NCBI GenBank assembly: GCA_026387895.1 | Contig: JAPLKT010000148.1 | Location: 1-64,000 of the forward strand | Length of the DNA stretch: 64,000 nucleotides | Source: Gemmatimonadota bacterium | GTDB lineage: Bacteria; Gemmatimonadota; Gemmatimonadetes; Gemmatimonadales; Gemmatimonadaceae | Direction of reading: 5' to 3' | Shown: positions 1-64,000 of the stretch, one piece after another | How the letters are laid out: the number at the start of each line of letters is the position of its first letter | How positions within the stretch are numbered: position 1 is the first letter of the stretch | Translations under genes and position numbers: made by a program | The notes under the pieces: model-generated | What the model was told of the DNA's origin: nothing | Databases searched by the model: none | Seen by the model: only the letters and a program-made list of their open reading frames with translations

Positions 1-55
1 CCTCGGGCTGTCGCCGGAACTTTGCGTGCTCGATCGAAAGCGCTGCTTCGGTCAT
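1..55 (-). CDS. 5' end of a CDS running off the left edge (N-terminus MTEAALSIEHAKFRRQPE...), family unknown
   Basis: ATG at 55..53 on the minus strand, open to the window edge, directly downstream of a palindromic AT-rich promoter region. Confidence 0.45.
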   Translation of the reverse strand, partial: MTEAALSIEHAKFRRQPE

Positions 56-60
56 AGGTT

Positions 61-74
61 ACTGAACGTTTAGT
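61..74. promoter_or_regulatory. Palindromic operator-like site ACTGAACGTTTAGT
   Basis: Near-perfect 14-bp palindrome centred on AACGTT, 5 bp upstream of the ATG at 55; TAGTCAG repeated at 71-77 and 127-133. Confidence 0.4.
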
Positions 75-175
75 CAGCAATTAGGATAGAAATGGCGGCT
101 GTAGCGCCTCCTAATAACTAACCAGATAGTCAGTAAAGTCAACCGACGGGGGCGGCATCGCCAACCGCCAAGCAA

Positions 176-208
176 GCGCGCCCCCCGGCCAGAGGCTGGA
201 GGGCGCGC
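176..208. terminator. Hairpin terminator-like inverted repeat
   Basis: GCGCGCCC (176-183) pairs with GGGCGCGC (201-208); lies downstream of the minus-strand small ORF. Confidence 0.5.
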
Positions 209-262
209 AATCACTGCGTCAGCGGAGGTCACGCATCCCCGCCATGCGGTGCAGGAAGCGGA

Positions 263-421
263 CTACTTGGCCGCACCGGCCGTTGCCTCGGCTTTCTCGC
301 TGGCGTAGTGGTCGTTCGTCAGCTTGACGGTCGCGAAGAGAATGACGGCAATTGCAACGACACCGAAAATCAAACCGGTGAAGGCCGAGTTTTTGTCAGA
401 CGCTTTGTGGTGTCCGGACAT
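263..421 (-). CDS. Small single-TM protein, 52 aa (MSGHHKASDKNSAFTGLIFGVVAIAVILFATVKLTNDHYASEKAEATAGAAK)
   Basis: Complete ORF read by hand, below the ORF-track cutoff; clear central TM helix and charged flanks; followed by a hairpin. Confidence 0.65.
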   Translation of the reverse strand: MSGHHKASDKNSAFTGLIFGVVAIAVILFATVKLTNDHYASEKAEATAGAAK

Positions 422-460
422 CGTGTAACCTCGAAGTCGATGGCGAAAGAGCGGGTCTGC

Positions 461-916
461 TTACGCGACCCGAACGGTGGTCATGGAGTCGTTCTGCTTG
501 ATCTTCTTCATCACGTCGAGCCCAGTGGTGATCTTGCCGAAGACGGTGTGCACGCCGTTCAAGTGACGGGTGTTGTCTTCGCTCAGCACCATAAAGAACT
601 GGCTGCCGCCGGTGTCCTTGCCGGCATGCGCCATGGAGAGCGAGCCGACTTCGTGGATGCGCGGATTTCCAGCGGTCTCGCACTTGATGGTCCACCCTGG
701 ACCACCGGTGCCCGGCGGGCCCTTGGGGGACTTCCCGGTGTTCGGGCAGCCGCCCTGCACGACGAAGTCGGCAATCACGCGGTGGAACTTCAGGCCATCG
801 TAGTAGCCGCTGTTCGCGAGCTTCTCTAAGTTGGCAACGGTCAGGGGCGCGTCGGTCTCATAGAGCTCAGCGACGATGGTGCCCAGGTTGGTCTCGAAAG
901 TGGCGGTCTTTGACAT
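461..916 (-). CDS. Peptidyl-prolyl cis-trans isomerase, cyclophilin type
   Basis: [18 protein letters not shown] and GSQFFMVL cyclophilin motifs. Confidence 0.95.
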
Positions 917-951
917 GGCTGAATCCTAATGTGAATGTGGTTCGGTTGGCA

Positions 952-1419
952 CTACTTGGTCGTTTTTGTACCCATGGTGATACCGAGCTGGTAGTTCCGA
1001 GGGATCTTGCACCCGCTCTTTTCCGCGGGGCGGAAGGTCCATTTCCCGACGGCAGCCTTCACCTGCGTGGCGAACCAGGGATGCGAGGTGGAATCGACCA
1101 CAAAGGTGGTCATGTCCGCCTTGCCGAGGGTGTCAACCAGCACGTGAATGCGAATCTGCATCCAGTTGCCCTTCCCCTGAAAGACGCCCTTGGGATACGG
1201 CGCCTTGAAGGCCGGCGGTTTCATTTCGATCGGCTCGGCGATCTTCTCGGCCGGAATATCCGGCTTTTTGAGCGCCTCAGCGACCGTCAGATAGCAGAGG
1301 TCACTGCCCGTGGGCACCACGGATGTCGCGGGGACGGGCGTCGGAACGGGCTCCGGTTTGGGGGGCGGCGAACAGGCCGCGCCGAGGAGCACTGCGCTGA
1401 TGAGGAGGCGGCGCGTCAT
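952..1419 (-). CDS. Lipoprotein with TonB C-terminal-like domain
   Basis: Lipobox LLGAAC; VKAAVGKWTFRPAEKSG resembles TonB_C; start moved to 1419 from the ORF-track start, giving a 4-nt overlap with nth. Confidence 0.6.
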   Translation of the reverse strand: MTRRLLISAVLLGAACSPPPKPEPVPTPVPATSVVPTGSDLCYLTVAEALKKPDIPAEKIAEPIEMKPPAFKAPYPKGVFQGKGNWMQIRIHVLVDTLGKADMTTFVVDSTSHPWFATQVKAAVGKWTFRPAEKSGCKIPRNYQLGITMGTKTTK

Positions 1420-2060
1420 GCGGCCGCCGAGGGGCAGATGTCGCGGAGTGTGCATTCGGAGCAGCGGGGCTTCCGCGCGTCGCACACGCGGCGTCCGTGC
1501 CAGATCATCCAGTGGGACAAAATCGTCCATTGTTCTCGCGGAAATAGTGGGATAAGTGCCTGCTCGATCTTGACCGGGTCGGTCTCGCGGGTGAGGCCGA
1601 AGCGGGTGCTGAGTCGGGCGACGTGAGTGTCCACGACGACCCCTGCGTTGATGCCGAAGACATTTCCGAGGACGACGTTGGCCGTCTTTCGTCCGACCCC
1701 CGGCAATACGACGAGTTCCTCCATCGTGGTCGGAACTTCGCCGTCGTGGTGCTCGACCAGAGCGCGGGCCATGCCCTGAATGTTCTTGGCTTTGTTGTGG
1801 TAGAAGCCGGCGGTTCGCACGAGCTCTTCGATTTCCCCGAGCGGAGCGTCAGCGAGTGCACGTGGGCTGGGGAAGCGCTCAAAGAGTGCGGGGGTCACCA
1901 TGTTGACGCGCTTGTCGGTGCACTGCGCACTGAGGATCGTCGCGACGAGCAACTGGAAGGGGGTCTGGTAATCGAGTTCGCAGTGCGCGTCTGGGTAGAG
2001 CGCCGCGGCACGCGGCCGCGGTGTCGCGCGTTTCTTGGTCACGGCCATCCTAGTATTCAT
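1416..2060 (-). CDS. nth: Endonuclease III
   Basis: HhH LPGVGRKTANVVLG with catalytic Lys, VDTHVARL Asp, C-x6-C-x2-C-x5-C FeS cluster loop. Confidence 0.95.
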   Translation of the reverse strand: MNTRMAVTKKRATPRPRAAALYPDAHCELDYQTPFQLLVATILSAQCTDKRVNMVTPALFERFPSPRALADAPLGEIEELVRTAGFYHNKAKNIQGMARALVEHHDGEVPTTMEELVVLPGVGRKTANVVLGNVFGINAGVVVDTHVARLSTRFGLTRETDPVKIEQALIPLFPREQWTILSHWMIWHGRRVCDARKPRCSECTLRDICPSAAA

Positions 2061-2122
2061 GCCTGTAGCGATTTTTGATACGGATCTCGTTCGTTGCGCG
2101 GCGCCGGCCGTTGAAGCGACGT

Positions 2123-3004
2123 TTATCCAAGATGGGCTCGGATCGCCGCCATCAGTTGTTCGTGCTGTTCAACATAGGGCACGTGGCCGCAGTCCTCCAG
2201 CGTCACCAGAGCGGCACCCATTGCCACGGCGGCAGCTTGCGAGGAGGCAAGCGGGATGGGATCCTGCCGTCCGTGTACGATGAGCGTGGGGATTCGCAGC
2301 GCTCGGAGTTTGTGGAGGGCCGGGGTCAGGTCGAAGTCACCCAGGCTTTCCCAGATCGATTGCTGCACGCGACCCGTGACTCGAAATGGCGTGAGTTCGG
2401 TGGCCCGATGGGGATCAGAGAAATAGCCCGCGACGCTCAGTTCGAAGGTGCGCTGGCGATACGCGTCGGGATTCGCCTCGCGCAGCCCCGAGGCGGCGAG
2501 TTCGGCGCGGAGCGCGGTGACCGCGGAGCCGTTCTGCCTCGCGGCAAACTCCCGCTCAAACTCACCGCGCCAGGCACGTGAAATCGGGGCTGGGTCGAGC
2601 AGGACGAGGCGCTTGGGGAGTGGTGCCACGCGTCCCGCGGCGGCCTCGATGGTGTAGAGCATCGCGAGGAGTGCACCCCACGAATAGCCGACGATGGTTG
2701 GGGCGTGTTCACCCTGTTCGGCGAGCACGCGCGCAAGATCGGCAACCTGCACCTCCCACGTGATTGGGGTGCGGTCATCTGTTTTGCTCTGCCCACCACC
2801 ACGCTGGTCGTAGAAGAGGCAGTCGTGGGTTGCGGCGATGTCGAGCAGCTGCGGGAGCAGGTATTCATGAGACGCGCCCGGGCCGCCGTGCAGGACGACC
2901 ACAGGATCGACGCCCTCGGCCCCCCATCGCGCCCAATACAAAGGGATGTCGGTGGTGGTCGTGAAGCCGTCGGTGCGCGGTGCGGGAATCGAGTGCGAGG
3001 CCAT
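2123..3004 (-). CDS. Alpha/beta hydrolase, proline iminopeptidase-like (S33)
   Basis: HGGPGASHEYLL, YDQRGGGQS and GYSWGALLAM motifs. Confidence 0.88.
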   Translation of the reverse strand: MASHSIPAPRTDGFTTTTDIPLYWARWGAEGVDPVVVLHGGPGASHEYLLPQLLDIAATHDCLFYDQRGGGQSKTDDRTPITWEVQVADLARVLAEQGEHAPTIVGYSWGALLAMLYTIEAAAGRVAPLPKRLVLLDPAPISRAWRGEFEREFAARQNGSAVTALRAELAASGLREANPDAYRQRTFELSVAGYFSDPHRATELTPFRVTGRVQQSIWESLGDFDLTPALHKLRALRIPTLIVHGRQDPIPLASSQAAAVAMGAALVTLEDCGHVPYVEQHEQLMAAIRAHLG

Positions 3005-3015
3005 TCCGGAGAAGA

Positions 3016-3918
3016 CTAAACGAATGACGCGGCGATCCCCACCGTGTTGAGGTGCACCTGAACCGTGTCGTCGATATTGCGGCCGTAGCCACCTGCGATG
3101 GTGATCGCCACGGGGATGCCGATGTCTCGGCTCGACTCGAGCACGAAATAGTCTCGGGCCTTGAGGCCGTCGAAGGTGAGCGTGAGGCGGCCGAGTGTGT
3201 CCCCTTCATACGGGTCAGCTCCAGCCAAGAAGAACACGAGGTCGGGGCGGGACGCCTCGAGCACGCGCGGCAAGTGCGTCCGCAGGAGCTCGAGGTAGGT
3301 CGCATCGCCGGTGCCGTCGTCGAGTTCGACGTCGAGTGTGCCGGCGACTTTTCGGAACGGGTAGTTGCGTACCCCGTGCATCGAAAAGGTGAACACAGAG
3401 GCATCGTCGGCAAAGATGGCGTGCGTGCCGTTGCCTTGATGCACATCAAGAGCCACGACCGCCGCGCGCGCGATCAGCCCGTCATGTTGAAGCGCGCGAA
3501 TGGCGACTGCCACGTCGTTGAAGACGCAGAATCCTTCGCCGTGCGACGGGAATGCGTGATGGGTGCCGCCGGCGAGGTTGATCGCCACACCGTTCGTGAG
3601 CGCAGCGCGCGCGGCCGCGATCGTTCCCCCCACGGCGCGCAGCGACCGTTCGGCGAGCGCGGTGGACCAGGGGAAGCCAACGGTGCGCTGGGCAGCAGCG
3701 GTAAGCGTGCCGTGGAGGACGGCATCCACATACGCGGCGTCGTGAACACGCGTCAGTTCGTCGTGCGTGGCGCGCTCAGGTTCGTGAAGATGGTCGGCGG
3801 GTACGAGGCCATCGGCAATCACCCGGTCGCGTAACTGCGCGTACTTGGAGATCGGAAAGCGATGGCCCTCGGGGAGGGGAATGGCGTAGCGGGCGCTCGT
3901 CCAGGTGTGCAGCGGCAC
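3016..3918 (-). CDS. Histone deacetylase family protein (acetoin utilization/HDAC-like)
   Basis: GGTHHAFPSHGEGFCVFND, DVHQGNGT, GADPYEGD and GGYGR motifs. Confidence 0.92.
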   Translation of the reverse strand: MPLHTWTSARYAIPLPEGHRFPISKYAQLRDRVIADGLVPADHLHEPERATHDELTRVHDAAYVDAVLHGTLTAAAQRTVGFPWSTALAERSLRAVGGTIAAARAALTNGVAINLAGGTHHAFPSHGEGFCVFNDVAVAIRALQHDGLIARAAVVALDVHQGNGTHAIFADDASVFTFSMHGVRNYPFRKVAGTLDVELDDGTGDATYLELLRTHLPRVLEASRPDLVFFLAGADPYEGDTLGRLTLTFDGLKARDYFVLESSRDIGIPVAITIAGGYGRNIDDTVQVHLNTVGIAASFV

Positions 3919-3928
3919 GAACGGTCCG

Positions 3929-5212
3929 TCAGCCGCCGCGCTTGCCGAGCGTCACCGTGAGCGTGGTGCGCTCGGTACCACGCAACACCACGATCTTGAC
4001 CAGGTCGCCGGGTTTGTGGGCGTTGAGTGCGTCGGTGTAGCTGTAGATGTCCTTCACGGCCGTGCCGTCGAACTCGACGATCACGTCATTGGTTTTCAGA
4101 CCGCCGAGATCGGCGGGGCTCCCGGCGCGTACTCCGGTGATCTTCATCCCGACGACATCGGCGGAGCCCATGTCGGGGATCGAGCCGAGGTAGACGCCAC
4201 TGCCCGTACGCTCTGCGGCGCGCGGGGTGGAGGTTGTTGGCGCTTTGGTAAAGGTGAGCCGCGCGGGGCGGTCGGCGAGATCGCGCACGACGCGTTCGGC
4301 GAACTCGACCACCCGCACCTCACCCGCCGCGTCGATAGTGGACGCGACGTCCGAGGCGCGATGGTATTGATCGTGGAGATCGGTGAACATGTGCAACACC
4401 GGCATGTCCTTGGCGTAGAACGACGCGTGGTCGGACGGGCCGAAGCCGTCGCCCACGGCATTGAGCTTGAGTCCGCCCGTGTTGGCTTTCGCGAGGATGT
4501 CGGGCATTTCGGTGGCGGTTGCGACACCGTACACGATCAGCTTGTCGTTCCGTAGTCGGCCGATCATGTCGAAGTTGACCATGGCCTGCACGCTCGAGAT
4601 CGGCACCGGGGCGTGGTCGGCAAAGTACGCCGAACCCAGGAGGCCGAGTTCTTCGCCGGTGAAGTTCACGAAGAGCACGGTGCGCTTGGCAGGCGAGCGC
4701 TTGAAGCGCGCGGCGAGTGCGAGCACCGCGGCGGTACCGCTGGCGTTGTCGTCGGCGCCGGGGTGAATGATGTTACCGGCTTCCGGGTCGAGGGCGCCGG
4801 TGGAGCTGCGTCCCAAGTGATCGAAGTGTGCGCCAATGATCACATACTCCGCGCGGAGTGACGCATCGCGGCCGGGGACGACGCTGTAGACATTTTGTGT
4901 GGGGAGCGCGCGCGGCTCTCCGCCGCGCACGGGCTCCTTGGCGACAAACTTCTGCAGCGTGCCCGTGAGTCCGAGCTCGGCGTAGCGCCGCACCAGGTAG
5001 GCCGCGGCAGAGTCGTTGCCAGCGGTGCCGGTGCCTCGCCCTTCGAGGCGCGGATCCGCGAGATAGCCGATATCGCGCGCGATCGTGGCGGCGTCGTTCC
5101 CCGCACTGAACGCCGGCGCGGCAGCGACTCGGCGCGTGGCGCCATTGGTGGCGCCGCTCGCGCAGGCACCGAGGGTGATGAGGAGCGCGGGGAACAGGGT
5201 GCGGCGGGTCAT
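3929..5212 (-). CDS. M28 family metallopeptidase with C-terminal PDZ domain
   Basis: GAHFDHLG, HPGADDNASGTAAVL, FTGEELGLLGS; PDZ ITGVRAGSPADLGGLKTNDVIVEF; lipoprotein-like N-terminus. Confidence 0.92.
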   Translation of the reverse strand: MTRRTLFPALLITLGACASGATNGATRRVAAAPAFSAGNDAATIARDIGYLADPRLEGRGTGTAGNDSAAAYLVRRYAELGLTGTLQKFVAKEPVRGGEPRALPTQNVYSVVPGRDASLRAEYVIIGAHFDHLGRSSTGALDPEAGNIIHPGADDNASGTAAVLALAARFKRSPAKRTVLFVNFTGEELGLLGSAYFADHAPVPISSVQAMVNFDMIGRLRNDKLIVYGVATATEMPDILAKANTGGLKLNAVGDGFGPSDHASFYAKDMPVLHMFTDLHDQYHRASDVASTIDAAGEVRVVEFAERVVRDLADRPARLTFTKAPTTSTPRAAERTGSGVYLGSIPDMGSADVVGMKITGVRAGSPADLGGLKTNDVIVEFDGTAVKDIYSYTDALNAHKPGDLVKIVVLRGTERTTLTVTLGKRGG

Positions 5213-5215
5213 GGG

Positions 5216-6283
5216 CTAGCGGTTGGTGAAGTCGGTGGCCGACGTCACAGCCTTGCAGGCCGCGGCAAGGAGCGTGGCCGTGCGATCGAGATCGATCAGG
5301 CTCACCATCTCGTTCGGCGAGTGCATGTAGCGGTTCGGCACAGACACGAGCGCGGTCGCTACACCTTGGCGCGCGAGATGGATACCGTCGGCGTCGGTGC
5401 TGGTGTCGCGGCCCGCCGCGTGCAGGCTGTACGGGATTTTCATTGACTCCGCGGTGTCGCGGATAATGCGGAACGCCACCGGCGACACAATGGAGCCGCG
5501 CGTGAGCACCGGGCCTCCGCCAATCTTGTGCTCGCCCAGTTCTTTCTTCTCGACGGTCGGGTGGTCGGTGGCGAAGGTGACGTCCACGACGATCGCCATG
5601 GCGGGATTCACGCGCTCCGCACCAACGAGTGCGCCGCCCCCGCGGAAGCCAATCTCTTCCTGTGTGGTCGCGACGGCGACCACGCGTGCTTCACCCGGGT
5701 CCGCGGCATAGCGTCGCAGTGCCTCGAGCACGATGAAGGCGCCAATGCGATCGTCGATGGACCGCGAGACAATGCGATCGTTCGGGAAGTCGAGCGTTTT
5801 CTGGTCAATCACACCGGCATCGCCGATCGAGACCACAGCTTCTGCTTGCGCGCGCGTCGTGCAGCCGATGTCGACCCACAGGTCGGTAAACTTCGATGCT
5901 TTCTCGCGATCCTCGACCTTCATCAGGTGAATCGGTTTTTTGCCCACGACGCCGATCACGTCACCCGACCTCCCCGCGAAACGGATCCGCTGTGCGACAA
6001 GGACCTGCGGATCCCAGCCACCGATTGGGCCGATGTAGAGAAATCCGTCGTCGTCGATGTAGGTGACAATCACGCCGATTTCGTCGATGTGACCTGCGAG
6101 CATGATGGTGGGGCCGCCCTTGCCGGACACTTCGGCCATGCTGTTGCCATGGACGTCACACGACACGGTCGCGAAGGCGCCCGCTTCCTCGCGCCAGACC
6201 TTGGCGGTCGCTGCTTCGTAGCCAGACGGGCCCGGGGTATCGAGGAGGCGCTTGAGAAAGGCGACGGATGACGGCGTCAGCAT
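5216..6283 (-). CDS. M42 family metallopeptidase (glutamyl/aminopeptidase)
   Basis: LAGHIDEIGVIV, SIDDRIGAFI and TTQEEIGFRGG; start moved to 6283 (MLTPSSVAFLKRLLDTPGPSGYE). Confidence 0.9.
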   Translation of the reverse strand: MLTPSSVAFLKRLLDTPGPSGYEAATAKVWREEAGAFATVSCDVHGNSMAEVSGKGGPTIMLAGHIDEIGVIVTYIDDDGFLYIGPIGGWDPQVLVAQRIRFAGRSGDVIGVVGKKPIHLMKVEDREKASKFTDLWVDIGCTTRAQAEAVVSIGDAGVIDQKTLDFPNDRIVSRSIDDRIGAFIVLEALRRYAADPGEARVVAVATTQEEIGFRGGGALVGAERVNPAMAIVVDVTFATDHPTVEKKELGEHKIGGGPVLTRGSIVSPVAFRIIRDTAESMKIPYSLHAAGRDTSTDADGIHLARQGVATALVSVPNRYMHSPNEMVSLIDLDRTATLLAAACKAVTSATDFTNR

Positions 6284-6432
6284 CTGGAGCGGGGGCTGAT
6301 GGAAAGAAGGAACCACGATGGGCGCGGACGTCGCGCCGCCTGTCGCATCGTAGTGCCAGAAGCTGAGCGGGGGAAGTCGCCCCCGCGTGCCCCCGCGTGC
6401 GCCGGCGTGCCGTCGCCCGCGATCTGAACGAG

Positions 6433-7338
6433 TTACGCGGTGATGCGCCGCGCGTGACTGCCGTCGAGCGGGGTGAAGCACCCCGGATTGAAGAGTCGAG
6501 CAAGAATCTCGATCCCGTCCACTAGTCGCGGCCCCGGGCGACTCGAAAAGGCGTTCGCGTCGAGCGACCACACCGCGGCTCCCGTGAGGAACTCCCAGCC
6601 GGGCGCCATGAGGAGCGCGGTAGCCTCGGTACTCGCGCGGGTGATGTCGTACCCGCAGGGCGCGACGATCACAACGTCGGCACTCGCAGCGGCGACCTGT
6701 GCAATCTCGATGGCGCTCGCATGCATCCCCGCCTGCGCGAGCACATCAATACCGCCCGCACGCTTGATCATCTCGGGGACCCAATGGCCGCCCGGGAATA
6801 CCGGTGCCGTCCACTCGAGGAAGGCCACCCGCGGGCGCGGCGCTTGTGCGGCTTTCAGCGTTTCGTGCACGGTCCGCATGCGTGCGCGGAAGCCGGCGAT
6901 GAGTTCTTCCGCTTCGTCTGCGCGGTCGAGCGCTGCGGCCACCCGCGTGATGTCGTCAAAGACACCGTCGAGGGTTGTGGCGGAAATCGTGACAATCACG
7001 GGCACCGGATCGAGACGCGACGCGAGGGCGCGCACATCAGTCTCCGACACCGCGCACACATCGCACAGCGCCTGCGTGATAATGACGTCGGGCCGAAGCG
7101 CGCGAATCAGGGTTTCGTCGAGCGTGTAGAGGCTCGCCCCCGCGTCGTGTAGGGCGCGGACTTGTGCGTCGATCGTCTCAGGCGCCGCTGCAGAATCAAC
7201 GGCGCTCGATGTGACGCGTGCCCGGGAGCCAACGATCGTCGGGTGATCGCATTCGTGCGAAATGCCGACGAGCAGCTCAGTGGCGCCGAGGGCGGCGACC
7301 ATCTCGGTGGCCGCAGGAAGGAGCGAGATGACGCGCAC
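6433..7338 (-). CDS. Cobalamin/iron-type substrate-binding protein (BtuF-like), no signal peptide
   Basis: MRVISLLPAATEMVAALGATELLVGISHECD is typical of BtuF-like periplasmic binding folds. Confidence 0.85.
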   Translation of the reverse strand: MRVISLLPAATEMVAALGATELLVGISHECDHPTIVGSRARVTSSAVDSAAAPETIDAQVRALHDAGASLYTLDETLIRALRPDVIITQALCDVCAVSETDVRALASRLDPVPVIVTISATTLDGVFDDITRVAAALDRADEAEELIAGFRARMRTVHETLKAAQAPRPRVAFLEWTAPVFPGGHWVPEMIKRAGGIDVLAQAGMHASAIEIAQVAAASADVVIVAPCGYDITRASTEATALLMAPGWEFLTGAAVWSLDANAFSSRPGPRLVDGIEILARLFNPGCFTPLDGSHARRITA

Positions 7339-7724
7339 TACGCAGGCTGTCGGCGAATCGGGAACATCAGCAGTGCGATGATGTACACGAGCATCCCTGG
7401 GGCCGCGACCGCCTCGGTCCCGGTGATGAAATACACGGACACGCCGGCAATCGCCCCGAACTCACCAATGGCCCACGCAATGACGCTCATTGCGTTGCGT
7501 CGCTCGACAGGGGCGTTCGCAAGTGACCGTCGCAACGCGACGAGTCCGAGCACCGAGAGCACGGCAGCACCAAGCGCCATTCGCCGCAGGACGAGCGGGT
7601 CGCTCGGTGGAGTCGGTGCGTTCAACGAGTGTCGCATGTACCAGACCGCGGTCGCAAAGGCGATGATGCCCGAAGTCATCGCCATGCGAATCGCCGCCAG
7701 CGACCGCGGGGACGCCGAGGCCAT
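7338..7724 (-). CDS. Small integral membrane protein, unknown function
   Basis: Hydrophobic segments; start moved to 7724 (MASASPRSLAAIRMAMTSGI), overlapping the upstream stop. Confidence 0.65.
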   Translation of the reverse strand: MASASPRSLAAIRMAMTSGIIAFATAVWYMRHSLNAPTPPSDPLVLRRMALGAAVLSVLGLVALRRSLANAPVERRNAMSVIAWAIGEFGAIAGVSVYFITGTEAVAAPGMLVYIIALLMFPIRRQPA

Positions 7725-9427
7725 TACTTGGCCTCGTAGACGGTCTTGCCGCCGACCCAGGTCGAGAGGACGCGCGTCTTGAGGATCAACTCCGGTGCCA
7801 CGCGCATCAGATCCTGATCGAGCACCACGAAGTCGGCGAACTTCCCGATCGTAAGCGACCCCATCTCCTTTTCCTGAAATGCCGCGAAGGCTGGCCACAG
7901 GGTAATGGACTTAAGCGCTTCGGCGCGGGTCATGCGCTGGTCGGGATACCAGCCAGCGGGCGGCCAGTTGTCGGCGTCCTGACGCGTGAACGCTGCATGG
8001 AACGAGATGAGCGGGTTCACTTGCTCCACCGGGAAATCAGAGCCGTTCGGCACAATGACCCCAGCGTCAATAAACGACCGCCACGCATACGCACCATTCA
8101 GGCGCGCGACGCCGAGTCGTGTGCCGGCCCAGTACATATCGCTGGTCTGGTGGCTCGCCTGCATTGAGGGGATCACGCCAAGCTTCACAAAGCGCGGGAT
8201 GTCCGCGTGATCGACGATCTGTGCATGCTCGACGCGGAACCGATGGTCGGCGGTCGGGACTTCCTTGAGTGCGGCCTCATACAAATCGAGCGCCACGCGA
8301 TTGCCACGATCACCGATCGCGTGCGTGTTCACCTGAAATCCAGTTTTCAGCGCCTTTACCGCCACCGCCTTGATGTAGTCCGGAGGGGTGAGAATGAGAC
8401 CGCTGTTCTTGGCGTCGTCCGTGTACGGATCGAGCAGCGCCGCGCCGCGCGAGCCGAGTGCGCCGTCGGCGTACAGCTTGATGCTGCGAATCCAAAGCAT
8501 GCCGCCGTAGAGACCGCTCTGGGGGCCGCGCGCGAACCACGTGTCGAGCAGCGCCGATTCGTCCCTTCCGCCACTGATCATGGCGTAGAGACGGAAGTTG
8601 AGCTGACCGGCCTTGCCGAGTTCTTCGAAGATGTCGAGCACTTCCTGGCCCTCGCCGGCGTCGTGCACGCCGGTGAGTCCCCACCGCTGTGCGTCGGCGA
8701 TCGCGGACTGGATTTGTTTTTTCTGCTCCTCACGCGTGGGGTTGGGAACCACGCGCTGCACGAGCGCCTGCGCGTTGTCGACGAACACGCCACTTGGCGC
8801 ACCATCTGCCGCGCGCTCAATGTGCCCGCCGCTCGGGTCCTTGGTCGCCGCAGAAAGACCGGCGGCGTCCATCGCCTTCTTATTCGCGAGCAGGGCGTGA
8901 CCATCGACTCGCGTGAGCGCGACCGGATTGTTCGGCAGCGCGGCGGTCAGTTTGTCGTGGGTCGGGAAGGCCGTGTTGCCCCAGCGATTCTGATCCCAGC
9001 CACGGCCGGTGATCCACGCGCCGGCAGCGACGCTCTTGGATTTTGCCACCACGCGCGCAATGATCTCGTCGTAACTCGACGCGCCGGTGAGGTCGACCAC
9101 CGCGAGCGCCGTGCCCAAACCGGAGACGTGTCCGTGCGCATCGACCATGCCGGGGATTACCGTCTTGCCGCCCAGGTCCACGACACGCGTTTGCGGGCCG
9201 CGGAGCGACAGCGCCCCTCGGGCGTCACCGACGAACGCGACACGCCCTCCGCGCACGGCGAATGCCTCGGCCAGTGGGTGCGCCTCGTCCACTGTGTACA
9301 CACGCGCGTTGGTGACAATCAGGTCGGCCGGCACCTGCTGCGTATTCGCCTGCGCGCGAAGCGCGGCGTGAAATGGCGACGCAAGGTACGCGGCAGCGAG
9401 CGCGAGAATCGGAATCAGTTGACGCAT
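7724..9427 (-). CDS. Amidohydrolase (YtcJ-like, amidohydrolase_3), exported
   Basis: VIPGMVDAHGHVSG, RVEHAQIVDHADIPRF, GSDFPVEQVNPL; signal peptide MRQLIPILALAAAYLASPFHAALRA. Confidence 0.9.
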   Translation of the reverse strand: MRQLIPILALAAAYLASPFHAALRAQANTQQVPADLIVTNARVYTVDEAHPLAEAFAVRGGRVAFVGDARGALSLRGPQTRVVDLGGKTVIPGMVDAHGHVSGLGTALAVVDLTGASSYDEIIARVVAKSKSVAAGAWITGRGWDQNRWGNTAFPTHDKLTAALPNNPVALTRVDGHALLANKKAMDAAGLSAATKDPSGGHIERAADGAPSGVFVDNAQALVQRVVPNPTREEQKKQIQSAIADAQRWGLTGVHDAGEGQEVLDIFEELGKAGQLNFRLYAMISGGRDESALLDTWFARGPQSGLYGGMLWIRSIKLYADGALGSRGAALLDPYTDDAKNSGLILTPPDYIKAVAVKALKTGFQVNTHAIGDRGNRVALDLYEAALKEVPTADHRFRVEHAQIVDHADIPRFVKLGVIPSMQASHQTSDMYWAGTRLGVARLNGAYAWRSFIDAGVIVPNGSDFPVEQVNPLISFHAAFTRQDADNWPPAGWYPDQRMTRAEALKSITLWPAFAAFQEKEMGSLTIGKFADFVVLDQDLMRVAPELILKTRVLSTWVGGKTVYEAK

Positions 9428-9643
9428 GAGAGGCGAGAGGAAGAGAGGGCTGAGCGACGCGTGCTGCAGTCGGCAGAAACGTAGGGTTCGTGGGAAGTCG
9501 ATATCCTCGGAATGTGCGGGCGCGTAGGGCTTGTCAGCAACCGCCTGCAGGGGATTCCTTTCCAACAAGGCGCGCGGCGGTCGCCGCCCGTGCTATAGTC
9601 CCCCAAGTTCCGATTCATCTTCCGACGTCCGACGAGGCCCCCG

Positions 9644-11473
9644 GTGATCCGTTCGGTCCGCTCCCTCCGCTCCCTCTGCTTCCTCGCGATTGCTCTAAAG
9701 CTCGGCGCGCAGGCGCGACCCGTCGCGCTTCGGTCTGCGCCCATCACCGATGTGCGGTACACCTTGAACTTCACCACTGGCCTTGGGGTGGAGCGATCGG
9801 TCGAGGTGGGGATGACATTCGCCGTGAGCGGACGCGATCCCGTGGTGCTCTCAATGCCGGTGTGGACACCGGGGTCGTACGAGGTCAACAACTGGGCGCG
9901 CTTCCTCTCTGACTTTCACGCGACGGCCAAGGGGAAGGAGTTGCGGTGGGACAAGAGCGACCCTGACACCTGGCGCATTTACTCGGACGCGCCGGGTGAA
10001 GTGAAGCTCCAGTACCGACTCAAGGCTGACACGCTCGACAATGCCGGCAACTGGGCCCGCGACGAGTTCGCCCTCGTGAACGGGACCGCGGCCTTTCTCT
10101 ACCCTGAGGGACGGCCGCTCGAGTTTCCGTCGCAGGTGACGGTGAGCACCGAGCCCGCCTGGCGCGTGGTCACCGGGCTCCCCGCGACCGGCGCGCGCAC
10201 CTTCACCGCGCCGACGTACCACGAGCTCGTCGACCACCCGTTCTTCATTGGCCGTTTTGACGTCGACAGCGCGCTCGTCGCTGGCGTCTGGTTCCGCCTC
10301 TCGGCGTATCCGGAGGGGAGCACCACGGTGGGCCAGCGTGCCAAGCTGCTCGACCAAATGAAGCGCGTGATTCCAAAGCAGACGCAGGTGTTCGGCGATA
10401 CCCCGTGGCGTCGTTACGAGATGATGCAGATCGCCGAGCGGGGATTCGGCGGCATGAATGCCTTGGAGCACGAAAACTCGAATGTGGCGATTGTCGAGGC
10501 CGAGGCGCTCGATGAGGACTTCGTGCCGTCGGTGTATGCGCACGAGATTTTTCATGCCTTCAATGTGAAGCGACTGCGTCCCATCGATCTCTGGCCATAC
10601 CGCTATGAGGCGGCGCAGCCGACGTCCTGGCTCTGGGTCAGCGAAGGAATCACCGACTACTACGCCGATCTTTCGCTGCTCCGCGGTGGTGTGTGGAAGG
10701 AGCCCGAGTTCTTGGGCGCGACGCAGAAGAAGCTTGAGCATCTGGAAGCCACAGTTCCTGTCGCGCTTGAGGACGCCTCGCTGCAGACCTGGCTGCATGT
10801 GACGGATGGCACGAGCGATATCTATTACGACAAGGGATCGCTCGCGGGGCTCGCGCTGGACATCCTGATTCGTGACGCCACCGACAACGCGGGCTCGCTG
10901 GACGACGTGTTCCGTGAACTGTACGCGAATGACTTTCGTCAGGGACGCGGCTTCACGCCCGAGGAGTGGTGGGGTGCCGTGAGTCGCGCAGCGACGGGGC
11001 TCAAGTTCACCGATTTCGCGAATCGGTATGTCGATGGTCGCGACACGTATCCGATGGAAAGCTGGCTCGCGAAAGCCGGCTGGCGGATCCGGGCGGATTC
11101 CACCCGCGAGGCGCGCTTTGGCGTCTCGCTGTCCACCGACTCACTCGGCGTGCGCGTGGGCATGGTGGATCCCAACGGCGCGGCCGCCGTTGGGGGTGTC
11201 AAAGCGAACGACCTGATCACGGCGGTCGACGGCATCTCGACCGGCGATCCGACCTGGCAGCGCTGGCGCCAGAAGTACAGCGCCCGCGAGGGCGCCAAAG
11301 TCTCGGTCGAACTCCTGCGCGACGGGAAGCGCCTTGTGGCTCAGGTTCCGGTCCGCATTTCGGTGCTGATCGAACGGCGCATTGAGCCCGACCCCAAGGC
11401 GTCAGCCAAGGCGCAGCGCGTGCGACAGGGAATCCTCAGAGGGGAAACCAGCCGAGACACCAACCGGCACTGA
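9644..11473 (+). CDS. M61 family metallopeptidase with PDZ domain
   Basis: GGMNALEHENS, YAHEIFHAFNVKRLRP (HExxH), WVSEGITDYY; PDZ near the C-terminus. Confidence 0.92.
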   Translation: MIRSVRSLRSLCFLAIALKLGAQARPVALRSAPITDVRYTLNFTTGLGVERSVEVGMTFAVSGRDPVVLSMPVWTPGSYEVNNWARFLSDFHATAKGKELRWDKSDPDTWRIYSDAPGEVKLQYRLKADTLDNAGNWARDEFALVNGTAAFLYPEGRPLEFPSQVTVSTEPAWRVVTGLPATGARTFTAPTYHELVDHPFFIGRFDVDSALVAGVWFRLSAYPEGSTTVGQRAKLLDQMKRVIPKQTQVFGDTPWRRYEMMQIAERGFGGMNALEHENSNVAIVEAEALDEDFVPSVYAHEIFHAFNVKRLRPIDLWPYRYEAAQPTSWLWVSEGITDYYADLSLLRGGVWKEPEFLGATQKKLEHLEATVPVALEDASLQTWLHVTDGTSDIYYDKGSLAGLALDILIRDATDNAGSLDDVFRELYANDFRQGRGFTPEEWWGAVSRAATGLKFTDFANRYVDGRDTYPMESWLAKAGWRIRADSTREARFGVSLSTDSLGVRVGMVDPNGAAAVGGVKANDLITAVDGISTGDPTWQRWRQKYSAREGAKVSVELLRDGKRLVAQVPVRISVLIERRIEPDPKASAKAQRVRQGILRGETSRDTNRH

Positions 11474-11478
11474 GCCGG

Positions 11479-13047
11479 TTACGGACGAATCTTCTTGTAG
11501 GCCTCGACCGTCGCCGCGTCGCGTGCGGGAATGGGCCCCTTCTTGGCCATTTCCTTCTCGATGTCGGCGATCGTGCGCGGGGCTTCGCTCGTCGGGCGCT
11601 CAAAGCCAGTCGCGGTCACGATGTAGTCGTCCTCGACGCGGACGCCAATGTTCGCGTACTTCTTGAGCCCGGCCGCGACTTTCACGCGCAACTCGGTGTT
11701 CTTCGGGGTGTCCGGAATGATCGCGAGGAGGTTTTCGCGCACGTAGATCCCGGGCTCAATCGTGAACGCGCTGCCAACCGCGAGCGGTGCCGTCGAGGCA
11801 AACCCGACGTCCACGTCGTGGACATCGAGTCCAATCGGGTGCCCGAGTCCGTGCATGTAGTACAGGCTTAACTGGGTGCAGGAACGGCCGTTGCCACAGT
11901 CGTAGGTGGCGTTGGGCGACTCCATCAACCCGACTTTGGTCAGGCCATTGCGTAGCACGGCCGTGGCGGAGTCGTTGAGCGTCGCGAAATGTGTTCCCGG
12001 CTTCACCTGCCGTTCGGCTGCCATCTGCGCATCGAGCACGATCTGATAGATGTCCTTCTGGGCCGGCGTGAAGGTGCCGTTCACGGGGACGGTACGGGTG
12101 ATGTCGGCGGAGTAGCCACCGTAGTAGGCGGCCATGTCCATGTTCACCATCTCTCCCGCCTTCATGAAGCGGTCGTCCTTGTTGTAGTGGAGCGTGGTCG
12201 AGTTGGGCCCAGACCCCACAATGGACCCGTAGCTGGGGCCGTCCGCGCCGTTCCGGCGGAAGGTGTACTCGGCCAGCGCTTGGATTTCGAACTCGGCAAG
12301 ATCTGGGGCAATCGCGTGCATGGCCTGCACATGGGCCTTGGCGCTCACCTGCGCTGCCGTCCGGATGAGCGCGAGCTCAGCGGCCGACTTGGCGCCGCGC
12401 AGATGGTTCACCTGGTTGCCGGCGTCGCTGACGGTGACGTTTCGGTGCGCGAGCTTGAGTTGGTCGACGAACTGGTCGTCGGCGGTGCGGATGGCGGTGC
12501 TTCCTGGGACGTCAGCGCCACCGCCACGGGACAGGTCGCCCACGGTGAACAGATTACCGCCCTGCGCGAGCAGCGAGTCCAGCGTGGCGCGGAGTGTGGA
12601 CGCCGTACGGCCGGACATTCCGGTCTTGGGCTTCACCCCCTCGACCCCCAGGCGGGCGCCGGTCCAGACCTCTTGGGCAGGGTCCCGCGGTTCGACGAAG
12701 AGGAACTGCTCCACCGTGTCCCCCTTCTTCACCATCACCATCGCCGCTGCGGGCTCCAGAAAGCCCGTGAGGTAGTTGAAGTGCTCGGACTGCCAAAAGT
12801 TCTGGAAGTTTTCTTTTGGCTCGCGGTTGCCCAGCACGAGGATCACCCCGTCGGCGGTCAGCGATTTGGCGAAGGCGGCGCGGCGGGCCGCATACTCGGC
12901 CTGCGTCACCTGTGCGCCAGCGACCGTAGCCAAGGCGCCGCTGATCATGCTAACCAGGAGCAACAGGCGCGCGGCGGCGCGAACAGAACGGGCGAATGAC
13001 ACAGAGGCCTCGCGAACGGAAAAGGGAAAGTGCAGGCGGCGGTGCAA
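11479..13047 (-). CDS. Xaa-Pro aminopeptidase-like M24 peptidase, exported
   Basis: MDMAAYYGGYSADITRT, HGLGHPIGLDVHDV, FTIEPGIYV; start uncertain (GTG at 13002 also plausible). Confidence 0.9.
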   Translation of the reverse strand: MHRRLHFPFSVREASVSFARSVRAAARLLLLVSMISGALATVAGAQVTQAEYAARRAAFAKSLTADGVILVLGNREPKENFQNFWQSEHFNYLTGFLEPAAAMVMVKKGDTVEQFLFVEPRDPAQEVWTGARLGVEGVKPKTGMSGRTASTLRATLDSLLAQGGNLFTVGDLSRGGGADVPGSTAIRTADDQFVDQLKLAHRNVTVSDAGNQVNHLRGAKSAAELALIRTAAQVSAKAHVQAMHAIAPDLAEFEIQALAEYTFRRNGADGPSYGSIVGSGPNSTTLHYNKDDRFMKAGEMVNMDMAAYYGGYSADITRTVPVNGTFTPAQKDIYQIVLDAQMAAERQVKPGTHFATLNDSATAVLRNGLTKVGLMESPNATYDCGNGRSCTQLSLYYMHGLGHPIGLDVHDVDVGFASTAPLAVGSAFTIEPGIYVRENLLAIIPDTPKNTELRVKVAAGLKKYANIGVRVEDDYIVTATGFERPTSEAPRTIADIEKEMAKKGPIPARDAATVEAYKKIRP

Positions 13048-13209
13048 AATCGTACTCCGGGAAGTGAATACCCCTTCCCTCAGCGGGTGTCTTGCCCCAG
13101 AATCTACTCACGGCCGGGGGTCAACGCTGACTCTCAAGCCGCCGTATCACTTCATCCCCGTCTGCGGCCCGCCGCGGACCCCCACCGCACGCGTTCCACG
13201 GAGCCTCGC

Positions 13210-16083
13210 ATGCGTTCCTCCGCCATTCGACACCGGCTCGCCGGCGTCTCGGCCATCGCCCTGGCAGTCGCCGCGCTCTTCGCGACCCCAGCCAGCGTTT
13301 CGGCTCAGGGCAAGATTACCTCGCCTAAGGAATACTTTGGGCACAACATCGGCGACGATTACTGGTTGCCGAACTACGCCCAGTTCATGGGCTATTGGCA
13401 GAAGATTGCCAAGGAATCGCCGCGCGCGAAACTCGACACGATGGGGATGTCCGCTGAAGGACGCCCGCAGTTGTCGATGATCGTGTCGAGCCCGGAGAAC
13501 ATCAAGAAGCTCACCCGGCTCCGCGAAATCTCCAAGAAGCTCGCCTACGCGGAAATCGGCGAAGCTGAGGCCAAGGCGTTCGCCAAGGAAGGAAAGGCGG
13601 TGGTCTGGATTGACGGTGGATTGCATGCGACCGAAGTCCTCGGCGCCAATCAGCTGATCGAGACCAACTACCAGATGCTCTCCGGCACCGATGAGGAGAC
13701 GCTGCGCATCCTGAACGACGTCGTGATCGTGTTCGTGCATGCGAATCCGGACGGCATGGAGCTTGTAGCCAACTGGTACATGCAGGAAGCCGACCCGAAG
13801 AAGCGCAACATGAACATCCCGCGCCTCTACCAGAAGTACATCGGGCACGACGACAATCGCGACTTCTATATCGCGAACCAGAACGAATCCATCAACATGA
13901 ACAAGTGGATGTACCTGACCTGGTTCCCGCAGATCATGTACAACCACCACCAGACCGGTCCGACTGGCACGGTCATGTTCTCGCCGCCGTTCCGTGATCC
14001 GGCCAACTACAACTGCCGCGAGTCGATCATCACGGGCATCGACGTGGTCGGGGCTGCAATCCACGCGCGTATGGAGATGGAGCACAAGCCGGGCGTCGTG
14101 GATCGCTCGCTGTCGTCGTACTCGACTTGGTGGAACGGCGGCCTTCGCACGATGGCCTACTTCCACAACATGATCGGCATTCTGACGGAGACCATCGGCA
14201 ATCCCACGCCGATGACCATTCCGTTCGTCCCGACGCGCATGCTGCGCTTCGCAGATCAGCCGTACCCGCTCGAGCCGTTCCAGGAATGGCACTTCAAGCA
14301 GTCGATCGACTACTCGGTGACCGCTAACAAGGCGATCCTCGACTACGCCTCGCGCTATCGTGAGACCGTGCTATTCAATATCTGGCGCATGGGCCACGAC
14401 ATGATCGAGCGCGGTGGCAAGGACGATTGGATTGTCACGCCGAAGATCCTCGCCGAGGCCGAAGCCAAGATTGGCGGTGGCGCTGGCGGCCGCGGCGGTC
14501 GGGGCGCCCCAGTGGCTGATGCCATGGCCAACGCCGACTTCGGTCGTGGTGGTGGAGCGACCAAGGAAGCGTATGAAGAGAACTTCCGTCGCAAGGACCT
14601 GCGCGTGCCGCGTGGCTACGTGATTCCGGTGGATCAGCCCGACTTCCTCACCGCGCAGAAGTTCTTGGTCGCGATGCAGAAGGCTGGTGTGATTGTGCAC
14701 CGTGCCACGGCGCCCTTCAGCGTCGGCAGCAAGCAGTATGGTGCCGGCTCGTACATCGTGAAGAGCAACCAGGCCTTCCGCGCGCACGTGCTCGACATGT
14801 TTGAACCGCAGGATCACCCGAACGACTTTGCCTATCCGGGTGCCCCGCCGTCGCGTCCGTACGACAACGCCGGCTGGACGCTCTCGATCCAGATGGGCGT
14901 GAAGTTCGATCGCTACCTCGACGGCTTCGACGGCCCGTTCAAGCGCCTCGATCCGCTCACCGACCGCATCACGCCTGACGCCAAGACCGTCGCGGCAAGC
15001 ACGGCTGGCTGGGTGATGTCGGGCAAGCAGAATGATGCATTCCATGTCGTCGCCCGCCTTTGGGCCGCCGGTGCGGATGTGTACCGCCTGAACCGCGCGG
15101 TGAGCTCGGGTGGCAAGAGCTTCTCCGCTGGTTCGTGGTATGTGCCAGCCAACGCCAAGTCCACGTCCGTGGTCAACGCCTCGTCCAAGGACGTTGGGGT
15201 GGAGTTCTTCCCGGCGGCCTCTGACTTGTCGTCGAGCGCCGACAAGACCCCCGCCGCACGCGTGGCCCTGTGGGACCGGTACGGCGGATCGATGCCGAGC
15301 GGTCACATTCGTTGGCTGCTCGAGCAGTATGAGATTCCGTTCAAGGTCGTCTACCCGCAGGAACTCGAGGCGGGTGGGCTTCGCGCCAAGTTCGACGTGA
15401 TCATCTTCCCCGAGAACTCGATCCCCGCAGCAGCGGGTGCCGCTGGTCGCGGTGGTCGTGGCGGCGGTGGTGGTGGCGGCGGTGGCGGACGCGGCGGTGC
15501 CGCGGCTGAACTCCCGGCGGAGTTTGCGGCCATGCAGGGGAATGTCAGCGCGACCACGATTCCGAAGCTCAAGGAGTTCGTGCAGGCTGGTGGCCGCATC
15601 GTGGCTATCGGACCGTCGTCAATCAATATAGGCCAGCAGTTTGGATTCCCGATTACAAGTCATCTCGTGGAGCGCACGCCGACGGGTACCGCCGGCACCG
15701 CGCTGCCGAGCGACAAGTTCTACGTGCCGGGCTCGATCCTCGAAGTCGCGTACGACACGACCATGTCCTCGGCGCGCGGCCAAGATGCGCATGGCCCCGT
15801 GTTCTACGACAACAGCCCCGTGTTCCGCCTCGGACCTGATGCCGCCGCCAAGGGGCTGAAGCCGGTGGCGTGGTTCGATTCCGCGAGTCCGCTCAAGAGC
15901 GGTTGGGCGTGGGGCCAGAACTATCTCGACCAGGGCGTGGCCATGGCCGAAGGGACGTACGGACAGGGCACCATCTACATGTTCGGCCCGGAGGTCACCT
16001 TCCGCGCACAGCCGGCCGCCACATTCAAGATGCTGTTCAACGCGATCACCGGACCGCCACCGGCGGCCCGCATCGTCCCGTAA
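13210..16083 (+). CDS. M14 family zinc carboxypeptidase, exported, with Gly/Arg-rich inserts
   Basis: DGGLHATEVLG (HxxE), NPDGME, ILTETIGNPTPM; start moved to 13210 (MRSSAIRHRLAGVSAIALAVAALFATPASVSAQ). Confidence 0.88.
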   Translation: MRSSAIRHRLAGVSAIALAVAALFATPASVSAQGKITSPKEYFGHNIGDDYWLPNYAQFMGYWQKIAKESPRAKLDTMGMSAEGRPQLSMIVSSPENIKKLTRLREISKKLAYAEIGEAEAKAFAKEGKAVVWIDGGLHATEVLGANQLIETNYQMLSGTDEETLRILNDVVIVFVHANPDGMELVANWYMQEADPKKRNMNIPRLYQKYIGHDDNRDFYIANQNESINMNKWMYLTWFPQIMYNHHQTGPTGTVMFSPPFRDPANYNCRESIITGIDVVGAAIHARMEMEHKPGVVDRSLSSYSTWWNGGLRTMAYFHNMIGILTETIGNPTPMTIPFVPTRMLRFADQPYPLEPFQEWHFKQSIDYSVTANKAILDYASRYRETVLFNIWRMGHDMIERGGKDDWIVTPKILAEAEAKIGGGAGGRGGRGAPVADAMANADFGRGGGATKEAYEENFRRKDLRVPRGYVIPVDQPDFLTAQKFLVAMQKAGVIVHRATAPFSVGSKQYGAGSYIVKSNQAFRAHVLDMFEPQDHPNDFAYPGAPPSRPYDNAGWTLSIQMGVKFDRYLDGFDGPFKRLDPLTDRITPDAKTVAASTAGWVMSGKQNDAFHVVARLWAAGADVYRLNRAVSSGGKSFSAGSWYVPANAKSTSVVNASSKDVGVEFFPAASDLSSSADKTPAARVALWDRYGGSMPSGHIRWLLEQYEIPFKVVYPQELEAGGLRAKFDVIIFPENSIPAAAGAAGRGGRGGGGGGGGGGRGGAAAELPAEFAAMQGNVSATTIPKLKEFVQAGGRIVAIGPSSINIGQQFGFPITSHLVERTPTGTAGTALPSDKFYVPGSILEVAYDTTMSSARGQDAHGPVFYDNSPVFRLGPDAAAKGLKPVAWFDSASPLKSGWAWGQNYLDQGVAMAEGTYGQGTIYMFGPEVTFRAQPAATFKMLFNAITGPPPAARIVP

Positions 16084-16100
16084 AAAGACGCAACGAGAAA

Positions 16101-16131
16101 ACAGTGGGCGGCCGAGTTGGCCGCCCACTGT
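16101..16131. terminator. Bidirectional hairpin terminator between convergent genes
   Basis: Perfect 13-bp stem ACAGTGGGCGGCC/GGCCGCCCACTGT with a 5-nt loop. Confidence 0.85.
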
Positions 16132-16181
16132 CGTTTAAGCTTCAACCAATTTGGATAAAACGCTGCGCTGCGTTGACGACG

Positions 16182-17339
16182 CTACTTGAGCAGTGCCTTG
16201 GCGATGGTGTGCAGCTGCATGTTGGACGTCCCCTCGTAAATCGCGCCAATCTTGGCGTCGCGATAAAACTTCTCGACGGGGTAGTCCTTGGTGTAGCCAG
16301 CGCCGCCAAACAGCTCGACGGCGAGCGAGGTCACCCGCTCGCAGACCTGGGACGCATACAGCTTGGCCATCGCACCTTCACGCGCGATGTCGTAGCCAGC
16401 GTCCTTTAATCGCGTGGCGTTGTACACCATAAGTCTCGCCGCTTCGAGTTCGGTGGCCACCTGCGCCATTTGGAACTGAATCCCCTGAAACTCGGCGAGT
16501 GCTTTCCCGAACTGCCGGCGTTCCTTCACATAGCCGACCGCGGCCGTGAGCGCACCTTGTGCGTTGCCGATCATCTGCGCGCCGATTCCGATTCGTCCTT
16601 CGTTCAGCGTCTCAATCGCGATTTTGTACCCGGAGCCCACCGAGCCGAGCACGTTTTCGTCCGGTACGACAACGCCGTCGAGAATCAATTCGCAGGTACT
16701 GGAGGCACGGATGCCGAGCTTGTCTTCTTTCTTGCCAACCGCGAAGCCGGGCATGGAACGCTCGACGATGAACGCCGTGATTCCCTTGTAGCCTTTTGAG
16801 GGGTCCGCGTTGGCGAACACGATGAACAGGCCAGCTTCAGCCCCGTTCGTAATCCAGAGCTTGCGCCCGGTGAGCGACCAGCCGCCTTCAACCTTCTCGG
16901 CGCGCGTCGCGAGTCCAAAGGCGTCGGAGCCAGAGCCCGCTTCGCTCAACGCATAGGCGCCGACCGTGTCACCGCAGAGTCGCGGCAGAAAACGAGCTTT
17001 TTGGGTGGCGTTCGCGTAGCGCAGCATCGGGTAGAGGACGAGCGTGTTCTGGACATCCACCATGATGGCCGCCGCTGCGTCCACCTTGCTGATTTCCTCG
17101 ACGGCAATCGTCGTCATCATGAGCGACCCGCCCGCCCCGCCAAACTCCTCGGGGACCTGAATCCCCATGAGTCCCATCTCGAAATACTTAGGAATCAGGT
17201 CAGGGTCCAGCGTTGCGGCTGCTTCCATTGCCGCGACGCGAGGACGAACCTCGCCTTCCGCGAAGGCGGCGACGGCCTCACGGAATGCCGACTCTTCTTC
17301 GGTGAGAATGCTGAGTGGTCGTGCGGCAGTATCGGTCAT
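16182..17339 (-). CDS. Acyl-CoA dehydrogenase
   Basis: YALSEAGSGSDAFGL, LWITNGAEAGLFIVFA, YxxxIxxGxxxxQL-like C-terminus; start moved to 17339. Confidence 0.93.
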   Translation of the reverse strand: MTDTAARPLSILTEEESAFREAVAAFAEGEVRPRVAAMEAAATLDPDLIPKYFEMGLMGIQVPEEFGGAGGSLMMTTIAVEEISKVDAAAAIMVDVQNTLVLYPMLRYANATQKARFLPRLCGDTVGAYALSEAGSGSDAFGLATRAEKVEGGWSLTGRKLWITNGAEAGLFIVFANADPSKGYKGITAFIVERSMPGFAVGKKEDKLGIRASSTCELILDGVVVPDENVLGSVGSGYKIAIETLNEGRIGIGAQMIGNAQGALTAAVGYVKERRQFGKALAEFQGIQFQMAQVATELEAARLMVYNATRLKDAGYDIAREGAMAKLYASQVCERVTSLAVELFGGAGYTKDYPVEKFYRDAKIGAIYEGTSNMQLHTIAKALLK

Positions 17340-17400
17340 GGGGTCTGGTCTGCGGAACGCGATAACAGGAAATGTGAGAGGCCGGCCGAGGACTCCACCG

Positions 17401-18582
17401 TTAGAAACTCGGAGTGTCGAAATCCTTGGTCGGCTTGCTAAAGATATTACCCTGCATGAGGTCGATGCCGATGGCCGCGAGTGCGTCACGCTCAGCCGCC
17501 GTCTCCACGCCGTCGGCAATCAGCTGTGTGTTGAGTTCGTTGCACAGCGCGGCCATGGCTTTCACCCCGCGCGCGCAGGTGGGGTCGCGATCAACCCCGA
17601 CGAACAACGAGCGACCGAGCTTTGCGTACGTTGGGGAGAGGCGCGTGAATGCCGCGAGACCAGAGGGGCCAGTTCCCAAATCATCAATCGCGAGCTGGTA
17701 CCCAGCGCCACGCACACGCTCGGCATCGTGCGCGAGTGCCAAGAACTGAGCGGGAGGGCACTGTTCGCTGACTTCGAGCACCACTGAACCGGCGACCGGC
17801 TCCAGCGGCGCTTCGGGGCCGAGGATCAGCCCTTCTTGGGCGTCCAGCGGGTGGATTTTCACGAAGAGCAGTTTCCGTTCCGGGAGATTGGTAATCGATT
17901 CCCCGATGCGGCGGAACACGGTGCGCGCGAGCGTCGTTCGCCAGCCGATTCGCTCCGAGGCCGCAAGCAGCAGCGAAGGGTTCGCAAACAACCCCTCGTC
18001 GCAGCGCATCAATGCCTCGTATCCGAGCACCGTTCGGTTTTGCACCGAGACGATTGGCTGGAACACGACTGTGAGGCTGTCAAAAGCACGCGTGAGGATC
18101 GTTGCAAGCGTTGCGCGATCACCGACGGGTAACGGCTCGAGGCTGGTCTTGGCGGTTGATGCCAACGCGGTGCGCTTGAGACGCGCCAACTCACCGAGCG
18201 CGGCGGCACGGCCGACCGATTGGACTAACGCATCGGTTTCCACCGGCTTCAGCAGATACTGCTGCGCCCCGTACGCAATCGCATCGATGGCCGAATCGAG
18301 CGTCGGACCCGCGGTCATGAGAATCACGGGGACGTCCATGTCATAGCGGCGCATTTCACGCAGAAACTCCACGCCGGAGAGTTCAGGCATGATGATGTCC
18401 GATAGGACGACATGATACCGCCTCGTCTTCAGTAGCTCGAGACCTTCCAGCGCACTCGACGCCGTGTCAACCGAGAACCCGTTCCGCTCCAACAATAATC
18501 CAACAACCCGAACGACGGCGGTTTCATCATCGATCACGAGCACGCGACGCGCGGTCGGAACAGCTGCGGAGGGAGTTACCAT
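17401..18582 (-). CDS. Response regulator with REC and EAL domains
   Basis: REC VLVIDDE/LSDIIMP/LLKPV; EAL YEALMR, LEVSEQ, IDDLGTG, ADGVET, MQG. Confidence 0.92.
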   Translation of the reverse strand: MVTPSAAVPTARRVLVIDDETAVVRVVGLLLERNGFSVDTASSALEGLELLKTRRYHVVLSDIIMPELSGVEFLREMRRYDMDVPVILMTAGPTLDSAIDAIAYGAQQYLLKPVETDALVQSVGRAAALGELARLKRTALASTAKTSLEPLPVGDRATLATILTRAFDSLTVVFQPIVSVQNRTVLGYEALMRCDEGLFANPSLLLAASERIGWRTTLARTVFRRIGESITNLPERKLLFVKIHPLDAQEGLILGPEAPLEPVAGSVVLEVSEQCPPAQFLALAHDAERVRGAGYQLAIDDLGTGPSGLAAFTRLSPTYAKLGRSLFVGVDRDPTCARGVKAMAALCNELNTQLIADGVETAAERDALAAIGIDLMQGNIFSKPTKDFDTPSF

Positions 18583-18588
18583 CCCTAA

Positions 18589-20394
18589 TTATCGTTCGTA
18601 GTTGAGGTTCGGCGCTAGCCAACGCTCTGCTTCGGATTGCGCAACCCCCTTCCGTCGCGCGTACGACTCGACTTGGTCGCGCTCAATCTTCCCAACGCCG
18701 AAATACTGTGCTTCTGGGCGCCAAAAGTAGTAACCACTGACCGCTGCCGTAGGCACCATCGCAAAACTCTCAGTGATCCTGATGCCAGTGCGCTCTGTGG
18801 CCTCGAGTACTCGAAAGAGCGTGCCTTTTTCCGTGTGATCAGGGCAGGCGGGATAGCCTGGCGCAGGGCGAATACCCTGGTATTCCTCGTGGATCAACGC
18901 ACTGTTGTCGAGCTGTTCAGCGGGGGCATACCCCCAATATTCGCGCCGGACCCGTTCATGCAGTCGCTCAGCCGCCGCCTCGGCGAGTCGATCTGCGAGC
19001 GCCTTCACCATGATGGCGCTGTAGTCGTCATGCGTCGCCTCGAACTCTGCCACCTTCGCATCGAGACCAATACCGGTGGTTACCGCGAACAACCCCATCC
19101 AGTCGGTGATACCGCTGGCGATCGGCGCCACGAAATCCGCCAACGCGTGATTTTCACGGCCGTCCGCCTTGACCATCTGTTGCCGGAGCGTGTGCAGCGT
19201 GGCGTGCGGTGCCCCAGCGCTGGTCGCGTCGGTGCTGACAGGCCAGAGGTAAATGTCCTCGGCGCCGTCAGAGTTGGCGGGAAAGAAGCCGATGACCGCA
19301 CGGGCCTGAAGCCAGCGTTCGTCCACGATCTTGCGGAGCATCGTTTGTGCATCAGCGAAAACATTCCGAGCACTCGCTCCCACGACCGGATCCTCGAGGA
19401 TCGCCGGGTAGTGGCCCGCGAGTTCCCAGGTCTGGAAGAACGGGGTCCAGTCGATACGGGGCACGAGCTCGCCGAGCGGAAGTTCGCGATCGTCGATCGT
19501 GTGGAGCCCTTGCACCTTCGGTGTCGGTGCCGGCGTCCACACTGGCGTCGACTTCGCCGCGCGGGCTGCCTCTAACGTCTGACGCTTGATCTCCTTTTGC
19601 CGTTCCGCGCGGCGCACGCGCACATCGGCGTATTCCTCGCGCGTTTCCTGCACGAAACTGTCGCGCAGGCTGTCGGAGAGCAGGTTGCTTGCGACGCCAA
19701 CGGCACGCGAAGCATCCAGCACGTGGATCACTGGTCCGCTCTTGTAGTTCGGCTCCACGCGCACGGCGGTATGCACCTTGCTCGTGGTGGCACCGCCAAT
19801 CATCAGGGGGATCGTGAATCCCTCGCGCTCCATCTCAGCAGCGACGAACGACATCTCCTCGAGCGACGGCGTGATGAGCCCAGAGAGGCCGATGATATCG
19901 ACCTTCTCGTCGCGTGCGATCTGTAAGATCTTCGAACAGGGGACCATGACGCCGAGGTCAATCACTTCGTAGTTGTTGCACTGCAACACAACACCTACGA
20001 TGTTCTTGCCGATGTCGTGCACATCGCCCTTCACGGTGGCCATGAGCACCTTGCCCTTGGCGCGCGTATCGGCCTTGGCGAGCTTCTCGGCCTCGATGTA
20101 CGGAATGAGATGCGCGACGGCGCGCTTCATCACGCGCGCGCTCTTGACCACCTGCGGGAGGAACATCTTTCCCGAGCCGAAAAGATCGCCGACGATGTTC
20201 ATGCCTGACATCAACGGCCCCTCAATGACTTCGATTGGCCGTTCGGCGAGGCGACGCGCTTCTTCGGTGTCCTCGACCACAAACTCGGCGACCCCGTGGA
20301 CCAGTGCGTGTGCGAGTCGTTCGTGTACGGTGCCGTTGCGCCAGGTCAGGTCCGCGCCCTTCGTGCTGGCTTCACCCTTCACGCTGTCGGCCAC
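18589..20394 (-). CDS. metH: Methionine synthase MetH C-terminal half (cobalamin-binding and AdoMet activation domains), separated from the N-terminal half by an in-frame TAG
   Basis: [32 protein letters not shown] (B12), [22 protein letters not shown]; same frame as the upstream ORF. Confidence 0.95.
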
Positions 20395-20406
20395 TTCGAG
20401 CAGGCG

Positions 20407-22314
20407 CTATGTGGCGTCGGGGCGGCGGTTGAGCACGACATCTTCCACGCGCTCTAGCAACTGCGGCGGGATGTCGGAATAGAGGGTGAGCGCACCCGCG
20501 TTCACGATCCCCATGTCCATCCCCGCCTGGACGGCGTGGTAGAGGAACACGGCGTGGATTGCTTCGCGCACCGGGTTGTTGCCACGGAACGAAAAGCTGA
20601 CGTTACTCACGCCACCGCTTACGCGGGTATGCGGAAGCGTCGCCTTGATTTGGCGCGTAGCCTCGATGAAATCGACCGCGTAGTTGTTGTGCTCTTCGAT
20701 GCCGGTCGCAATCGCGAAGATGTTCGGATCAAAGATGATGTCCTCGGGGGGAAAGCCCACGCGGTCCACCAGAATTCGGTACGCCCGCGTGCTGATCGAG
20801 AGTTTGCGCTCGACCGTGTCGGCCTGTCCCTGCTCATCGAACGCCATTACGATCACGGCGGCGCCATAGCGCCGCACGAGTGTCGCCTGGCGGATGAACT
20901 CTTCCTCGCCTTCCTTCATCGAGATGGAGTTCACGATTGCCTTACCCTGCACGCACTTGAGCCCCGTCTCGATCACCTTCCACTTGGAGGAGTCGAGCAT
21001 GAAGGGCACACGCGCGATCGCCGGTTCGGCGGCGGCGAGATTGAGGAAGGTGCGCATCGCTTCCTCGGCGTCCAGCATGCCTTCATCGAAGTTGATGTCG
21101 ATGATGACCGCTCCCGCTTCGATCTGCTGACGCGCCACTTCGAGGGCGGCGTCATACTCCCCCGCGAGAATCAACTTCTTGAACTTGGCCGAGCCCGTGA
21201 CGTTCGTGCGCTCGCCGACATTCACGAAGTTCATGGTCTCGGTGAGGGTGAACGGCTCGAGTCCTGAAAGCTTCAATGTGGGCGCTGGCGGCGCGGGACG
21301 ATGGGGCGTCACGCCGACCATGGCGTCGGCGATTGCCTTGATGTGGTCGGGCGTTGTGCCGCAGCATCCACCCACGACATTCACCAAACCCGCGTCGGCG
21401 AACTCGCGCAGCACACTCGATGTGAAGGCGGGCGTTTCATCGTAGCCGCCCATCTCGTTTGGGAGACCGGCGTTCGGATGCACGCTGATTCGGCACGGCG
21501 CAACGCGCGCGAGCTCCTGGATGTAGCCACGCAGGTCGCGCGCGCCGAGGGCGCAGTTGAGCCCAATCGACCAGGGGCGCGCATGCGCGAGGGAATTGAA
21601 GAACGCCTCGGTGGTCTGCCCCGTGAGTGTGCGTCCGCTTTGATCGGTGATCGTACCGCTGATCATGACGGGGAAGCGCACACCGTCTTCGAGGAATACT
21701 TGCTCCACGGCGAAGACTGCCGCCTTGGCGTTGAGCGTGTCGAAGATGGTCTCGATCAACAGCAGGTCGGCTCCGCCTGCGATTAAGGCGCGCGCGTTTT
21801 CGGCGTAGTCGTAAACGAGCTCGTCGAAGGTGATGTTGCGGAAGCCGGCGTCCTCGACCTTGGGCGAGATGCCAGCCGAGCGGTTCGTGGGGCCGAGGAC
21901 GCCGGCCACATAGCGCGGGCGTCCGTCGCGCGCTTCGAACTCGTCGCACAGGGTGCGTGCGATGCGTGCGCCTACCTCGGCGAGTTCCGCGGCGAGCGAT
22001 TCCATGCCGTAGTCGGCCATCGCCACGCGCGTGCAGCTAAAGGTGTTCGTCTCGAGAATATCGGCGCCCGCTTCGAGATACTGCTGCTCGAGCGTGCGGA
22101 TCACGTCGGGACGCGTGAGGTTCAGGAGGTCGTTGTTCCCCTTGAGCTCCTTCGGCCAGTCGGCGAAACGCGTGCCTCGGTAGTCGGCCTCGACGAGTCG
22201 GAACTTCTGGATCTCCGTTCCCATCGCGCCGTCGAGAATCATGATGCGTTCGGCGGCGATGCGGTCGAGCTGCGCGAGTCGAGATGCGCGCGTGAAGGGC
22301 GTAGCGGGTGTCAT
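20407..22314 (-). CDS. metH: Methionine synthase MetH N-terminal half (homocysteine- and pterin-binding domains), ends at a premature TAG
   Basis: [54 protein letters not shown]-like end ...[10 protein letters not shown]; start moved to 22314. Confidence 0.95.
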
Positions 22315-23249
22315 AGCGAGGCAGCGGGGCGGGGACGCAGCCCCAAGTAGTGGCAGAGCGCGTAGGTAAGGTCGGCGCGATTGAGCGTGTAGAAGTGGAA
22401 ATCGCTCACGCCGGCCTCGGCGAGTTGCTGGCACTGGTCGGCGGCAACAGCCACCGCGACCAGGCGCCGTGTTTCGATGTCGTTCTCGAGACCTTCAAAG
22501 CGCTTGGATACACTGCGCGGCACGCTGGCACCGGCTTTTTCGGCCATGAGTGCGGTGCGCACAAAGTTTGAGACCGGCATGATCCCTGGGACAATAGGGA
22601 TGTTCACCCCAGCTTTCCGGGCGCGATCGAGAAAGCGTAGGTAGGCACGGTTATCGAAGAAGAACTGCGTGATCGCGCGGGTCGCGCCGCCGTCGATTTT
22701 GCGTTTGAGGTTGTCGATTTCGTCGTCGAGGGATGCGGACTGCGGGTGCCCTTCGGGATTCGTCGCGACGCTGATTTCGAAGTCGTGCCGTGCTCTGAGT
22801 CCCGCGACTAAATGGGACGCGTAGGCATAGCCCCCGGGATGCGGGGTGTACTGATCGCCGTCGGCGGGCGGGTCGCCGCGGAGGGCCACGATGTGTCGGA
22901 CGCCGCAGTTCCAGTAGTCGTCAGCCACGGCATTGACTTCGTCGCGGGTGGCGGCGACGCAGGTCAGGTGCGCGGCGGGGATAAGTGTGGTCTCCTGCAG
23001 CAGCCGGTGCACCGTGTTGTGCGTGCGCTCACGGGTACTGCCGCCGGCGCCGTAGGTCACCGACACAAAGGTCGGCGCGAGCGGCTCGAGGCGCTGGATG
23101 GCACGCCACAGATTCTCCTCCATCTCCGCCGACTTTGGCGGGAAGAATTCGAAGGAGATGTTGAACGGTGGTGCCGAGTAGGGAGCTGTCACGAGCACGT
23201 GCCAGGGCGATGGGATCGAGTCCCCGAACGGCCCACCACGGATCGCCAA
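22311..23249 (-). CDS. metF: Methylenetetrahydrofolate reductase
   Basis: [48 protein letters not shown]; actual start may be GTG at 23192. Confidence 0.93.
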
Positions 23250-23350
23250 CGGTGGCAGGCTACGAGGCGCACCGGGGCGGCGCTTTAGCGGATGTTTTAC
23301 GTGGCCGCAATTTGCCTCGAAATCGCCACGGTCTTCAGATGTCTTATATC

Positions 23351-23378
23351 AATATATCCGGATGAACGGATATGTCAA
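23351..23378 (-). promoter_or_regulatory. Sigma70-like promoter for metF with an inverted repeat in the spacer
   Basis: Minus strand TTGACA-N16-TATATT; ATATCCG-N6-CGGATAT (23354-23373) overlaps the spacer. Confidence 0.6.
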
Positions 23379-23580
23379 GTTTGGACCGGGGAGGAAGGCG
23401 AAGGGTGGGGAAGCCGCCTGGCCTGCGTTCGATTGATGCGGTCGGCGGGATTCCGGTGACGGAGGGAGGGGTGCGGCGTGGCATCATCGCGTCGTGGCCG
23501 CCGAGAGGGTGCGGCAGCCCAGACGCTGGGGCCTCACCCCAGCAGTTGTTCCCACCCTGTCTCAGTTGTGGAGCCTCTCT

Positions 23581-24258
23581 GTGACTTCGATCCCCCTGGG
23601 TATCTCCTCCGTTCGCGTCCCGCGCTCGGCGCGTGCACGCGGGGCGGCGGTGTGTCTTGTCACAGGGTTCGCGCTCGTGCCCCATCTCGTGCGCGCCGCG
23701 GCTGTCTCTTGGAGTGCAGACCCCGTGGCGGCAGCAATCACTGGCGCCCTGATGTTGTTCGTGCTTTCGCTCGCGGTAGCGGGGATCGTCAGCGGACATC
23801 TCACCTGGGGCGGGCTCGATCTCGACGAGATCGTGGGGTGGTCGCACGATACGCTGCTGTTCGTTGCCATCGCGATTTTGCTGTTTGTGCCGGCGGCCAT
23901 ATTCGCCCTCGGTACCCCACCGCTGGCCGCAGGGCTGGCGGGGGTGGTACTCCCTGCCGCGACCGAGGAGTTCGCGTACCGAGGCGTGCTGTTGGTGGCG
24001 TTGGTCCGCCTGCTTCCTGCGTGTAAAGTGCGTGCCGATTTTCGGACTGGGCTCGCACTCATTCTGGGCAGTGTCGCGTTCGCGGCTGCCCATGACTCGC
24101 TTCTCACGTCAGATCGTTCCCTCGCCGTCGCGTTTCAGCGCGGCATCGCGGGGCTTTTGCTGGGCTTCCTTGCGCTGCGGAGCCGGTCGCTGCTCGCCCC
24201 AATGTTCGCCCACGCAGCCTTTAATGCTGTGGTGCTGGCGCCGTGGTTCGGTCAGTGA
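23581..24258 (+). CDS. CPBP family intramembrane glutamic endopeptidase
   Basis: EEFAYRG, FAAAHDSLL, MFAHAAFNAV motifs in a polytopic protein; GTG start at 23581 proposed. Confidence 0.85.
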   Translation: MTSIPLGISSVRVPRSARARGAAVCLVTGFALVPHLVRAAAVSWSADPVAAAITGALMLFVLSLAVAGIVSGHLTWGGLDLDEIVGWSHDTLLFVAIAILLFVPAAIFALGTPPLAAGLAGVVLPAATEEFAYRGVLLVALVRLLPACKVRADFRTGLALILGSVAFAAAHDSLLTSDRSLAVAFQRGIAGLLLGFLALRSRSLLAPMFAHAAFNAVVLAPWFGQ

Positions 24259-24304
24259 TCGCGAAACGTCGGCGCACCACCATTTGCACTTGGAGCTTGA
24301 TCGA

Positions 24305-25240
24305 ATGAACACTTTCAGAATTGCAGCCAGCGTTGCCGTCGTTGCGTCGGCGACCGTCCTCGTTTGCGCGGCCTGCAGCGAACCCCAATCCCCGATGGCA
24401 TCGACGAGCGCTCCCGCAGGATCGAATGCGCGAGTGGTTGTCGTGGCGCCAGGCGCCGCCGCGTCGCTGCGCCGCCTGGACCCCGATCCGCGTCGCCGGA
24501 TTCCCGACGAGTTCCGCTGGATCGGCGAGGAGCACAACCGCATTATGCGCAAAGGAATCGAGGAATACCGCCGCGCGAAACGCAACGATCCGTCGCTCGA
24601 ACGCCGGATCCGGCAGGACTGCGAGTGGACCATTGCCCTCGTGGACGGTGAGCTCGCACGGAGTATGCCGCGTGCACGCATGAACGAGGGAGAAGGACAC
24701 GCGACTCTGCGGCGCGTGGCCCCGGCGTTTCGCACGGCAGCACGGTGCCGCGGCGAGCGCATCCCCGCGCTGTCCCTCTTCACCGCGCCCTTCGCCACGG
24801 CGTTTGAAAGCACGCAGGGCAGCGAGTCGTACTCAGCGGCGGCCCAAGCTGTCATCGATCGGCTGGTGGACAGAGTTGGGGCTGCCTCCGACGACGCGAC
24901 CGTCTTTACCGCGATTGCTGATGCTGCCGCGGAGGCCTCGGCCATGACCGGCGTGGATCAGGTGGCGGTCTACAGCGCTGCTTCGCTTGCGCAAGGTTCC
25001 GCCGAGCTCTGGAGCGAGACGACCGCGACGGGAGGAACGCTCGCGAGCGAAGCGCCCTACGCCATGGCACTCTTTCGCTCGACCACGCTCAAGACCTTCG
25101 GTCGGTTTGTTCAAACTGATCTGAAAGGGTGCGTCGCCGTGTTGCCGTACATCAGTAAGGTCTTTCCGGATTGGCGCCCCATGGCGGCGGGCTGCATGCT
25201 CACTGGCGTCGCCGCCAGTCTATGGTATTTCGTCATGTAA
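24305..25240 (+). CDS. Orphan lipoprotein with hydrophobic Gly/Ala-rich C-terminus
   Basis: MNTFRIAASVAVVASATVLVCAAC lipobox; C-terminal GCMLTGVAASLWYFVM. Confidence 0.7.
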   Translation: MNTFRIAASVAVVASATVLVCAACSEPQSPMASTSAPAGSNARVVVVAPGAAASLRRLDPDPRRRIPDEFRWIGEEHNRIMRKGIEEYRRAKRNDPSLERRIRQDCEWTIALVDGELARSMPRARMNEGEGHATLRRVAPAFRTAARCRGERIPALSLFTAPFATAFESTQGSESYSAAAQAVIDRLVDRVGAASDDATVFTAIADAAAEASAMTGVDQVAVYSAASLAQGSAELWSETTATGGTLASEAPYAMALFRSTTLKTFGRFVQTDLKGCVAVLPYISKVFPDWRPMAAGCMLTGVAASLWYFVM

Positions 25241-25261
25241 CTTCACCATCAAGGCCACGAG

Positions 25262-25471
25262 ATGAACACCTTCACACGCTGGGCGCGGGCAACGCTCGCC
25301 ACAATCTGGAATGTTCTAGCGGTCCACGGACTCTTCCGGATCGAAGATCGATTCGATCTACGCGAGATGGTTGTGACCATTACCATTGCGCTCGTCGTGA
25401 GCTGGGCGGTGCTGCGCTGGTACGGCACTCGTCCTGACGGCGAACGCTCGGGCAGCGCTCGACTGCACTGA
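25262..25471 (+). CDS. 69-aa membrane protein
   Basis: ATG 20 nt after the upstream stop; one TM (MVVTITIALVVSWAVLRWY); shares the MNTF start with the upstream lipoprotein. Confidence 0.6.
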   Translation: MNTFTRWARATLATIWNVLAVHGLFRIEDRFDLREMVVTITIALVVSWAVLRWYGTRPDGERSGSARLH

Positions 25472-25492
25472 TCGCACGACGGCCAGAGAGCA

Positions 25493-25529
25493 CGCGCGGC
25501 GCCGAGGGGTTCGCTCTCGGCGCCGCGCG
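25493..25529. terminator. Bidirectional hairpin terminator
   Basis: Perfect 14-bp stem CGCGCGGCGCCGAG/CTCGGCGCCGCGCG with 9-nt loop between convergent genes. Confidence 0.85.
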
Positions 25530-25531
25530 AC

Positions 25532-25840
25532 TCAGCGGGAGAGGGGCGTCGGGAGCAGCCGTGCGCGCACGGCATCAGCCGTGAGTCCGATCACCTCGAG
25601 GACCTTCTGCCGCGCGGTGTCTCCGCTCACGATCCGCACGTCACGTTTCGGGACGTCGAGTGCATCGGCAAGCACCGCAATCACGTCGGCATTCGCGCCG
25701 CCGTCCACCGGCGCGGCGTGCACGCGGACCCGCACCGCGTCACCATGCGCACCATCAACGCAGGCGCGCGACGAGCGCGGCTGCACACGCACGGCGAATC
25801 GGACGGCGCCGTCAGGACGCGCGGTGAAAGTCACGGGCAT
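25532..25840 (-). CDS. DUF167 (YggU) family protein
   Basis: VRVQPRSSR, VDGGANADVIAVLADALDVPKRDVRIVSGDTARQKVL. Confidence 0.88.
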   Translation of the reverse strand: MPVTFTARPDGAVRFAVRVQPRSSRACVDGAHGDAVRVRVHAAPVDGGANADVIAVLADALDVPKRDVRIVSGDTARQKVLEVIGLTADAVRARLLPTPLSR

Positions 25841-25883
25841 CGAACGGCACTCACGCGCGGTTCATCAGGTGCGTGGGCCAAGC

Positions 25884-26396
25884 TCAAACGGCGCGGTGCA
25901 ACAGCCCTTCAATCAGCCCCAGAGCGAACCACGCGATCATCGGCGTGAGGTCCATCATCCCAAGCGACGGCACAATGGAACGCAGCGGAGCAAGGAACGG
26001 CTCTGTCAGGCGATAGCTCCACCGCAGGAGCCAGCTACTGGGCCGGATGCGAATCCACGAGCTCAGGACACGCACCACGATCGCGGCACGGAGCACAAGA
26101 AAGCTCCACGCCACCAGCACATGGTATGCGCCGCGCGGTCCTTCTGCCGAGGCCGCCGCGACGTAGGCCAGCTGATCCCGCATAAACTCGAGCAACGAAA
26201 TCACGACAACGCCAGCAAGCACCACAAAGACCAGCCCCCACCAAGGTGCGCTGCTCGGGAGGCTAAATGGACCAATCCGACGCGTCCGCACGAGCCAGTC
26301 GATGCCGCAGACGACCGCTACCGCCACCGCGACTGCGAAGAACCCGCGGCGAATGAGCGCGAGTGAGAAATCAAAAACGCCGAGCAATGGCTGCAT
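25884..26396 (-). CDS. YggT family membrane protein
   Basis: LSSWIRI...TEPFLAPLRSIVPSLGMMDLTPMIAWFAL YggT signature. Confidence 0.85.
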   Translation of the reverse strand: MQPLLGVFDFSLALIRRGFFAVAVAVAVVCGIDWLVRTRRIGPFSLPSSAPWWGLVFVVLAGVVVISLLEFMRDQLAYVAAASAEGPRGAYHVLVAWSFLVLRAAIVVRVLSSWIRIRPSSWLLRWSYRLTEPFLAPLRSIVPSLGMMDLTPMIAWFALGLIEGLLHRAV

Positions 26397-26409
26397 GAAT
26401 GCCTGTCTC

Positions 26410-28038
26410 CTAGAGCGGTCGCTGTGGCGCGAAGAGGAATCGCAGGGACGCTGGAATCGCGCGGAGCCGTTCGATCACGCCGCGACTGTGCGAAAAACGC
26501 ACGAAGGCATCGATGCCGGCGTTTGTTCCTCCACCATACCCGAACCACCACGGCTGACGCCACGCCGTGAACTGGTCGACCACGGTCGTCTTGCTCCGCA
26601 CACACTCTTCGAGCCCCGCGCGCCCATGGGCACGCCCATGTCCGCTCTGCTTCACCCCACCGTGCGGCACATCAGTCATCGCCGCCACGATAATTGCATC
26701 GTTCACGGCCACAGTGCCCGCCTGGATGCGGCGGGCCAAGGCGGCGCCACGTGCGGAGTCGCGAGTCCAGATGCTCGCCGACAGCCCAAACTCGCTGGCG
26801 TTGGAAAGCGCGATCGCTTCCTCCGCGTCGCGCACCTTCACCACAGGCAGCAGCGGGCCGAAGGTTTCCTCGAGTAGCACCCGCGCATCGCTCGGCACGT
26901 TCGTGAGCACCGTCGGGCTCACAAAACTTCCGCCGGTCCCAGCTGGGCACGGAGCCTCGGCGGCAATCGTCGCGCCGCGCGCGACGGCGTCGGCACGCTG
27001 CGCCTCGAGCGTGGCCTGTGCCGAGGGACGGATTACCCCAGTGACCTCGGTATCGCCCGACTCCCCTGAACCCACCCGAAGAGCGCGGACGGTGGTTGAG
27101 AGCGCCGCGACGAACGCGTCATATGCCGGCGCCTCGACGTACACTCGCTTGGGAGCCACGCAGGTTTGCCCCGCATTGCTGAACCGCGCCCACGCGATGC
27201 CACTCGCGGCGTACGCCAGATCGGCATCTGCGAGCACAATCGCCGGGTCGCTGCCCCCGAGCTCCAGGGAACAGGGTATCAGTTGTTCCGCGCAAGCGAC
27301 CGCGACCTTTCGTCCGGTGGCCACGCTGCCCGTGAAAAACACCTTGTCGACCCCGGCGTTCACCAGCGCGGCGCCCACAGTTCCATCGCCCTGCAGTACC
27401 GCAAACACATCGCTCGGGACCCCCGCTTCACCAAATAGCTCCGCCAGCAGCGCGCCTGAGGTGGGGGTGAACTCCGAAGGCTTGAGCAGGACCGTGTTGC
27501 CGGTGACCAGGGCGGGGATGATCAGTCCAGCCGACAGCATAAAGGGGTAGTTCCAGGGCGAGACCACCCCAATCACCCCATGGGCTTCGTGCTCAATCCG
27601 AATCCGCTTCCGCTTCATGGACAGCTGCCCCGCCGTCTTCCACGGGGCCTTCAAGAACGCGGGCGCCTGGGCAGCGTAATAGTTCGCGAAATCCAAGGAA
27701 ATCGCGATCTCCGAGCCGAGCGCCTCGGCCAGCGGCTTGCCGTTCTCGCGGGTCAGCGCGAGCGCGACCTCCGCTCGACGGGCGTACAGCGCGGTGTGAA
27801 AGCGACGCAGGACCCGAATTCGCTCCGTCAGCGGGCGCTCGGCCCACGCCGGCTGGGCCAAACGGGCCCTCGAAACCGCCGCAGCGACCTCGCTCGTGGT
27901 GGCCGGTTCGAATCGGCGCCAGACCTCCCCGGTCGCCGGGTTACGCGATTCAACCGCCCGGGCCGGGGCGCCGGTTGAGGGGGTGCCGGTCGCGGGGGTG
28001 CCGGTGGGGGCGGGAGGGGAGGACGTCGGGAGGGTCAT
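26410..28038 (-). CDS. Aldehyde dehydrogenase family protein
   Basis: SLELGGSDPAIVLADAD, FSNAGQTCVAPKRVYVE (catalytic Cys), GPLLPVVKV; start moved to 28038. Confidence 0.92.
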   Translation of the reverse strand: MTLPTSSPPAPTGTPATGTPSTGAPARAVESRNPATGEVWRRFEPATTSEVAAAVSRARLAQPAWAERPLTERIRVLRRFHTALYARRAEVALALTRENGKPLAEALGSEIAISLDFANYYAAQAPAFLKAPWKTAGQLSMKRKRIRIEHEAHGVIGVVSPWNYPFMLSAGLIIPALVTGNTVLLKPSEFTPTSGALLAELFGEAGVPSDVFAVLQGDGTVGAALVNAGVDKVFFTGSVATGRKVAVACAEQLIPCSLELGGSDPAIVLADADLAYAASGIAWARFSNAGQTCVAPKRVYVEAPAYDAFVAALSTTVRALRVGSGESGDTEVTGVIRPSAQATLEAQRADAVARGATIAAEAPCPAGTGGSFVSPTVLTNVPSDARVLLEETFGPLLPVVKVRDAEEAIALSNASEFGLSASIWTRDSARGAALARRIQAGTVAVNDAIIVAAMTDVPHGGVKQSGHGRAHGRAGLEECVRSKTTVVDQFTAWRQPWWFGYGGGTNAGIDAFVRFSHSRGVIERLRAIPASLRFLFAPQRPL

Positions 28039-28235
28039 GGGCGCGGTGGCTGGGCCAGGCTCGGGGGGGGCTGGAACTTCTGGGCAAGCTCCTCTTATAC
28101 AAATATGGTGACACAGCGGCGGCTTGCCGAGTATTACAAGTGTAGCAACCAGAGCGAACTCGACGTTGATTAGCGGTGGCGGTTTGTTAGGCGCAGGGAT
28201 AATCTGCGGGACTACCCCCCGACCAACGCGAGTCT

Positions 28236-28802
28236 GTGACTGAAATTGATCCAAGTGTCCCCATTCGTGCCCAGCGAGGCGACGAACAGGCGTTTCTGGA
28301 GATCGTGGAGTTCTACTATCCGCGGTGCCTCCGTTTTGCCCGCAACATGATGGGGAACGAACAGGATGCTGAGGAAGCGGTTCAGGATTCTTTCGTGCGT
28401 GTGCACGACAGCTTCCCCCGCTTCCGTGAAGAGGCGCGGTTTGATCCGTGGCTCTTCCGAATCTTGGCCAATCGGTGTCGGACGTTGTTGGCACGTGCCA
28501 AGCGGCATCGGGAACTGATTGAGTATGGGGAGGTACCACTGGCTATCGCGTCAGCGGCCTCTCCCATTGAGCTCGAAGAGGAGTTCGGCACCGACTGGGC
28601 CGAGGAAGTGCGGATTGGACTGGAGACCCTTCCGGCCGAGCAACGAGAAGCCTTCCTACTCCGGCATGTGGAAGATCTGAGTTACGAGGATATTGCCGTA
28701 ATCACCGGCGCTGGATTGTCGGCATTGCGGATGCGAGTGAAGCGGGCGTGCGACACGCTCCGCATACGGTTGACTGAGGTGGAACGTAGAAATGGAACTT
28801 GA
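28236..28802 (+). CDS. ECF-type RNA polymerase sigma factor
   Basis: Region 2 YYPRCLRFARNMMGNEQDAEEAVQDSFVRVHDSF; region 4 LPAEQREAFLLRHVEDLSYEDIAVITGAGLSALRMRVKRA. Confidence 0.95.
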   Translation: MTEIDPSVPIRAQRGDEQAFLEIVEFYYPRCLRFARNMMGNEQDAEEAVQDSFVRVHDSFPRFREEARFDPWLFRILANRCRTLLARAKRHRELIEYGEVPLAIASAASPIELEEEFGTDWAEEVRIGLETLPAEQREAFLLRHVEDLSYEDIAVITGAGLSALRMRVKRACDTLRIRLTEVERRNGT

Positions 28803-29415
28803 ACGCGACGAAACAATCGAACGGGTAGCGCAGACGCTGGCGGTGTTACCGCCACGCGACGCGCAGGCCGTGTCGCGCGTGATGACGGCGGTCCACGCGC
28901 ACCAGGCGCAGCGGCCAAGCCGGCTCACGCTCGTTATGGAATGGATGCGTCAGCCCTCGTTCTCGGTGGCCTCGGCGGGCGCGTTGGCGGCGGCGGCATT
29001 GGTGCTCGGGTTCTTCTCGCGCGGGGCATTCGGCAATGCCGGATCCGATCAGAGTGCCCGTTCAACCCTCGAAGGACAGCCGACGGGCGAGTTCCCGATC
29101 CCGGCAGGCGTAGTGCTCCCTGCCAGCAACTCGCATGAGGTCCGGGCATTGCCTGTGTCACTCGTGTTCGACGCGCGGAACGCGAAAAGTGTCGTGGTCG
29201 TTGGCGACTTCAACGGCTGGGACGACAGCAAGACCCCGATGGTGCGCTATGGCAAGGACGGTCCGTGGACGGCAACGGTGCTCGCGAAGCCCGGCCGTCA
29301 TGTCTACGCCTTCTTGGTGGACGGCACCACGCTGGTCGCCGACCCCCGTGCACCCCGTACAAAAGACCTTGATTACGGTGGCGATGCCTCCGTGCTGATG
29401 GTGACTCCTCCATGA
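28792..29415 (+). CDS. Membrane-anchored protein with CBM48/AMPK-like E-set domain; candidate anti-sigma factor
   Basis: About 50-aa cytosolic segment, TM FSVASAGALAAAALVLGFFSRG, then SVVVVGDFNGWDDSKTPMVRYGKDGPWTATVLAKPGRHVYAFLVDG; overlaps the sigma gene by 11 nt. Confidence 0.8.
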   Translation: MELERDETIERVAQTLAVLPPRDAQAVSRVMTAVHAHQAQRPSRLTLVMEWMRQPSFSVASAGALAAAALVLGFFSRGAFGNAGSDQSARSTLEGQPTGEFPIPAGVVLPASNSHEVRALPVSLVFDARNAKSVVVVGDFNGWDDSKTPMVRYGKDGPWTATVLAKPGRHVYAFLVDGTTLVADPRAPRTKDLDYGGDASVLMVTPP

Positions 29416-30062
29416 ATTTCATTCGCAGCTGTGCCACGGTCGCCGCCCTCGTTGTTGCGGTCGCCAGTACTGCGTCGGCGCAACAGGACGCTCGGCTGAC
29501 CCTGATTCGCGACGACGCCACCCGTGAAGTGGTTCGCCAGCAACTTGGCGGTGCTCTGTCGCGGGGGGTGCCGGTCGAGCCGATGATGGCCAAGGCGCTC
29601 GAAGGGGTGGCCAAGCGTGCCAGCACCAAGTCGATTAGGGCCGCGATGGCGCGTTTGGAAGAGAACTGGCACCGCGCCGCGAAGGCGCTGGCGCCGAATC
29701 CGACCGACGACGAACTGGGCGCCGGCGCGGATGCGCTGCAGCAGAACGTCCCCGAATCTGCGCTCCGGTCGCTCAGAAAGCTGGCGCCCGGCCGGTCGAT
29801 TGCGCTGGAGATTGGGGTGTTGACGCAGCTCGTGGCCCGCAATGTGGAGCCCGGACAGGCATCGAAAATGGTGCTCGAGCTTATGGCGCGGAAGGCGACA
29901 GGGACGCAACTTACGGCACTCAGCAGCGCCGTTCAGGAAGACGTTGAGGCCGGACTTGCTCCGGCCATGGCGCTCGACCTGCGAGGGCGCGGCATCATGT
30001 CCCTCCTTCCCCCGCCTTCTGCCGTGTCGACGCTGAATCCTCGATCGACGCCGAGGCCTTAA
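29412..30062 (+). CDS. Exported protein of unknown function
   Basis: Signal peptide MNFIRSCATVAALVVAVASTASAQQ; 4-nt overlap with upstream CDS. Confidence 0.75.
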   Translation: MNFIRSCATVAALVVAVASTASAQQDARLTLIRDDATREVVRQQLGGALSRGVPVEPMMAKALEGVAKRASTKSIRAAMARLEENWHRAAKALAPNPTDDELGAGADALQQNVPESALRSLRKLAPGRSIALEIGVLTQLVARNVEPGQASKMVLELMARKATGTQLTALSSAVQEDVEAGLAPAMALDLRGRGIMSLLPPPSAVSTLNPRSTPRP

Positions 30063-30071
30063 GGCCTTGCG

Positions 30072-31223
30072 ATGACCCCGCGGCTAGCCGCGCGGGTGAT
30101 GTTCTTGGGGGGGCTGCTCACCGCACCAGTGGCGGGACGAGCGCAGTCTCCTCAGGAACTCCGTGTGGAGGTAGGAGCCGCGGAGTTAAAGCAACTCGGA
30201 CGCGACATTCGCACCGCCACGCTCCTCAACGTGTCCTGGCAGCGCACGGAGACTCGGTTTGCGTCGATGTTCTCCACCGGTGCCACTTGGGCGCGCGACA
30301 GCATGGCTGCCTTGCAGAGCGTTGCCGCACTCGTGTGGCGGCCGTCCGCGGAAAGCCGATTCACCACAGAGGCAGGGGCAACCGGAGCGATTTCCGGGCT
30401 CTCCAATATCGGACGGGGGGGGAACGCCAGCACGTATCTGCGCCAGCGTGTGCGCTTCGGCGAGGGCGGGCTGTGGGGCGGTGCGGCGTTCGGGAGCTCC
30501 ATGCGCGACGCAGCGACGAGTCATGGCACTGGGGTCGATATGGGCGCCTGGGGGCGAATCGGCGCCCTGCAGGGCTCCATGATGATCGCGCGGTATCGGA
30601 CTGATGATTGGCCTCTTTTCGAGGCAGCGCGAATTTATTTGAACCGCGATGCCGCATCATATGATGTCAACGATGCCACGGTCGCGCTGCATTACGAGCG
30701 TGGCGATCTCACGCTGGACGCCTCGCAGAGCTGGCGCGACGGCACGCGGACGACCGACGTGACGCAGTCCGCGCTGTTCGGCGCGCTCGCTTGGAAGTTC
30801 AGCCCGCGGTACGCGGTTACCGTCTCCGGCGGCCGGCAACTGGCAGACCCTGTTCGCGGCGCTCCTGACGCGCGGATTCTCTCCGCGGCTCTCCGCTACA
30901 CCTGGGCCACGGTTCGCGAGTCGGACGACGACTACGGGGCCAGTTCCTACGTCCGAATGGTTCCCACGGATGGGGGTGGCACGGTATTTATCCACGTCGT
31001 CGCACCTGAGGCGGCACTCGTTACCGTGGCCGGAAGCTTCTCGGGCTGGGAGCCGATCCAGCTCCGGCGCGTCTCGGATGGGTGGGAGGCTGAGCGTGTC
31101 TTGAAGCCAGGCCGGTACCGGATTGCAGTCAAGATTGACAACGGCCCGTGGCGCTCGCCCGGGAACTTGGCGAAGATGAAGGACGAGTTTGGCGGCCAAA
31201 ACGGCCTGATCATCATTCCTTGA
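30072..31223 (+). CDS. Exported barrel-like protein with C-terminal CBM48/AMPK-like E-set domain
   Basis: Signal peptide ending VAGRAQ; alternating hydrophobic/polar strands; C-terminal LVTVAGSFSGWEPIQLRRVSDGWEAERVLKPGRYRIAVKIDNG. Confidence 0.75.
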   Translation: MTPRLAARVMFLGGLLTAPVAGRAQSPQELRVEVGAAELKQLGRDIRTATLLNVSWQRTETRFASMFSTGATWARDSMAALQSVAALVWRPSAESRFTTEAGATGAISGLSNIGRGGNASTYLRQRVRFGEGGLWGGAAFGSSMRDAATSHGTGVDMGAWGRIGALQGSMMIARYRTDDWPLFEAARIYLNRDAASYDVNDATVALHYERGDLTLDASQSWRDGTRTTDVTQSALFGALAWKFSPRYAVTVSGGRQLADPVRGAPDARILSAALRYTWATVRESDDDYGASSYVRMVPTDGGGTVFIHVVAPEAALVTVAGSFSGWEPIQLRRVSDGWEAERVLKPGRYRIAVKIDNGPWRSPGNLAKMKDEFGGQNGLIIIP

Positions 31224-31230
31224 GGACGAC

Positions 31231-32523
31231 ATGACGACCCGTCGCACGTTCATGAAAGGGCTGGCTGGAGCCGGCGTTGCACTGCCGATCATGCGGGAGA
31301 ACGCATTCGGTCAGATCTTCAAGGCGAACGCGATCGCGGGCGATCGTCCCGCACTCGCGGTGGCTGAGGACGAACAGTACTGGGCCCTGATCCAGCGCGC
31401 GTTCGACACCGACCGCACGATGATCAACCTGAACAACGGCGGCATTTCGCCCACGCCGACCCATGTGCTCGAACAGCTGATTCGCGATCAACGGTTCGTG
31501 AATGAACTTCCGGTGGAGCACATGTGGCGCGTTCTGGAGCCACGCATGGAGAGCACGCGCCGCGATCTGGCGCGCGAGTTCGGTTGCGATATCGAAGAGA
31601 TGGCAGTGGTGCGCAACGCATCGGAAGCGAACGAGATCATGATTTTCGGTATCGATCTCAAGCGCGGCGACGAAGTGCTGACCACCAATCAGAACTACGG
31701 CCGGATGATCAACTCCTGGCAGCAGCGTGAGCGTCGCGAGGGAATCGTGCTCAAGCAGATCTCCTTCAAGGTGCCGCCGCCGTCGGACGAGTACATCGTT
31801 GAGCAGTTCCGGAAAGCGATTACTCCGCGGACGAAGGTCATTGAGGTTACGCATATCACGAACCTCAGCGGGCAGATCATGCCGGTGCGCGATATCGTGC
31901 GCATGGCGCGGCCGCTGGGCATTGAAGTGTTTGTAGACGGTGCGCACGCCTTCAATCATTTCCCCTTCAAGCGCGACGACCTCGAAGTCGATTACTACGG
32001 CACGTCGCTGCATAAGTGGACGCTCGCGCCAATCGGCACGGGATTTCTCTACGTCCGCAAGGAAAAGATCTCCAAGCTCTGGTCGCTCATGGGGTCAGGC
32101 GAAGGCAATGTGGCCAACATCCGGAAGTACGAGGAGATTGGCACGCACCCGCAGGCGAACTTCAATGCGGTGAGCGCTGCACTCGCCTTCAGCCGTGGCA
32201 TTGGTGCCGATCGCAAAATTGCGCGCCTGCGCTACCTGCGTGACCGATGGGCGAACCGCCTTCTTGCCGAGAGCGATCGCGTGAAGGTGCTCACTCCGTT
32301 GGGCCCGGACAAGTCGGGCGCCATCTGCATGTTCAATGTGGACGGCATCGATCCGGTGAAGCTCGGCGGCTGGTTGATGGCAAACTATCGCATCGTCAAC
32401 ACGCCGATCGTGCATCCCGAGTTCCAGGGCATTCGCATTACGCCAAACGTCTACACCAGCATCGACGAAATCGACATCTTCTCGGAGGCCGTGCTCAAGG
32501 CCATCCAGAAGGGCATCGCATAA
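31231..32523 (+). CDS. Tat-exported class V aminotransferase-like PLP enzyme
   Basis: Twin-Arg TTRRTFMKGLAGAGVALP; NLNNGGISPTP, DGAHAFNHFPF, SLHKWTLAPIGTGFLYV (Schiff-base Lys). Confidence 0.88.
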   Translation: MTTRRTFMKGLAGAGVALPIMRENAFGQIFKANAIAGDRPALAVAEDEQYWALIQRAFDTDRTMINLNNGGISPTPTHVLEQLIRDQRFVNELPVEHMWRVLEPRMESTRRDLAREFGCDIEEMAVVRNASEANEIMIFGIDLKRGDEVLTTNQNYGRMINSWQQRERREGIVLKQISFKVPPPSDEYIVEQFRKAITPRTKVIEVTHITNLSGQIMPVRDIVRMARPLGIEVFVDGAHAFNHFPFKRDDLEVDYYGTSLHKWTLAPIGTGFLYVRKEKISKLWSLMGSGEGNVANIRKYEEIGTHPQANFNAVSAALAFSRGIGADRKIARLRYLRDRWANRLLAESDRVKVLTPLGPDKSGAICMFNVDGIDPVKLGGWLMANYRIVNTPIVHPEFQGIRITPNVYTSIDEIDIFSEAVLKAIQKGIA

Positions 32524-32535
32524 AGGAGCTTCATT

Positions 32536-32976
32536 TTGGTAGCGAAGACGCAAGCTGTGACCTCGGCCCCGCACCAAGATGGTGCGTGGGCCGAGTGGTT
32601 CGTGCGTACGCCAGGGGAAACACGGTTCTGGCTCGTGAAGAGTGAGCCCGATGTGTTCTCGTTTGAGCAACTGCTCAAGACGCCCAAGCAGACCACGTGT
32701 TGGGACGGTGTGCGGAATTTTTCCGCGCGCAACTTTCTGCGCGATGGCACGCTCGATGCGACGCACGACCATTTTGACGCGAAGTCCAACCCCGCCGCGC
32801 CGATCTGGTTCATGGTCGACCTCAAGGCTGTGGCGCCGCTTACAACGCCGGTGACATTGGCGGCCATTAAGGCGACCAGGTCACTGGCGGAGATGGCGAT
32901 AATTCGTACCGGCAGACTGTCGGTGATTCCGGTCTCCACTACGGAGTGGAAGACGATTCTGAGGATGGCCGAATGA
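32536..32976 (+). CDS. EVE domain protein with internal in-frame deletion
   Basis: RFWLVKSEPDVFSFEQLLKTPKQTTCWDGVRNFSARNFLRDG...WFMVDLKAV..PVTLAAIKA..RLSVIPVSTTEWKTIL; FYHS region absent. Confidence 0.85.
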   Translation: MVAKTQAVTSAPHQDGAWAEWFVRTPGETRFWLVKSEPDVFSFEQLLKTPKQTTCWDGVRNFSARNFLRDGTLDATHDHFDAKSNPAAPIWFMVDLKAVAPLTTPVTLAAIKATRSLAEMAIIRTGRLSVIPVSTTEWKTILRMAE

Positions 32977-34025
32977 GTCTACAGAAGTTGCACATGCTGG
33001 TGCGATCACAGCTGCGATCACAGCTGCACACGTGGGTTCTTGCCGTAGCCGTTATTAGCGCAGCGTGCACGATTCCTGCTATAAAGTCCGCGCAACTCGC
33101 TCCCGATCTCTCTGGCGCAGCGAGTCCGCCATCTGCCGCGCTGCTCCAACAGCAGCTCACCGATGACGCGCGTCTCGATGATATCGGCGCGGCCCTGCTG
33201 CGTGCTGCCGCACCACAATGCGCCGAGGGAACGCGTCGCGCGGGCTTCCGATTTGCCAACGCGCCCACCTTTACCAGACGCTGGGAGTCGTACGCCACGG
33301 CCCTTGGCTACACCGACACGGTGCAAGTGGTATCAGTGGCGAAGCGCGGCGGTGCCGATCGTGCTGGTTTACGAGCCGCCGACCGCATTGTGTCGATTGA
33401 CGGTGTTACGGCCACACCGGGTTCCGGGATTGTGGAGTCGATGCGCACTCGCGTGACGGCGGCGGCGGCCCGCGGAGCGCCGAGTGTGAACGTGACCGTG
33501 CGTCGAGAGGGCCGTGAGTCGGCTTACACCGTCCCACTCGACAGCAGTTGCGCTATGACATTTATGTCGTGGCGCGACGATGCCCCCGATGCCTGGAGCG
33601 ATGGGCGCACTATTGCCGTCACGACCGGTATGATCGCTTATGCCCACGGCGATGGCGATATGGCGGTGGTCCTCGCCCACGAAATCGCACACGCGATCAT
33701 TCGGCGTGGCACCGCGCACACCGGATGGGATCGGTTTCTCGATGCGACGGCGGATGTCGCCACCGGCGCGGTGGGCTACGCGACCGACGATCGATGGGCG
33801 CGCATGAAGCGTGCGCGTCCCGAGAATCCGGCCGATGATAGGGAAGAGCAGCGCGCAGACGACCTGACACAACAACTGCTCGTGCAGGCGGGGCACCGGG
33901 CGCCCATGCATGATTTCTGGCGCCGTTTGCAGCTGCCCGATCCCGCCAGCTTCCCGTATGCACGCAAGCATCCGCTGAGCATGGCGCGGATTATTCGCAT
34001 GGACGATCGCTCGACGTCGCACTGA
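32973..34025 (+). CDS. M48 family metalloprotease with PDZ domain, exported
   Basis: VVLAHEIAHAII (HExxH), EQRADDLTQQLL, PDZ VSVAKRGGADRAGLRAADRIVSIDG; ATGA overlap with the EVE gene. Confidence 0.85.
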   Translation: MSLQKLHMLVRSQLRSQLHTWVLAVAVISAACTIPAIKSAQLAPDLSGAASPPSAALLQQQLTDDARLDDIGAALLRAAAPQCAEGTRRAGFRFANAPTFTRRWESYATALGYTDTVQVVSVAKRGGADRAGLRAADRIVSIDGVTATPGSGIVESMRTRVTAAAARGAPSVNVTVRREGRESAYTVPLDSSCAMTFMSWRDDAPDAWSDGRTIAVTTGMIAYAHGDGDMAVVLAHEIAHAIIRRGTAHTGWDRFLDATADVATGAVGYATDDRWARMKRARPENPADDREEQRADDLTQQLLVQAGHRAPMHDFWRRLQLPDPASFPYARKHPLSMARIIRMDDRSTSH

Positions 34026-34054
34026 TTATTCTCACCCTCGTTCCGAGTCCTCCC

Positions 34055-35377
34055 GTGAAGATTGCTCTGCGCCGCCACATCGCTCATATCGCTCATACTG
34101 TGAGTCTGATTGCTTCGTTCGCGACAATCCTGAACGCGCAAACGGCTCCCGCCAAGTCGTCACCGCACCCGATCGCACTCCGCTTCGGTTCGCTCGTGGA
34201 AGGATCTGGTCGTGTGGTGCGCGACGCGGTGATCGTTATCGATGGCGATCGGATTGTGAGCGTCGGGACCGGAGATCCTGCAGTCCCCAAGGGCGCGACG
34301 GTCCACGATCTCCGCCCCTACACTGCGATTCCGGGCATGGTCGACGTGCACACGCACATGTCGTTCTGGCGCAGTCGCGATAACCCGCTCGGGACGGGCG
34401 TTACGCGCAACAAGGACTCGGTGGTGATGCTCGCCGTCGAGAATCTGCGCAAGACGTTGGAAACCGGCGTCACGACGGTACGCGATCTTGGTGCGTCGAA
34501 CTACGTCGATATCGCACTGCGCGATTCTATCAATAAAGGCGTGATGGTCGGACCGCGGATGTATGTGGTCGGCTACGGACTCTCACGCGCGACCGCTGGA
34601 CGCAACGGCGGGCCGCCAGCGCGCAGTCCTACCACGGGACGCATCGTGGATACGCTCGACATTGCCGAAGCGATTCGTACGCAGGTTGCCGCGGGTGCTG
34701 ACTGGATCAAGATGTACGGCTCAACCGGCACCTACGCGAACGTGACAGGGCGTCAAACCTTTACCGATCGCGAAATGCAGGTGGCCGTCGATGCCGCCCA
34801 CGCACTCGGACGGCGCATTGCAATTCACTCCTACGGTGACACCGGCGGACGCGCGGCAATGCGCGCCGGGGCAGAATCCGTCGAGCATGTGTCTGGAATG
34901 GCGGACGTCACGCTCGCGGAATGGGCGCGAAAGGGCACCTACTATGTGCCAACCATTGACCACAACCGCTTCTACGCCGAAAACGCGGTGTTGCTCGGCT
35001 ACACGCCGGAGCAGGTGGCTGGGCTCGATTCGTTTCGTTTGCTGAATCTCGAAACCGCACGGCGCGCAGTGAAGGCCGGTGTGAAAATCGCTATGGGGTC
35101 GGACGCGGTCTACTGGATGTTCGGTGAGAACACACGCGAACTGGCGTGGCTCGTGAAGGCCGGGATGACGCCCGCGCAGGCGCTTACTTCAGCGACAACA
35201 GGAGGCGCCGAACTCCTCGGACTGAGCGAGAAGATTGGGCGCATCGCCCCTGGTTACTACGCCGATATCGTGGCGGTAGAAGGAAATCCGCTGAACGATA
35301 TCGACGTCGCGATCACCAAGGTGCGCTGGGTGATGAAGGGCGGGGCGGTGGTTGTCGATAAGCGCACACCGCGCTGA
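34055..35377 (+). CDS. Amidohydrolase family protein (imidazolonepropionase-like), exported
   Basis: IPGMVDVHTHMSFW, ETGVTTVRDLG, GVKIAMGSDAVYW; C-terminal GRIAPGYYADIVAVEGNPLNDI. Confidence 0.9.
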   Translation: MKIALRRHIAHIAHTVSLIASFATILNAQTAPAKSSPHPIALRFGSLVEGSGRVVRDAVIVIDGDRIVSVGTGDPAVPKGATVHDLRPYTAIPGMVDVHTHMSFWRSRDNPLGTGVTRNKDSVVMLAVENLRKTLETGVTTVRDLGASNYVDIALRDSINKGVMVGPRMYVVGYGLSRATAGRNGGPPARSPTTGRIVDTLDIAEAIRTQVAAGADWIKMYGSTGTYANVTGRQTFTDREMQVAVDAAHALGRRIAIHSYGDTGGRAAMRAGAESVEHVSGMADVTLAEWARKGTYYVPTIDHNRFYAENAVLLGYTPEQVAGLDSFRLLNLETARRAVKAGVKIAMGSDAVYWMFGENTRELAWLVKAGMTPAQALTSATTGGAELLGLSEKIGRIAPGYYADIVAVEGNPLNDIDVAITKVRWVMKGGAVVVDKRTPR

Positions 35378-35403
35378 TCCCCAGAGGCTACGGCGAGCGA
35401 CGG

Positions 35404-36213
35404 CTAGCGGTCGCTCGAAGCTGCGGCGTTGTTCGTCGCAGTCCAAGCCAAGGCCTGCAGGCGGGCCGCCAGCTCTTTCGAGATCTCGACCTTCGGTGCA
35501 CTTGCTGGCGGCCCATGCGGAGGCTGTTCGTGCGTGGTACGTGAGGTCGCAGGGAGCCCAACAGGGCTCCGGCCGTAGAGTGTGGCGTAGAAGACCGAGG
35601 CGGCGAGATACGTGCCTGCTTCGCTTGGATGACTACCGTCCGCTACGAACAGGGCTGAATGCGTACCTGCGGGCACCGTCTCTGCTGCGCGGAACGCCGC
35701 CCACGCTTCGCCGACATGCGCGACCTTGCCGCCAGTTGCCGCCGCGGCACGATGATAGCCACGCGTGAGTGAATCCTGTGTCGACGAGTCAATCTCCTTG
35801 GCCCAGGTCTCGTACCACACGAGCTTGGCGCCGATTTTCTTTACCGCGTCGGCGATCGTGCGCGCATCCCGAAGCATCAGCGCTGGATTATTGATCGGGC
35901 GCGTGCTCTGTTCCTGCAGCACGACCACATCCCAGCCACCACGCCGAATCGCGGACATGGCGTCGCCGAGTGCGAGGTGTCGCTCGAGCGTTGCGGCGCC
36001 AACGAGCACCTGTTCGGCAACGAATGGCCGGGATTCATGCGCCGCGGTGGCCAAGTCGCCAATCACGCTTGGCAGATCATTGTAGTAGATGTAGCTGTTC
36101 CCGACGAACAGAACCCGGAGTGGGTTGACCTCCTGCGCACCAATCGAAACGCCGAACGGTGCGGTGAGAGCAAGGGTCAATCCGAGGAAGAGCGTGCGAA
36201 AACGATTCGACAT
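35404..36213 (-). CDS. SGNH/GDSL-like hydrolase, exported
   Basis: VLFVGNSYIYYNDLP, VVVLQEQST, DGSHPSEAGTYLAA; start moved to 36213. Confidence 0.82.
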   Translation of the reverse strand: MSNRFRTLFLGLTLALTAPFGVSIGAQEVNPLRVLFVGNSYIYYNDLPSVIGDLATAAHESRPFVAEQVLVGAATLERHLALGDAMSAIRRGGWDVVVLQEQSTRPINNPALMLRDARTIADAVKKIGAKLVWYETWAKEIDSSTQDSLTRGYHRAAAATGGKVAHVGEAWAAFRAAETVPAGTHSALFVADGSHPSEAGTYLAASVFYATLYGRSPVGLPATSRTTHEQPPHGPPASAPKVEISKELAARLQALAWTATNNAAASSDR

Positions 36214-36269
36214 GGGGACCGTGCCAGAGTGAATGGCTGCTGCGAGACAATCCGATTGGCACAGCGGAG

Positions 36270-36806
36270 TTATAAGGAGCGTTCCATTCGAACGAAGTTG
36301 ACGTGCATGCCGCCGTGCACGGGATGTTCCACCCGTTCGACCGCATGATACCCCAAGCGCTCGTAGAATGGAACGCCAGGCAAGGTGGCCATGAGCGCTG
36401 CGCGGTGAAAGCCTTTCGCTCGCGCAGCGTCTTCTGCGTGAGCAAGCAGTGCGCGCCCGACGCCGGTGCGCGCACAGTCTGGGTCTACGAAGAACGCGCG
36501 AATGCGTGCTGCGTCGCACGCTGGGTCGAGGCGCGGGTCCTCGGCGGTTTTTGTCTGATCGCCGCCGAACAACGTTCGACGATCGCTCCATCTACCGCAG
36601 GCAATCAGAGCGCCATCGCGTTCCACAACGAAATACGATGTGTCGTGGATGAGTTGTGTGTCTACGCCGAAGATATACGCCACCAGCGCCTCGATGTCGG
36701 CGTCGGAGTAATAGCCTTTGCTCAGCGCGCGCGCTGAACGCGCGATAAACGCGTTCAGTGTCGAAACCTCATCGAGGCGAGCGGGACGAATTTGCACGAC
36801 TGTCAT
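36270..36806 (-). CDS. GNAT family N-acetyltransferase
   Basis: IRAFFVDPDCARTGVGRALLAHAEDAARAKGF acetyl-CoA-binding motif. Confidence 0.92.
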   Translation of the reverse strand: MTVVQIRPARLDEVSTLNAFIARSARALSKGYYSDADIEALVAYIFGVDTQLIHDTSYFVVERDGALIACGRWSDRRTLFGGDQTKTAEDPRLDPACDAARIRAFFVDPDCARTGVGRALLAHAEDAARAKGFHRAALMATLPGVPFYERLGYHAVERVEHPVHGGMHVNFVRMERSL

Positions 36807-36831
36807 GGCGCGCGGAGAATTCGGCGGACGA

Positions 36832-38238
36832 CTAATGCATCTTTCGCGGCATGCGGCTGTCGGCCATGGCGGCGTGGTAGACGTACGATGCCATGATCGT
36901 CGCGTTCTTCATCAGGTCGTTGGCTTGGATTCCCTCGAGGAAATCCATGTTCGTGTGGCCGCCGGTGCCGGGGGTGTGATCCTGGAGGAACTGAAACCCC
37001 GGGAGTCCGACCTCGTCGAACGAGATATGGTCCGTGCTGCCAACGCCTTGGTTCGACACCGTCGTCATGCCGAGGTCGCGGAAGGGTTCCATCCACGCGG
37101 TGAGCTGCGCACGCGCTTGTTCGTTGCCTTGCAAGTAAATGCCACGGTACTGCGCCGCGCCGTAGTCCTGATTGAAGTACGCAGAGAGTTTTTCGTACTC
37201 TGCTTTCGCGCCGACGGCAGAATCTTTGGGATTCCCAAAGTGCTTTTTTACGTACGCGCGTGATCCAAAGAGTCCCTGCTCCTCACCGGCCCAGAGGGCA
37301 ATGCGGATCGTGCGCCGCGGCTTAGCCCCCACCGCCTTGAGGATTCGCGCAGCTTCCATCACCACGGCGACGCCAGAGGTGTTGTCGCTCGCGTTCGGGC
37401 TTGCGTGCCAGGTGTCGAGGTGCGCGCCCATCATGACGATCTCGTCTTTCAGGTCTGATCCTGGAATCTCGGCCACAATGTTCATGGCCTGTTCCACTCG
37501 ATCGCCGATCTTATTGCGCACGTCAACTTCAACCTTGACGGGGATTCCACGCTTCAGAATGCGGTACATCCGGTTGTAGTGCTCGGGAGTGATGGCAACG
37601 AGCGGAACCGAGTTGAGCATTCCCTCACGCGACCAGCCGTCCTTTGCAGACCCAGGACGAGAATACCCGCGCACCGCACCGAGCCATCCGCTTTCGCATT
37701 GGAGCACGACCGCCACCCCTTCGGCTTTGTAGAAGGCCATTTTCTCCTCAGCGTTCAGGAGGTCTGGGTTTCCCTTGATCGTGCCGCGGTACTTCGCCAG
37801 ATCGTCGCGCGACTGCAGGTCGACGATCACCGCTGACACGTCGAGCTTGCCATTCGTGCTGGCTGTATGTGCGATCGGGTAGCCGACCATCGGCGTGTAG
37901 TCCGGTTCGAGCAGGTGGAGCGACACGTATTCGTTGTCCCACGTGACGCCGTAGTCCATAAAGGGTTCGGCGGCGACATTCGCGAGCCCTATGCTTTTGA
38001 GTTCGCTCTGCACCCAGCCTTGGGCGCGTTTCATGTCGTTGGACATGGTGAGGCGTGCGCCGAGGACGTCGGCGATGTAACTCTCGAACTCCATGACTTT
38101 GGAGTGTTGGAGTCCCTCCTCGCGGATTTTTGCGACCATCACCGGATCGACGGACGGGGTGGCGTGCGGAAATGCGGCCGCGGCGAGGAGCAGGGCACTG
38201 GCCGTGAGCGGACGGAGGACGCGTACACGTGATAGCAT
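36832..38238 (-). CDS. M28/M20-type metallopeptidase, exported
   Basis: MMGAHLDTWHASPNASDNTSGVAVVMEAARIL, LWAGEEQGLFGS, STDHISFDEVGLPGFQF. Confidence 0.9.
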   Translation of the reverse strand: MLSRVRVLRPLTASALLLAAAAFPHATPSVDPVMVAKIREEGLQHSKVMEFESYIADVLGARLTMSNDMKRAQGWVQSELKSIGLANVAAEPFMDYGVTWDNEYVSLHLLEPDYTPMVGYPIAHTASTNGKLDVSAVIVDLQSRDDLAKYRGTIKGNPDLLNAEEKMAFYKAEGVAVVLQCESGWLGAVRGYSRPGSAKDGWSREGMLNSVPLVAITPEHYNRMYRILKRGIPVKVEVDVRNKIGDRVEQAMNIVAEIPGSDLKDEIVMMGAHLDTWHASPNASDNTSGVAVVMEAARILKAVGAKPRRTIRIALWAGEEQGLFGSRAYVKKHFGNPKDSAVGAKAEYEKLSAYFNQDYGAAQYRGIYLQGNEQARAQLTAWMEPFRDLGMTTVSNQGVGSTDHISFDEVGLPGFQFLQDHTPGTGGHTNMDFLEGIQANDLMKNATIMASYVYHAAMADSRMPRKMH

Positions 38239-38315
38239 GAGGGCTCCTTACGGGTGGGCGCTGACGTTTTCTGTCCGACTCAGACCTGTGAACTGCACTG
38301 CACTGCGCGGCGACC

Positions 38316-39782
38316 TCAGTGAGGAACGAGCGACCCGCTGATTCTCGAGACCGCGCGCAAGAAGACTTCAAAATCCTCCCACTTCGCCCGATGGTTCGAA
38401 CAGGCGACCCGGATGATATACCGCCCATCGAACTGCGACCCGCTGGGCACCGCGGTCCCCTCCTCCTGCAATCGGAGCAGAAGTTCCTTGGTGAGTGCGT
38501 CCTCCTGCTCGCCCGTGAGTCCGGGACGTACCAAGCGGAAACAGACGATGTTGAGCGTGACGGGGGTGACCACCTCCACCTCCGGCATCAGCCGCAGTCG
38601 CCGCTCGAGTTCTCGCGCCTGCGCCACATTCTGCTCAATCAGCTGCGTAAAAGCGTCCACCCCGTGGGCCTTGAGCGACATCCAGACCTTGAGCGCCTTG
38701 AACCCGCGGGTGAGCTCCGGCCCCCGATCAGCAAAGGGGATTCCGCCCGCAATCACCCCGCGCCCTTCGTCGCGCAAATAGCTTGGCGTTAGCGCGAAGG
38801 TTGCGCGGTGCACCTCGGGGTCGCGCACTAAGAAGCAGGCGATCTCGTAGGGGAGGTACATCCACTTGTGGAGGTCGAAGGCGAGCGAATCGGCCCGTTC
38901 CATGCCGTGCACAATCGGCGCCAACTCGGGTGAGAGGCGCGCCAGCGCGCCAAAGGCGCCGTCCACATGGAACCAGAGCGACTCGGCCGCACAGAGGTCC
39001 GCCAGCGCGTTCAGGTCGTCGGTGGCACCGCTGTTCACTGTGCCGGCGGTGCCAATCACGCAGATCGGGCGCATGCCGGCGGCGCGGTCGGCCGCGATGG
39101 CGGCACGCAGGGCCGGGAGGTCGATTCGCATGTCCGAGCCCACCGGGACTTTTCGCAGTGAAGCACTTCCCATGCCGAGGAGTTCTACCCCCTTCTGCGC
39201 CCAGGAATGCACTTCGACCGAGGCGTACACCGTGAGCCGCGGCTGGGAGTGCAGCCCCTCGGTACGAACGTCAAATCCCGCCTTCGCGTGCCGCGCCACC
39301 GCGAGGCTCAGGATGTTCGCCATCGACCCGCCACTGACCAGCAATCCACTCGACGTCGCGGGCATCCCCATCAACTCGGCGAGCCACTTGATCACCTGCA
39401 GCTCGACCAGCTTGGGCGACTGATCCAACCCGGCCAGATGGGCGTTCATGCCGGCAGCGAGCATGTCGGCCATCATGCCGAGTGGGGTGCCATTGCCCTG
39501 GATCCATCCCCAGAACCGGGGGTGTCGGTTGCCGTTGGTGAAGGGGAGGATTTCCCGTACAAACTGGTCGTAGGCCGCTTCCGGGGACTGAGCGGCCATT
39601 GGGAGGGGCTCCCCCGTCAGCGAGGCTCGTACCTCACCCGGAATCGGCTGCCAGGGGCGGGTGTCGGGGAGGTCGCGAGTAAAGGCGAGCGAGTCGTCCA
39701 CCATACGGTGGGCGAGGGCTCGGAAGGCGTCCCAGTCGTGCGGGTCGAGGGAGGCGTCGGCGTCGTGGCGCGGAAGAGGCAT
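38316..39782 (-). CDS. Pyridoxal-dependent decarboxylase family protein
   Basis: GLLVSGGSMANI, WFHVDGAFGAL, FDLHKWMYLPYEIACFLVRD. Confidence 0.9.
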   Translation of the reverse strand: MPLPRHDADASLDPHDWDAFRALAHRMVDDSLAFTRDLPDTRPWQPIPGEVRASLTGEPLPMAAQSPEAAYDQFVREILPFTNGNRHPRFWGWIQGNGTPLGMMADMLAAGMNAHLAGLDQSPKLVELQVIKWLAELMGMPATSSGLLVSGGSMANILSLAVARHAKAGFDVRTEGLHSQPRLTVYASVEVHSWAQKGVELLGMGSASLRKVPVGSDMRIDLPALRAAIAADRAAGMRPICVIGTAGTVNSGATDDLNALADLCAAESLWFHVDGAFGALARLSPELAPIVHGMERADSLAFDLHKWMYLPYEIACFLVRDPEVHRATFALTPSYLRDEGRGVIAGGIPFADRGPELTRGFKALKVWMSLKAHGVDAFTQLIEQNVAQARELERRLRLMPEVEVVTPVTLNIVCFRLVRPGLTGEQEDALTKELLLRLQEEGTAVPSGSQFDGRYIIRVACSNHRAKWEDFEVFLRAVSRISGSLVPH

Positions 39783-39938
39783 CCAAGAACGATAGTCGGG
39801 GCGGCTCCAACGGGCGACCTGAGAGCACGGATCGCGCCCAGCCCCCGACTGTTCAGGGGGTGCATATTGCCGAATCCGGTCGACTGTCGCACTTTCAAGC
39901 CACCTCGCGTCACCCTCCCTCTCGCTTTCGGTCCTGCC

Positions 39939-42900
39939 ATGGCATTGCGCCCTTCGCGGCTCCTCGCCTTACTCGCGCTCCCTGTCACGTTGCTGGCTCA
40001 GCGCGGCGCCCAACCGCCCCGCGATCCCATGCAAGAGGGATTGCCGCTCCGTCCTGATCGCACCTTCTCCTTCACGACGAAGACGGGGAACTGGACCTCG
40101 CTCGACGTGTCGCCGGACGGCAAGTCACTCGTCTTCGATCTCCTCGGCGACATCTACACGATGCCGATCACCGGTGGGAAGGCAATGCCGATCACGCAGG
40201 GAATGGCCTTCGACGGTCAGCCGCGCTACTCGCCAGACGGCAAGAAGATCACCTTCGTGAGTGATCGCGACGGTGGGTGGAACGTCTACACGATGTCGCT
40301 CGACAAGAAGGACACTGTGCAGATCACGCGTGGCAAGACCAACGACTATCAGTCGCCCGAGTTCACGCCCGACGGTAAGTACATCATTACCGCGCGCGGC
40401 ACGAAGCTGTGGATCTATCACACGGACGGTGGCACTGGGCAAGCGCTGATTCGCCGCGATGCCGCAGCTGCCGGGCGCGGTGGCGCTGCGGGTACCGACG
40501 TGATGCGCGAAATCGGCGCCGCCTTTGGCAAGGACGCACGGTACCTCTGGTTCGCAGAGCGGCGTGGCTCGTGGATCTACAACACGCCGATGAGCGACTA
40601 CCAGCTCGCCGTGTACGATCGCGAGTCTGGTGAAGTCAGTATTCGCGAGAGCCGCTGGGGCTCGGCGTTCCGTCCGACGCTCTCGCCTGACGGCAAGTGG
40701 CTCGTGTATGGCACGCGCCATATCGATCAGACCTATCTCCGCATCCGCGACTTAGCGAGCGGCGAGGATAAGTGGCTCGTTGGCCCCGTGTCGCGCGACG
40801 ATCAGGAATCCCGCGCGTCGCTCGACGTCTACCCGGGTATGAGCTTCACTCCGGATTCCAAGTTCCTGATTGCGACCTGGAATGGAAAGCTCTGGAAGCA
40901 GCCGATCGATGGGAGCGCTGCAACGGAGATTGTGTACGAAGCCGATGTGAAGCAGGCACTCGGACCGGCCGTGCATCACGACTATCCGATCGCCGATTCG
41001 TCGACCTTTACGATCAAGCAGATCCGCGACGCGGTTCCCTCGCCCGACGGGCGTCGGTTGGCGTTCGTGGCGCTCGACCATCTCTATGTGATGGACTACC
41101 CGAATGGCACGCCCAAGCGTCTGACGACCGGCGATTTGGGTGAGTTCCAGCCAGCCTGGAGCGCCGATGGTCAGTGGATTGCGTATACCACCTTCACCGC
41201 CAGCGACGGCGGTGCACTCTTCCGCGTGCGTGGTGACGGGAGCGCGGCACCGCAGAAACTCACCACGCAGAGCTTCTTCTGGCAGCGCCCCGCGTTCACG
41301 CCAGACGGACAGCGTGTTGTTGCCCTCAAGAGCCCCTCACGCAGCTTCTCCGAGATGTCGACGGGTGGCGGTGGTGGTGGTGGTGGGAACGCCGACCTCG
41401 TGTGGATCCCGGCCTCGGGTGGCGCGTTCACCTTGATCGCTCCGTCCGGCGGCCTCAGCAATCCGCATTTCGTAAATGGCGACGGCACCCGCATCTATTT
41501 GTACGGCGGTCAGCGCGGCCTCGCCTCGATGCGCTGGGACGGCACCGATGTGAAGACGCATCTCCGAATCGCCAAGGGCGGCGGCGGTGCTGATGCAGGC
41601 GGCGGTGGTGGTCGTGGCGGCGGCGCCAGCTGGGCGCAGATCTCGCCGCTCGGCGATCAAGCGCTGGCCCAGGTCGGCAACGACGTCTATCTCGTCACCA
41701 TCCCGTACCTCGGTGGTGATGCCCCAACGGTGACCGTGGGCGACGGCGGAAACTTCCCGAGCAAGAAGCTCTCCGATATCGGCGCGCAGTTCCCCGCCTG
41801 GGGAATGGACGGCAAGACGGTGCACTGGTCGATCGGCAATGCGCATGTCGTGTACGACATCGACCGTGCGCGCGCCTTCGACGATTCGGTGCGACGTGTC
41901 CGCGGCGCAGTCGCGACCGACAGCACGGGCGCGCCCGCAGCGGGTGGCCGCGGTGGCCGCGGTGGCGCAGCTGCCGCGCCGATGTTCCAGCCGGCAGAAC
42001 ACCGCATTCGTATTCAAGCGCCCCGTGATATGCCGGAGGGAAGCGTGGTGCTCCGCGGCGCGCGGATTGTCACGATGAAGGGGAAGGAAGTCATCGAAGG
42101 TGGTGACATTGTCATCACCAACAACCGCATCGTCGGCGTCGGCAAGCGGGGTAGTGTGACCGTGCCGGCTGGCGCAAAGGTAATGGATGTCAGCGGCAAG
42201 ACCATCATCCCGGGCTTCGTCGACACGCACGCGCATCTGCGCGTCTCAAATAGCGTGCACCGCGAGCCGGTGTGGAGTTACCTAGCGAACCTCGCTTACG
42301 GTGTAACTACCGGGCGTGATCCGCAGACGGGCACGACCGATGTGCTCTCGTACGAAGACCAGGTCGTGGCCGGCAAGATCCTCGGTCCTCGCATCTACTC
42401 CACGGGTCCCGGGCTCTTTGGCGCAAGCAATGCCAATGGCGAGAACATCCGCGACTTGGCGCACGCGCGCACGGTGCTCAAGCGCTACTCCGAGTACTAC
42501 GACACCAAGACGCTCAAGGAGTACGCCACCGGAAACCGCGAGCAGCGGCAGTGGATCATCCAGGCGGCCAACGAGCTCAAGTTGATGCCGACGACCGAAG
42601 GGTCGCTCGACATCAAGATGAACATCACCGAAGCCATCGACGGCTACAGCGGGCATGAGCACACCATCCCGACGTACCCGTTGCAGAGCGACGTGCTGCG
42701 TTTGCTGAAGGAATCGGGCATGGTCTACACGCCCACAATCATCGTGGCGTATGGTGCCCCTTGGGGCGAGAACTACTGGTACGAGCACATGGATCTGCTC
42801 AACGACATGAAGCTGCGTCGCTTCACGCCGTGGAGTGATCTCGAAGGAAAAATCCTACGCCGCGGCGGTTCGCCGGGCGCGGTAACCACCGGCGCGAGCG

Positions 42901-43340
42901 CGGGGTGGTTCCACGACTCGCAGTATGGCATGCAGGTGATCTCTGAGGACATGAAGAACATCCTCGCCGCTGGTGGACGCATTGGCATCGGTTCGCATGG
43001 TCAGCAGCAGGGCATCGGCTTCCACTGGGAACTGTGGAACGTCGCGTGGGCGAACATGGATCCGCATGACGCGCTCCGTGTCGCGACCCAGATGGGCGCC
43101 GAAGCAATCGGACTCGGCAAGGACATCGGCTCACTCGAGACGGGAAAGCTTGCCGACCTGCTGGTGCTCGACAAGAACCCATTGCAGAGCATTCGTAACA
43201 GCACCGCGATCAAGTACGTGATGAAAAACGGCCGTCTGTATGAGGCGAATACGCTGGACGAGGTCTATCCACGACAGAAGCCGGCGGGCGTGTTCCCGTG
43301 GGCCGCGGAAGATCCGGACAAAGCTCCCAAGCGGAAGTAA
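39939..43340 (+). CDS. Amidohydrolase with N-terminal TolB/PD40 beta-propeller, Gly/Arg-rich inserts
   Basis: Repeated SPDGK motifs, then IIPGFVDTHAHLRVS, YGVTTGRDPQTGT and a metal-dependent hydrolase C-terminus; start moved to 39939. Confidence 0.88.
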   Translation: MALRPSRLLALLALPVTLLAQRGAQPPRDPMQEGLPLRPDRTFSFTTKTGNWTSLDVSPDGKSLVFDLLGDIYTMPITGGKAMPITQGMAFDGQPRYSPDGKKITFVSDRDGGWNVYTMSLDKKDTVQITRGKTNDYQSPEFTPDGKYIITARGTKLWIYHTDGGTGQALIRRDAAAAGRGGAAGTDVMREIGAAFGKDARYLWFAERRGSWIYNTPMSDYQLAVYDRESGEVSIRESRWGSAFRPTLSPDGKWLVYGTRHIDQTYLRIRDLASGEDKWLVGPVSRDDQESRASLDVYPGMSFTPDSKFLIATWNGKLWKQPIDGSAATEIVYEADVKQALGPAVHHDYPIADSSTFTIKQIRDAVPSPDGRRLAFVALDHLYVMDYPNGTPKRLTTGDLGEFQPAWSADGQWIAYTTFTASDGGALFRVRGDGSAAPQKLTTQSFFWQRPAFTPDGQRVVALKSPSRSFSEMSTGGGGGGGGNADLVWIPASGGAFTLIAPSGGLSNPHFVNGDGTRIYLYGGQRGLASMRWDGTDVKTHLRIAKGGGGADAGGGGGRGGGASWAQISPLGDQALAQVGNDVYLVTIPYLGGDAPTVTVGDGGNFPSKKLSDIGAQFPAWGMDGKTVHWSIGNAHVVYDIDRARAFDDSVRRVRGAVATDSTGAPAAGGRGGRGGAAAAPMFQPAEHRIRIQAPRDMPEGSVVLRGARIVTMKGKEVIEGGDIVITNNRIVGVGKRGSVTVPAGAKVMDVSGKTIIPGFVDTHAHLRVSNSVHREPVWSYLANLAYGVTTGRDPQTGTTDVLSYEDQVVAGKILGPRIYSTGPGLFGASNANGENIRDLAHARTVLKRYSEYYDTKTLKEYATGNREQRQWIIQAANELKLMPTTEGSLDIKMNITEAIDGYSGHEHTIPTYPLQSDVLRLLKESGMVYTPTIIVAYGAPWGENYWYEHMDLLNDMKLRRFTPWSDLEGKILRRGGSPGAVTTGASAGWFHDSQYGMQVISEDMKNILAAGGRIGIGSHGQQQGIGFHWELWNVAWANMDPHDALRVATQMGAEAIGLGKDIGSLETGKLADLLVLDKNPLQSIRNSTAIKYVMKNGRLYEANTLDEVYPRQKPAGVFPWAAEDPDKAPKRK

Positions 43341-43344
43341 CCCA

Positions 43345-46300
43345 ATGACCTCACTCATAAATCGAACCCATTCGCTCCTTACCCGCGTGGCCGTCGCAGC
43401 GCCGATGCTCGTCGCATCGGTGCTGGGCGCCCAGACGCGGATGCTGCGTCAACCGTCGGTAAGCGCGGCCAACATCGCTTTCGCCTACGCCCAGAATATT
43501 TGGGTGGCGTCGCGTGCTGGCGGCCCGGCCAAGCGCCTCACCAGCTTCCAAGGCGCCACTGAGTATCCCAAGATTTCCCCTGATGGCAAGACGGTCGCGT
43601 TCAGCGCCGAGTACGGCGGGAACGTGGATGTGTATGTCGTGAGCATTGATGGTGGCGAGCCGCGTCGACTGACGTGGAATGGTGCGCCGGACGTCGTGCA
43701 GGGGTGGACCCCCGACGGCAAGAGCGTGCTCTTTGCGTCGACCCGTGAGACCAACGGACCGACCGCCGCGCCGAAATTCTACACGGTGCCCGCGACCGGC
43801 GGCGTCGAAGTGGCGCTTCCGATGAATCGTGCCTTTCAGGGACGCCTCTCGCCGGACGGCAAGCGCGCCGCGTATCGCATGAACAACTCGTGGGACGAAG
43901 AGCGTCGCAACTATCGTGGCGGCAAGAACCGTCCGATCTGGATTGTTGACCTCAAGACCCTCGATCTCGAGTCGCCCCCCTGGAAAGACTCCAAGGACAT
44001 GGAGCCGGCGTGGCTTGGCGACGTGGTGTATTTCATCTCCGACCGCGATGGCGTCGCGAATGTCTGGTCGTACGACACCAAGAGCAAGAAGCTCACGCAG
44101 TGCACCGACTTCTCGGACTTCGACGTCAAGACACTCGATGCCGGTGCAGGAGCCGTCGTATTCGAGCAGGCGGGATACATTCACGAGCTCGACCCGAAGA
44201 CCAACAAGCACAAGGTTGTGAGCATCAGCGCGACGGGCGATTTTCCGTGGATGATGCCGGGGTGGAAGGATGTGACGGGGCGTATCTCGACCATCACGTT
44301 GTCGCCCACGGGCAAGCGCGCGCTGATCGAAGCGCGTGGCGAGATCTTCACGGTTCCCGCCGACAAGGGTGATGTCCGGAATCTGACGAACTCGAGTGCG
44401 AGCGCCGAGCGTGATCCGTCGTGGTCGCCGGACGGCAAGTCGATTTCGTACTTCAGTGACAAGAGCGGCGAGTACAAACTCTACATCGAGGCGCAGGACG
44501 GCCTCACGCCAGCGCGTGAAATCTCGCTGCCGAATAACAAGCATTATTACACGCCGGCTTGGTCGCCGGACAGCAAGAAAATCCTCTATACCGACACCGA
44601 CCTGAAGCTTTGGGTGCTTGATGTCGCGAGCGGACAGGCCAAGAGTGTTGGCGAGGATCCCTGGATGGTGCCGACGCGTACGATGAATCCTGTGTGGAGC
44701 CCAGACTCCAAGTGGATTGCGTATGTGAAGCACTTAAACTCGCTCTACAAGGCGATTGCCGCGTACAATGTTGAGACCGGCGTGACCAAGCAGGTCACCG
44801 ACGGACTCTCCGACGTGATTTCGCCGGCGTGGGACGCAAGCGGCAAATATCTCTGGTTCTTTGCGAGCACGGACTATGGGCTCAAGTCGCAGTGGCTCGA
44901 CATGTCGAACTACGACCACGACGAAACGTTCTCTCTGTATCTCGCGGTCCTCAGCAAGAATGAGCCATCGCCGTTCCTCCCCGAGAGCGACGAGGAGACG
45001 GGTGTTGCGGCAGCCGGTGCTGGTGGCCGCGGCGGACGTGGTGGAGCCAACGCTGATGGCGCAGACGCTGCGCCGCGTGCGGCATCCGGACCAGTCACGA
45101 TCGATTGGGATGGGCTCGCAGGGCGCATCATTGCCGTGCCCGGCGTGACCAACCGTCAGTATGGCCGCCTCAAGGCTGGCGTAGCCGGCACGGTCTACTT
45201 CACCGAGACCGTTGCCGCGTCAGGCACGGCCGGTGGTGCGAGCGCCACGCTCCATCGCTACCAACTCCGCGATCGTCGTGCGACATCGTTTGTCACGGGC
45301 GTTGCTGACTACGATGTGAGCGCCGATGGTCACAAGCTGATCTATCGGAGCGGTGGTGGTGGTGGCGGGCGTGGTGGTGCGGCGGCAGCCGGTGGGCCAG
45401 CAGTATTCGTCGTCGATGCGGATCGCGCCGTTCCGCAGTCTGGCGCAGGTCGTCTGAACATTACCCTGCGGGCGAACATCGATCCGAAGGCCGAGTTCAA
45501 GCAGATCTTCTATGAGGGATGGCGGAATCAGCGGGACTATCTGTACGTGCCGAACATGCACGGGTCCGACTGGCCCAAGATGCGCACAATGTACGAGCAG
45601 TTGCTCCCCTTCGTGATGCATCGCGCTGATCTCAACTACCTGCTCGACCAAATGGGTGCTGAGATCGCCATCGGACATTCGTATGTCCGCGGCGGCGACA
45701 TCCCAGAAGTCCCAGCCGCGAGCGGCGGCCAGCTCGGCGCTGATTTCACGATTGATCAGGGACGTTACAAGATCACCAAGATCTATGACGCGGAAAGCTG
45801 GAACCCTGACCTGCGCGCGCCGTTGGCGGGCCCGGGTATCGACGTGCGCGTCGGCGACTACATCCTTGCCATCAACGGCGAGGAGCTCCAGACGCCGGAC
45901 AATCTGTATCGCATGCTCGAGGGTACAGCGAACCATCAGGTAGTGCTCACGCTCAACTCACGCGCTGCGATGGACGGTGCACGTCGCGTGACCGTGATGC
46001 CCGTGGCAAACGATCAGGGGCTCCGCACCCGCGCGTGGGTGGAGCACAATCGCCATGTGGTCGACTCCCTCTCCAAGGGGCAGCTCGCCTACGTGTACCT
46101 GCCGAACACCGGTCAGCCGGGCTACACGAGTTTCAATCGCTATTACTTCGCGCAACAGGACCGGAAGGGCGCGATCCTCGATGAGCGGTTCAACGGCGGC
46201 GGTCAGGCTGCGGACTACATCATCGACGTGCTACAGCGCGATTTTGACGGCTACTTCAACAACGTGGCCGGCGACCGTATGCCGTTCACGAGTCCCGCGG

Positions 46301-46713
46301 CCGGCATCTGGGGCCCCAAGATCATGATCATCAATGAGATGGCGGGCTCTGGCGGCGATCTCATGCCCTGGATGTTCCACTATCGCAAGATCGGAACGCT
46401 TGTGGGCAAGCGGACCTGGGGCGGCCTCGTGCATACCGCCGACACGCCAGGCTTCATCGATGGTGGTTCCATGATCGCGCCACGTGGCGGCTTTTTCCGC
46501 CGCGACAATCAGTGGGATGTCGAGAACGTTGGGCAGGCGCCGGATATCGACGTCGAGAACTGGCCGAAGGATATGGCGGCCGGGCACGATGCCCAGCTCG
46601 AGCGTGCCGTGGCCGAGGGGCTCAAGCAGCTCGCGGCCAAGCCGGTCCAGCGCGCGACCAAAGAGCCGCCGTCGCCACTCTGGGGCAAGCGGATCAAGCC
46701 GCCGACCGAGTAG
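43345..46713 (+). CDS. Tricorn-like S41 family peptidase with TolB/PD40 propeller and PDZ
   Basis: ISPDGKTVAFSAEYGGNVDVYVV, WSPDGKSI; PDZ VRVGDYILAINGEEL; RFNGGGQAADYIID and MAGSGGDLMPW; start moved to 43345. Confidence 0.9.
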   Translation: MTSLINRTHSLLTRVAVAAPMLVASVLGAQTRMLRQPSVSAANIAFAYAQNIWVASRAGGPAKRLTSFQGATEYPKISPDGKTVAFSAEYGGNVDVYVVSIDGGEPRRLTWNGAPDVVQGWTPDGKSVLFASTRETNGPTAAPKFYTVPATGGVEVALPMNRAFQGRLSPDGKRAAYRMNNSWDEERRNYRGGKNRPIWIVDLKTLDLESPPWKDSKDMEPAWLGDVVYFISDRDGVANVWSYDTKSKKLTQCTDFSDFDVKTLDAGAGAVVFEQAGYIHELDPKTNKHKVVSISATGDFPWMMPGWKDVTGRISTITLSPTGKRALIEARGEIFTVPADKGDVRNLTNSSASAERDPSWSPDGKSISYFSDKSGEYKLYIEAQDGLTPAREISLPNNKHYYTPAWSPDSKKILYTDTDLKLWVLDVASGQAKSVGEDPWMVPTRTMNPVWSPDSKWIAYVKHLNSLYKAIAAYNVETGVTKQVTDGLSDVISPAWDASGKYLWFFASTDYGLKSQWLDMSNYDHDETFSLYLAVLSKNEPSPFLPESDEETGVAAAGAGGRGGRGGANADGADAAPRAASGPVTIDWDGLAGRIIAVPGVTNRQYGRLKAGVAGTVYFTETVAASGTAGGASATLHRYQLRDRRATSFVTGVADYDVSADGHKLIYRSGGGGGGRGGAAAAGGPAVFVVDADRAVPQSGAGRLNITLRANIDPKAEFKQIFYEGWRNQRDYLYVPNMHGSDWPKMRTMYEQLLPFVMHRADLNYLLDQMGAEIAIGHSYVRGGDIPEVPAASGGQLGADFTIDQGRYKITKIYDAESWNPDLRAPLAGPGIDVRVGDYILAINGEELQTPDNLYRMLEGTANHQVVLTLNSRAAMDGARRVTVMPVANDQGLRTRAWVEHNRHVVDSLSKGQLAYVYLPNTGQPGYTSFNRYYFAQQDRKGAILDERFNGGGQAADYIIDVLQRDFDGYFNNVAGDRMPFTSPAAGIWGPKIMIINEMAGSGGDLMPWMFHYRKIGTLVGKRTWGGLVHTADTPGFIDGGSMIAPRGGFFRRDNQWDVENVGQAPDIDVENWPKDMAAGHDAQLERAVAEGLKQLAAKPVQRATKEPPSPLWGKRIKPPTE

Positions 46714-46728
46714 CCTTCGGTCACGGAA

Positions 46729-46771
46729 ACAGAGCGGGCGGCCACCAGCTTTTGGTGGCCGCCCGCTCTGT
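46729..46771. terminator. Strong hairpin terminator-like element
   Basis: Perfect 19-bp stem ACAGAGCGGGCGGCCACCA/TGGTGGCCGCCCGCTCTGT, 5-nt loop, 15 nt after the stop codon. Confidence 0.88.
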
Positions 46772-46928
46772 CTTTGCGGTCGCAAGGCCCCCCTAGGAGC
46801 TATTGCCGTCTGGGGGGGGCATCCCCTCCGCCGAACCGGTCGATACTATTAACACATGGCTCGGCCACACGCGGAAGCACTGCGACCGCTGCCAGAGCTA
46901 CTCACCCGATGCATAACGGAATCGAACA

Positions 46929-48263
46929 ATGTCTGGCACGGAAGCAAAGGCACCCATCGGCGACCATCTCGAGATCAAGGACTCGCGCACGGGCAAGATT
47001 TACTACGCCCCGATTACCGACGAGACGATCCGCACCGCCGACCTCAAGCAAATCAAAGTCAATCCTGAAGATTTCGGGATCATGGGCTACGACCCGGCGT
47101 TTATGAACACCGCGTCGTGCCGCAGCGCCATCACGTTCATCGATGGCGACAAGGGCATCCTGCGCTACCGCGGCTATCCGATCGACCAACTGGCTGAGAA
47201 AGCGAGCTTCCTCGAAGTCGCGTGGCTGTTGCGTCACGGGGAGCTCCCGACGCAGTCCGAGTACAACCAGTTCGTGCAGGATATCACGTACCACACGTAC
47301 GTACACGAGAACATCCGCCGTTTCATGGAAGGGTTTCGCTATGATGCGCACCCGATGTCCATGCTCTCCGCGGGCGTTGCTGCACTGTCGTCGTTCTATC
47401 CGACCGCCAAGAACATCCATGATCCGCGCGAGCGCGACATTGCGTTCATTCGCCTGATCGCCAAGATGCCGACAATCGCCGCGTTTGCGTATCGTCACGT
47501 GAAGGGGATGCCGTACGTGTACCCCGACAACTCGCTGCCGTATGCCGAGAACTTCCTCTCGATGATCGCGCGGATGTCGGAGCCCAAGTACGAGGCGCAT
47601 CCGGTGTATGCCCGCGCCATCGACATCCTGTTCATCCTACACGCGGATCACGAGCAGAACTGCTCGACGAACGCGGTGCGCGCCGTCGGTTCAAGCCACG
47701 TTGACCCGTACTCGGCGGTCGCCGCTGGCGTGTCGGCGCTCTATGGTCCGCTGCACGGCGGGGCCAATGAGGCTGTGCTGCGCATGCTCGATGAGATCGG
47801 CGATGTGAAGAACATCCCGGCCTTCATCGATGCAGTGAAGAGCGGCAAGGGCGAAAGCCGTTTGATGGGCTTCGGACATCGCGTCTACAAGAGCTATGAC
47901 CCGCGCGCCACGATCGTGAAGAAGTTGTGCGACGAAGTGCTGGCGGTGTCCGGCATGACCAAGGACATGGAGATCGCGCTTGAGCTCGAGAGGATCGCCC
48001 TGTCCGATGAGTACTTCATCAAGCGCAAGCTCTACCCGAACGTGGACTTCTACACCGGGCTGATCTATCGCGCGATGCACTTCCCGACCGATTACTTCAC
48101 GGTGCTCTTCGCGATCGCCCGTACGTCGGGATGGATGGCGCAGTGGGAGGAGATGGTGATGGACAAGGAGCAGAAGATTGCTCGTCCGCGTCAGATCTTC
48201 ACGGGCTATGCGGAGCGTCCATATACGTCGACGCTCGACTATCGCCACACGATCACGAAGTAA
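46929..48263 (+). CDS. gltA: Citrate synthase
   Basis: ILRYRGYPIDQLAEKASFLEVAWLL, ADHEQNCSTNAVR, GPLHGGANEAVLRML, MGFGHRVYK. Confidence 0.96.
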   Translation: MSGTEAKAPIGDHLEIKDSRTGKIYYAPITDETIRTADLKQIKVNPEDFGIMGYDPAFMNTASCRSAITFIDGDKGILRYRGYPIDQLAEKASFLEVAWLLRHGELPTQSEYNQFVQDITYHTYVHENIRRFMEGFRYDAHPMSMLSAGVAALSSFYPTAKNIHDPRERDIAFIRLIAKMPTIAAFAYRHVKGMPYVYPDNSLPYAENFLSMIARMSEPKYEAHPVYARAIDILFILHADHEQNCSTNAVRAVGSSHVDPYSAVAAGVSALYGPLHGGANEAVLRMLDEIGDVKNIPAFIDAVKSGKGESRLMGFGHRVYKSYDPRATIVKKLCDEVLAVSGMTKDMEIALELERIALSDEYFIKRKLYPNVDFYTGLIYRAMHFPTDYFTVLFAIARTSGWMAQWEEMVMDKEQKIARPRQIFTGYAERPYTSTLDYRHTITK

Positions 48264-48288
48264 GCAACGCGGTTTCTATGGCAGGAAG

Positions 48289-48322
48289 GAAAGGCCTCGA
48301 CGCTAACGCGTCGGGGCCTTTC
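48289..48322. terminator. Bidirectional hairpin terminator overlapping the mutY 3' end
   Basis: AAAGGCCtCGACG...CGcGTCGgGGCCTTT imperfect stem between convergent genes. Confidence 0.7.
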
Positions 48323-49043
48323 GCTTTCTGACGGGCTTCTTGACTAGCTGTTTGCTGCGTTTCTGATCTGCGGCGTACGTTCCACAGATAGTCCGCACCG
48401 GGCAGACCTCACAGCGCTTGACGCGTGCCGTACAGACAAGTGCACCGAGCTCCATGACGGCCTGATTGTGCACCCAAGTAGCCGCACCGGTGCGCGGAAG
48501 CACCGATTCGGCGATCACCCACAGTTGGGTGAGATCACGAGGCCGCTTGGGGTTCAACGTGGGCGCAAAGACGCGCGCGAGTACGCGTGCCACATTCGTG
48601 TCCACGAGTGCGGCCCGTCGCTCAAAGGCAAAGCTCGAGACCGCTCCCGCGGTATACGCACCGATGCCGGGAAGCTTCCGCAGTTCTTCGTGGTGCGCGG
48701 GGAGTGTTCCGGTACCCTCGGGGCCGGTGACCTGCTTGGATAACGCATGTAGGTTCCGCGCGCGCGCGTAGTAACCAAGCCCTTCCCAGGACTCCATAAC
48801 CCGCCCGGGGGGTGCGTCCGCCAGCACTTCCAAGGTCGGAAAGCGCTCAAGGAATCGGGCGTAATAGTCGAGCACGCGGGCGACCTGTGTTTGCTGCAAC
48901 ATCAGTTCGGAGACAAGCACGTGGTACGGATCGCGCGTGCGGCGCCACGGGAGGTCGCGGCTGTTTCGCTTGAACCATCGCCGGAGCCGTGCGCTGAAAT
49001 CGCGAGCGGCCGCGGCGCTCGGATTCGCCTTCCCTTTGACCAT
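48303..49043 (-). CDS. mutY: A/G-specific adenine glycosylase, short form without C-terminal NUDIX-like domain
   Basis: SELMLQQTQVARV, WEGLGYYARARNLH, LPGIGAYTAGAV, VDTNVARV, CX6CX2CX5C; start moved to 49043. Confidence 0.88.
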   Translation of the reverse strand: MVKGKANPSAAAARDFSARLRRWFKRNSRDLPWRRTRDPYHVLVSELMLQQTQVARVLDYYARFLERFPTLEVLADAPPGRVMESWEGLGYYARARNLHALSKQVTGPEGTGTLPAHHEELRKLPGIGAYTAGAVSSFAFERRAALVDTNVARVLARVFAPTLNPKRPRDLTQLWVIAESVLPRTGAATWVHNQAVMELGALVCTARVKRCEVCPVRTICGTYAADQKRSKQLVKKPVRKRKAPTR

Positions 49044-49717
49044 CAGCGCGGGGTCCAGCTCGGCGTCGTGCTGAACAATCCGTTGGTCACGATAATCTCG
49101 TGCGCGAGCAGCGCCCCGAAGATCAAACTCAACGCGCCGGCCGTAAGACGAATTCCGCGCTGGAACCGAACAACGCGCGTGGTCGCATAGAGTGCAGGCG
49201 CGGCGAGCAGCGCGGTTACGATCATCATTCCCGCAATCGTCCCAACGCCAAACACCGCGAGATACGCGAGCGCCCATCCCGTATCACGAATGGTTGCGAG
49301 GACCAGAAGCGCGATAGCGGCAGAACCTGCGAGCCCGTGCACGACGCCAATGACCAACGGCCGAACTCCAGACGCCGCTGCGTCGGATTCGTGAGAGTGT
49401 GGGTAATGTTTGCCGCGCAGGTTGTCGAAGCCGAGAAGGATCAACATCAGCGCGACACCGAACTCGAGCCCAAGCCCGATGCGAGGTGGAATCACCAGCC
49501 GGAACAACACAATCGCACCCCCAACCACAAACAGCGTGATCGAGTGGCCAATCCCCCAAAGAGCACCGACGCGTGCGGCACGGCCGAGCGTCCGTTCGCG
49601 CGCGACGATGGTCGTCACAGCCACCACGTGGTCGGCGTCTGTGGCGTGGCGGAGGCCGAGCAGAAAACCGAGGATCGCGGCCGAAATCGCCGAAGGGATC
49701 ACCGAGTCATCGATCAT
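49043..49717 (-). CDS. NicO/HupE-like nickel/cobalt transporter family membrane protein
   Basis: LGLRHATDADHVVAVTTIV (HX4DH signature), polytopic. Confidence 0.82.
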   Translation of the reverse strand: MIDDSVIPSAISAAILGFLLGLRHATDADHVVAVTTIVARERTLGRAARVGALWGIGHSITLFVVGGAIVLFRLVIPPRIGLGLEFGVALMLILLGFDNLRGKHYPHSHESDAAASGVRPLVIGVVHGLAGSAAIALLVLATIRDTGWALAYLAVFGVGTIAGMMIVTALLAAPALYATTRVVRFQRGIRLTAGALSLIFGALLAHEIIVTNGLFSTTPSWTPR

Positions 49718-50886
49718 TTGCGAATAACAGATTCGGTGACACTACACGCACCGAGCGTCGGTGGGATCGGTGCCTTGGTGAGTCGCCAGACGCGGCCCCC
49801 GGTCAATACCGCAACTCCGGACGTCGCTCGGCAGCTTGCTGGGATTCCGCGGATGACACCGAAGAAGTCGTACAACGCACTGCCCGCGAACCGCATGCCG
49901 TGGTGTGGGTCCACCAGCGAACGCAACAAACCATCGGAGCGAACGCCAGAGGTGACATCTACGATCTCGATGTCCTCGGCGCCGAGTAGTCGAGCGGTGT
50001 TCGCCTGCCCAACACGCGGTGCGTGGTTTACGAGGTTCGAGATCGAGAGCATACGATCGTTGTTCGCCGCGTAAATCACACGGCGCTGCGCGAGCGCCAC
50101 GACCGACACCGCGAGAGAATCGCGGAACCGTTGTGCGGAGATATCCGCGGCGAAAAACACAAGCGCCCGTGCGGGTTGCGCTATGAGCGAAGCGCGCTCT
50201 GCGGACTCTCCGTGCAGCGACTCTGCCAGCAGCTGTGCTCCCATACTGTGGCCGAGGAGCGTCAGCGTTCCAGGGTGCGTGGCGCGCATGACGACCCGGA
50301 TGGCATCGCGCAGCGCAGGCTGACTCGCAACCGCAGTCGCCGAATCTTCTCGATACGCCCCGGAAATGAGCGCGCGGCGCGTTGGCAGCGTAGCGAGCGC
50401 GCGGTGCGCGGGCCACGAAAACACGATGAGCGGCCCTTCGGCCCGCCCACGATGCATAATCTCCGACGCTTGCGAAATCCCGCGGCGGAACGACGTGGCA
50501 TACCCATGCACATACATCACCGCGCCATCGCCTGTGGGCGCACTGCGTTCGTCGGCGTCGCGGAGCGCGCGTACGAACTCCTCGCGGGACAAGCGCACCG
50601 AGTCCACGACCTTCGACGAAAACGGACGCAGCAACTGATCCGCCAGCACGATCGACGGGAAATCAGTGAAACGCACCACCATCAAGCCGAACTCGAGTGA
50701 GTCGCTGCGGGCTTGCTGCAGGATCCCCCCACGGCGAACACGATTCGTGATGTAGAACGTAGTATCCACGACGGTGTCCGGCTTCACCTTCGGACCGCCA
50801 AAAAGCCCTCCACGTGCGGGCTGCGCCTTAGCAGCGCCAATCGCGGCAGACAGCAGCAAGCTCAGCGCGAGGAAGGTGCGGTTCAC
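49714..50886 (-). CDS. Alpha/beta hydrolase (DUF900-like), exported
   Basis: VMYVHGYATSFRRGISQASEI, VFSWPAHR, LTLLGHSMGAQLLAESL. Confidence 0.85.
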   Translation of the reverse strand: MNRTFLALSLLLSAAIGAAKAQPARGGLFGGPKVKPDTVVDTTFYITNRVRRGGILQQARSDSLEFGLMVVRFTDFPSIVLADQLLRPFSSKVVDSVRLSREEFVRALRDADERSAPTGDGAVMYVHGYATSFRRGISQASEIMHRGRAEGPLIVFSWPAHRALATLPTRRALISGAYREDSATAVASQPALRDAIRVVMRATHPGTLTLLGHSMGAQLLAESLHGESAERASLIAQPARALVFFAADISAQRFRDSLAVSVVALAQRRVIYAANNDRMLSISNLVNHAPRVGQANTARLLGAEDIEIVDVTSGVRSDGLLRSLVDPHHGMRFAGSALYDFFGVIRGIPASCRATSGVAVLTGGRVWRLTKAPIPPTLGACSVTESVIRK

Positions 50887-50893
50887 AATATCT

Positions 50894-52174
50894 CTACGAA
50901 ACCGACTTGGTCTTTCGCTTCAAGAAGTCCATCAGGATGAACTGCCCGAGCGACATCGTATTTGTGAAATACGCGCGGCCCCGCGTAATACTCGAGACCA
51001 TCTTCACGAACTGGATCAACGCCGGATCGCGCGCGAGCATGAAGGTGTTCACCATGATCCCGGAGCGTCGGCAATCCGTGACCTCCTTGAGCGTTTCCTG
51101 CAGCACCCACGCGTCCAGCCCCATCGCGTTCTTGTAGATCTGCCCGTCGGGCATGGTCAACGCGCTTGGCTTCCCGTCGGTGATCATCACGATTTGGCGC
51201 ATGTCCTTCTTCTGCGCCATCAGCAACCGACGGGCAATCTTCAGCCCCTCGGCGGTATTTGTGTGATACGGCCCCACCTGCGCCCCAGCCAGCGCAGCAA
51301 GTGGGATCTCCTCGGCGGAGTCGTGAAAGAGGACCACTTTCAGCGTATCGCCCGGAAACTGCGTCCGGATCAGGTGCGTGAGCGCCAGCGCAACCTTCTT
51401 GGCAGGAGTGAAGCGGTCCTCACCATAGAGAATCATCGAGTGCGAGCAGTCGAGCATGAGCACCGTGGCGCAGCTCGAGCGATACTCGGCCTGGCGCACC
51501 ATCAGGTCGCCGTAGTCGAGGTCGATCGGAACGTCGAGATTCCCGTTGCGCACCAGGGCGTTCTTCAGCGTTTCGTTGACGTCGAGATTGAGCACGTCGC
51601 CAAACTCGTACGGCTTACTCCATCCGTCGGACTCGATACCGGTGGAGAGCCAGGGCGTGTCGTGGGAGCCGAAGCTCGACTTGCCCAGTGAGGAGAGGAT
51701 GCCGCGCAGCGCTTTGTAGCCGAGGAAGTCAACGCCCTTGTCGGTGAGATTGAACTGGACGTCTTTCGCCGCCTGCTGCGCGAGCCCACCCTTGCCGGTT
51801 ACCGCTTGGTGCCCGGCGGGCATCTCCGGCGGATTCTCCATCTTGAGGAACCCTTCTTCCGTCAGGCGCTTGACGATGTCGTCGAGCAGCTGCGCGAGTT
51901 TCTCCTCGGAGAGGTCGTCGCCGTCGCCGCGGAGCGCTTCGAGCATCTCTGGGGTGAACTGTCCGCTTTGAATCAGCGCGTCGAGAATCGCTTGGCGAAG
52001 TCCGTCGAGCGATTTGTCGGCGTCGTCGCCCGTTTCGCCCCAGTACGGGTGATACTGCGTGCCGCCGGCGAAGCCAGACTGCAGCAGGAAATCGGCCAAG
52101 TTGTCCAACAACGACTGGAGGTCCACCTGATCGGCGGCCTCGGGACTGAACTTGGTGTAGGTATGTGCGCGCAT
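50894..52174 (-). CDS. von Willebrand factor A domain protein (CoxE/ChlD-like)
   Basis: [33 protein letters not shown] DxSx[12 protein letters not shown]. Confidence 0.88.
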
Positions 52175-52342
52175 GCGTCTCCTTTCTACTCTAAATCAAA
52201 CGGATTGTATCTCCAAGGGAAACCAACGAATCGCGTATCCGGTTCCCAGTCAGGGAGCGTTCGTGTGACGTAATTGCATGCGAGATAACGACTTGTGCGC
52301 TAACCCTGCAAACCGTGACTCCGGGGAGCGAGATTATAAGCT

Positions 52343-53578
52343 ATGGCCACCTCCGTCCGCGCATTCAACCCATTCAGGATTCTTGGGCGGCATCGGAATT
52401 TTCGGCTCTTTTTCTTCGGCCAGACGATCTCGCTGATTGGCACTTGGATGCAGCAGGTCGCTGTCGGCTGGCTCGCGCTTGAGCTCTCCAACGATCCTTT
52501 CATGGTGGGATTGGTGAGCGCAGCGGGTTCGTTCCCGATTCTCCTGCTGTCGTTGCCGGCGGGCGTACTCGCGGATCGGACACACAAGCTGAAGCTCGTG
52601 CGCTTAGCGCAGGGCGCGATGCTCATCGAAGCGACGGTTATTTGGTGGTTCGCCTGGTCGGGACACATGACGATCCACTGGCTGGTCGCGCTCTCATTGC
52701 TCGGCGGGACACTCGCGGCCTTTGAGATTCCCGCACGTCAGAGCCTGATTATCGATTTGGTGAACAAGGATGATTTGCTCGACGCTATCGCCCTGAACTC
52801 CGGCGGGTTCAACTTGGCGCGCATTGTAGGGCCGAGTATTGCGGCGTTGGTGATTGCGCAGCTGGGATTAGCTTGGTGTTTTGGGTTCAATGCGCTGAGC
52901 TATCTCTCGGTGCTGATTGGGCTGACGTTGATCAAACTGCCGCCCCGCGATCCGTCGGTTCCGGTGGTGGCGCATGGTTCACCGATCGAGGGGCTCAAGG
53001 ACGCGTTGCGCTACGTGCGTGGCGATCGCGTGATGTGGATTCTGATGCGTATGGTCACGGTGTTCTCGCTGCTGAGCATCCCGGTGCTCACGCTGCTCCC
53101 TGTGATGGCGCGCGATCATCTGCATCTCGATGCTGGTGGGTATGGCGCGTTGATGATGTGCTTCGGCGCTGGTGCACTGGCAGGAGCGCTGGCGATTGCT
53201 GGGGCTGGGCAGTTGCTCCCGCGCGGGCAGATGCTGACGATGTCATCAATCGGCATGGCGGTTGCGATCATGGTGTTCGCGGCGAGTTCGTCACCGGTGC
53301 TGAGCGGGCTCATGCTCTTCCTCTGTGGACTCGCGGCCATCACGAACAACGCGCTGATTAATTCACTGCTACAGTCGCGTGTCCCTGATGCGCTGCGCGG
53401 CCGCGTGATGTCGATCTACGTGATGGTGTATGTCGGTATGAACCCCATCGGGTCGTTCTTCGCCGGCTGGGTGGCGCGGCAGAGTAGCTCCGCCTGGGCG
53501 ATCGGCGGGATGGCGGCGGCAATGTTCGTCTTCACGCTCTGGGCGTTTCGGCGCTACCCTGAGGTGCGGGAGGCGTAA
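52343..53578 (+). CDS. MFS transporter (EntS/DUF894-like)
   Basis: FRLFFFGQTISLIGTWMQQVAVGWLALELSNDPFMVGLVSA; 12-TM-like hydrophobicity. Confidence 0.92.
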   Translation: MATSVRAFNPFRILGRHRNFRLFFFGQTISLIGTWMQQVAVGWLALELSNDPFMVGLVSAAGSFPILLLSLPAGVLADRTHKLKLVRLAQGAMLIEATVIWWFAWSGHMTIHWLVALSLLGGTLAAFEIPARQSLIIDLVNKDDLLDAIALNSGGFNLARIVGPSIAALVIAQLGLAWCFGFNALSYLSVLIGLTLIKLPPRDPSVPVVAHGSPIEGLKDALRYVRGDRVMWILMRMVTVFSLLSIPVLTLLPVMARDHLHLDAGGYGALMMCFGAGALAGALAIAGAGQLLPRGQMLTMSSIGMAVAIMVFAASSSPVLSGLMLFLCGLAAITNNALINSLLQSRVPDALRGRVMSIYVMVYVGMNPIGSFFAGWVARQSSSAWAIGGMAAAMFVFTLWAFRRYPEVREA

Positions 53579-53613
53579 GAAAATGGGCGCCTCAACTTGA
53601 GGCGCCCATTTTC
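53579..53613. terminator. Bidirectional hairpin terminator
   Basis: GAAAATGGGCGCCTCAA/TTGAGGCGCCCATTTTC, flanked by A/T tracts. Confidence 0.9.
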
Positions 53614-53629
53614 TTACGCGCGTGAGCGC

Positions 53630-55099
53630 TTACATCTCTTCGGGATTCCCGCGCCGGCGGCGTCCTTCCTCCCGCGCCGCCCGAGCATACTGCCCCTGAT
53701 CGCTCCGGCTCAGCTTTCGACGCGCTACGAGCGCCTCCAGCACGAGCTCGCAGGCACCCGCCGTAAAGGCATCGTCCTTGGGATTGGCGAGTCCGTTGTT
53801 CGTAACCAAATCGATCAACCCGGGCACCACCTCAAAGGCCTTCCGCATCACGCTCGCGCTGGCATCCTCGCTCACCTGCAGCGCCGAGCCACCGTCGAAC
53901 CAGATCACGATATTGTCGGTATCCGCTCCCGGCGCGTGTTCCTTGAGCACGCCATCAGCTGCGCGACGAATCAGCTCGCGCGCAATCGCGGCACCACCGA
54001 CGAGCTCTCCCTCATACTCAAGCTCAATCTTCCCGGTGATTGCCGGCAGCGCAGCGTACACGTCCGCCAAGCGCGGCACGATCTCGTTCTCATTATTCCG
54101 GATCGCGCGGCGCTCGGCGTTGCTCACCACATTTTCGACCACCGTGATCGGCATGCGCTGGCTTACGCCGCTGCGCTTGTCGATCCGCTTGTCGTTGCGC
54201 GCTTCGAAGGCCACACGCTCCACCAACTCGCTGAGCAACGGCGACAACCGCACGGGACGCTCGGCGCCGCGCTTGGTCCACGCCTCCTGCGCGGTGATGC
54301 TCATGCCGAGCTCTACCGTCTCTGGGTAATGTGTGATGATCTCGCTCCCGATGCGGTCCTTGAGCGGCGTGATGATCTTACCGCGCGCGGTGTAATCCTC
54401 GGGGTTCGCGGTGAAGCAGAGTAATACGTCGAGCTGCAGGCGCACGGGGTAGCCTTTGATCTGCACATCCCCTTCCTGCATGATGTTGAACAGACCGACC
54501 TGCACCTTCCCCGCGAGGTCTGGCAACTCGTTCAGCGCGAAGATTCCGCGGTTCGCACGTGGGAGCATCCCGTAGTGGATCGTCAGCTCGTCGGCCAGCA
54601 TGTGCCCGCCACGCGCCGCCTTGATCGGATCCAAGTCGCCGATCAGATCGGCCACCGTCACGTCGGGCGTCGCCAGCTTCTCCACGTAGCGCTGGTCACG
54701 GCTCACCCATTCGATTGGCGTATCGTCTCCCATCTTCGCGATAAGCTCGCGTGAGAACTTGGAAATCGGCTGGAAAGGCGAGTCGTTGATTTCGCTGCCC
54801 GCCACGATCGGCATGACCTCGTCGAGCAGCGTGGTGAGCGCACGCAGGATACGCGACTTGGCCTGCCCGCGCAGTCCGAGCAGGATGAAGTTGTGCTTCG
54901 ACAGCAGTGCGTTCACGATCTGCGGCATCACCGTATCTTCGTAGCCGAGCACTCCGTCGAACAGAGGGCCGCCGGCGGCGAGCTTGGCGATGAGGTTCTT
55001 GCGCATCTCGTCCTTCACCGTGAGGTGCGCACGGTCGGGAGTCGCGAAGGGGGAGCGCCGAAGGGCGCCCAGTGTGGTCGGAAGGGTCGGAGCGGTCAC
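53630..55099 (-). CDS. AAA+ ATPase, MoxR/magnesium-chelatase-like
   Basis: FILLGLRGQAKSRILRAL Walker A-like, GIFALNELPDLAGKVQVGLFNIMQEGDVQIKGYPVRLQLDVLLCFTANPEDYTARG; GTG start at 55099 proposed. Confidence 0.88.
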   Translation of the reverse strand: MTAPTLPTTLGALRRSPFATPDRAHLTVKDEMRKNLIAKLAAGGPLFDGVLGYEDTVMPQIVNALLSKHNFILLGLRGQAKSRILRALTTLLDEVMPIVAGSEINDSPFQPISKFSRELIAKMGDDTPIEWVSRDQRYVEKLATPDVTVADLIGDLDPIKAARGGHMLADELTIHYGMLPRANRGIFALNELPDLAGKVQVGLFNIMQEGDVQIKGYPVRLQLDVLLCFTANPEDYTARGKIITPLKDRIGSEIITHYPETVELGMSITAQEAWTKRGAERPVRLSPLLSELVERVAFEARNDKRIDKRSGVSQRMPITVVENVVSNAERRAIRNNENEIVPRLADVYAALPAITGKIELEYEGELVGGAAIARELIRRAADGVLKEHAPGADTDNIVIWFDGGSALQVSEDASASVMRKAFEVVPGLIDLVTNNGLANPKDDAFTAGACELVLEALVARRKLSRSDQGQYARAAREEGRRRRGNPEEM

Positions 55100-56460
55100 G
55101 CGGCTGATACCTCTACCAGGTTGTCGTAAAACACAGGGCCATGCCCTAGGTCGGTCTCGCGTTGCGAGGTTGTGGCGTTGGCATTCTCGCCATCGCCGGC
55201 CAGCTTGGTCCACCAAATCGACGGGGCCCACACCACGGTTTCGCGCACGGCATCGGTCACCTGCGCGATCGCGGTGAAACCGCCACGGTCGTTCGCAATC
55301 GTCACTCGGGCCCCATTCATGATCCCGCGACGCGCGGCATCTACCGGATGAATCATTATCTCCGGCTGGGCGTTCCAACGGAGCGACTCCACATTCACAA
55401 ACGTCGAATTCAAGAACTGATGCCGCGGGCTTGAGATCAACGTAAGCGGGTACCGCGCCGCCAGTTCGGGCACGAGCTCCGGGAACTCGTACGGCGGAGT
55501 GAAGGCGGGGAGGGGGTCGAGCCCCATCTGCGCCATCCGTTCCGAGTAGAACTCACATTTCCCACTGGGCGTTGTGAAGCCACCTTCCGCATACGGCAGA
55601 TAGGGCCGCGGCACATTGAGCCGCACCCAGCCGTGCTCCATGAGCGCGTCAAAGGTCACCCCGTGCATGCGCTCGCCCGTGGTGTCGAGCGCTTGCTTCA
55701 CGAGTGTGATATCTTCGTCGCGCAGGCACTCGTGGTCGAGCCCCATCGTGGCCGCGAGCAGGCGGAAGATCTCGGCGTTCGACTTGGCCTCGCCCAGCGG
55801 GGCAACTGCCGGTTGGTTGAGCGTCGCGTACAGATGTCCGTAGGCGAAGTGCACATCCCAATGCTCTAGCTGCGTCGTCGCGGGGAGCACCCAGTCGGCC
55901 CAGTCGGCGGTGTCGGTCTGGAAGTGCTCGAGCACCACAGTGAAAAGATCGTCTCGAGCGAGCCCGCGGCGCACGTCGTTGGTGTCCGGTGCCACCGCCG
56001 CCGGATTCGAGTTGTACACGATCAGCGCCTGCACCGGCGGGCCACCAACGCCGGCGTCGGGGGCGTTGAGCGCCTCGCCGAGCCGAATCATGTTGATCGT
56101 TCGCACGGGGGGCGACAGCTCTGGGCGCTCGAGCCGTTGCTTGTTGAACTGAAAATTCGCGCTGCTCGAGAGCAGCACGCCACCACCCGGCCGGCGCCAG
56201 TGTCCGGTGACGGCCGGCAAGCAGGCGATGGTACGCACCGCCATCCCGCCGCCGGCATGACGCTGGAGTCCGTAGTTCACGCGAATAAACGCAGCCTTCG
56301 CGCGTCCATACTCCCGCGCGAGCGCTACAATTCGCTCCTCGGCGAGCCCCGTGATCTGTGCAACGCGCGCCGGTGGATACTCGCGCACGCGCTCGCGGAG
56401 CGCATCACCGCCGAGGGTGGATGTAATCGTCGTCTTGAAGGCCGTCGGCGAAGAGCACAT
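55096..56460 (-). CDS. Molybdopterin oxidoreductase, C-terminal part of a frameshifted gene
   Basis: [51 protein letters not shown], molydopterin-binding C-terminal domain; N-terminus in a different frame. Confidence 0.88.
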
Positions 56461-57181
56461 GCATCATGCCCAGCGCGAGTGCGGCATCGGTGCCAGGGCG
56501 AATTGCAATCCATTCGTCGCATTGGTCCGCGGTGCGCGTGCGGATTGGGTCAATGCAGAGCACGCGCGCGCCCTTTGCGCGCGCCTGAAGCACAAACGGC
56601 CAGAGGTGCGGGTTCGACGTGAGCGTGTTCGTTCCCCAGAGCAGAATCAGATCGCTCTCACTCACCCCTTCGGAGTCTGCGCCGAGGTTGGCGCCGACCG
56701 TCATTTGCATGCCCGTCGCGCCGGCTGTCGCGCAGATGGTGCGATCGAGCTTGGACGCGCCGATCACGTGGAAGAAGCGTCGGTCCATGGACTGTGACTG
56801 CACGTAGCCCATGGTCCCCGCGTACGAGTAGGGGAGGATGGATTGTGGTCCGTGCGCACTCGTGCGAATCGCGTTGAGCTTCGCGGCAATGTCGGTGAGC
56901 GCCTCGTCCCAGCTGGCGGGCGCGAACTGTCCGCTGCCTTTCGGGCCCACGCGCTTCAGTGGCGTGGTGAGACGATCCTTGTGGTAGGTGCGTTCCAGGT
57001 AGCGATTCACCTTCGCGCACAGAAATCCACTGGTGACTGGATGATCCGGATCGCCCTGGATGCGCGTGGCGCGTCCGTTCTCGACTGTCACGAGCATGGC
57101 GCAGGTATCTGGGCAGTCGTGCGGACAGGCCCCGCGCACCGTGAGCGGCGTCGAGTCGAGGGTCGGCAGGGGATTGGCCAT
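56405..57181 (-). CDS. Molybdopterin oxidoreductase, N-terminal part (4Fe-4S domain) of a frameshifted gene
   Basis: [14 protein letters not shown]...[37 protein letters not shown]; ends ...DYIHPRR* where homologues continue. Confidence 0.88.
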
Positions 57182-57437
57182 CTTGGAACCTCGCCGGGGC
57201 TGTGGTGGACTTAGCAAATGTAACCGTGGGCAGGGCGCGGGTGCTCCGATATGATCCCCGATGTCGGATCACTGCTTGTATATGGATATAAGTGCTTTTC
57301 TTTCAACAACTTGAACGGCGGTGTTCGAATTCTTTGCATGAATGTCGATACGCCGCATCGCATTCCCTGTGTCGTTATTCTGCATGCGAAACAGGGCGAA
57401 CGTCTTGCTGCTACGACACTTGGGTGTCAGCGGACAC

Positions 57438-57466
57438 TTGACCACTATGACAAGTTAGTGTAGATT
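57438..57466 (+). promoter_or_regulatory. Sigma70-like promoter upstream of small lipoprotein
   Basis: TTGACC-N17-TAGATT about 73 nt upstream of the ATG. Confidence 0.55.
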
Positions 57467-57538
57467 GCGTTGCTGTCGGAGGACTGCGTATTTGGCGCAG
57501 TCTCGACTGTGCCAACCAGTACTCGTAAGGAGATCCAC

Positions 57539-57742
57539 ATGAAGAAGATCGCTCTTGTTGCCTCGGTGCTCGCCATCACGGCGTGCGGCGAAGCGAAGAA
57601 GGAAGAGGCCCCGAAGGCCCCGGAAGCCGCCGTTGTTGCCCCGGCTGTTGACACCACCAAGAAGGACACGACCGCTATGGCCGCCCCGGCCGCCGCTCCT
57701 GCGGCTGCTCCGGCCGCTGCCCCGGCCCCGAAGAAGCCGTAA
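57539..57742 (+). CDS. Small Ala/Pro-rich lipoprotein (67 aa)
   Basis: AAGGAG SD at 57527-57532; MKKIALVASVLAITAC lipobox; PAAAPAAAPAAAPAPKKP tail. Confidence 0.75.
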   Translation: MKKIALVASVLAITACGEAKKEEAPKAPEAAVVAPAVDTTKKDTTAMAAPAAAPAAAPAAAPAPKKP

Positions 57743-57767
57743 TCTCGGCTCTCTTCCTCAGACAGCA

Positions 57768-57801
57768 GAAGGGCGCGATCACCTCGGTGGTCGCGCCCTT
57801 C
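57768..57801. terminator. Hairpin terminator-like element
   Basis: GAAGGGCGCGATCACC/GGTGGTCGCGCCCTTC, one wobble pair. Confidence 0.8.
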
Positions 57802-57849
57802 GCCGTTCTGCTATCAGATTACAGCACCACCAAATCATCAGGAGTTTCC

Positions 57850-59118
57850 ATGCGTCGCCCGCTGACTTATCGCTTGCTGCTGCTTCTCCTCACCTGCGCA
57901 TTCCCTGCGACCGTCGTGCTCGCGCAGGACCCGACGGGCGGACGGCAGGGAGCACCCGCCGGCGGCCGAGGGCAGGGTGGTGGTCAGGGCAGTGGTCGCG
58001 GCATGACGATTCCCGCCGGTGAGAGCTGCCCGCCAGGCATGGCCGAGATTCGCCCGAGAAGCTGCATGGCCCCGCAGTTCCCCGCGCCAAGCATCGTGGA
58101 CTATCGCCCGCATTCGACGCTCGTCACGCCTGTGCACATGGTGAAGAGCGCCAAGTACCCGGCGATCGATTATCACGGGCATCCTCAGGGACTGCTCAAC
58201 TCGCCGGAGTCCGTGGCGGGGTTGGTCGCGCAGCTCGACACGCTGAACGTCCGCATGATGGTTGCCGCCGACAACATGTCGGGCGACCGCATTGTGCGCG
58301 CGATGGCCGCGGTGAACGCGAATCCCAAATCCAAGGACCGCATCCGGGTCCTCGCAGGAATCGACTTCCGAAACGTCGGCCCAGGCTGGAGCGAGAAAGC
58401 CGTCGCGCAACTCGAGGCAGATGTCCAGGCCGGCGCCGTCGGCGTTGGCGAAATCGCCAAGAGCCTCGGTCTCACCATCAAGAAGGCGGACGGCACGCGC
58501 CTGAAGATCGATGACCCCGAGCTCGATCCCGTGTGGGATGCCTGCGCACGTCTGGGGATCCCGGTGTTCATTCACACCGCCGATCCGCAGGAGTTCTTTG
58601 AAGTCATGGACCTGAACAACGAACGCTGGCTTGAGATCGCGCTCTTTGGAGATCGGCGCTATCCGAGTGATCGCTTTCCGAAGTTCGAAGAACTAATGAC
58701 GGAGCGCGATAACCTGTTCCGCAAGCACTCCAAGACGACGTTCGTCGCCGCACACCTCGGCTGGCACGCCAACAATCTGGCGCGACTTGGCAAGATGTTT
58801 GACGCCATGCCGAATCTGTACGCGGAGGTCGGTGCGGTGCTCTATGACATCGGGCGCCAACCACGCGGCGCGCACGATTTCTTCTTGAAGTACCAAGATC
58901 GGATCCTGTTCGGCAAGGATGCCTACTATCCCGAGGAGTATCCGTACTATTGGCGTGTGTTTGAGACCGCCGACGAGTACTTCGACTACTACAGGGGTTA
59001 CCACGCCTTCTGGAAGCTCTACGGTGTCGATCTCCCAGACGCGGTCCTCAAAAAGCTCTATTTCCAGAATGCGCTGCGGATCACCAAGGCGCTGCCGCAG
59101 GCGGGCTGGCCAAAGTGA
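57850..59118 (+). CDS. Amidohydrolase_2-like metal-dependent hydrolase, exported
   Basis: Signal peptide, AIDYHGHPQG, IPVFIHTADPQEFF, FVAAHLGWHANNL, ILFGKDAYYP; SD GGAG upstream of 57850. Confidence 0.88.
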   Translation: MRRPLTYRLLLLLLTCAFPATVVLAQDPTGGRQGAPAGGRGQGGGQGSGRGMTIPAGESCPPGMAEIRPRSCMAPQFPAPSIVDYRPHSTLVTPVHMVKSAKYPAIDYHGHPQGLLNSPESVAGLVAQLDTLNVRMMVAADNMSGDRIVRAMAAVNANPKSKDRIRVLAGIDFRNVGPGWSEKAVAQLEADVQAGAVGVGEIAKSLGLTIKKADGTRLKIDDPELDPVWDACARLGIPVFIHTADPQEFFEVMDLNNERWLEIALFGDRRYPSDRFPKFEELMTERDNLFRKHSKTTFVAAHLGWHANNLARLGKMFDAMPNLYAEVGAVLYDIGRQPRGAHDFFLKYQDRILFGKDAYYPEEYPYYWRVFETADEYFDYYRGYHAFWKLYGVDLPDAVLKKLYFQNALRITKALPQAGWPK

Positions 59119-59149
59119 GACGTCGCCATCTGCTGCAGGCCTAGCCCGT

Positions 59150-60349
59150 TCAACGACAACCAGCGCCGAGCCAGCGCTGGTCGAAGAGGGCAAGCGTGAT
59201 GGTTGTGTAGTCTCCGCCTTCGTAGAGGAGCGCGAAGCGTCCGTCGCCGAAGGGCGTGAGGGTGGAGTAGGCGGATGGTCCCGCCTCGACGGTGCGGTGG
59301 ACGGGCCAGGTGCGTCCGTCGTCGCAGGAGAGCTTTACCGTGAGATTCACGCGTGCGTTGGTGCTCTCGGTGTTGCTAAAGAGCAACCAGTGCGCACGCG
59401 TATCTTGCGACGAAGCCTCGGGGGCGAACCGGATGATCGATCCATTGTTCCCCGGGTCGGGGAGCAGCGGTTCGTCACGCGGGGCTGACCAGGTCTCACC
59501 GCCATCGTGAGAGAGTGCGGTGCGTCGCATAGGTTTGGCGCGGATGTTCAGCATGAGAGCGCCGTCGGCGAGTTCGACGACTTTATTTTCGTCGCTGCCA
59601 GGGCCAACCAGCTGTCCCATCTGCCACCGCTCGCCGTGGTCGTCGCTGAAGGCACTCGCCGCCCAATTGGCGCCTTTATAGCGTATTGCATACTGCTGAA
59701 TCAGCCGCCCAGTATGCGCTCCACGACGCAGCTGGATTCCCTCGCCCGATGAGGCGAAAAGCCCGCCCCACGCGCTGTCCTTTATTTGCGCGGTAATCCG
59801 GCGGTGGCGCCAGGAGAGGCCGTCGTCGTCGGAGTAGCTGTAGTCCGCGTGTAAAACATCGGGATCAGTGTCACCAACGCCAGCGTGTGCGCCGAAGAAC
59901 CCTTGTTGCGCGCCAGCGGCGTAAAAGAGAAAAATGCGACCTGTGACGCGATCCACAACGAAGCTCGGATCGCCGAAACCGAGTGGCGCGGTATCACTGC
60001 GCACGGTGATGGCAGGAGAAAAACTCCGGCCACCGTCCGAGCTGCGGCGCAGCATCACGGCGATATGCGACGGAAGGTCATTGCCGGTGGGTCGCGCATC
60101 GTAGGACGCGAGCACGCTGCCAGCTTTTGTCACCGTAAGTGCGGGGATCCGATACACGGGCGCGCCCTCGCCGCTGCGCGCGAGCACGAGCTGTGTGAAC
60201 GGTACCTCGGGCGCGATGTTGCTCGATCGTGCGCCGCTGCCACGGACACAGCCAATCGCCACAAGCAGTGCAGCCCACAGCGCCAGCGACGCTCTGCGAC
60301 GTGCGCCAAGGACTGGCAACCTGGCGAGCAGCGTGGCGAGCGTACGCAC
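59150..60349 (-). CDS. Exo-alpha-sialidase/BNR-repeat family lipoprotein
   Basis: YRIPALT motif and several Asp-boxes (SSDGGRSF, SDDDGLSW, SDDHGERW, SHDGGETW, SCDDGRTW). Confidence 0.85.
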   Translation of the reverse strand: MRTLATLLARLPVLGARRRASLALWAALLVAIGCVRGSGARSSNIAPEVPFTQLVLARSGEGAPVYRIPALTVTKAGSVLASYDARPTGNDLPSHIAVMLRRSSDGGRSFSPAITVRSDTAPLGFGDPSFVVDRVTGRIFLFYAAGAQQGFFGAHAGVGDTDPDVLHADYSYSDDDGLSWRHRRITAQIKDSAWGGLFASSGEGIQLRRGAHTGRLIQQYAIRYKGANWAASAFSDDHGERWQMGQLVGPGSDENKVVELADGALMLNIRAKPMRRTALSHDGGETWSAPRDEPLLPDPGNNGSIIRFAPEASSQDTRAHWLLFSNTESTNARVNLTVKLSCDDGRTWPVHRTVEAGPSAYSTLTPFGDGRFALLYEGGDYTTITLALFDQRWLGAGCR

Positions 60350-60351
60350 GA

Positions 60352-61383
60352 TCAGGACGGCGGCTCCGCGTCGACGGTGATCGGCGTCTGCGTGCCCCTC
60401 TCGGAAACCGCCACCAGCCCCTCGCCGTGTGCGATGCGCACCATGGCGATGGCCACATGCCCCGCACGCGGAGAGGATGCCACGCTGCGGACGTCGCCGA
60501 CGACGTCACCAGTCGCGTTCAGAATCGACGCTCCGGTGGTAAGTGGCGACGCAGCACGGATGACGCGCAGCAGCTTGTTGACATGGCCGCGAAAATGCAG
60601 GCGCGCGACCGTCTCTTGCCCGGTGTAGCACCCCTTGGTGTACGAGATACCTCCAAGCGCATCGAGGCCCGCCTCGTGCGCGAGTGTCTCCTCGGTCATG
60701 TCGATCCCCCAGCGGGGAATCCCCGCTTCGACACGTGCAATCTCAAACGCGGTGCGCCCAACCGGGCGAACGCCGTAGCGCTCAAATGCGGCCCACAGCG
60801 CCGACGCCTGTTCCACCGGCACACAACAGTCGAATCCCATGCCGTCGATTGCCACAGCGCGCAGGAGAAGCACTGGCGTATCGTTGAACTGCGCGACGAG
60901 ATGGTGGTGCGGCGCGAGCGCAATGAGCGCCTGCGTGTCACACGAGAGGACGGCGGCGACGGCCGCCGCACTGTCGGGGCCGTACACGCCAACGCAGCGG
61001 AGCACCGCCGACACGTCCGTGTACTTGGCAAGCCGCGGATTCCCATACCGACGGATCATTGCGGCGAACGCGGGTCCACAGTCTTCGCCGCAGTCCACCA
61101 GCACGTCATCGGTACGAGCCAAGATGCGCAGGTCGGCGATGACCTTGCCTTTCGCCGTGAGCGCCCCAGCGAACTGTCCCTCTCCCGAGCGCAGGGACAG
61201 CACGTCGTTCGTCACGAGTCCGGTGAGTGTCGCGGCCGGCTGTCCCCCGGTGAAGAGCATGCGTAAGCGGTTGCTACGGTCTATCAGGCCAGCCGTATCG
61301 CGCAACGCGTGATATTCGGCGCGTACGTCGCCAAAATCATCCTGTGACGCAAAGCCAGGGGCAAGTGCAGTGGGCGTCATCAT
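60352..61383 (-). CDS. ygfZ: Folate-binding YgfZ/GcvT-like protein
   Basis: KGCYTGQETVARLHFRGHVNK signature. Confidence 0.92.
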   Translation of the reverse strand: MMTPTALAPGFASQDDFGDVRAEYHALRDTAGLIDRSNRLRMLFTGGQPAATLTGLVTNDVLSLRSGEGQFAGALTAKGKVIADLRILARTDDVLVDCGEDCGPAFAAMIRRYGNPRLAKYTDVSAVLRCVGVYGPDSAAAVAAVLSCDTQALIALAPHHHLVAQFNDTPVLLLRAVAIDGMGFDCCVPVEQASALWAAFERYGVRPVGRTAFEIARVEAGIPRWGIDMTEETLAHEAGLDALGGISYTKGCYTGQETVARLHFRGHVNKLLRVIRAASPLTTGASILNATGDVVGDVRSVASSPRAGHVAIAMVRIAHGEGLVAVSERGTQTPITVDAEPPS

Positions 61384-62069
61384 TCGGAATGGGCCTCCAA
61401 GGCTAACAATTCGGACACCGTCAGGAGGTCCAGCGTAGGAATCCAGCCGTCGGCGCGAAAGGCAATCGGTGCAGCAATCGCACCAGCGGCAAATACCCGA
61501 ACGCCGGGCCCCTTTGCCGCATCAATGCCGGCACCAGTCCCGCACAGCGCGATTATCACGGCGGCATCGCCCTCACTGGCCGACACACGGGCGACGAGCC
61601 GACGCCGAACACCCTGCCACCGTTCGGCGAGTGTGGCGCGCGGCCCTCCATCGTCTTCGCATCCAATGTGACTGAACTGATCCCTGAGGCCAGCGAGTTC
61701 CACCGCGTGCATTGTTTCCGTGCGTGAAGTCGCGGCGACGAGTCCGATCGTGGCCCGGGACGCGGCGTGCCGAACGAACTCAGCGGCGCCAGGCATCAGC
61801 GTGATCCCGCGCGACGCTGCAGCCATCTGCGCAGCCGTGGTGCGCATCGTCGCGAGATCGAGCCCCGTCTCGTCGAGTTCCAAGGGGGTGCCGCGTGCTG
61901 CCTCGCGTACCGCGTCACTGACCGCCAAGCCGGCAAAACGACCATCGTAGTCTTCGTCATCGATGGTGATCCCATCGGCACTGAGCGCGTCGCGGAGTGG
62001 GGCGAAGCGTGCTGCTCGCGTATTGACGAGCAGGTCGTGAAACTCAAAAAGGAATACCGGCCGAGTCAC
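61380..62069 (-). CDS. HAD-like protein with degenerate motif I
   Basis: VFLFEFHDLLVNTRAARF aligns with HAD FDFDGTLVDT; LVAATSR motif II; AAKGPGVRVFAAG. Confidence 0.75.
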   Translation of the reverse strand: MTRPVFLFEFHDLLVNTRAARFAPLRDALSADGITIDDEDYDGRFAGLAVSDAVREAARGTPLELDETGLDLATMRTTAAQMAAASRGITLMPGAAEFVRHAASRATIGLVAATSRTETMHAVELAGLRDQFSHIGCEDDGGPRATLAERWQGVRRRLVARVSASEGDAAVIIALCGTGAGIDAAKGPGVRVFAAGAIAAPIAFRADGWIPTLDLLTVSELLALEAHSE

Positions 62070-63337
62070 GACGACCCACCGAGACGGGCGCGCCGTCCGT
62101 ACGATGCGTCGAGGAGTTCGATTGGGTGGCGGGCTACGGTCTTGCTTCCTGTGCGAGCGAGCCCCGCGCCAATCTGCATCATGCAGCCGGGGTTCCCAGT
62201 CGCGACGATCTGTGCATTCGTTGCGGCAATGTTGGCCAGCTTGGGCGCGAGCACTCGGTCGGAGACGTCGGGCTCAATCAAATTATAGATGCCGGCGCTG
62301 CCGCAGCATTGCTCGCAATCATTGAGCGGCACGAGGTTGAGTCCCTCGATTGCGCCGAGCACGGCGAGGGGGGGATTCACGACGCGCTGCCCGTGCATCA
62401 AGTGGCAGGGGGCGTCGTAGGTGACACGCTTCCCGATGGCTGCGCCTGGAACTGGGCCTGCAACGGCGAGTAACTCGCTTACGTCGCGCACTTTCGCCGA
62501 AAACGCAACCGCGCGATCGTGCCATGCCCCGTCGTCGTGGAGCAAGTGCCCGTATTCCTTGAGCATCGAGCCGCAGCCCGCGGAGTTGACGGCGACGAAC
62601 TCCGCACCGCTTCGCTCGAAGGCGGCGATGTTGGTGCGCGCCAGGTCACGGGCCGTGGCGGCATCACCGGTGTGCGCATGGAGCGCGCCGCAGCACCGCT
62701 GGCCGGTCGCGTGCGTGAGTCGATATCCATTCTCGCTGAGCGTCCGTTCGGTGGCGCGATTCACATCGCTGAACAGTCCTTCCATGACGCAGCCGTCGAG
62801 TGTGGCCACTGTCCCCAGTGCGCCGCTCGCGCGCGGCGTCCACGGCTGGTTGTGCACGCCGCGTCGGGTGGAATGGAGCATGGCCATGCCGAAGCCGGAG
62901 CTGCCCGGGAGTTTCGACAGGACCTTTGCGATTCCCGTGGCACGGAGAACGCGGGCGCCAGTCATCGCCACGAGGAGCGCCCAATGCCGCGCAAAAGTCC
63001 AGAGAATCGCGCGGGCGACAAAAGGGAGCGGTCGCTCCGGAGACAAGCGTTCGCGGGTCGCCTCGAGCAACTGTCCGTAGGGCACGCCCGACGGACACGC
63101 CGTCTCGCAGGCTCGGCAACCAAGACACCGGTCCAGATGTTCAAGCGCCGCTGTGTCGGTGGTGCTGATCGAACCGTCAGCGATTGCCTTCATCAGTACA
63201 ATGCGACCACGCGGCGAATCGTTCTCGTCGTCGAGGGCGAGATAGGTCGGACACGCTTGTAGGCAGAAGCCACAATGCACGCAGAGCTCCGAACCGGGGA
63301 GCAACCGCTTGGCCGCTTCGCTTGCCGACGCGCTCAT
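62066..63337 (-). CDS. glcF: Glycolate oxidase iron-sulfur subunit-like protein
   Basis: CVHCGFCLQACPTY, CLGCRACETACPSGV, CCG motifs. Confidence 0.9.
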   Translation of the reverse strand: MSASASEAAKRLLPGSELCVHCGFCLQACPTYLALDDENDSPRGRIVLMKAIADGSISTTDTAALEHLDRCLGCRACETACPSGVPYGQLLEATRERLSPERPLPFVARAILWTFARHWALLVAMTGARVLRATGIAKVLSKLPGSSGFGMAMLHSTRRGVHNQPWTPRASGALGTVATLDGCVMEGLFSDVNRATERTLSENGYRLTHATGQRCCGALHAHTGDAATARDLARTNIAAFERSGAEFVAVNSAGCGSMLKEYGHLLHDDGAWHDRAVAFSAKVRDVSELLAVAGPVPGAAIGKRVTYDAPCHLMHGQRVVNPPLAVLGAIEGLNLVPLNDCEQCCGSAGIYNLIEPDVSDRVLAPKLANIAATNAQIVATGNPGCMMQIGAGLARTGSKTVARHPIELLDASYGRRARLGGSS

Positions 63338-64000
63338 GATGTGACCTCGCCGAGGACGTTCGGATTCAAGATTCCGTGCGGGTCGAACTTCCGCTTCACT
63401 CGAGCGGCGAGCGGCGTAGCATACGCATCGGTGAAATGCCGGCGGTACGGGTCGCGTTCACGGTAGTGCGCCCACAGCTCAGGAGCGTGCGCTTCAACGG
63501 TTCCGAGCTCCCCAAGCCGCCGAACAGACTCCGCCACGAACGCTGCGTTGCCTCCAACGCGCACGAGCAGTCGCGCCTCACCCAGCCCAAGCGTCATCGC
63601 GTGCGCGGCGCCGATGCACTCGCACGCGAGCGGGACATACGGTCCGCGCCGGAACGCGTCGATGCGCGCCAGTACCGCGGGGTCCTCAACATCGCACTGC
63701 ACCACGAGGGTGCTGTCGACCGCGGGAAGCGCGCGCAATCGCATGCTAATCTCGGTGATAACGCCGAGCGTTCCCCAGGATCCTACCATCAGGCGGGTGA
63801 GATCAAAGCCGGCGACGTTCTTCACCACACGTCCACCACCACGCGCGATGGCGCCGGTGCCGTCCACGAACTCCACCCCGATCGCGATATCACGAGGCGC
63901 ACCAAGGGCAGCGCGGAAGGGGCCAGTCGTTGCGGTCGCAAACGTTGCACCGAGTGTCCCGTCGTCTGTTCCCCACGGCAGCAGTGGACACCACTGCCCA
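63334..64000 (-). CDS. glcE: Glycolate oxidase FAD-binding subunit-like protein, truncated by window edge
   Basis: Frame open to 64000: GQWCPLLPWGTDDGTLGATFATATTGPFRAALGAPRDIAIGVEFVDGTGAIARGGGRVVKNVAGFDLTRLMVGSWGTLGVITE. Confidence 0.88.
   Translation of the reverse strand, partial: GQWCPLLPWGTDDGTLGATFATATTGPFRAALGAPRDIAIGVEFVDGTGAIARGGGRVVKNVAGFDLTRLMVGSWGTLGVITEISMRLRALPAVDSTLVVQCDVEDPAVLARIDAFRRGPYVPLACECIGAAHAMTLGLGEARLLVRVGGNAAFVAESVRRLGELGTVEAHAPELWAHYRERDPYRRHFTDAYATPLAARVKRKFDPHGILNPNVLGEVTS

Follow-up and report, generated by a model that had tools for sequence, protein, structure and literature searches.

RpoE-RseA, SigK-RskA and SigW-RsiW are pairs of an ECF sigma factor and a class I anti-sigma factor in which the sigma gene overlaps the gene of a single-TM anti-sigma factor with a cytosolic helical segment and an extracytoplasmic sensor domain, and in which the promoter is self-directed. 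The locus described here resembles them in each of these respects, the promoter being a candidate one, but has a CBM48/AMPK-like E-set for its sensor, a cytosolic segment that is short in Gemmatimonadota and, nearly always, two more exported genes. In FecARI, a component of the outer membrane touches, in the periplasm, a sigma regulator seated in the inner membrane, and the TonB-dependent receptor carries an STN domain. A putative outer-membrane component, a proposed periplasmic contact to the sigma regulator and a TonB-dependent receptor as likely target are common to both. In contrast to FecARI, the putative outer-membrane partner (gene 4) lacks STN and plug and has a CBM48-like domain in their place, and the predicted SusC target has no STN domain and lies outside the operon (FecARI-type cell-surface signalling is reviewed in PMC9249621). 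RsiV, an anti-sigma factor that acts as ligand receptor for lysozyme, offers a precedent for a receptor role of the outer domain (PMC5014341). The glycogen-binding domains of AMPK beta and CBM48 resemble the present domain by sequence and profile similarity and by an invariant W100 equivalent; here, however, the domain is found on a membrane anti-sigma-like protein and the equivalents of K126 and N150 are replaced.

The individual parts are of known kinds, and their combination does not appear to be described: neither an anti-sigma factor with CBM48/AMPK1_CBM nor the gene combination was found in the literature outside most subscription journals and the ECF-classification supplements. A 2020 survey linked about 79% of Gemmatimonadetes ECF sigma factors to class I anti-sigma domains, the average being 32%, and did not settle the reason for this excess (PMC7406223). 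Part of the explanation could lie in the present module, for which as many as 8 gene 2-like matches were counted in one genome. The module would also add the CBM48 fold to the sensors of trans-envelope signalling, and its defined candidate promoter and candidate target make signal, ligand and regulon directly testable.

The window (the whole stretch analysed, 64,000 nt) belongs to a Gemmatimonadota draft genome of 2.85 Mb in 154 contigs, and the nearest public match of its gene 2 is in the Gemmatimonadetes MAG Kiruna2_bin-2303 (92% identity over gene 2). A sequence-only reading had described four tightly packed genes in it, encoding an ECF sigma factor, a single-TM protein of anti-sigma topology without Cys/His zinc finger, a secreted protein and a barrel-like exported protein. 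The four ORFs were verified, all coordinates (Table 1) and spacings agreeing with that description: genes 1 and 2 overlap by 11 nt, genes 2 and 3 by 4 nt, and genes 3 and 4 are separated by a 9-nt gap. Gene 1 is an ECF sigma factor as judged by Sigma70_r2 (1.3e-15) and Sigma70_r4_2 (1.3e-12) matches in Pfam. The topology of gene 2 was borne out by the hydropathy of 62 homologues, which show a single hydrophobic peak with a mean start around residue 63. The zinc motif HxxxCxxC (ZAS Hx3Cx2C) occurs in 0/62 of them, and 56/62 have no Cys before the TM.

Table 1. Features of the locus and its immediate surroundings, in window coordinates
Feature	Position	Strand	Basis
Promoter-like motif GGTGAC-N16-GAGTA (family form TGTGAC-N16/17-GGGTA), predicted autoregulatory ECF promoter	28107..28133	+	motif score
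Gene 1 (sig), ECF sigma factor, sigma2 + sigma4, 188 aa, GTG start	28236..28802	+	Pfam
Gene 2 (asf), membrane anti-sigma-like protein, 207 aa	28792..29415	+	CBM_48; anti-sigma model in homologues
Gene 2 cytosolic segment, residues ~1-55, putative sigma-binding	28792..28956	+	alignment, distance correlation
Gene 2 transmembrane helix, residues ~56-75	28957..29016	+	sequence, hydropathy of 62 homologues
Gene 2 periplasmic CBM48/AMPK1_CBM-like domain, residues 122-207	29155..29412	+	profile match to AMPK beta-1 CBM
Gene 3 (g3), exported all-helical protein, 216 aa	29412..30062	+	no Pfam/NCBIfam family; AF2 model
Gene 4 (g4), exported, possible outer-membrane barrel + C-terminal CBM48-like domain, 383 aa	30072..31223	+	Porin_4, beta periodicity
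Gene 4 C-terminal CBM48-like domain, residues 300-383	30969..31220	+	AMPK1_CBM in homologues; AF2 pLDDT ~60-84
Fifth gene, Tat-signal class-V PLP-dependent enzyme	31231..32523	+	Aminotran_5 1.5e-37

The sequence-only reading had staked its proposal on the gene set being conserved as neighbours in relatives, and it is. We compared the window with 60 fetched Gemmatimonadota neighbourhoods and two others, counting genes as adjacent when spaced by -40 to 60 nt. Among these loci, sigma gene and gene 2 were adjacent in 60/61 pairs and genes 2 and 3 in 61/63; genes 3 and 4 were adjacent in 48/60, a count that includes some wrong gene 4 assignments. The four genes are adjacent, and mostly overlapping, in nearly all 60 neighbourhoods. 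A gene 2 homologue is present in 120/151 genomes of the order (E<=0.001), and a gene 3 homologue in 156/251 genomes of the phylum, all of them, among the matches listed, in the class of the window. Several other families of this class have genes 3 and 4 swapped (sig-asf-g4-g3). Beyond the phylum, gene 3 matches were found in 4/197 sampled Bacteroidota genomes, all four within a complete sig-asf-g4-g3 set. G126, one of the genomes in the source genus, lacks the module. In the phylum of Blastocatellia (199 genomes), gene 3 matches were short and marginal and were accompanied by no other module gene; this phylum was not retained.

Taken together, we favour, with a probability of roughly 0.6, an auto-regulated trans-envelope sigma/anti-sigma switch in which signals would be relayed from gene 4 and gene 3 to gene 2 and a SusC-type importer would be the target. 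Gene 2 would be an inner-membrane, non-zinc anti-sigma factor holding the ECF sigma factor through its cytosolic helices and listening in the periplasm via its CBM48-like E-set. Gene 4, probably in the outer membrane and equipped with a second E-set, would act as the upstream sensor of a presumed ligand, with the exported helical gene 3 product as periplasmic partner. The signal would be passed by contact between gene 4, gene 3 and gene 2, in an order that we infer, and the sigma factor would be released. Once free, the sigma factor would act on the TGTGAC-N16/17-GGGTA promoter of its own operon, giving positive feedback; in the closest genera it would also transcribe a TonB-dependent import operon of the SusC/RagA type. 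The broader claim, to which we give somewhat less than even odds, is that these loci form an undescribed multi-copy trans-envelope ECF family, spread in Gemmatimonadota and part of Bacteroidota as an STN-free counterpart of Fec. In this family, an outer-membrane protein and an anti-sigma factor would communicate via paired CBM48-like E-sets, together with a dedicated helical protein of the periplasm, and the system would control both itself and nutrient import of the SusCD type.

The same genes could instead compose an envelope-stress sensor of the RseA/RseB kind, in which gene 2 would sense outer-membrane protein that is unfolded or unassembled, with gene 3 standing guard in the periplasm and gene 4 serving as reporter or effector; the E-sets would then be modules for protein-protein contact only. 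RseA does match the N-terminus of 2/52 Gemmatimonadota gene 2 homologues, below its curated cut-off; PRK13920 anti-sigma-E models and, weakly and in one copy, RseA_N match gene 2 of Bacteroidota. The strict promoter motif found only at the system's own operon and the loss of glucan contacts from gene 2 (see below) would also suit a stress sensor. Nevertheless, the best second target is a SusC-type nutrient importer, no chaperone or protease was seen by eye among the relaxed motif sites, and the number of gene 2-like matches per genome suggests many specific signals, not one general stress. We consider a stress sensor, including the roles it would assign to genes 3 and 4, unlikely, and keep the relay switch as the preferred reading.

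The outer domain of gene 2 had been taken as E-set/CBM48-like, and both CBM_48 (7.2e-8) and AMPK1_CBM (1.1e-7) match it over the Pfam cut-offs. Both models match in 52/52 family members, and the family profile aligns to the AMPK beta-1 CBM (1z0n) with an E of 6.6e-13. The similar domain predicted at the end of gene 4 was recovered as well: AMPK1_CBM matches in 39/46 homologues (E<=0.1), and the match of the window copy (4.6e-5) falls just short of the Pfam cut-off.

In AMPK, glycogen is contacted by W100, K126, W133 and N150 (PMC4032982), and mutations of W100, K126, W133, L146 and T148 reduce glycogen binding (PMC2642990). AKINbeta2, with two Trp only and no equivalents of K126 and N150, still binds starch (PMC4032982). 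All gene 2 homologues keep the W100 equivalent (62/62). At the K126 position 51/62 have Ala and 0/62 Lys, at the W133 position 39/62 have Trp while the window copy has Leu, and at the N150 position 58/62 have Ser. Direct alpha-glucan sensing by window gene 2 is doubtful since 1/4 AMPK contacts, the W100 equivalent only, is kept, and the substitutions suggest that gene 2 of the source species probably does not bind glucan. In gene 4, both Trp equivalents are conserved (W326 in 55/55, W360 in 53/55) while those of K126 and N150 are not kept; because AKINbeta2 binds starch with only two Trp, the gene 4 E-set could, by analogy, bind glucan.

A rival reading is a glucan sensor proper, in which the periplasmic CBM48 of gene 2 would bind maltodextrin or a glycogen-like sugar, the sigma factor would be released and uptake genes induced. 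The profile match to the AMPK beta-1 glycogen-binding domain, the invariant W100 equivalent, the frequent Trp at the W133 position, the two Trp of gene 4, the starch binding of AKINbeta2 and a SusC-type importer as predicted target all argue for it. Against it stand the Ala and Ser at the K126 and N150 positions together with the Leu at the second Trp in the window, contact changes of a kind that lower glycogen binding in AMPK, and the lack of any glucan enzyme adjoining the operon in the window. We regard this as a doubtful explanation. As to the proposal that an envelope glycan or a partner protein is sensed through paired E-sets, the conserved sigma/anti-sigma-type module with two E-sets stands, whereas the glucan contacts of gene 2 do not support glycan binding by this protein.

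Upstream of the operon we found a bipartite motif, TGTGAC-N16/17-GGGTA. Its core TGAC-N16-GGGT is present in 24/59 upstream regions, compared to 9 for the best pair in shuffled sequences. A motif score was devised after the operon motif had been seen and was then tested on other promoters; it reaches >=13 in 28/59 operon upstreams and in 0.9% of random 200-nt windows. The extended form AAATGTGAC-N16/17-GGGTA occurs once per genome in six sister-genus genomes, each time at the operon, and its reversed control gave 0 matches in the six genomes. Strict TGTGAC-N16/17-GGGTA has 0 matches in the source genome because the species uses variants. With a relaxed motif, eight genomes yielded 24 sites, 8 at the operon and 16 elsewhere; 5/24 are upstream of SusC/RagA-type receptors.

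These receptors were followed by their upstream regions. In two genera, 13/15 upstreams of SusC/RagA orthologues score >=13, compared to 1.9% of random 400-nt windows; binomial p-values for such counts overstate significance, because the SusC orthologues are related and the score was built on the operon motif. A Fisher value computed from a selected subset was not relied upon. In a third operon-bearing genus, 4/6 SusC upstreams reach this score; in other, more distant operon-bearing genera only 1/14 do, and there the connection to SusC fails. The site in the source genome is a variant, TCTGAC-N16-GGGTA. The predicted SusC target has a Plug domain and no STN domain. This distribution suggests that the SusC-type import operon is a likely target of the operon's sigma factor in the closest genera. 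In the source genome the predicted target operon (L199:1844-8406) consists of the SusC-like receptor and three further ORFs: a 576-aa lipoprotein-like ORF that takes the SusD position and has no Pfam match, a second lipoprotein-like ORF of small size, and one for a DUF4397 protein.

We infer that gene 1 reads TGTGAC-N16/17-GGGTA, although another ECF sigma factor could read the same motif. The motif might even be that of some other sigma factor, or of one with a more general role, the operon then being no more than one target among others, as the 16/24 relaxed sites elsewhere in the genomes and the motif at 5/15 paralogous SusC genes of the two genera (score >=13) would suggest. However, six genomes have the extended motif at the operon and nowhere else, and SusC homologue upstreams stay under the threshold in genomes without the operon (0/10); we hold this explanation to be improbable and retain the predicted autoregulation by gene 1. 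A second -10-like box, GATAAT, lies downstream of the ECF-type motif (28199-28204), and a GTGGCG-N16/17-GATAAT-like pattern was seen by eye in relatives; it is perhaps a housekeeping promoter.

For the relay switch, gene 2 has to hold the sigma factor. As the criterion for class I (ASD) anti-sigma factors has it, gene 2 adjoins an ECF sigma gene. The NCBIfam anti-sigma model NF052375 matches 14/52 Gemmatimonadota homologues (best 1e-5) and 4/4 Bacteroidota copies, where the best anti-sigma model reaches 4.6e-7; a comparison with anti-sigma families, suggested by the sequence-only reading, returned such models in both phyla, all of them below curated cut-offs. No Pfam anti-sigma model matched the short Gemmatimonadota cytosolic segment, and a PDB profile search with this segment returned no anti-sigma structure. 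Across 52 loci, the strongest partial distance correlation of the segment is with the sigma factor (0.23), compared to 0.00 with its own CBM; such co-variation is no more than suggestive. We consider gene 2 a putative class I anti-sigma factor that would bind gene 1 via its cytosolic segment. That it is instead an activator bound to the membrane, or a protein that is co-transcribed but unrelated, as a short segment without Pfam anti-sigma match might allow, is very improbable given the anti-sigma model matches and the strict coupling to the sigma gene.

The export of gene 3 had been proposed, and a signal peptide is seen by eye. Its family has no Pfam or NCBIfam match. The AF2 model is all-helical, with 9 helices and a mean pLDDT of 80, and a PDB fold search with it gave no match at E<=0.001; the best matches, designed helical repeats, had an E of 0.012 and low TM and were not retained as its fold. 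For gene 4, called barrel-like and exported, export stood and the barrel was only weakly supported. Porin_4 matches were found in 3/46 homologues, beta periodicity is modest in the family (z 2.0) and weak and mixed in single sequences, and AF2 of three sequences gave an unusable barrel part (pLDDT ~17-30), only the CBM being modelled. A homologue profile search yielded no Plug/STN match. We consider gene 4 probably an outer-membrane protein.

Two apparent fusions were not accepted: in a gene 3-gene 4 fusion (L112) the signal-like stretch of gene 4 is translated in frame, and a sigma-gene 2 fusion (L119) looks like a frame break. Some gene 3 copies in G022, G259, G051, G064, G110, G109, G244 and G075 carry one in-frame stop, possibly as decaying paralogues or through assembly errors. 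A T9SS plug protein model weakly matched the CBM of a gene 4 (L261:3916-5184) and 4/52 gene 2 homologues, a hint that the T9SS plug protein contains a related E-set. In the same Bacteroidota genome a DUF4382 protein is encoded immediately 3' of the module (L261:6270-7094). Free-standing CBM48-like proteins of ~107 aa are encoded in a Desulfobacteraceae MAG (L035:5926-6249) and in Marinomonas (L038:5932-6255).

The PLP enzyme gene begins 7 nt past gene 4 and is probably co-transcribed with the operon in the source genome; it adjoins the operon only in close genera (18 matches in the 60 neighbourhoods plus the window). The enzyme shows weak PvdN similarity, and 12 nt further on a small EVE-domain-like gene was seen by eye (31231-32976 for both); the pair is found downstream of the operon in most close relatives.
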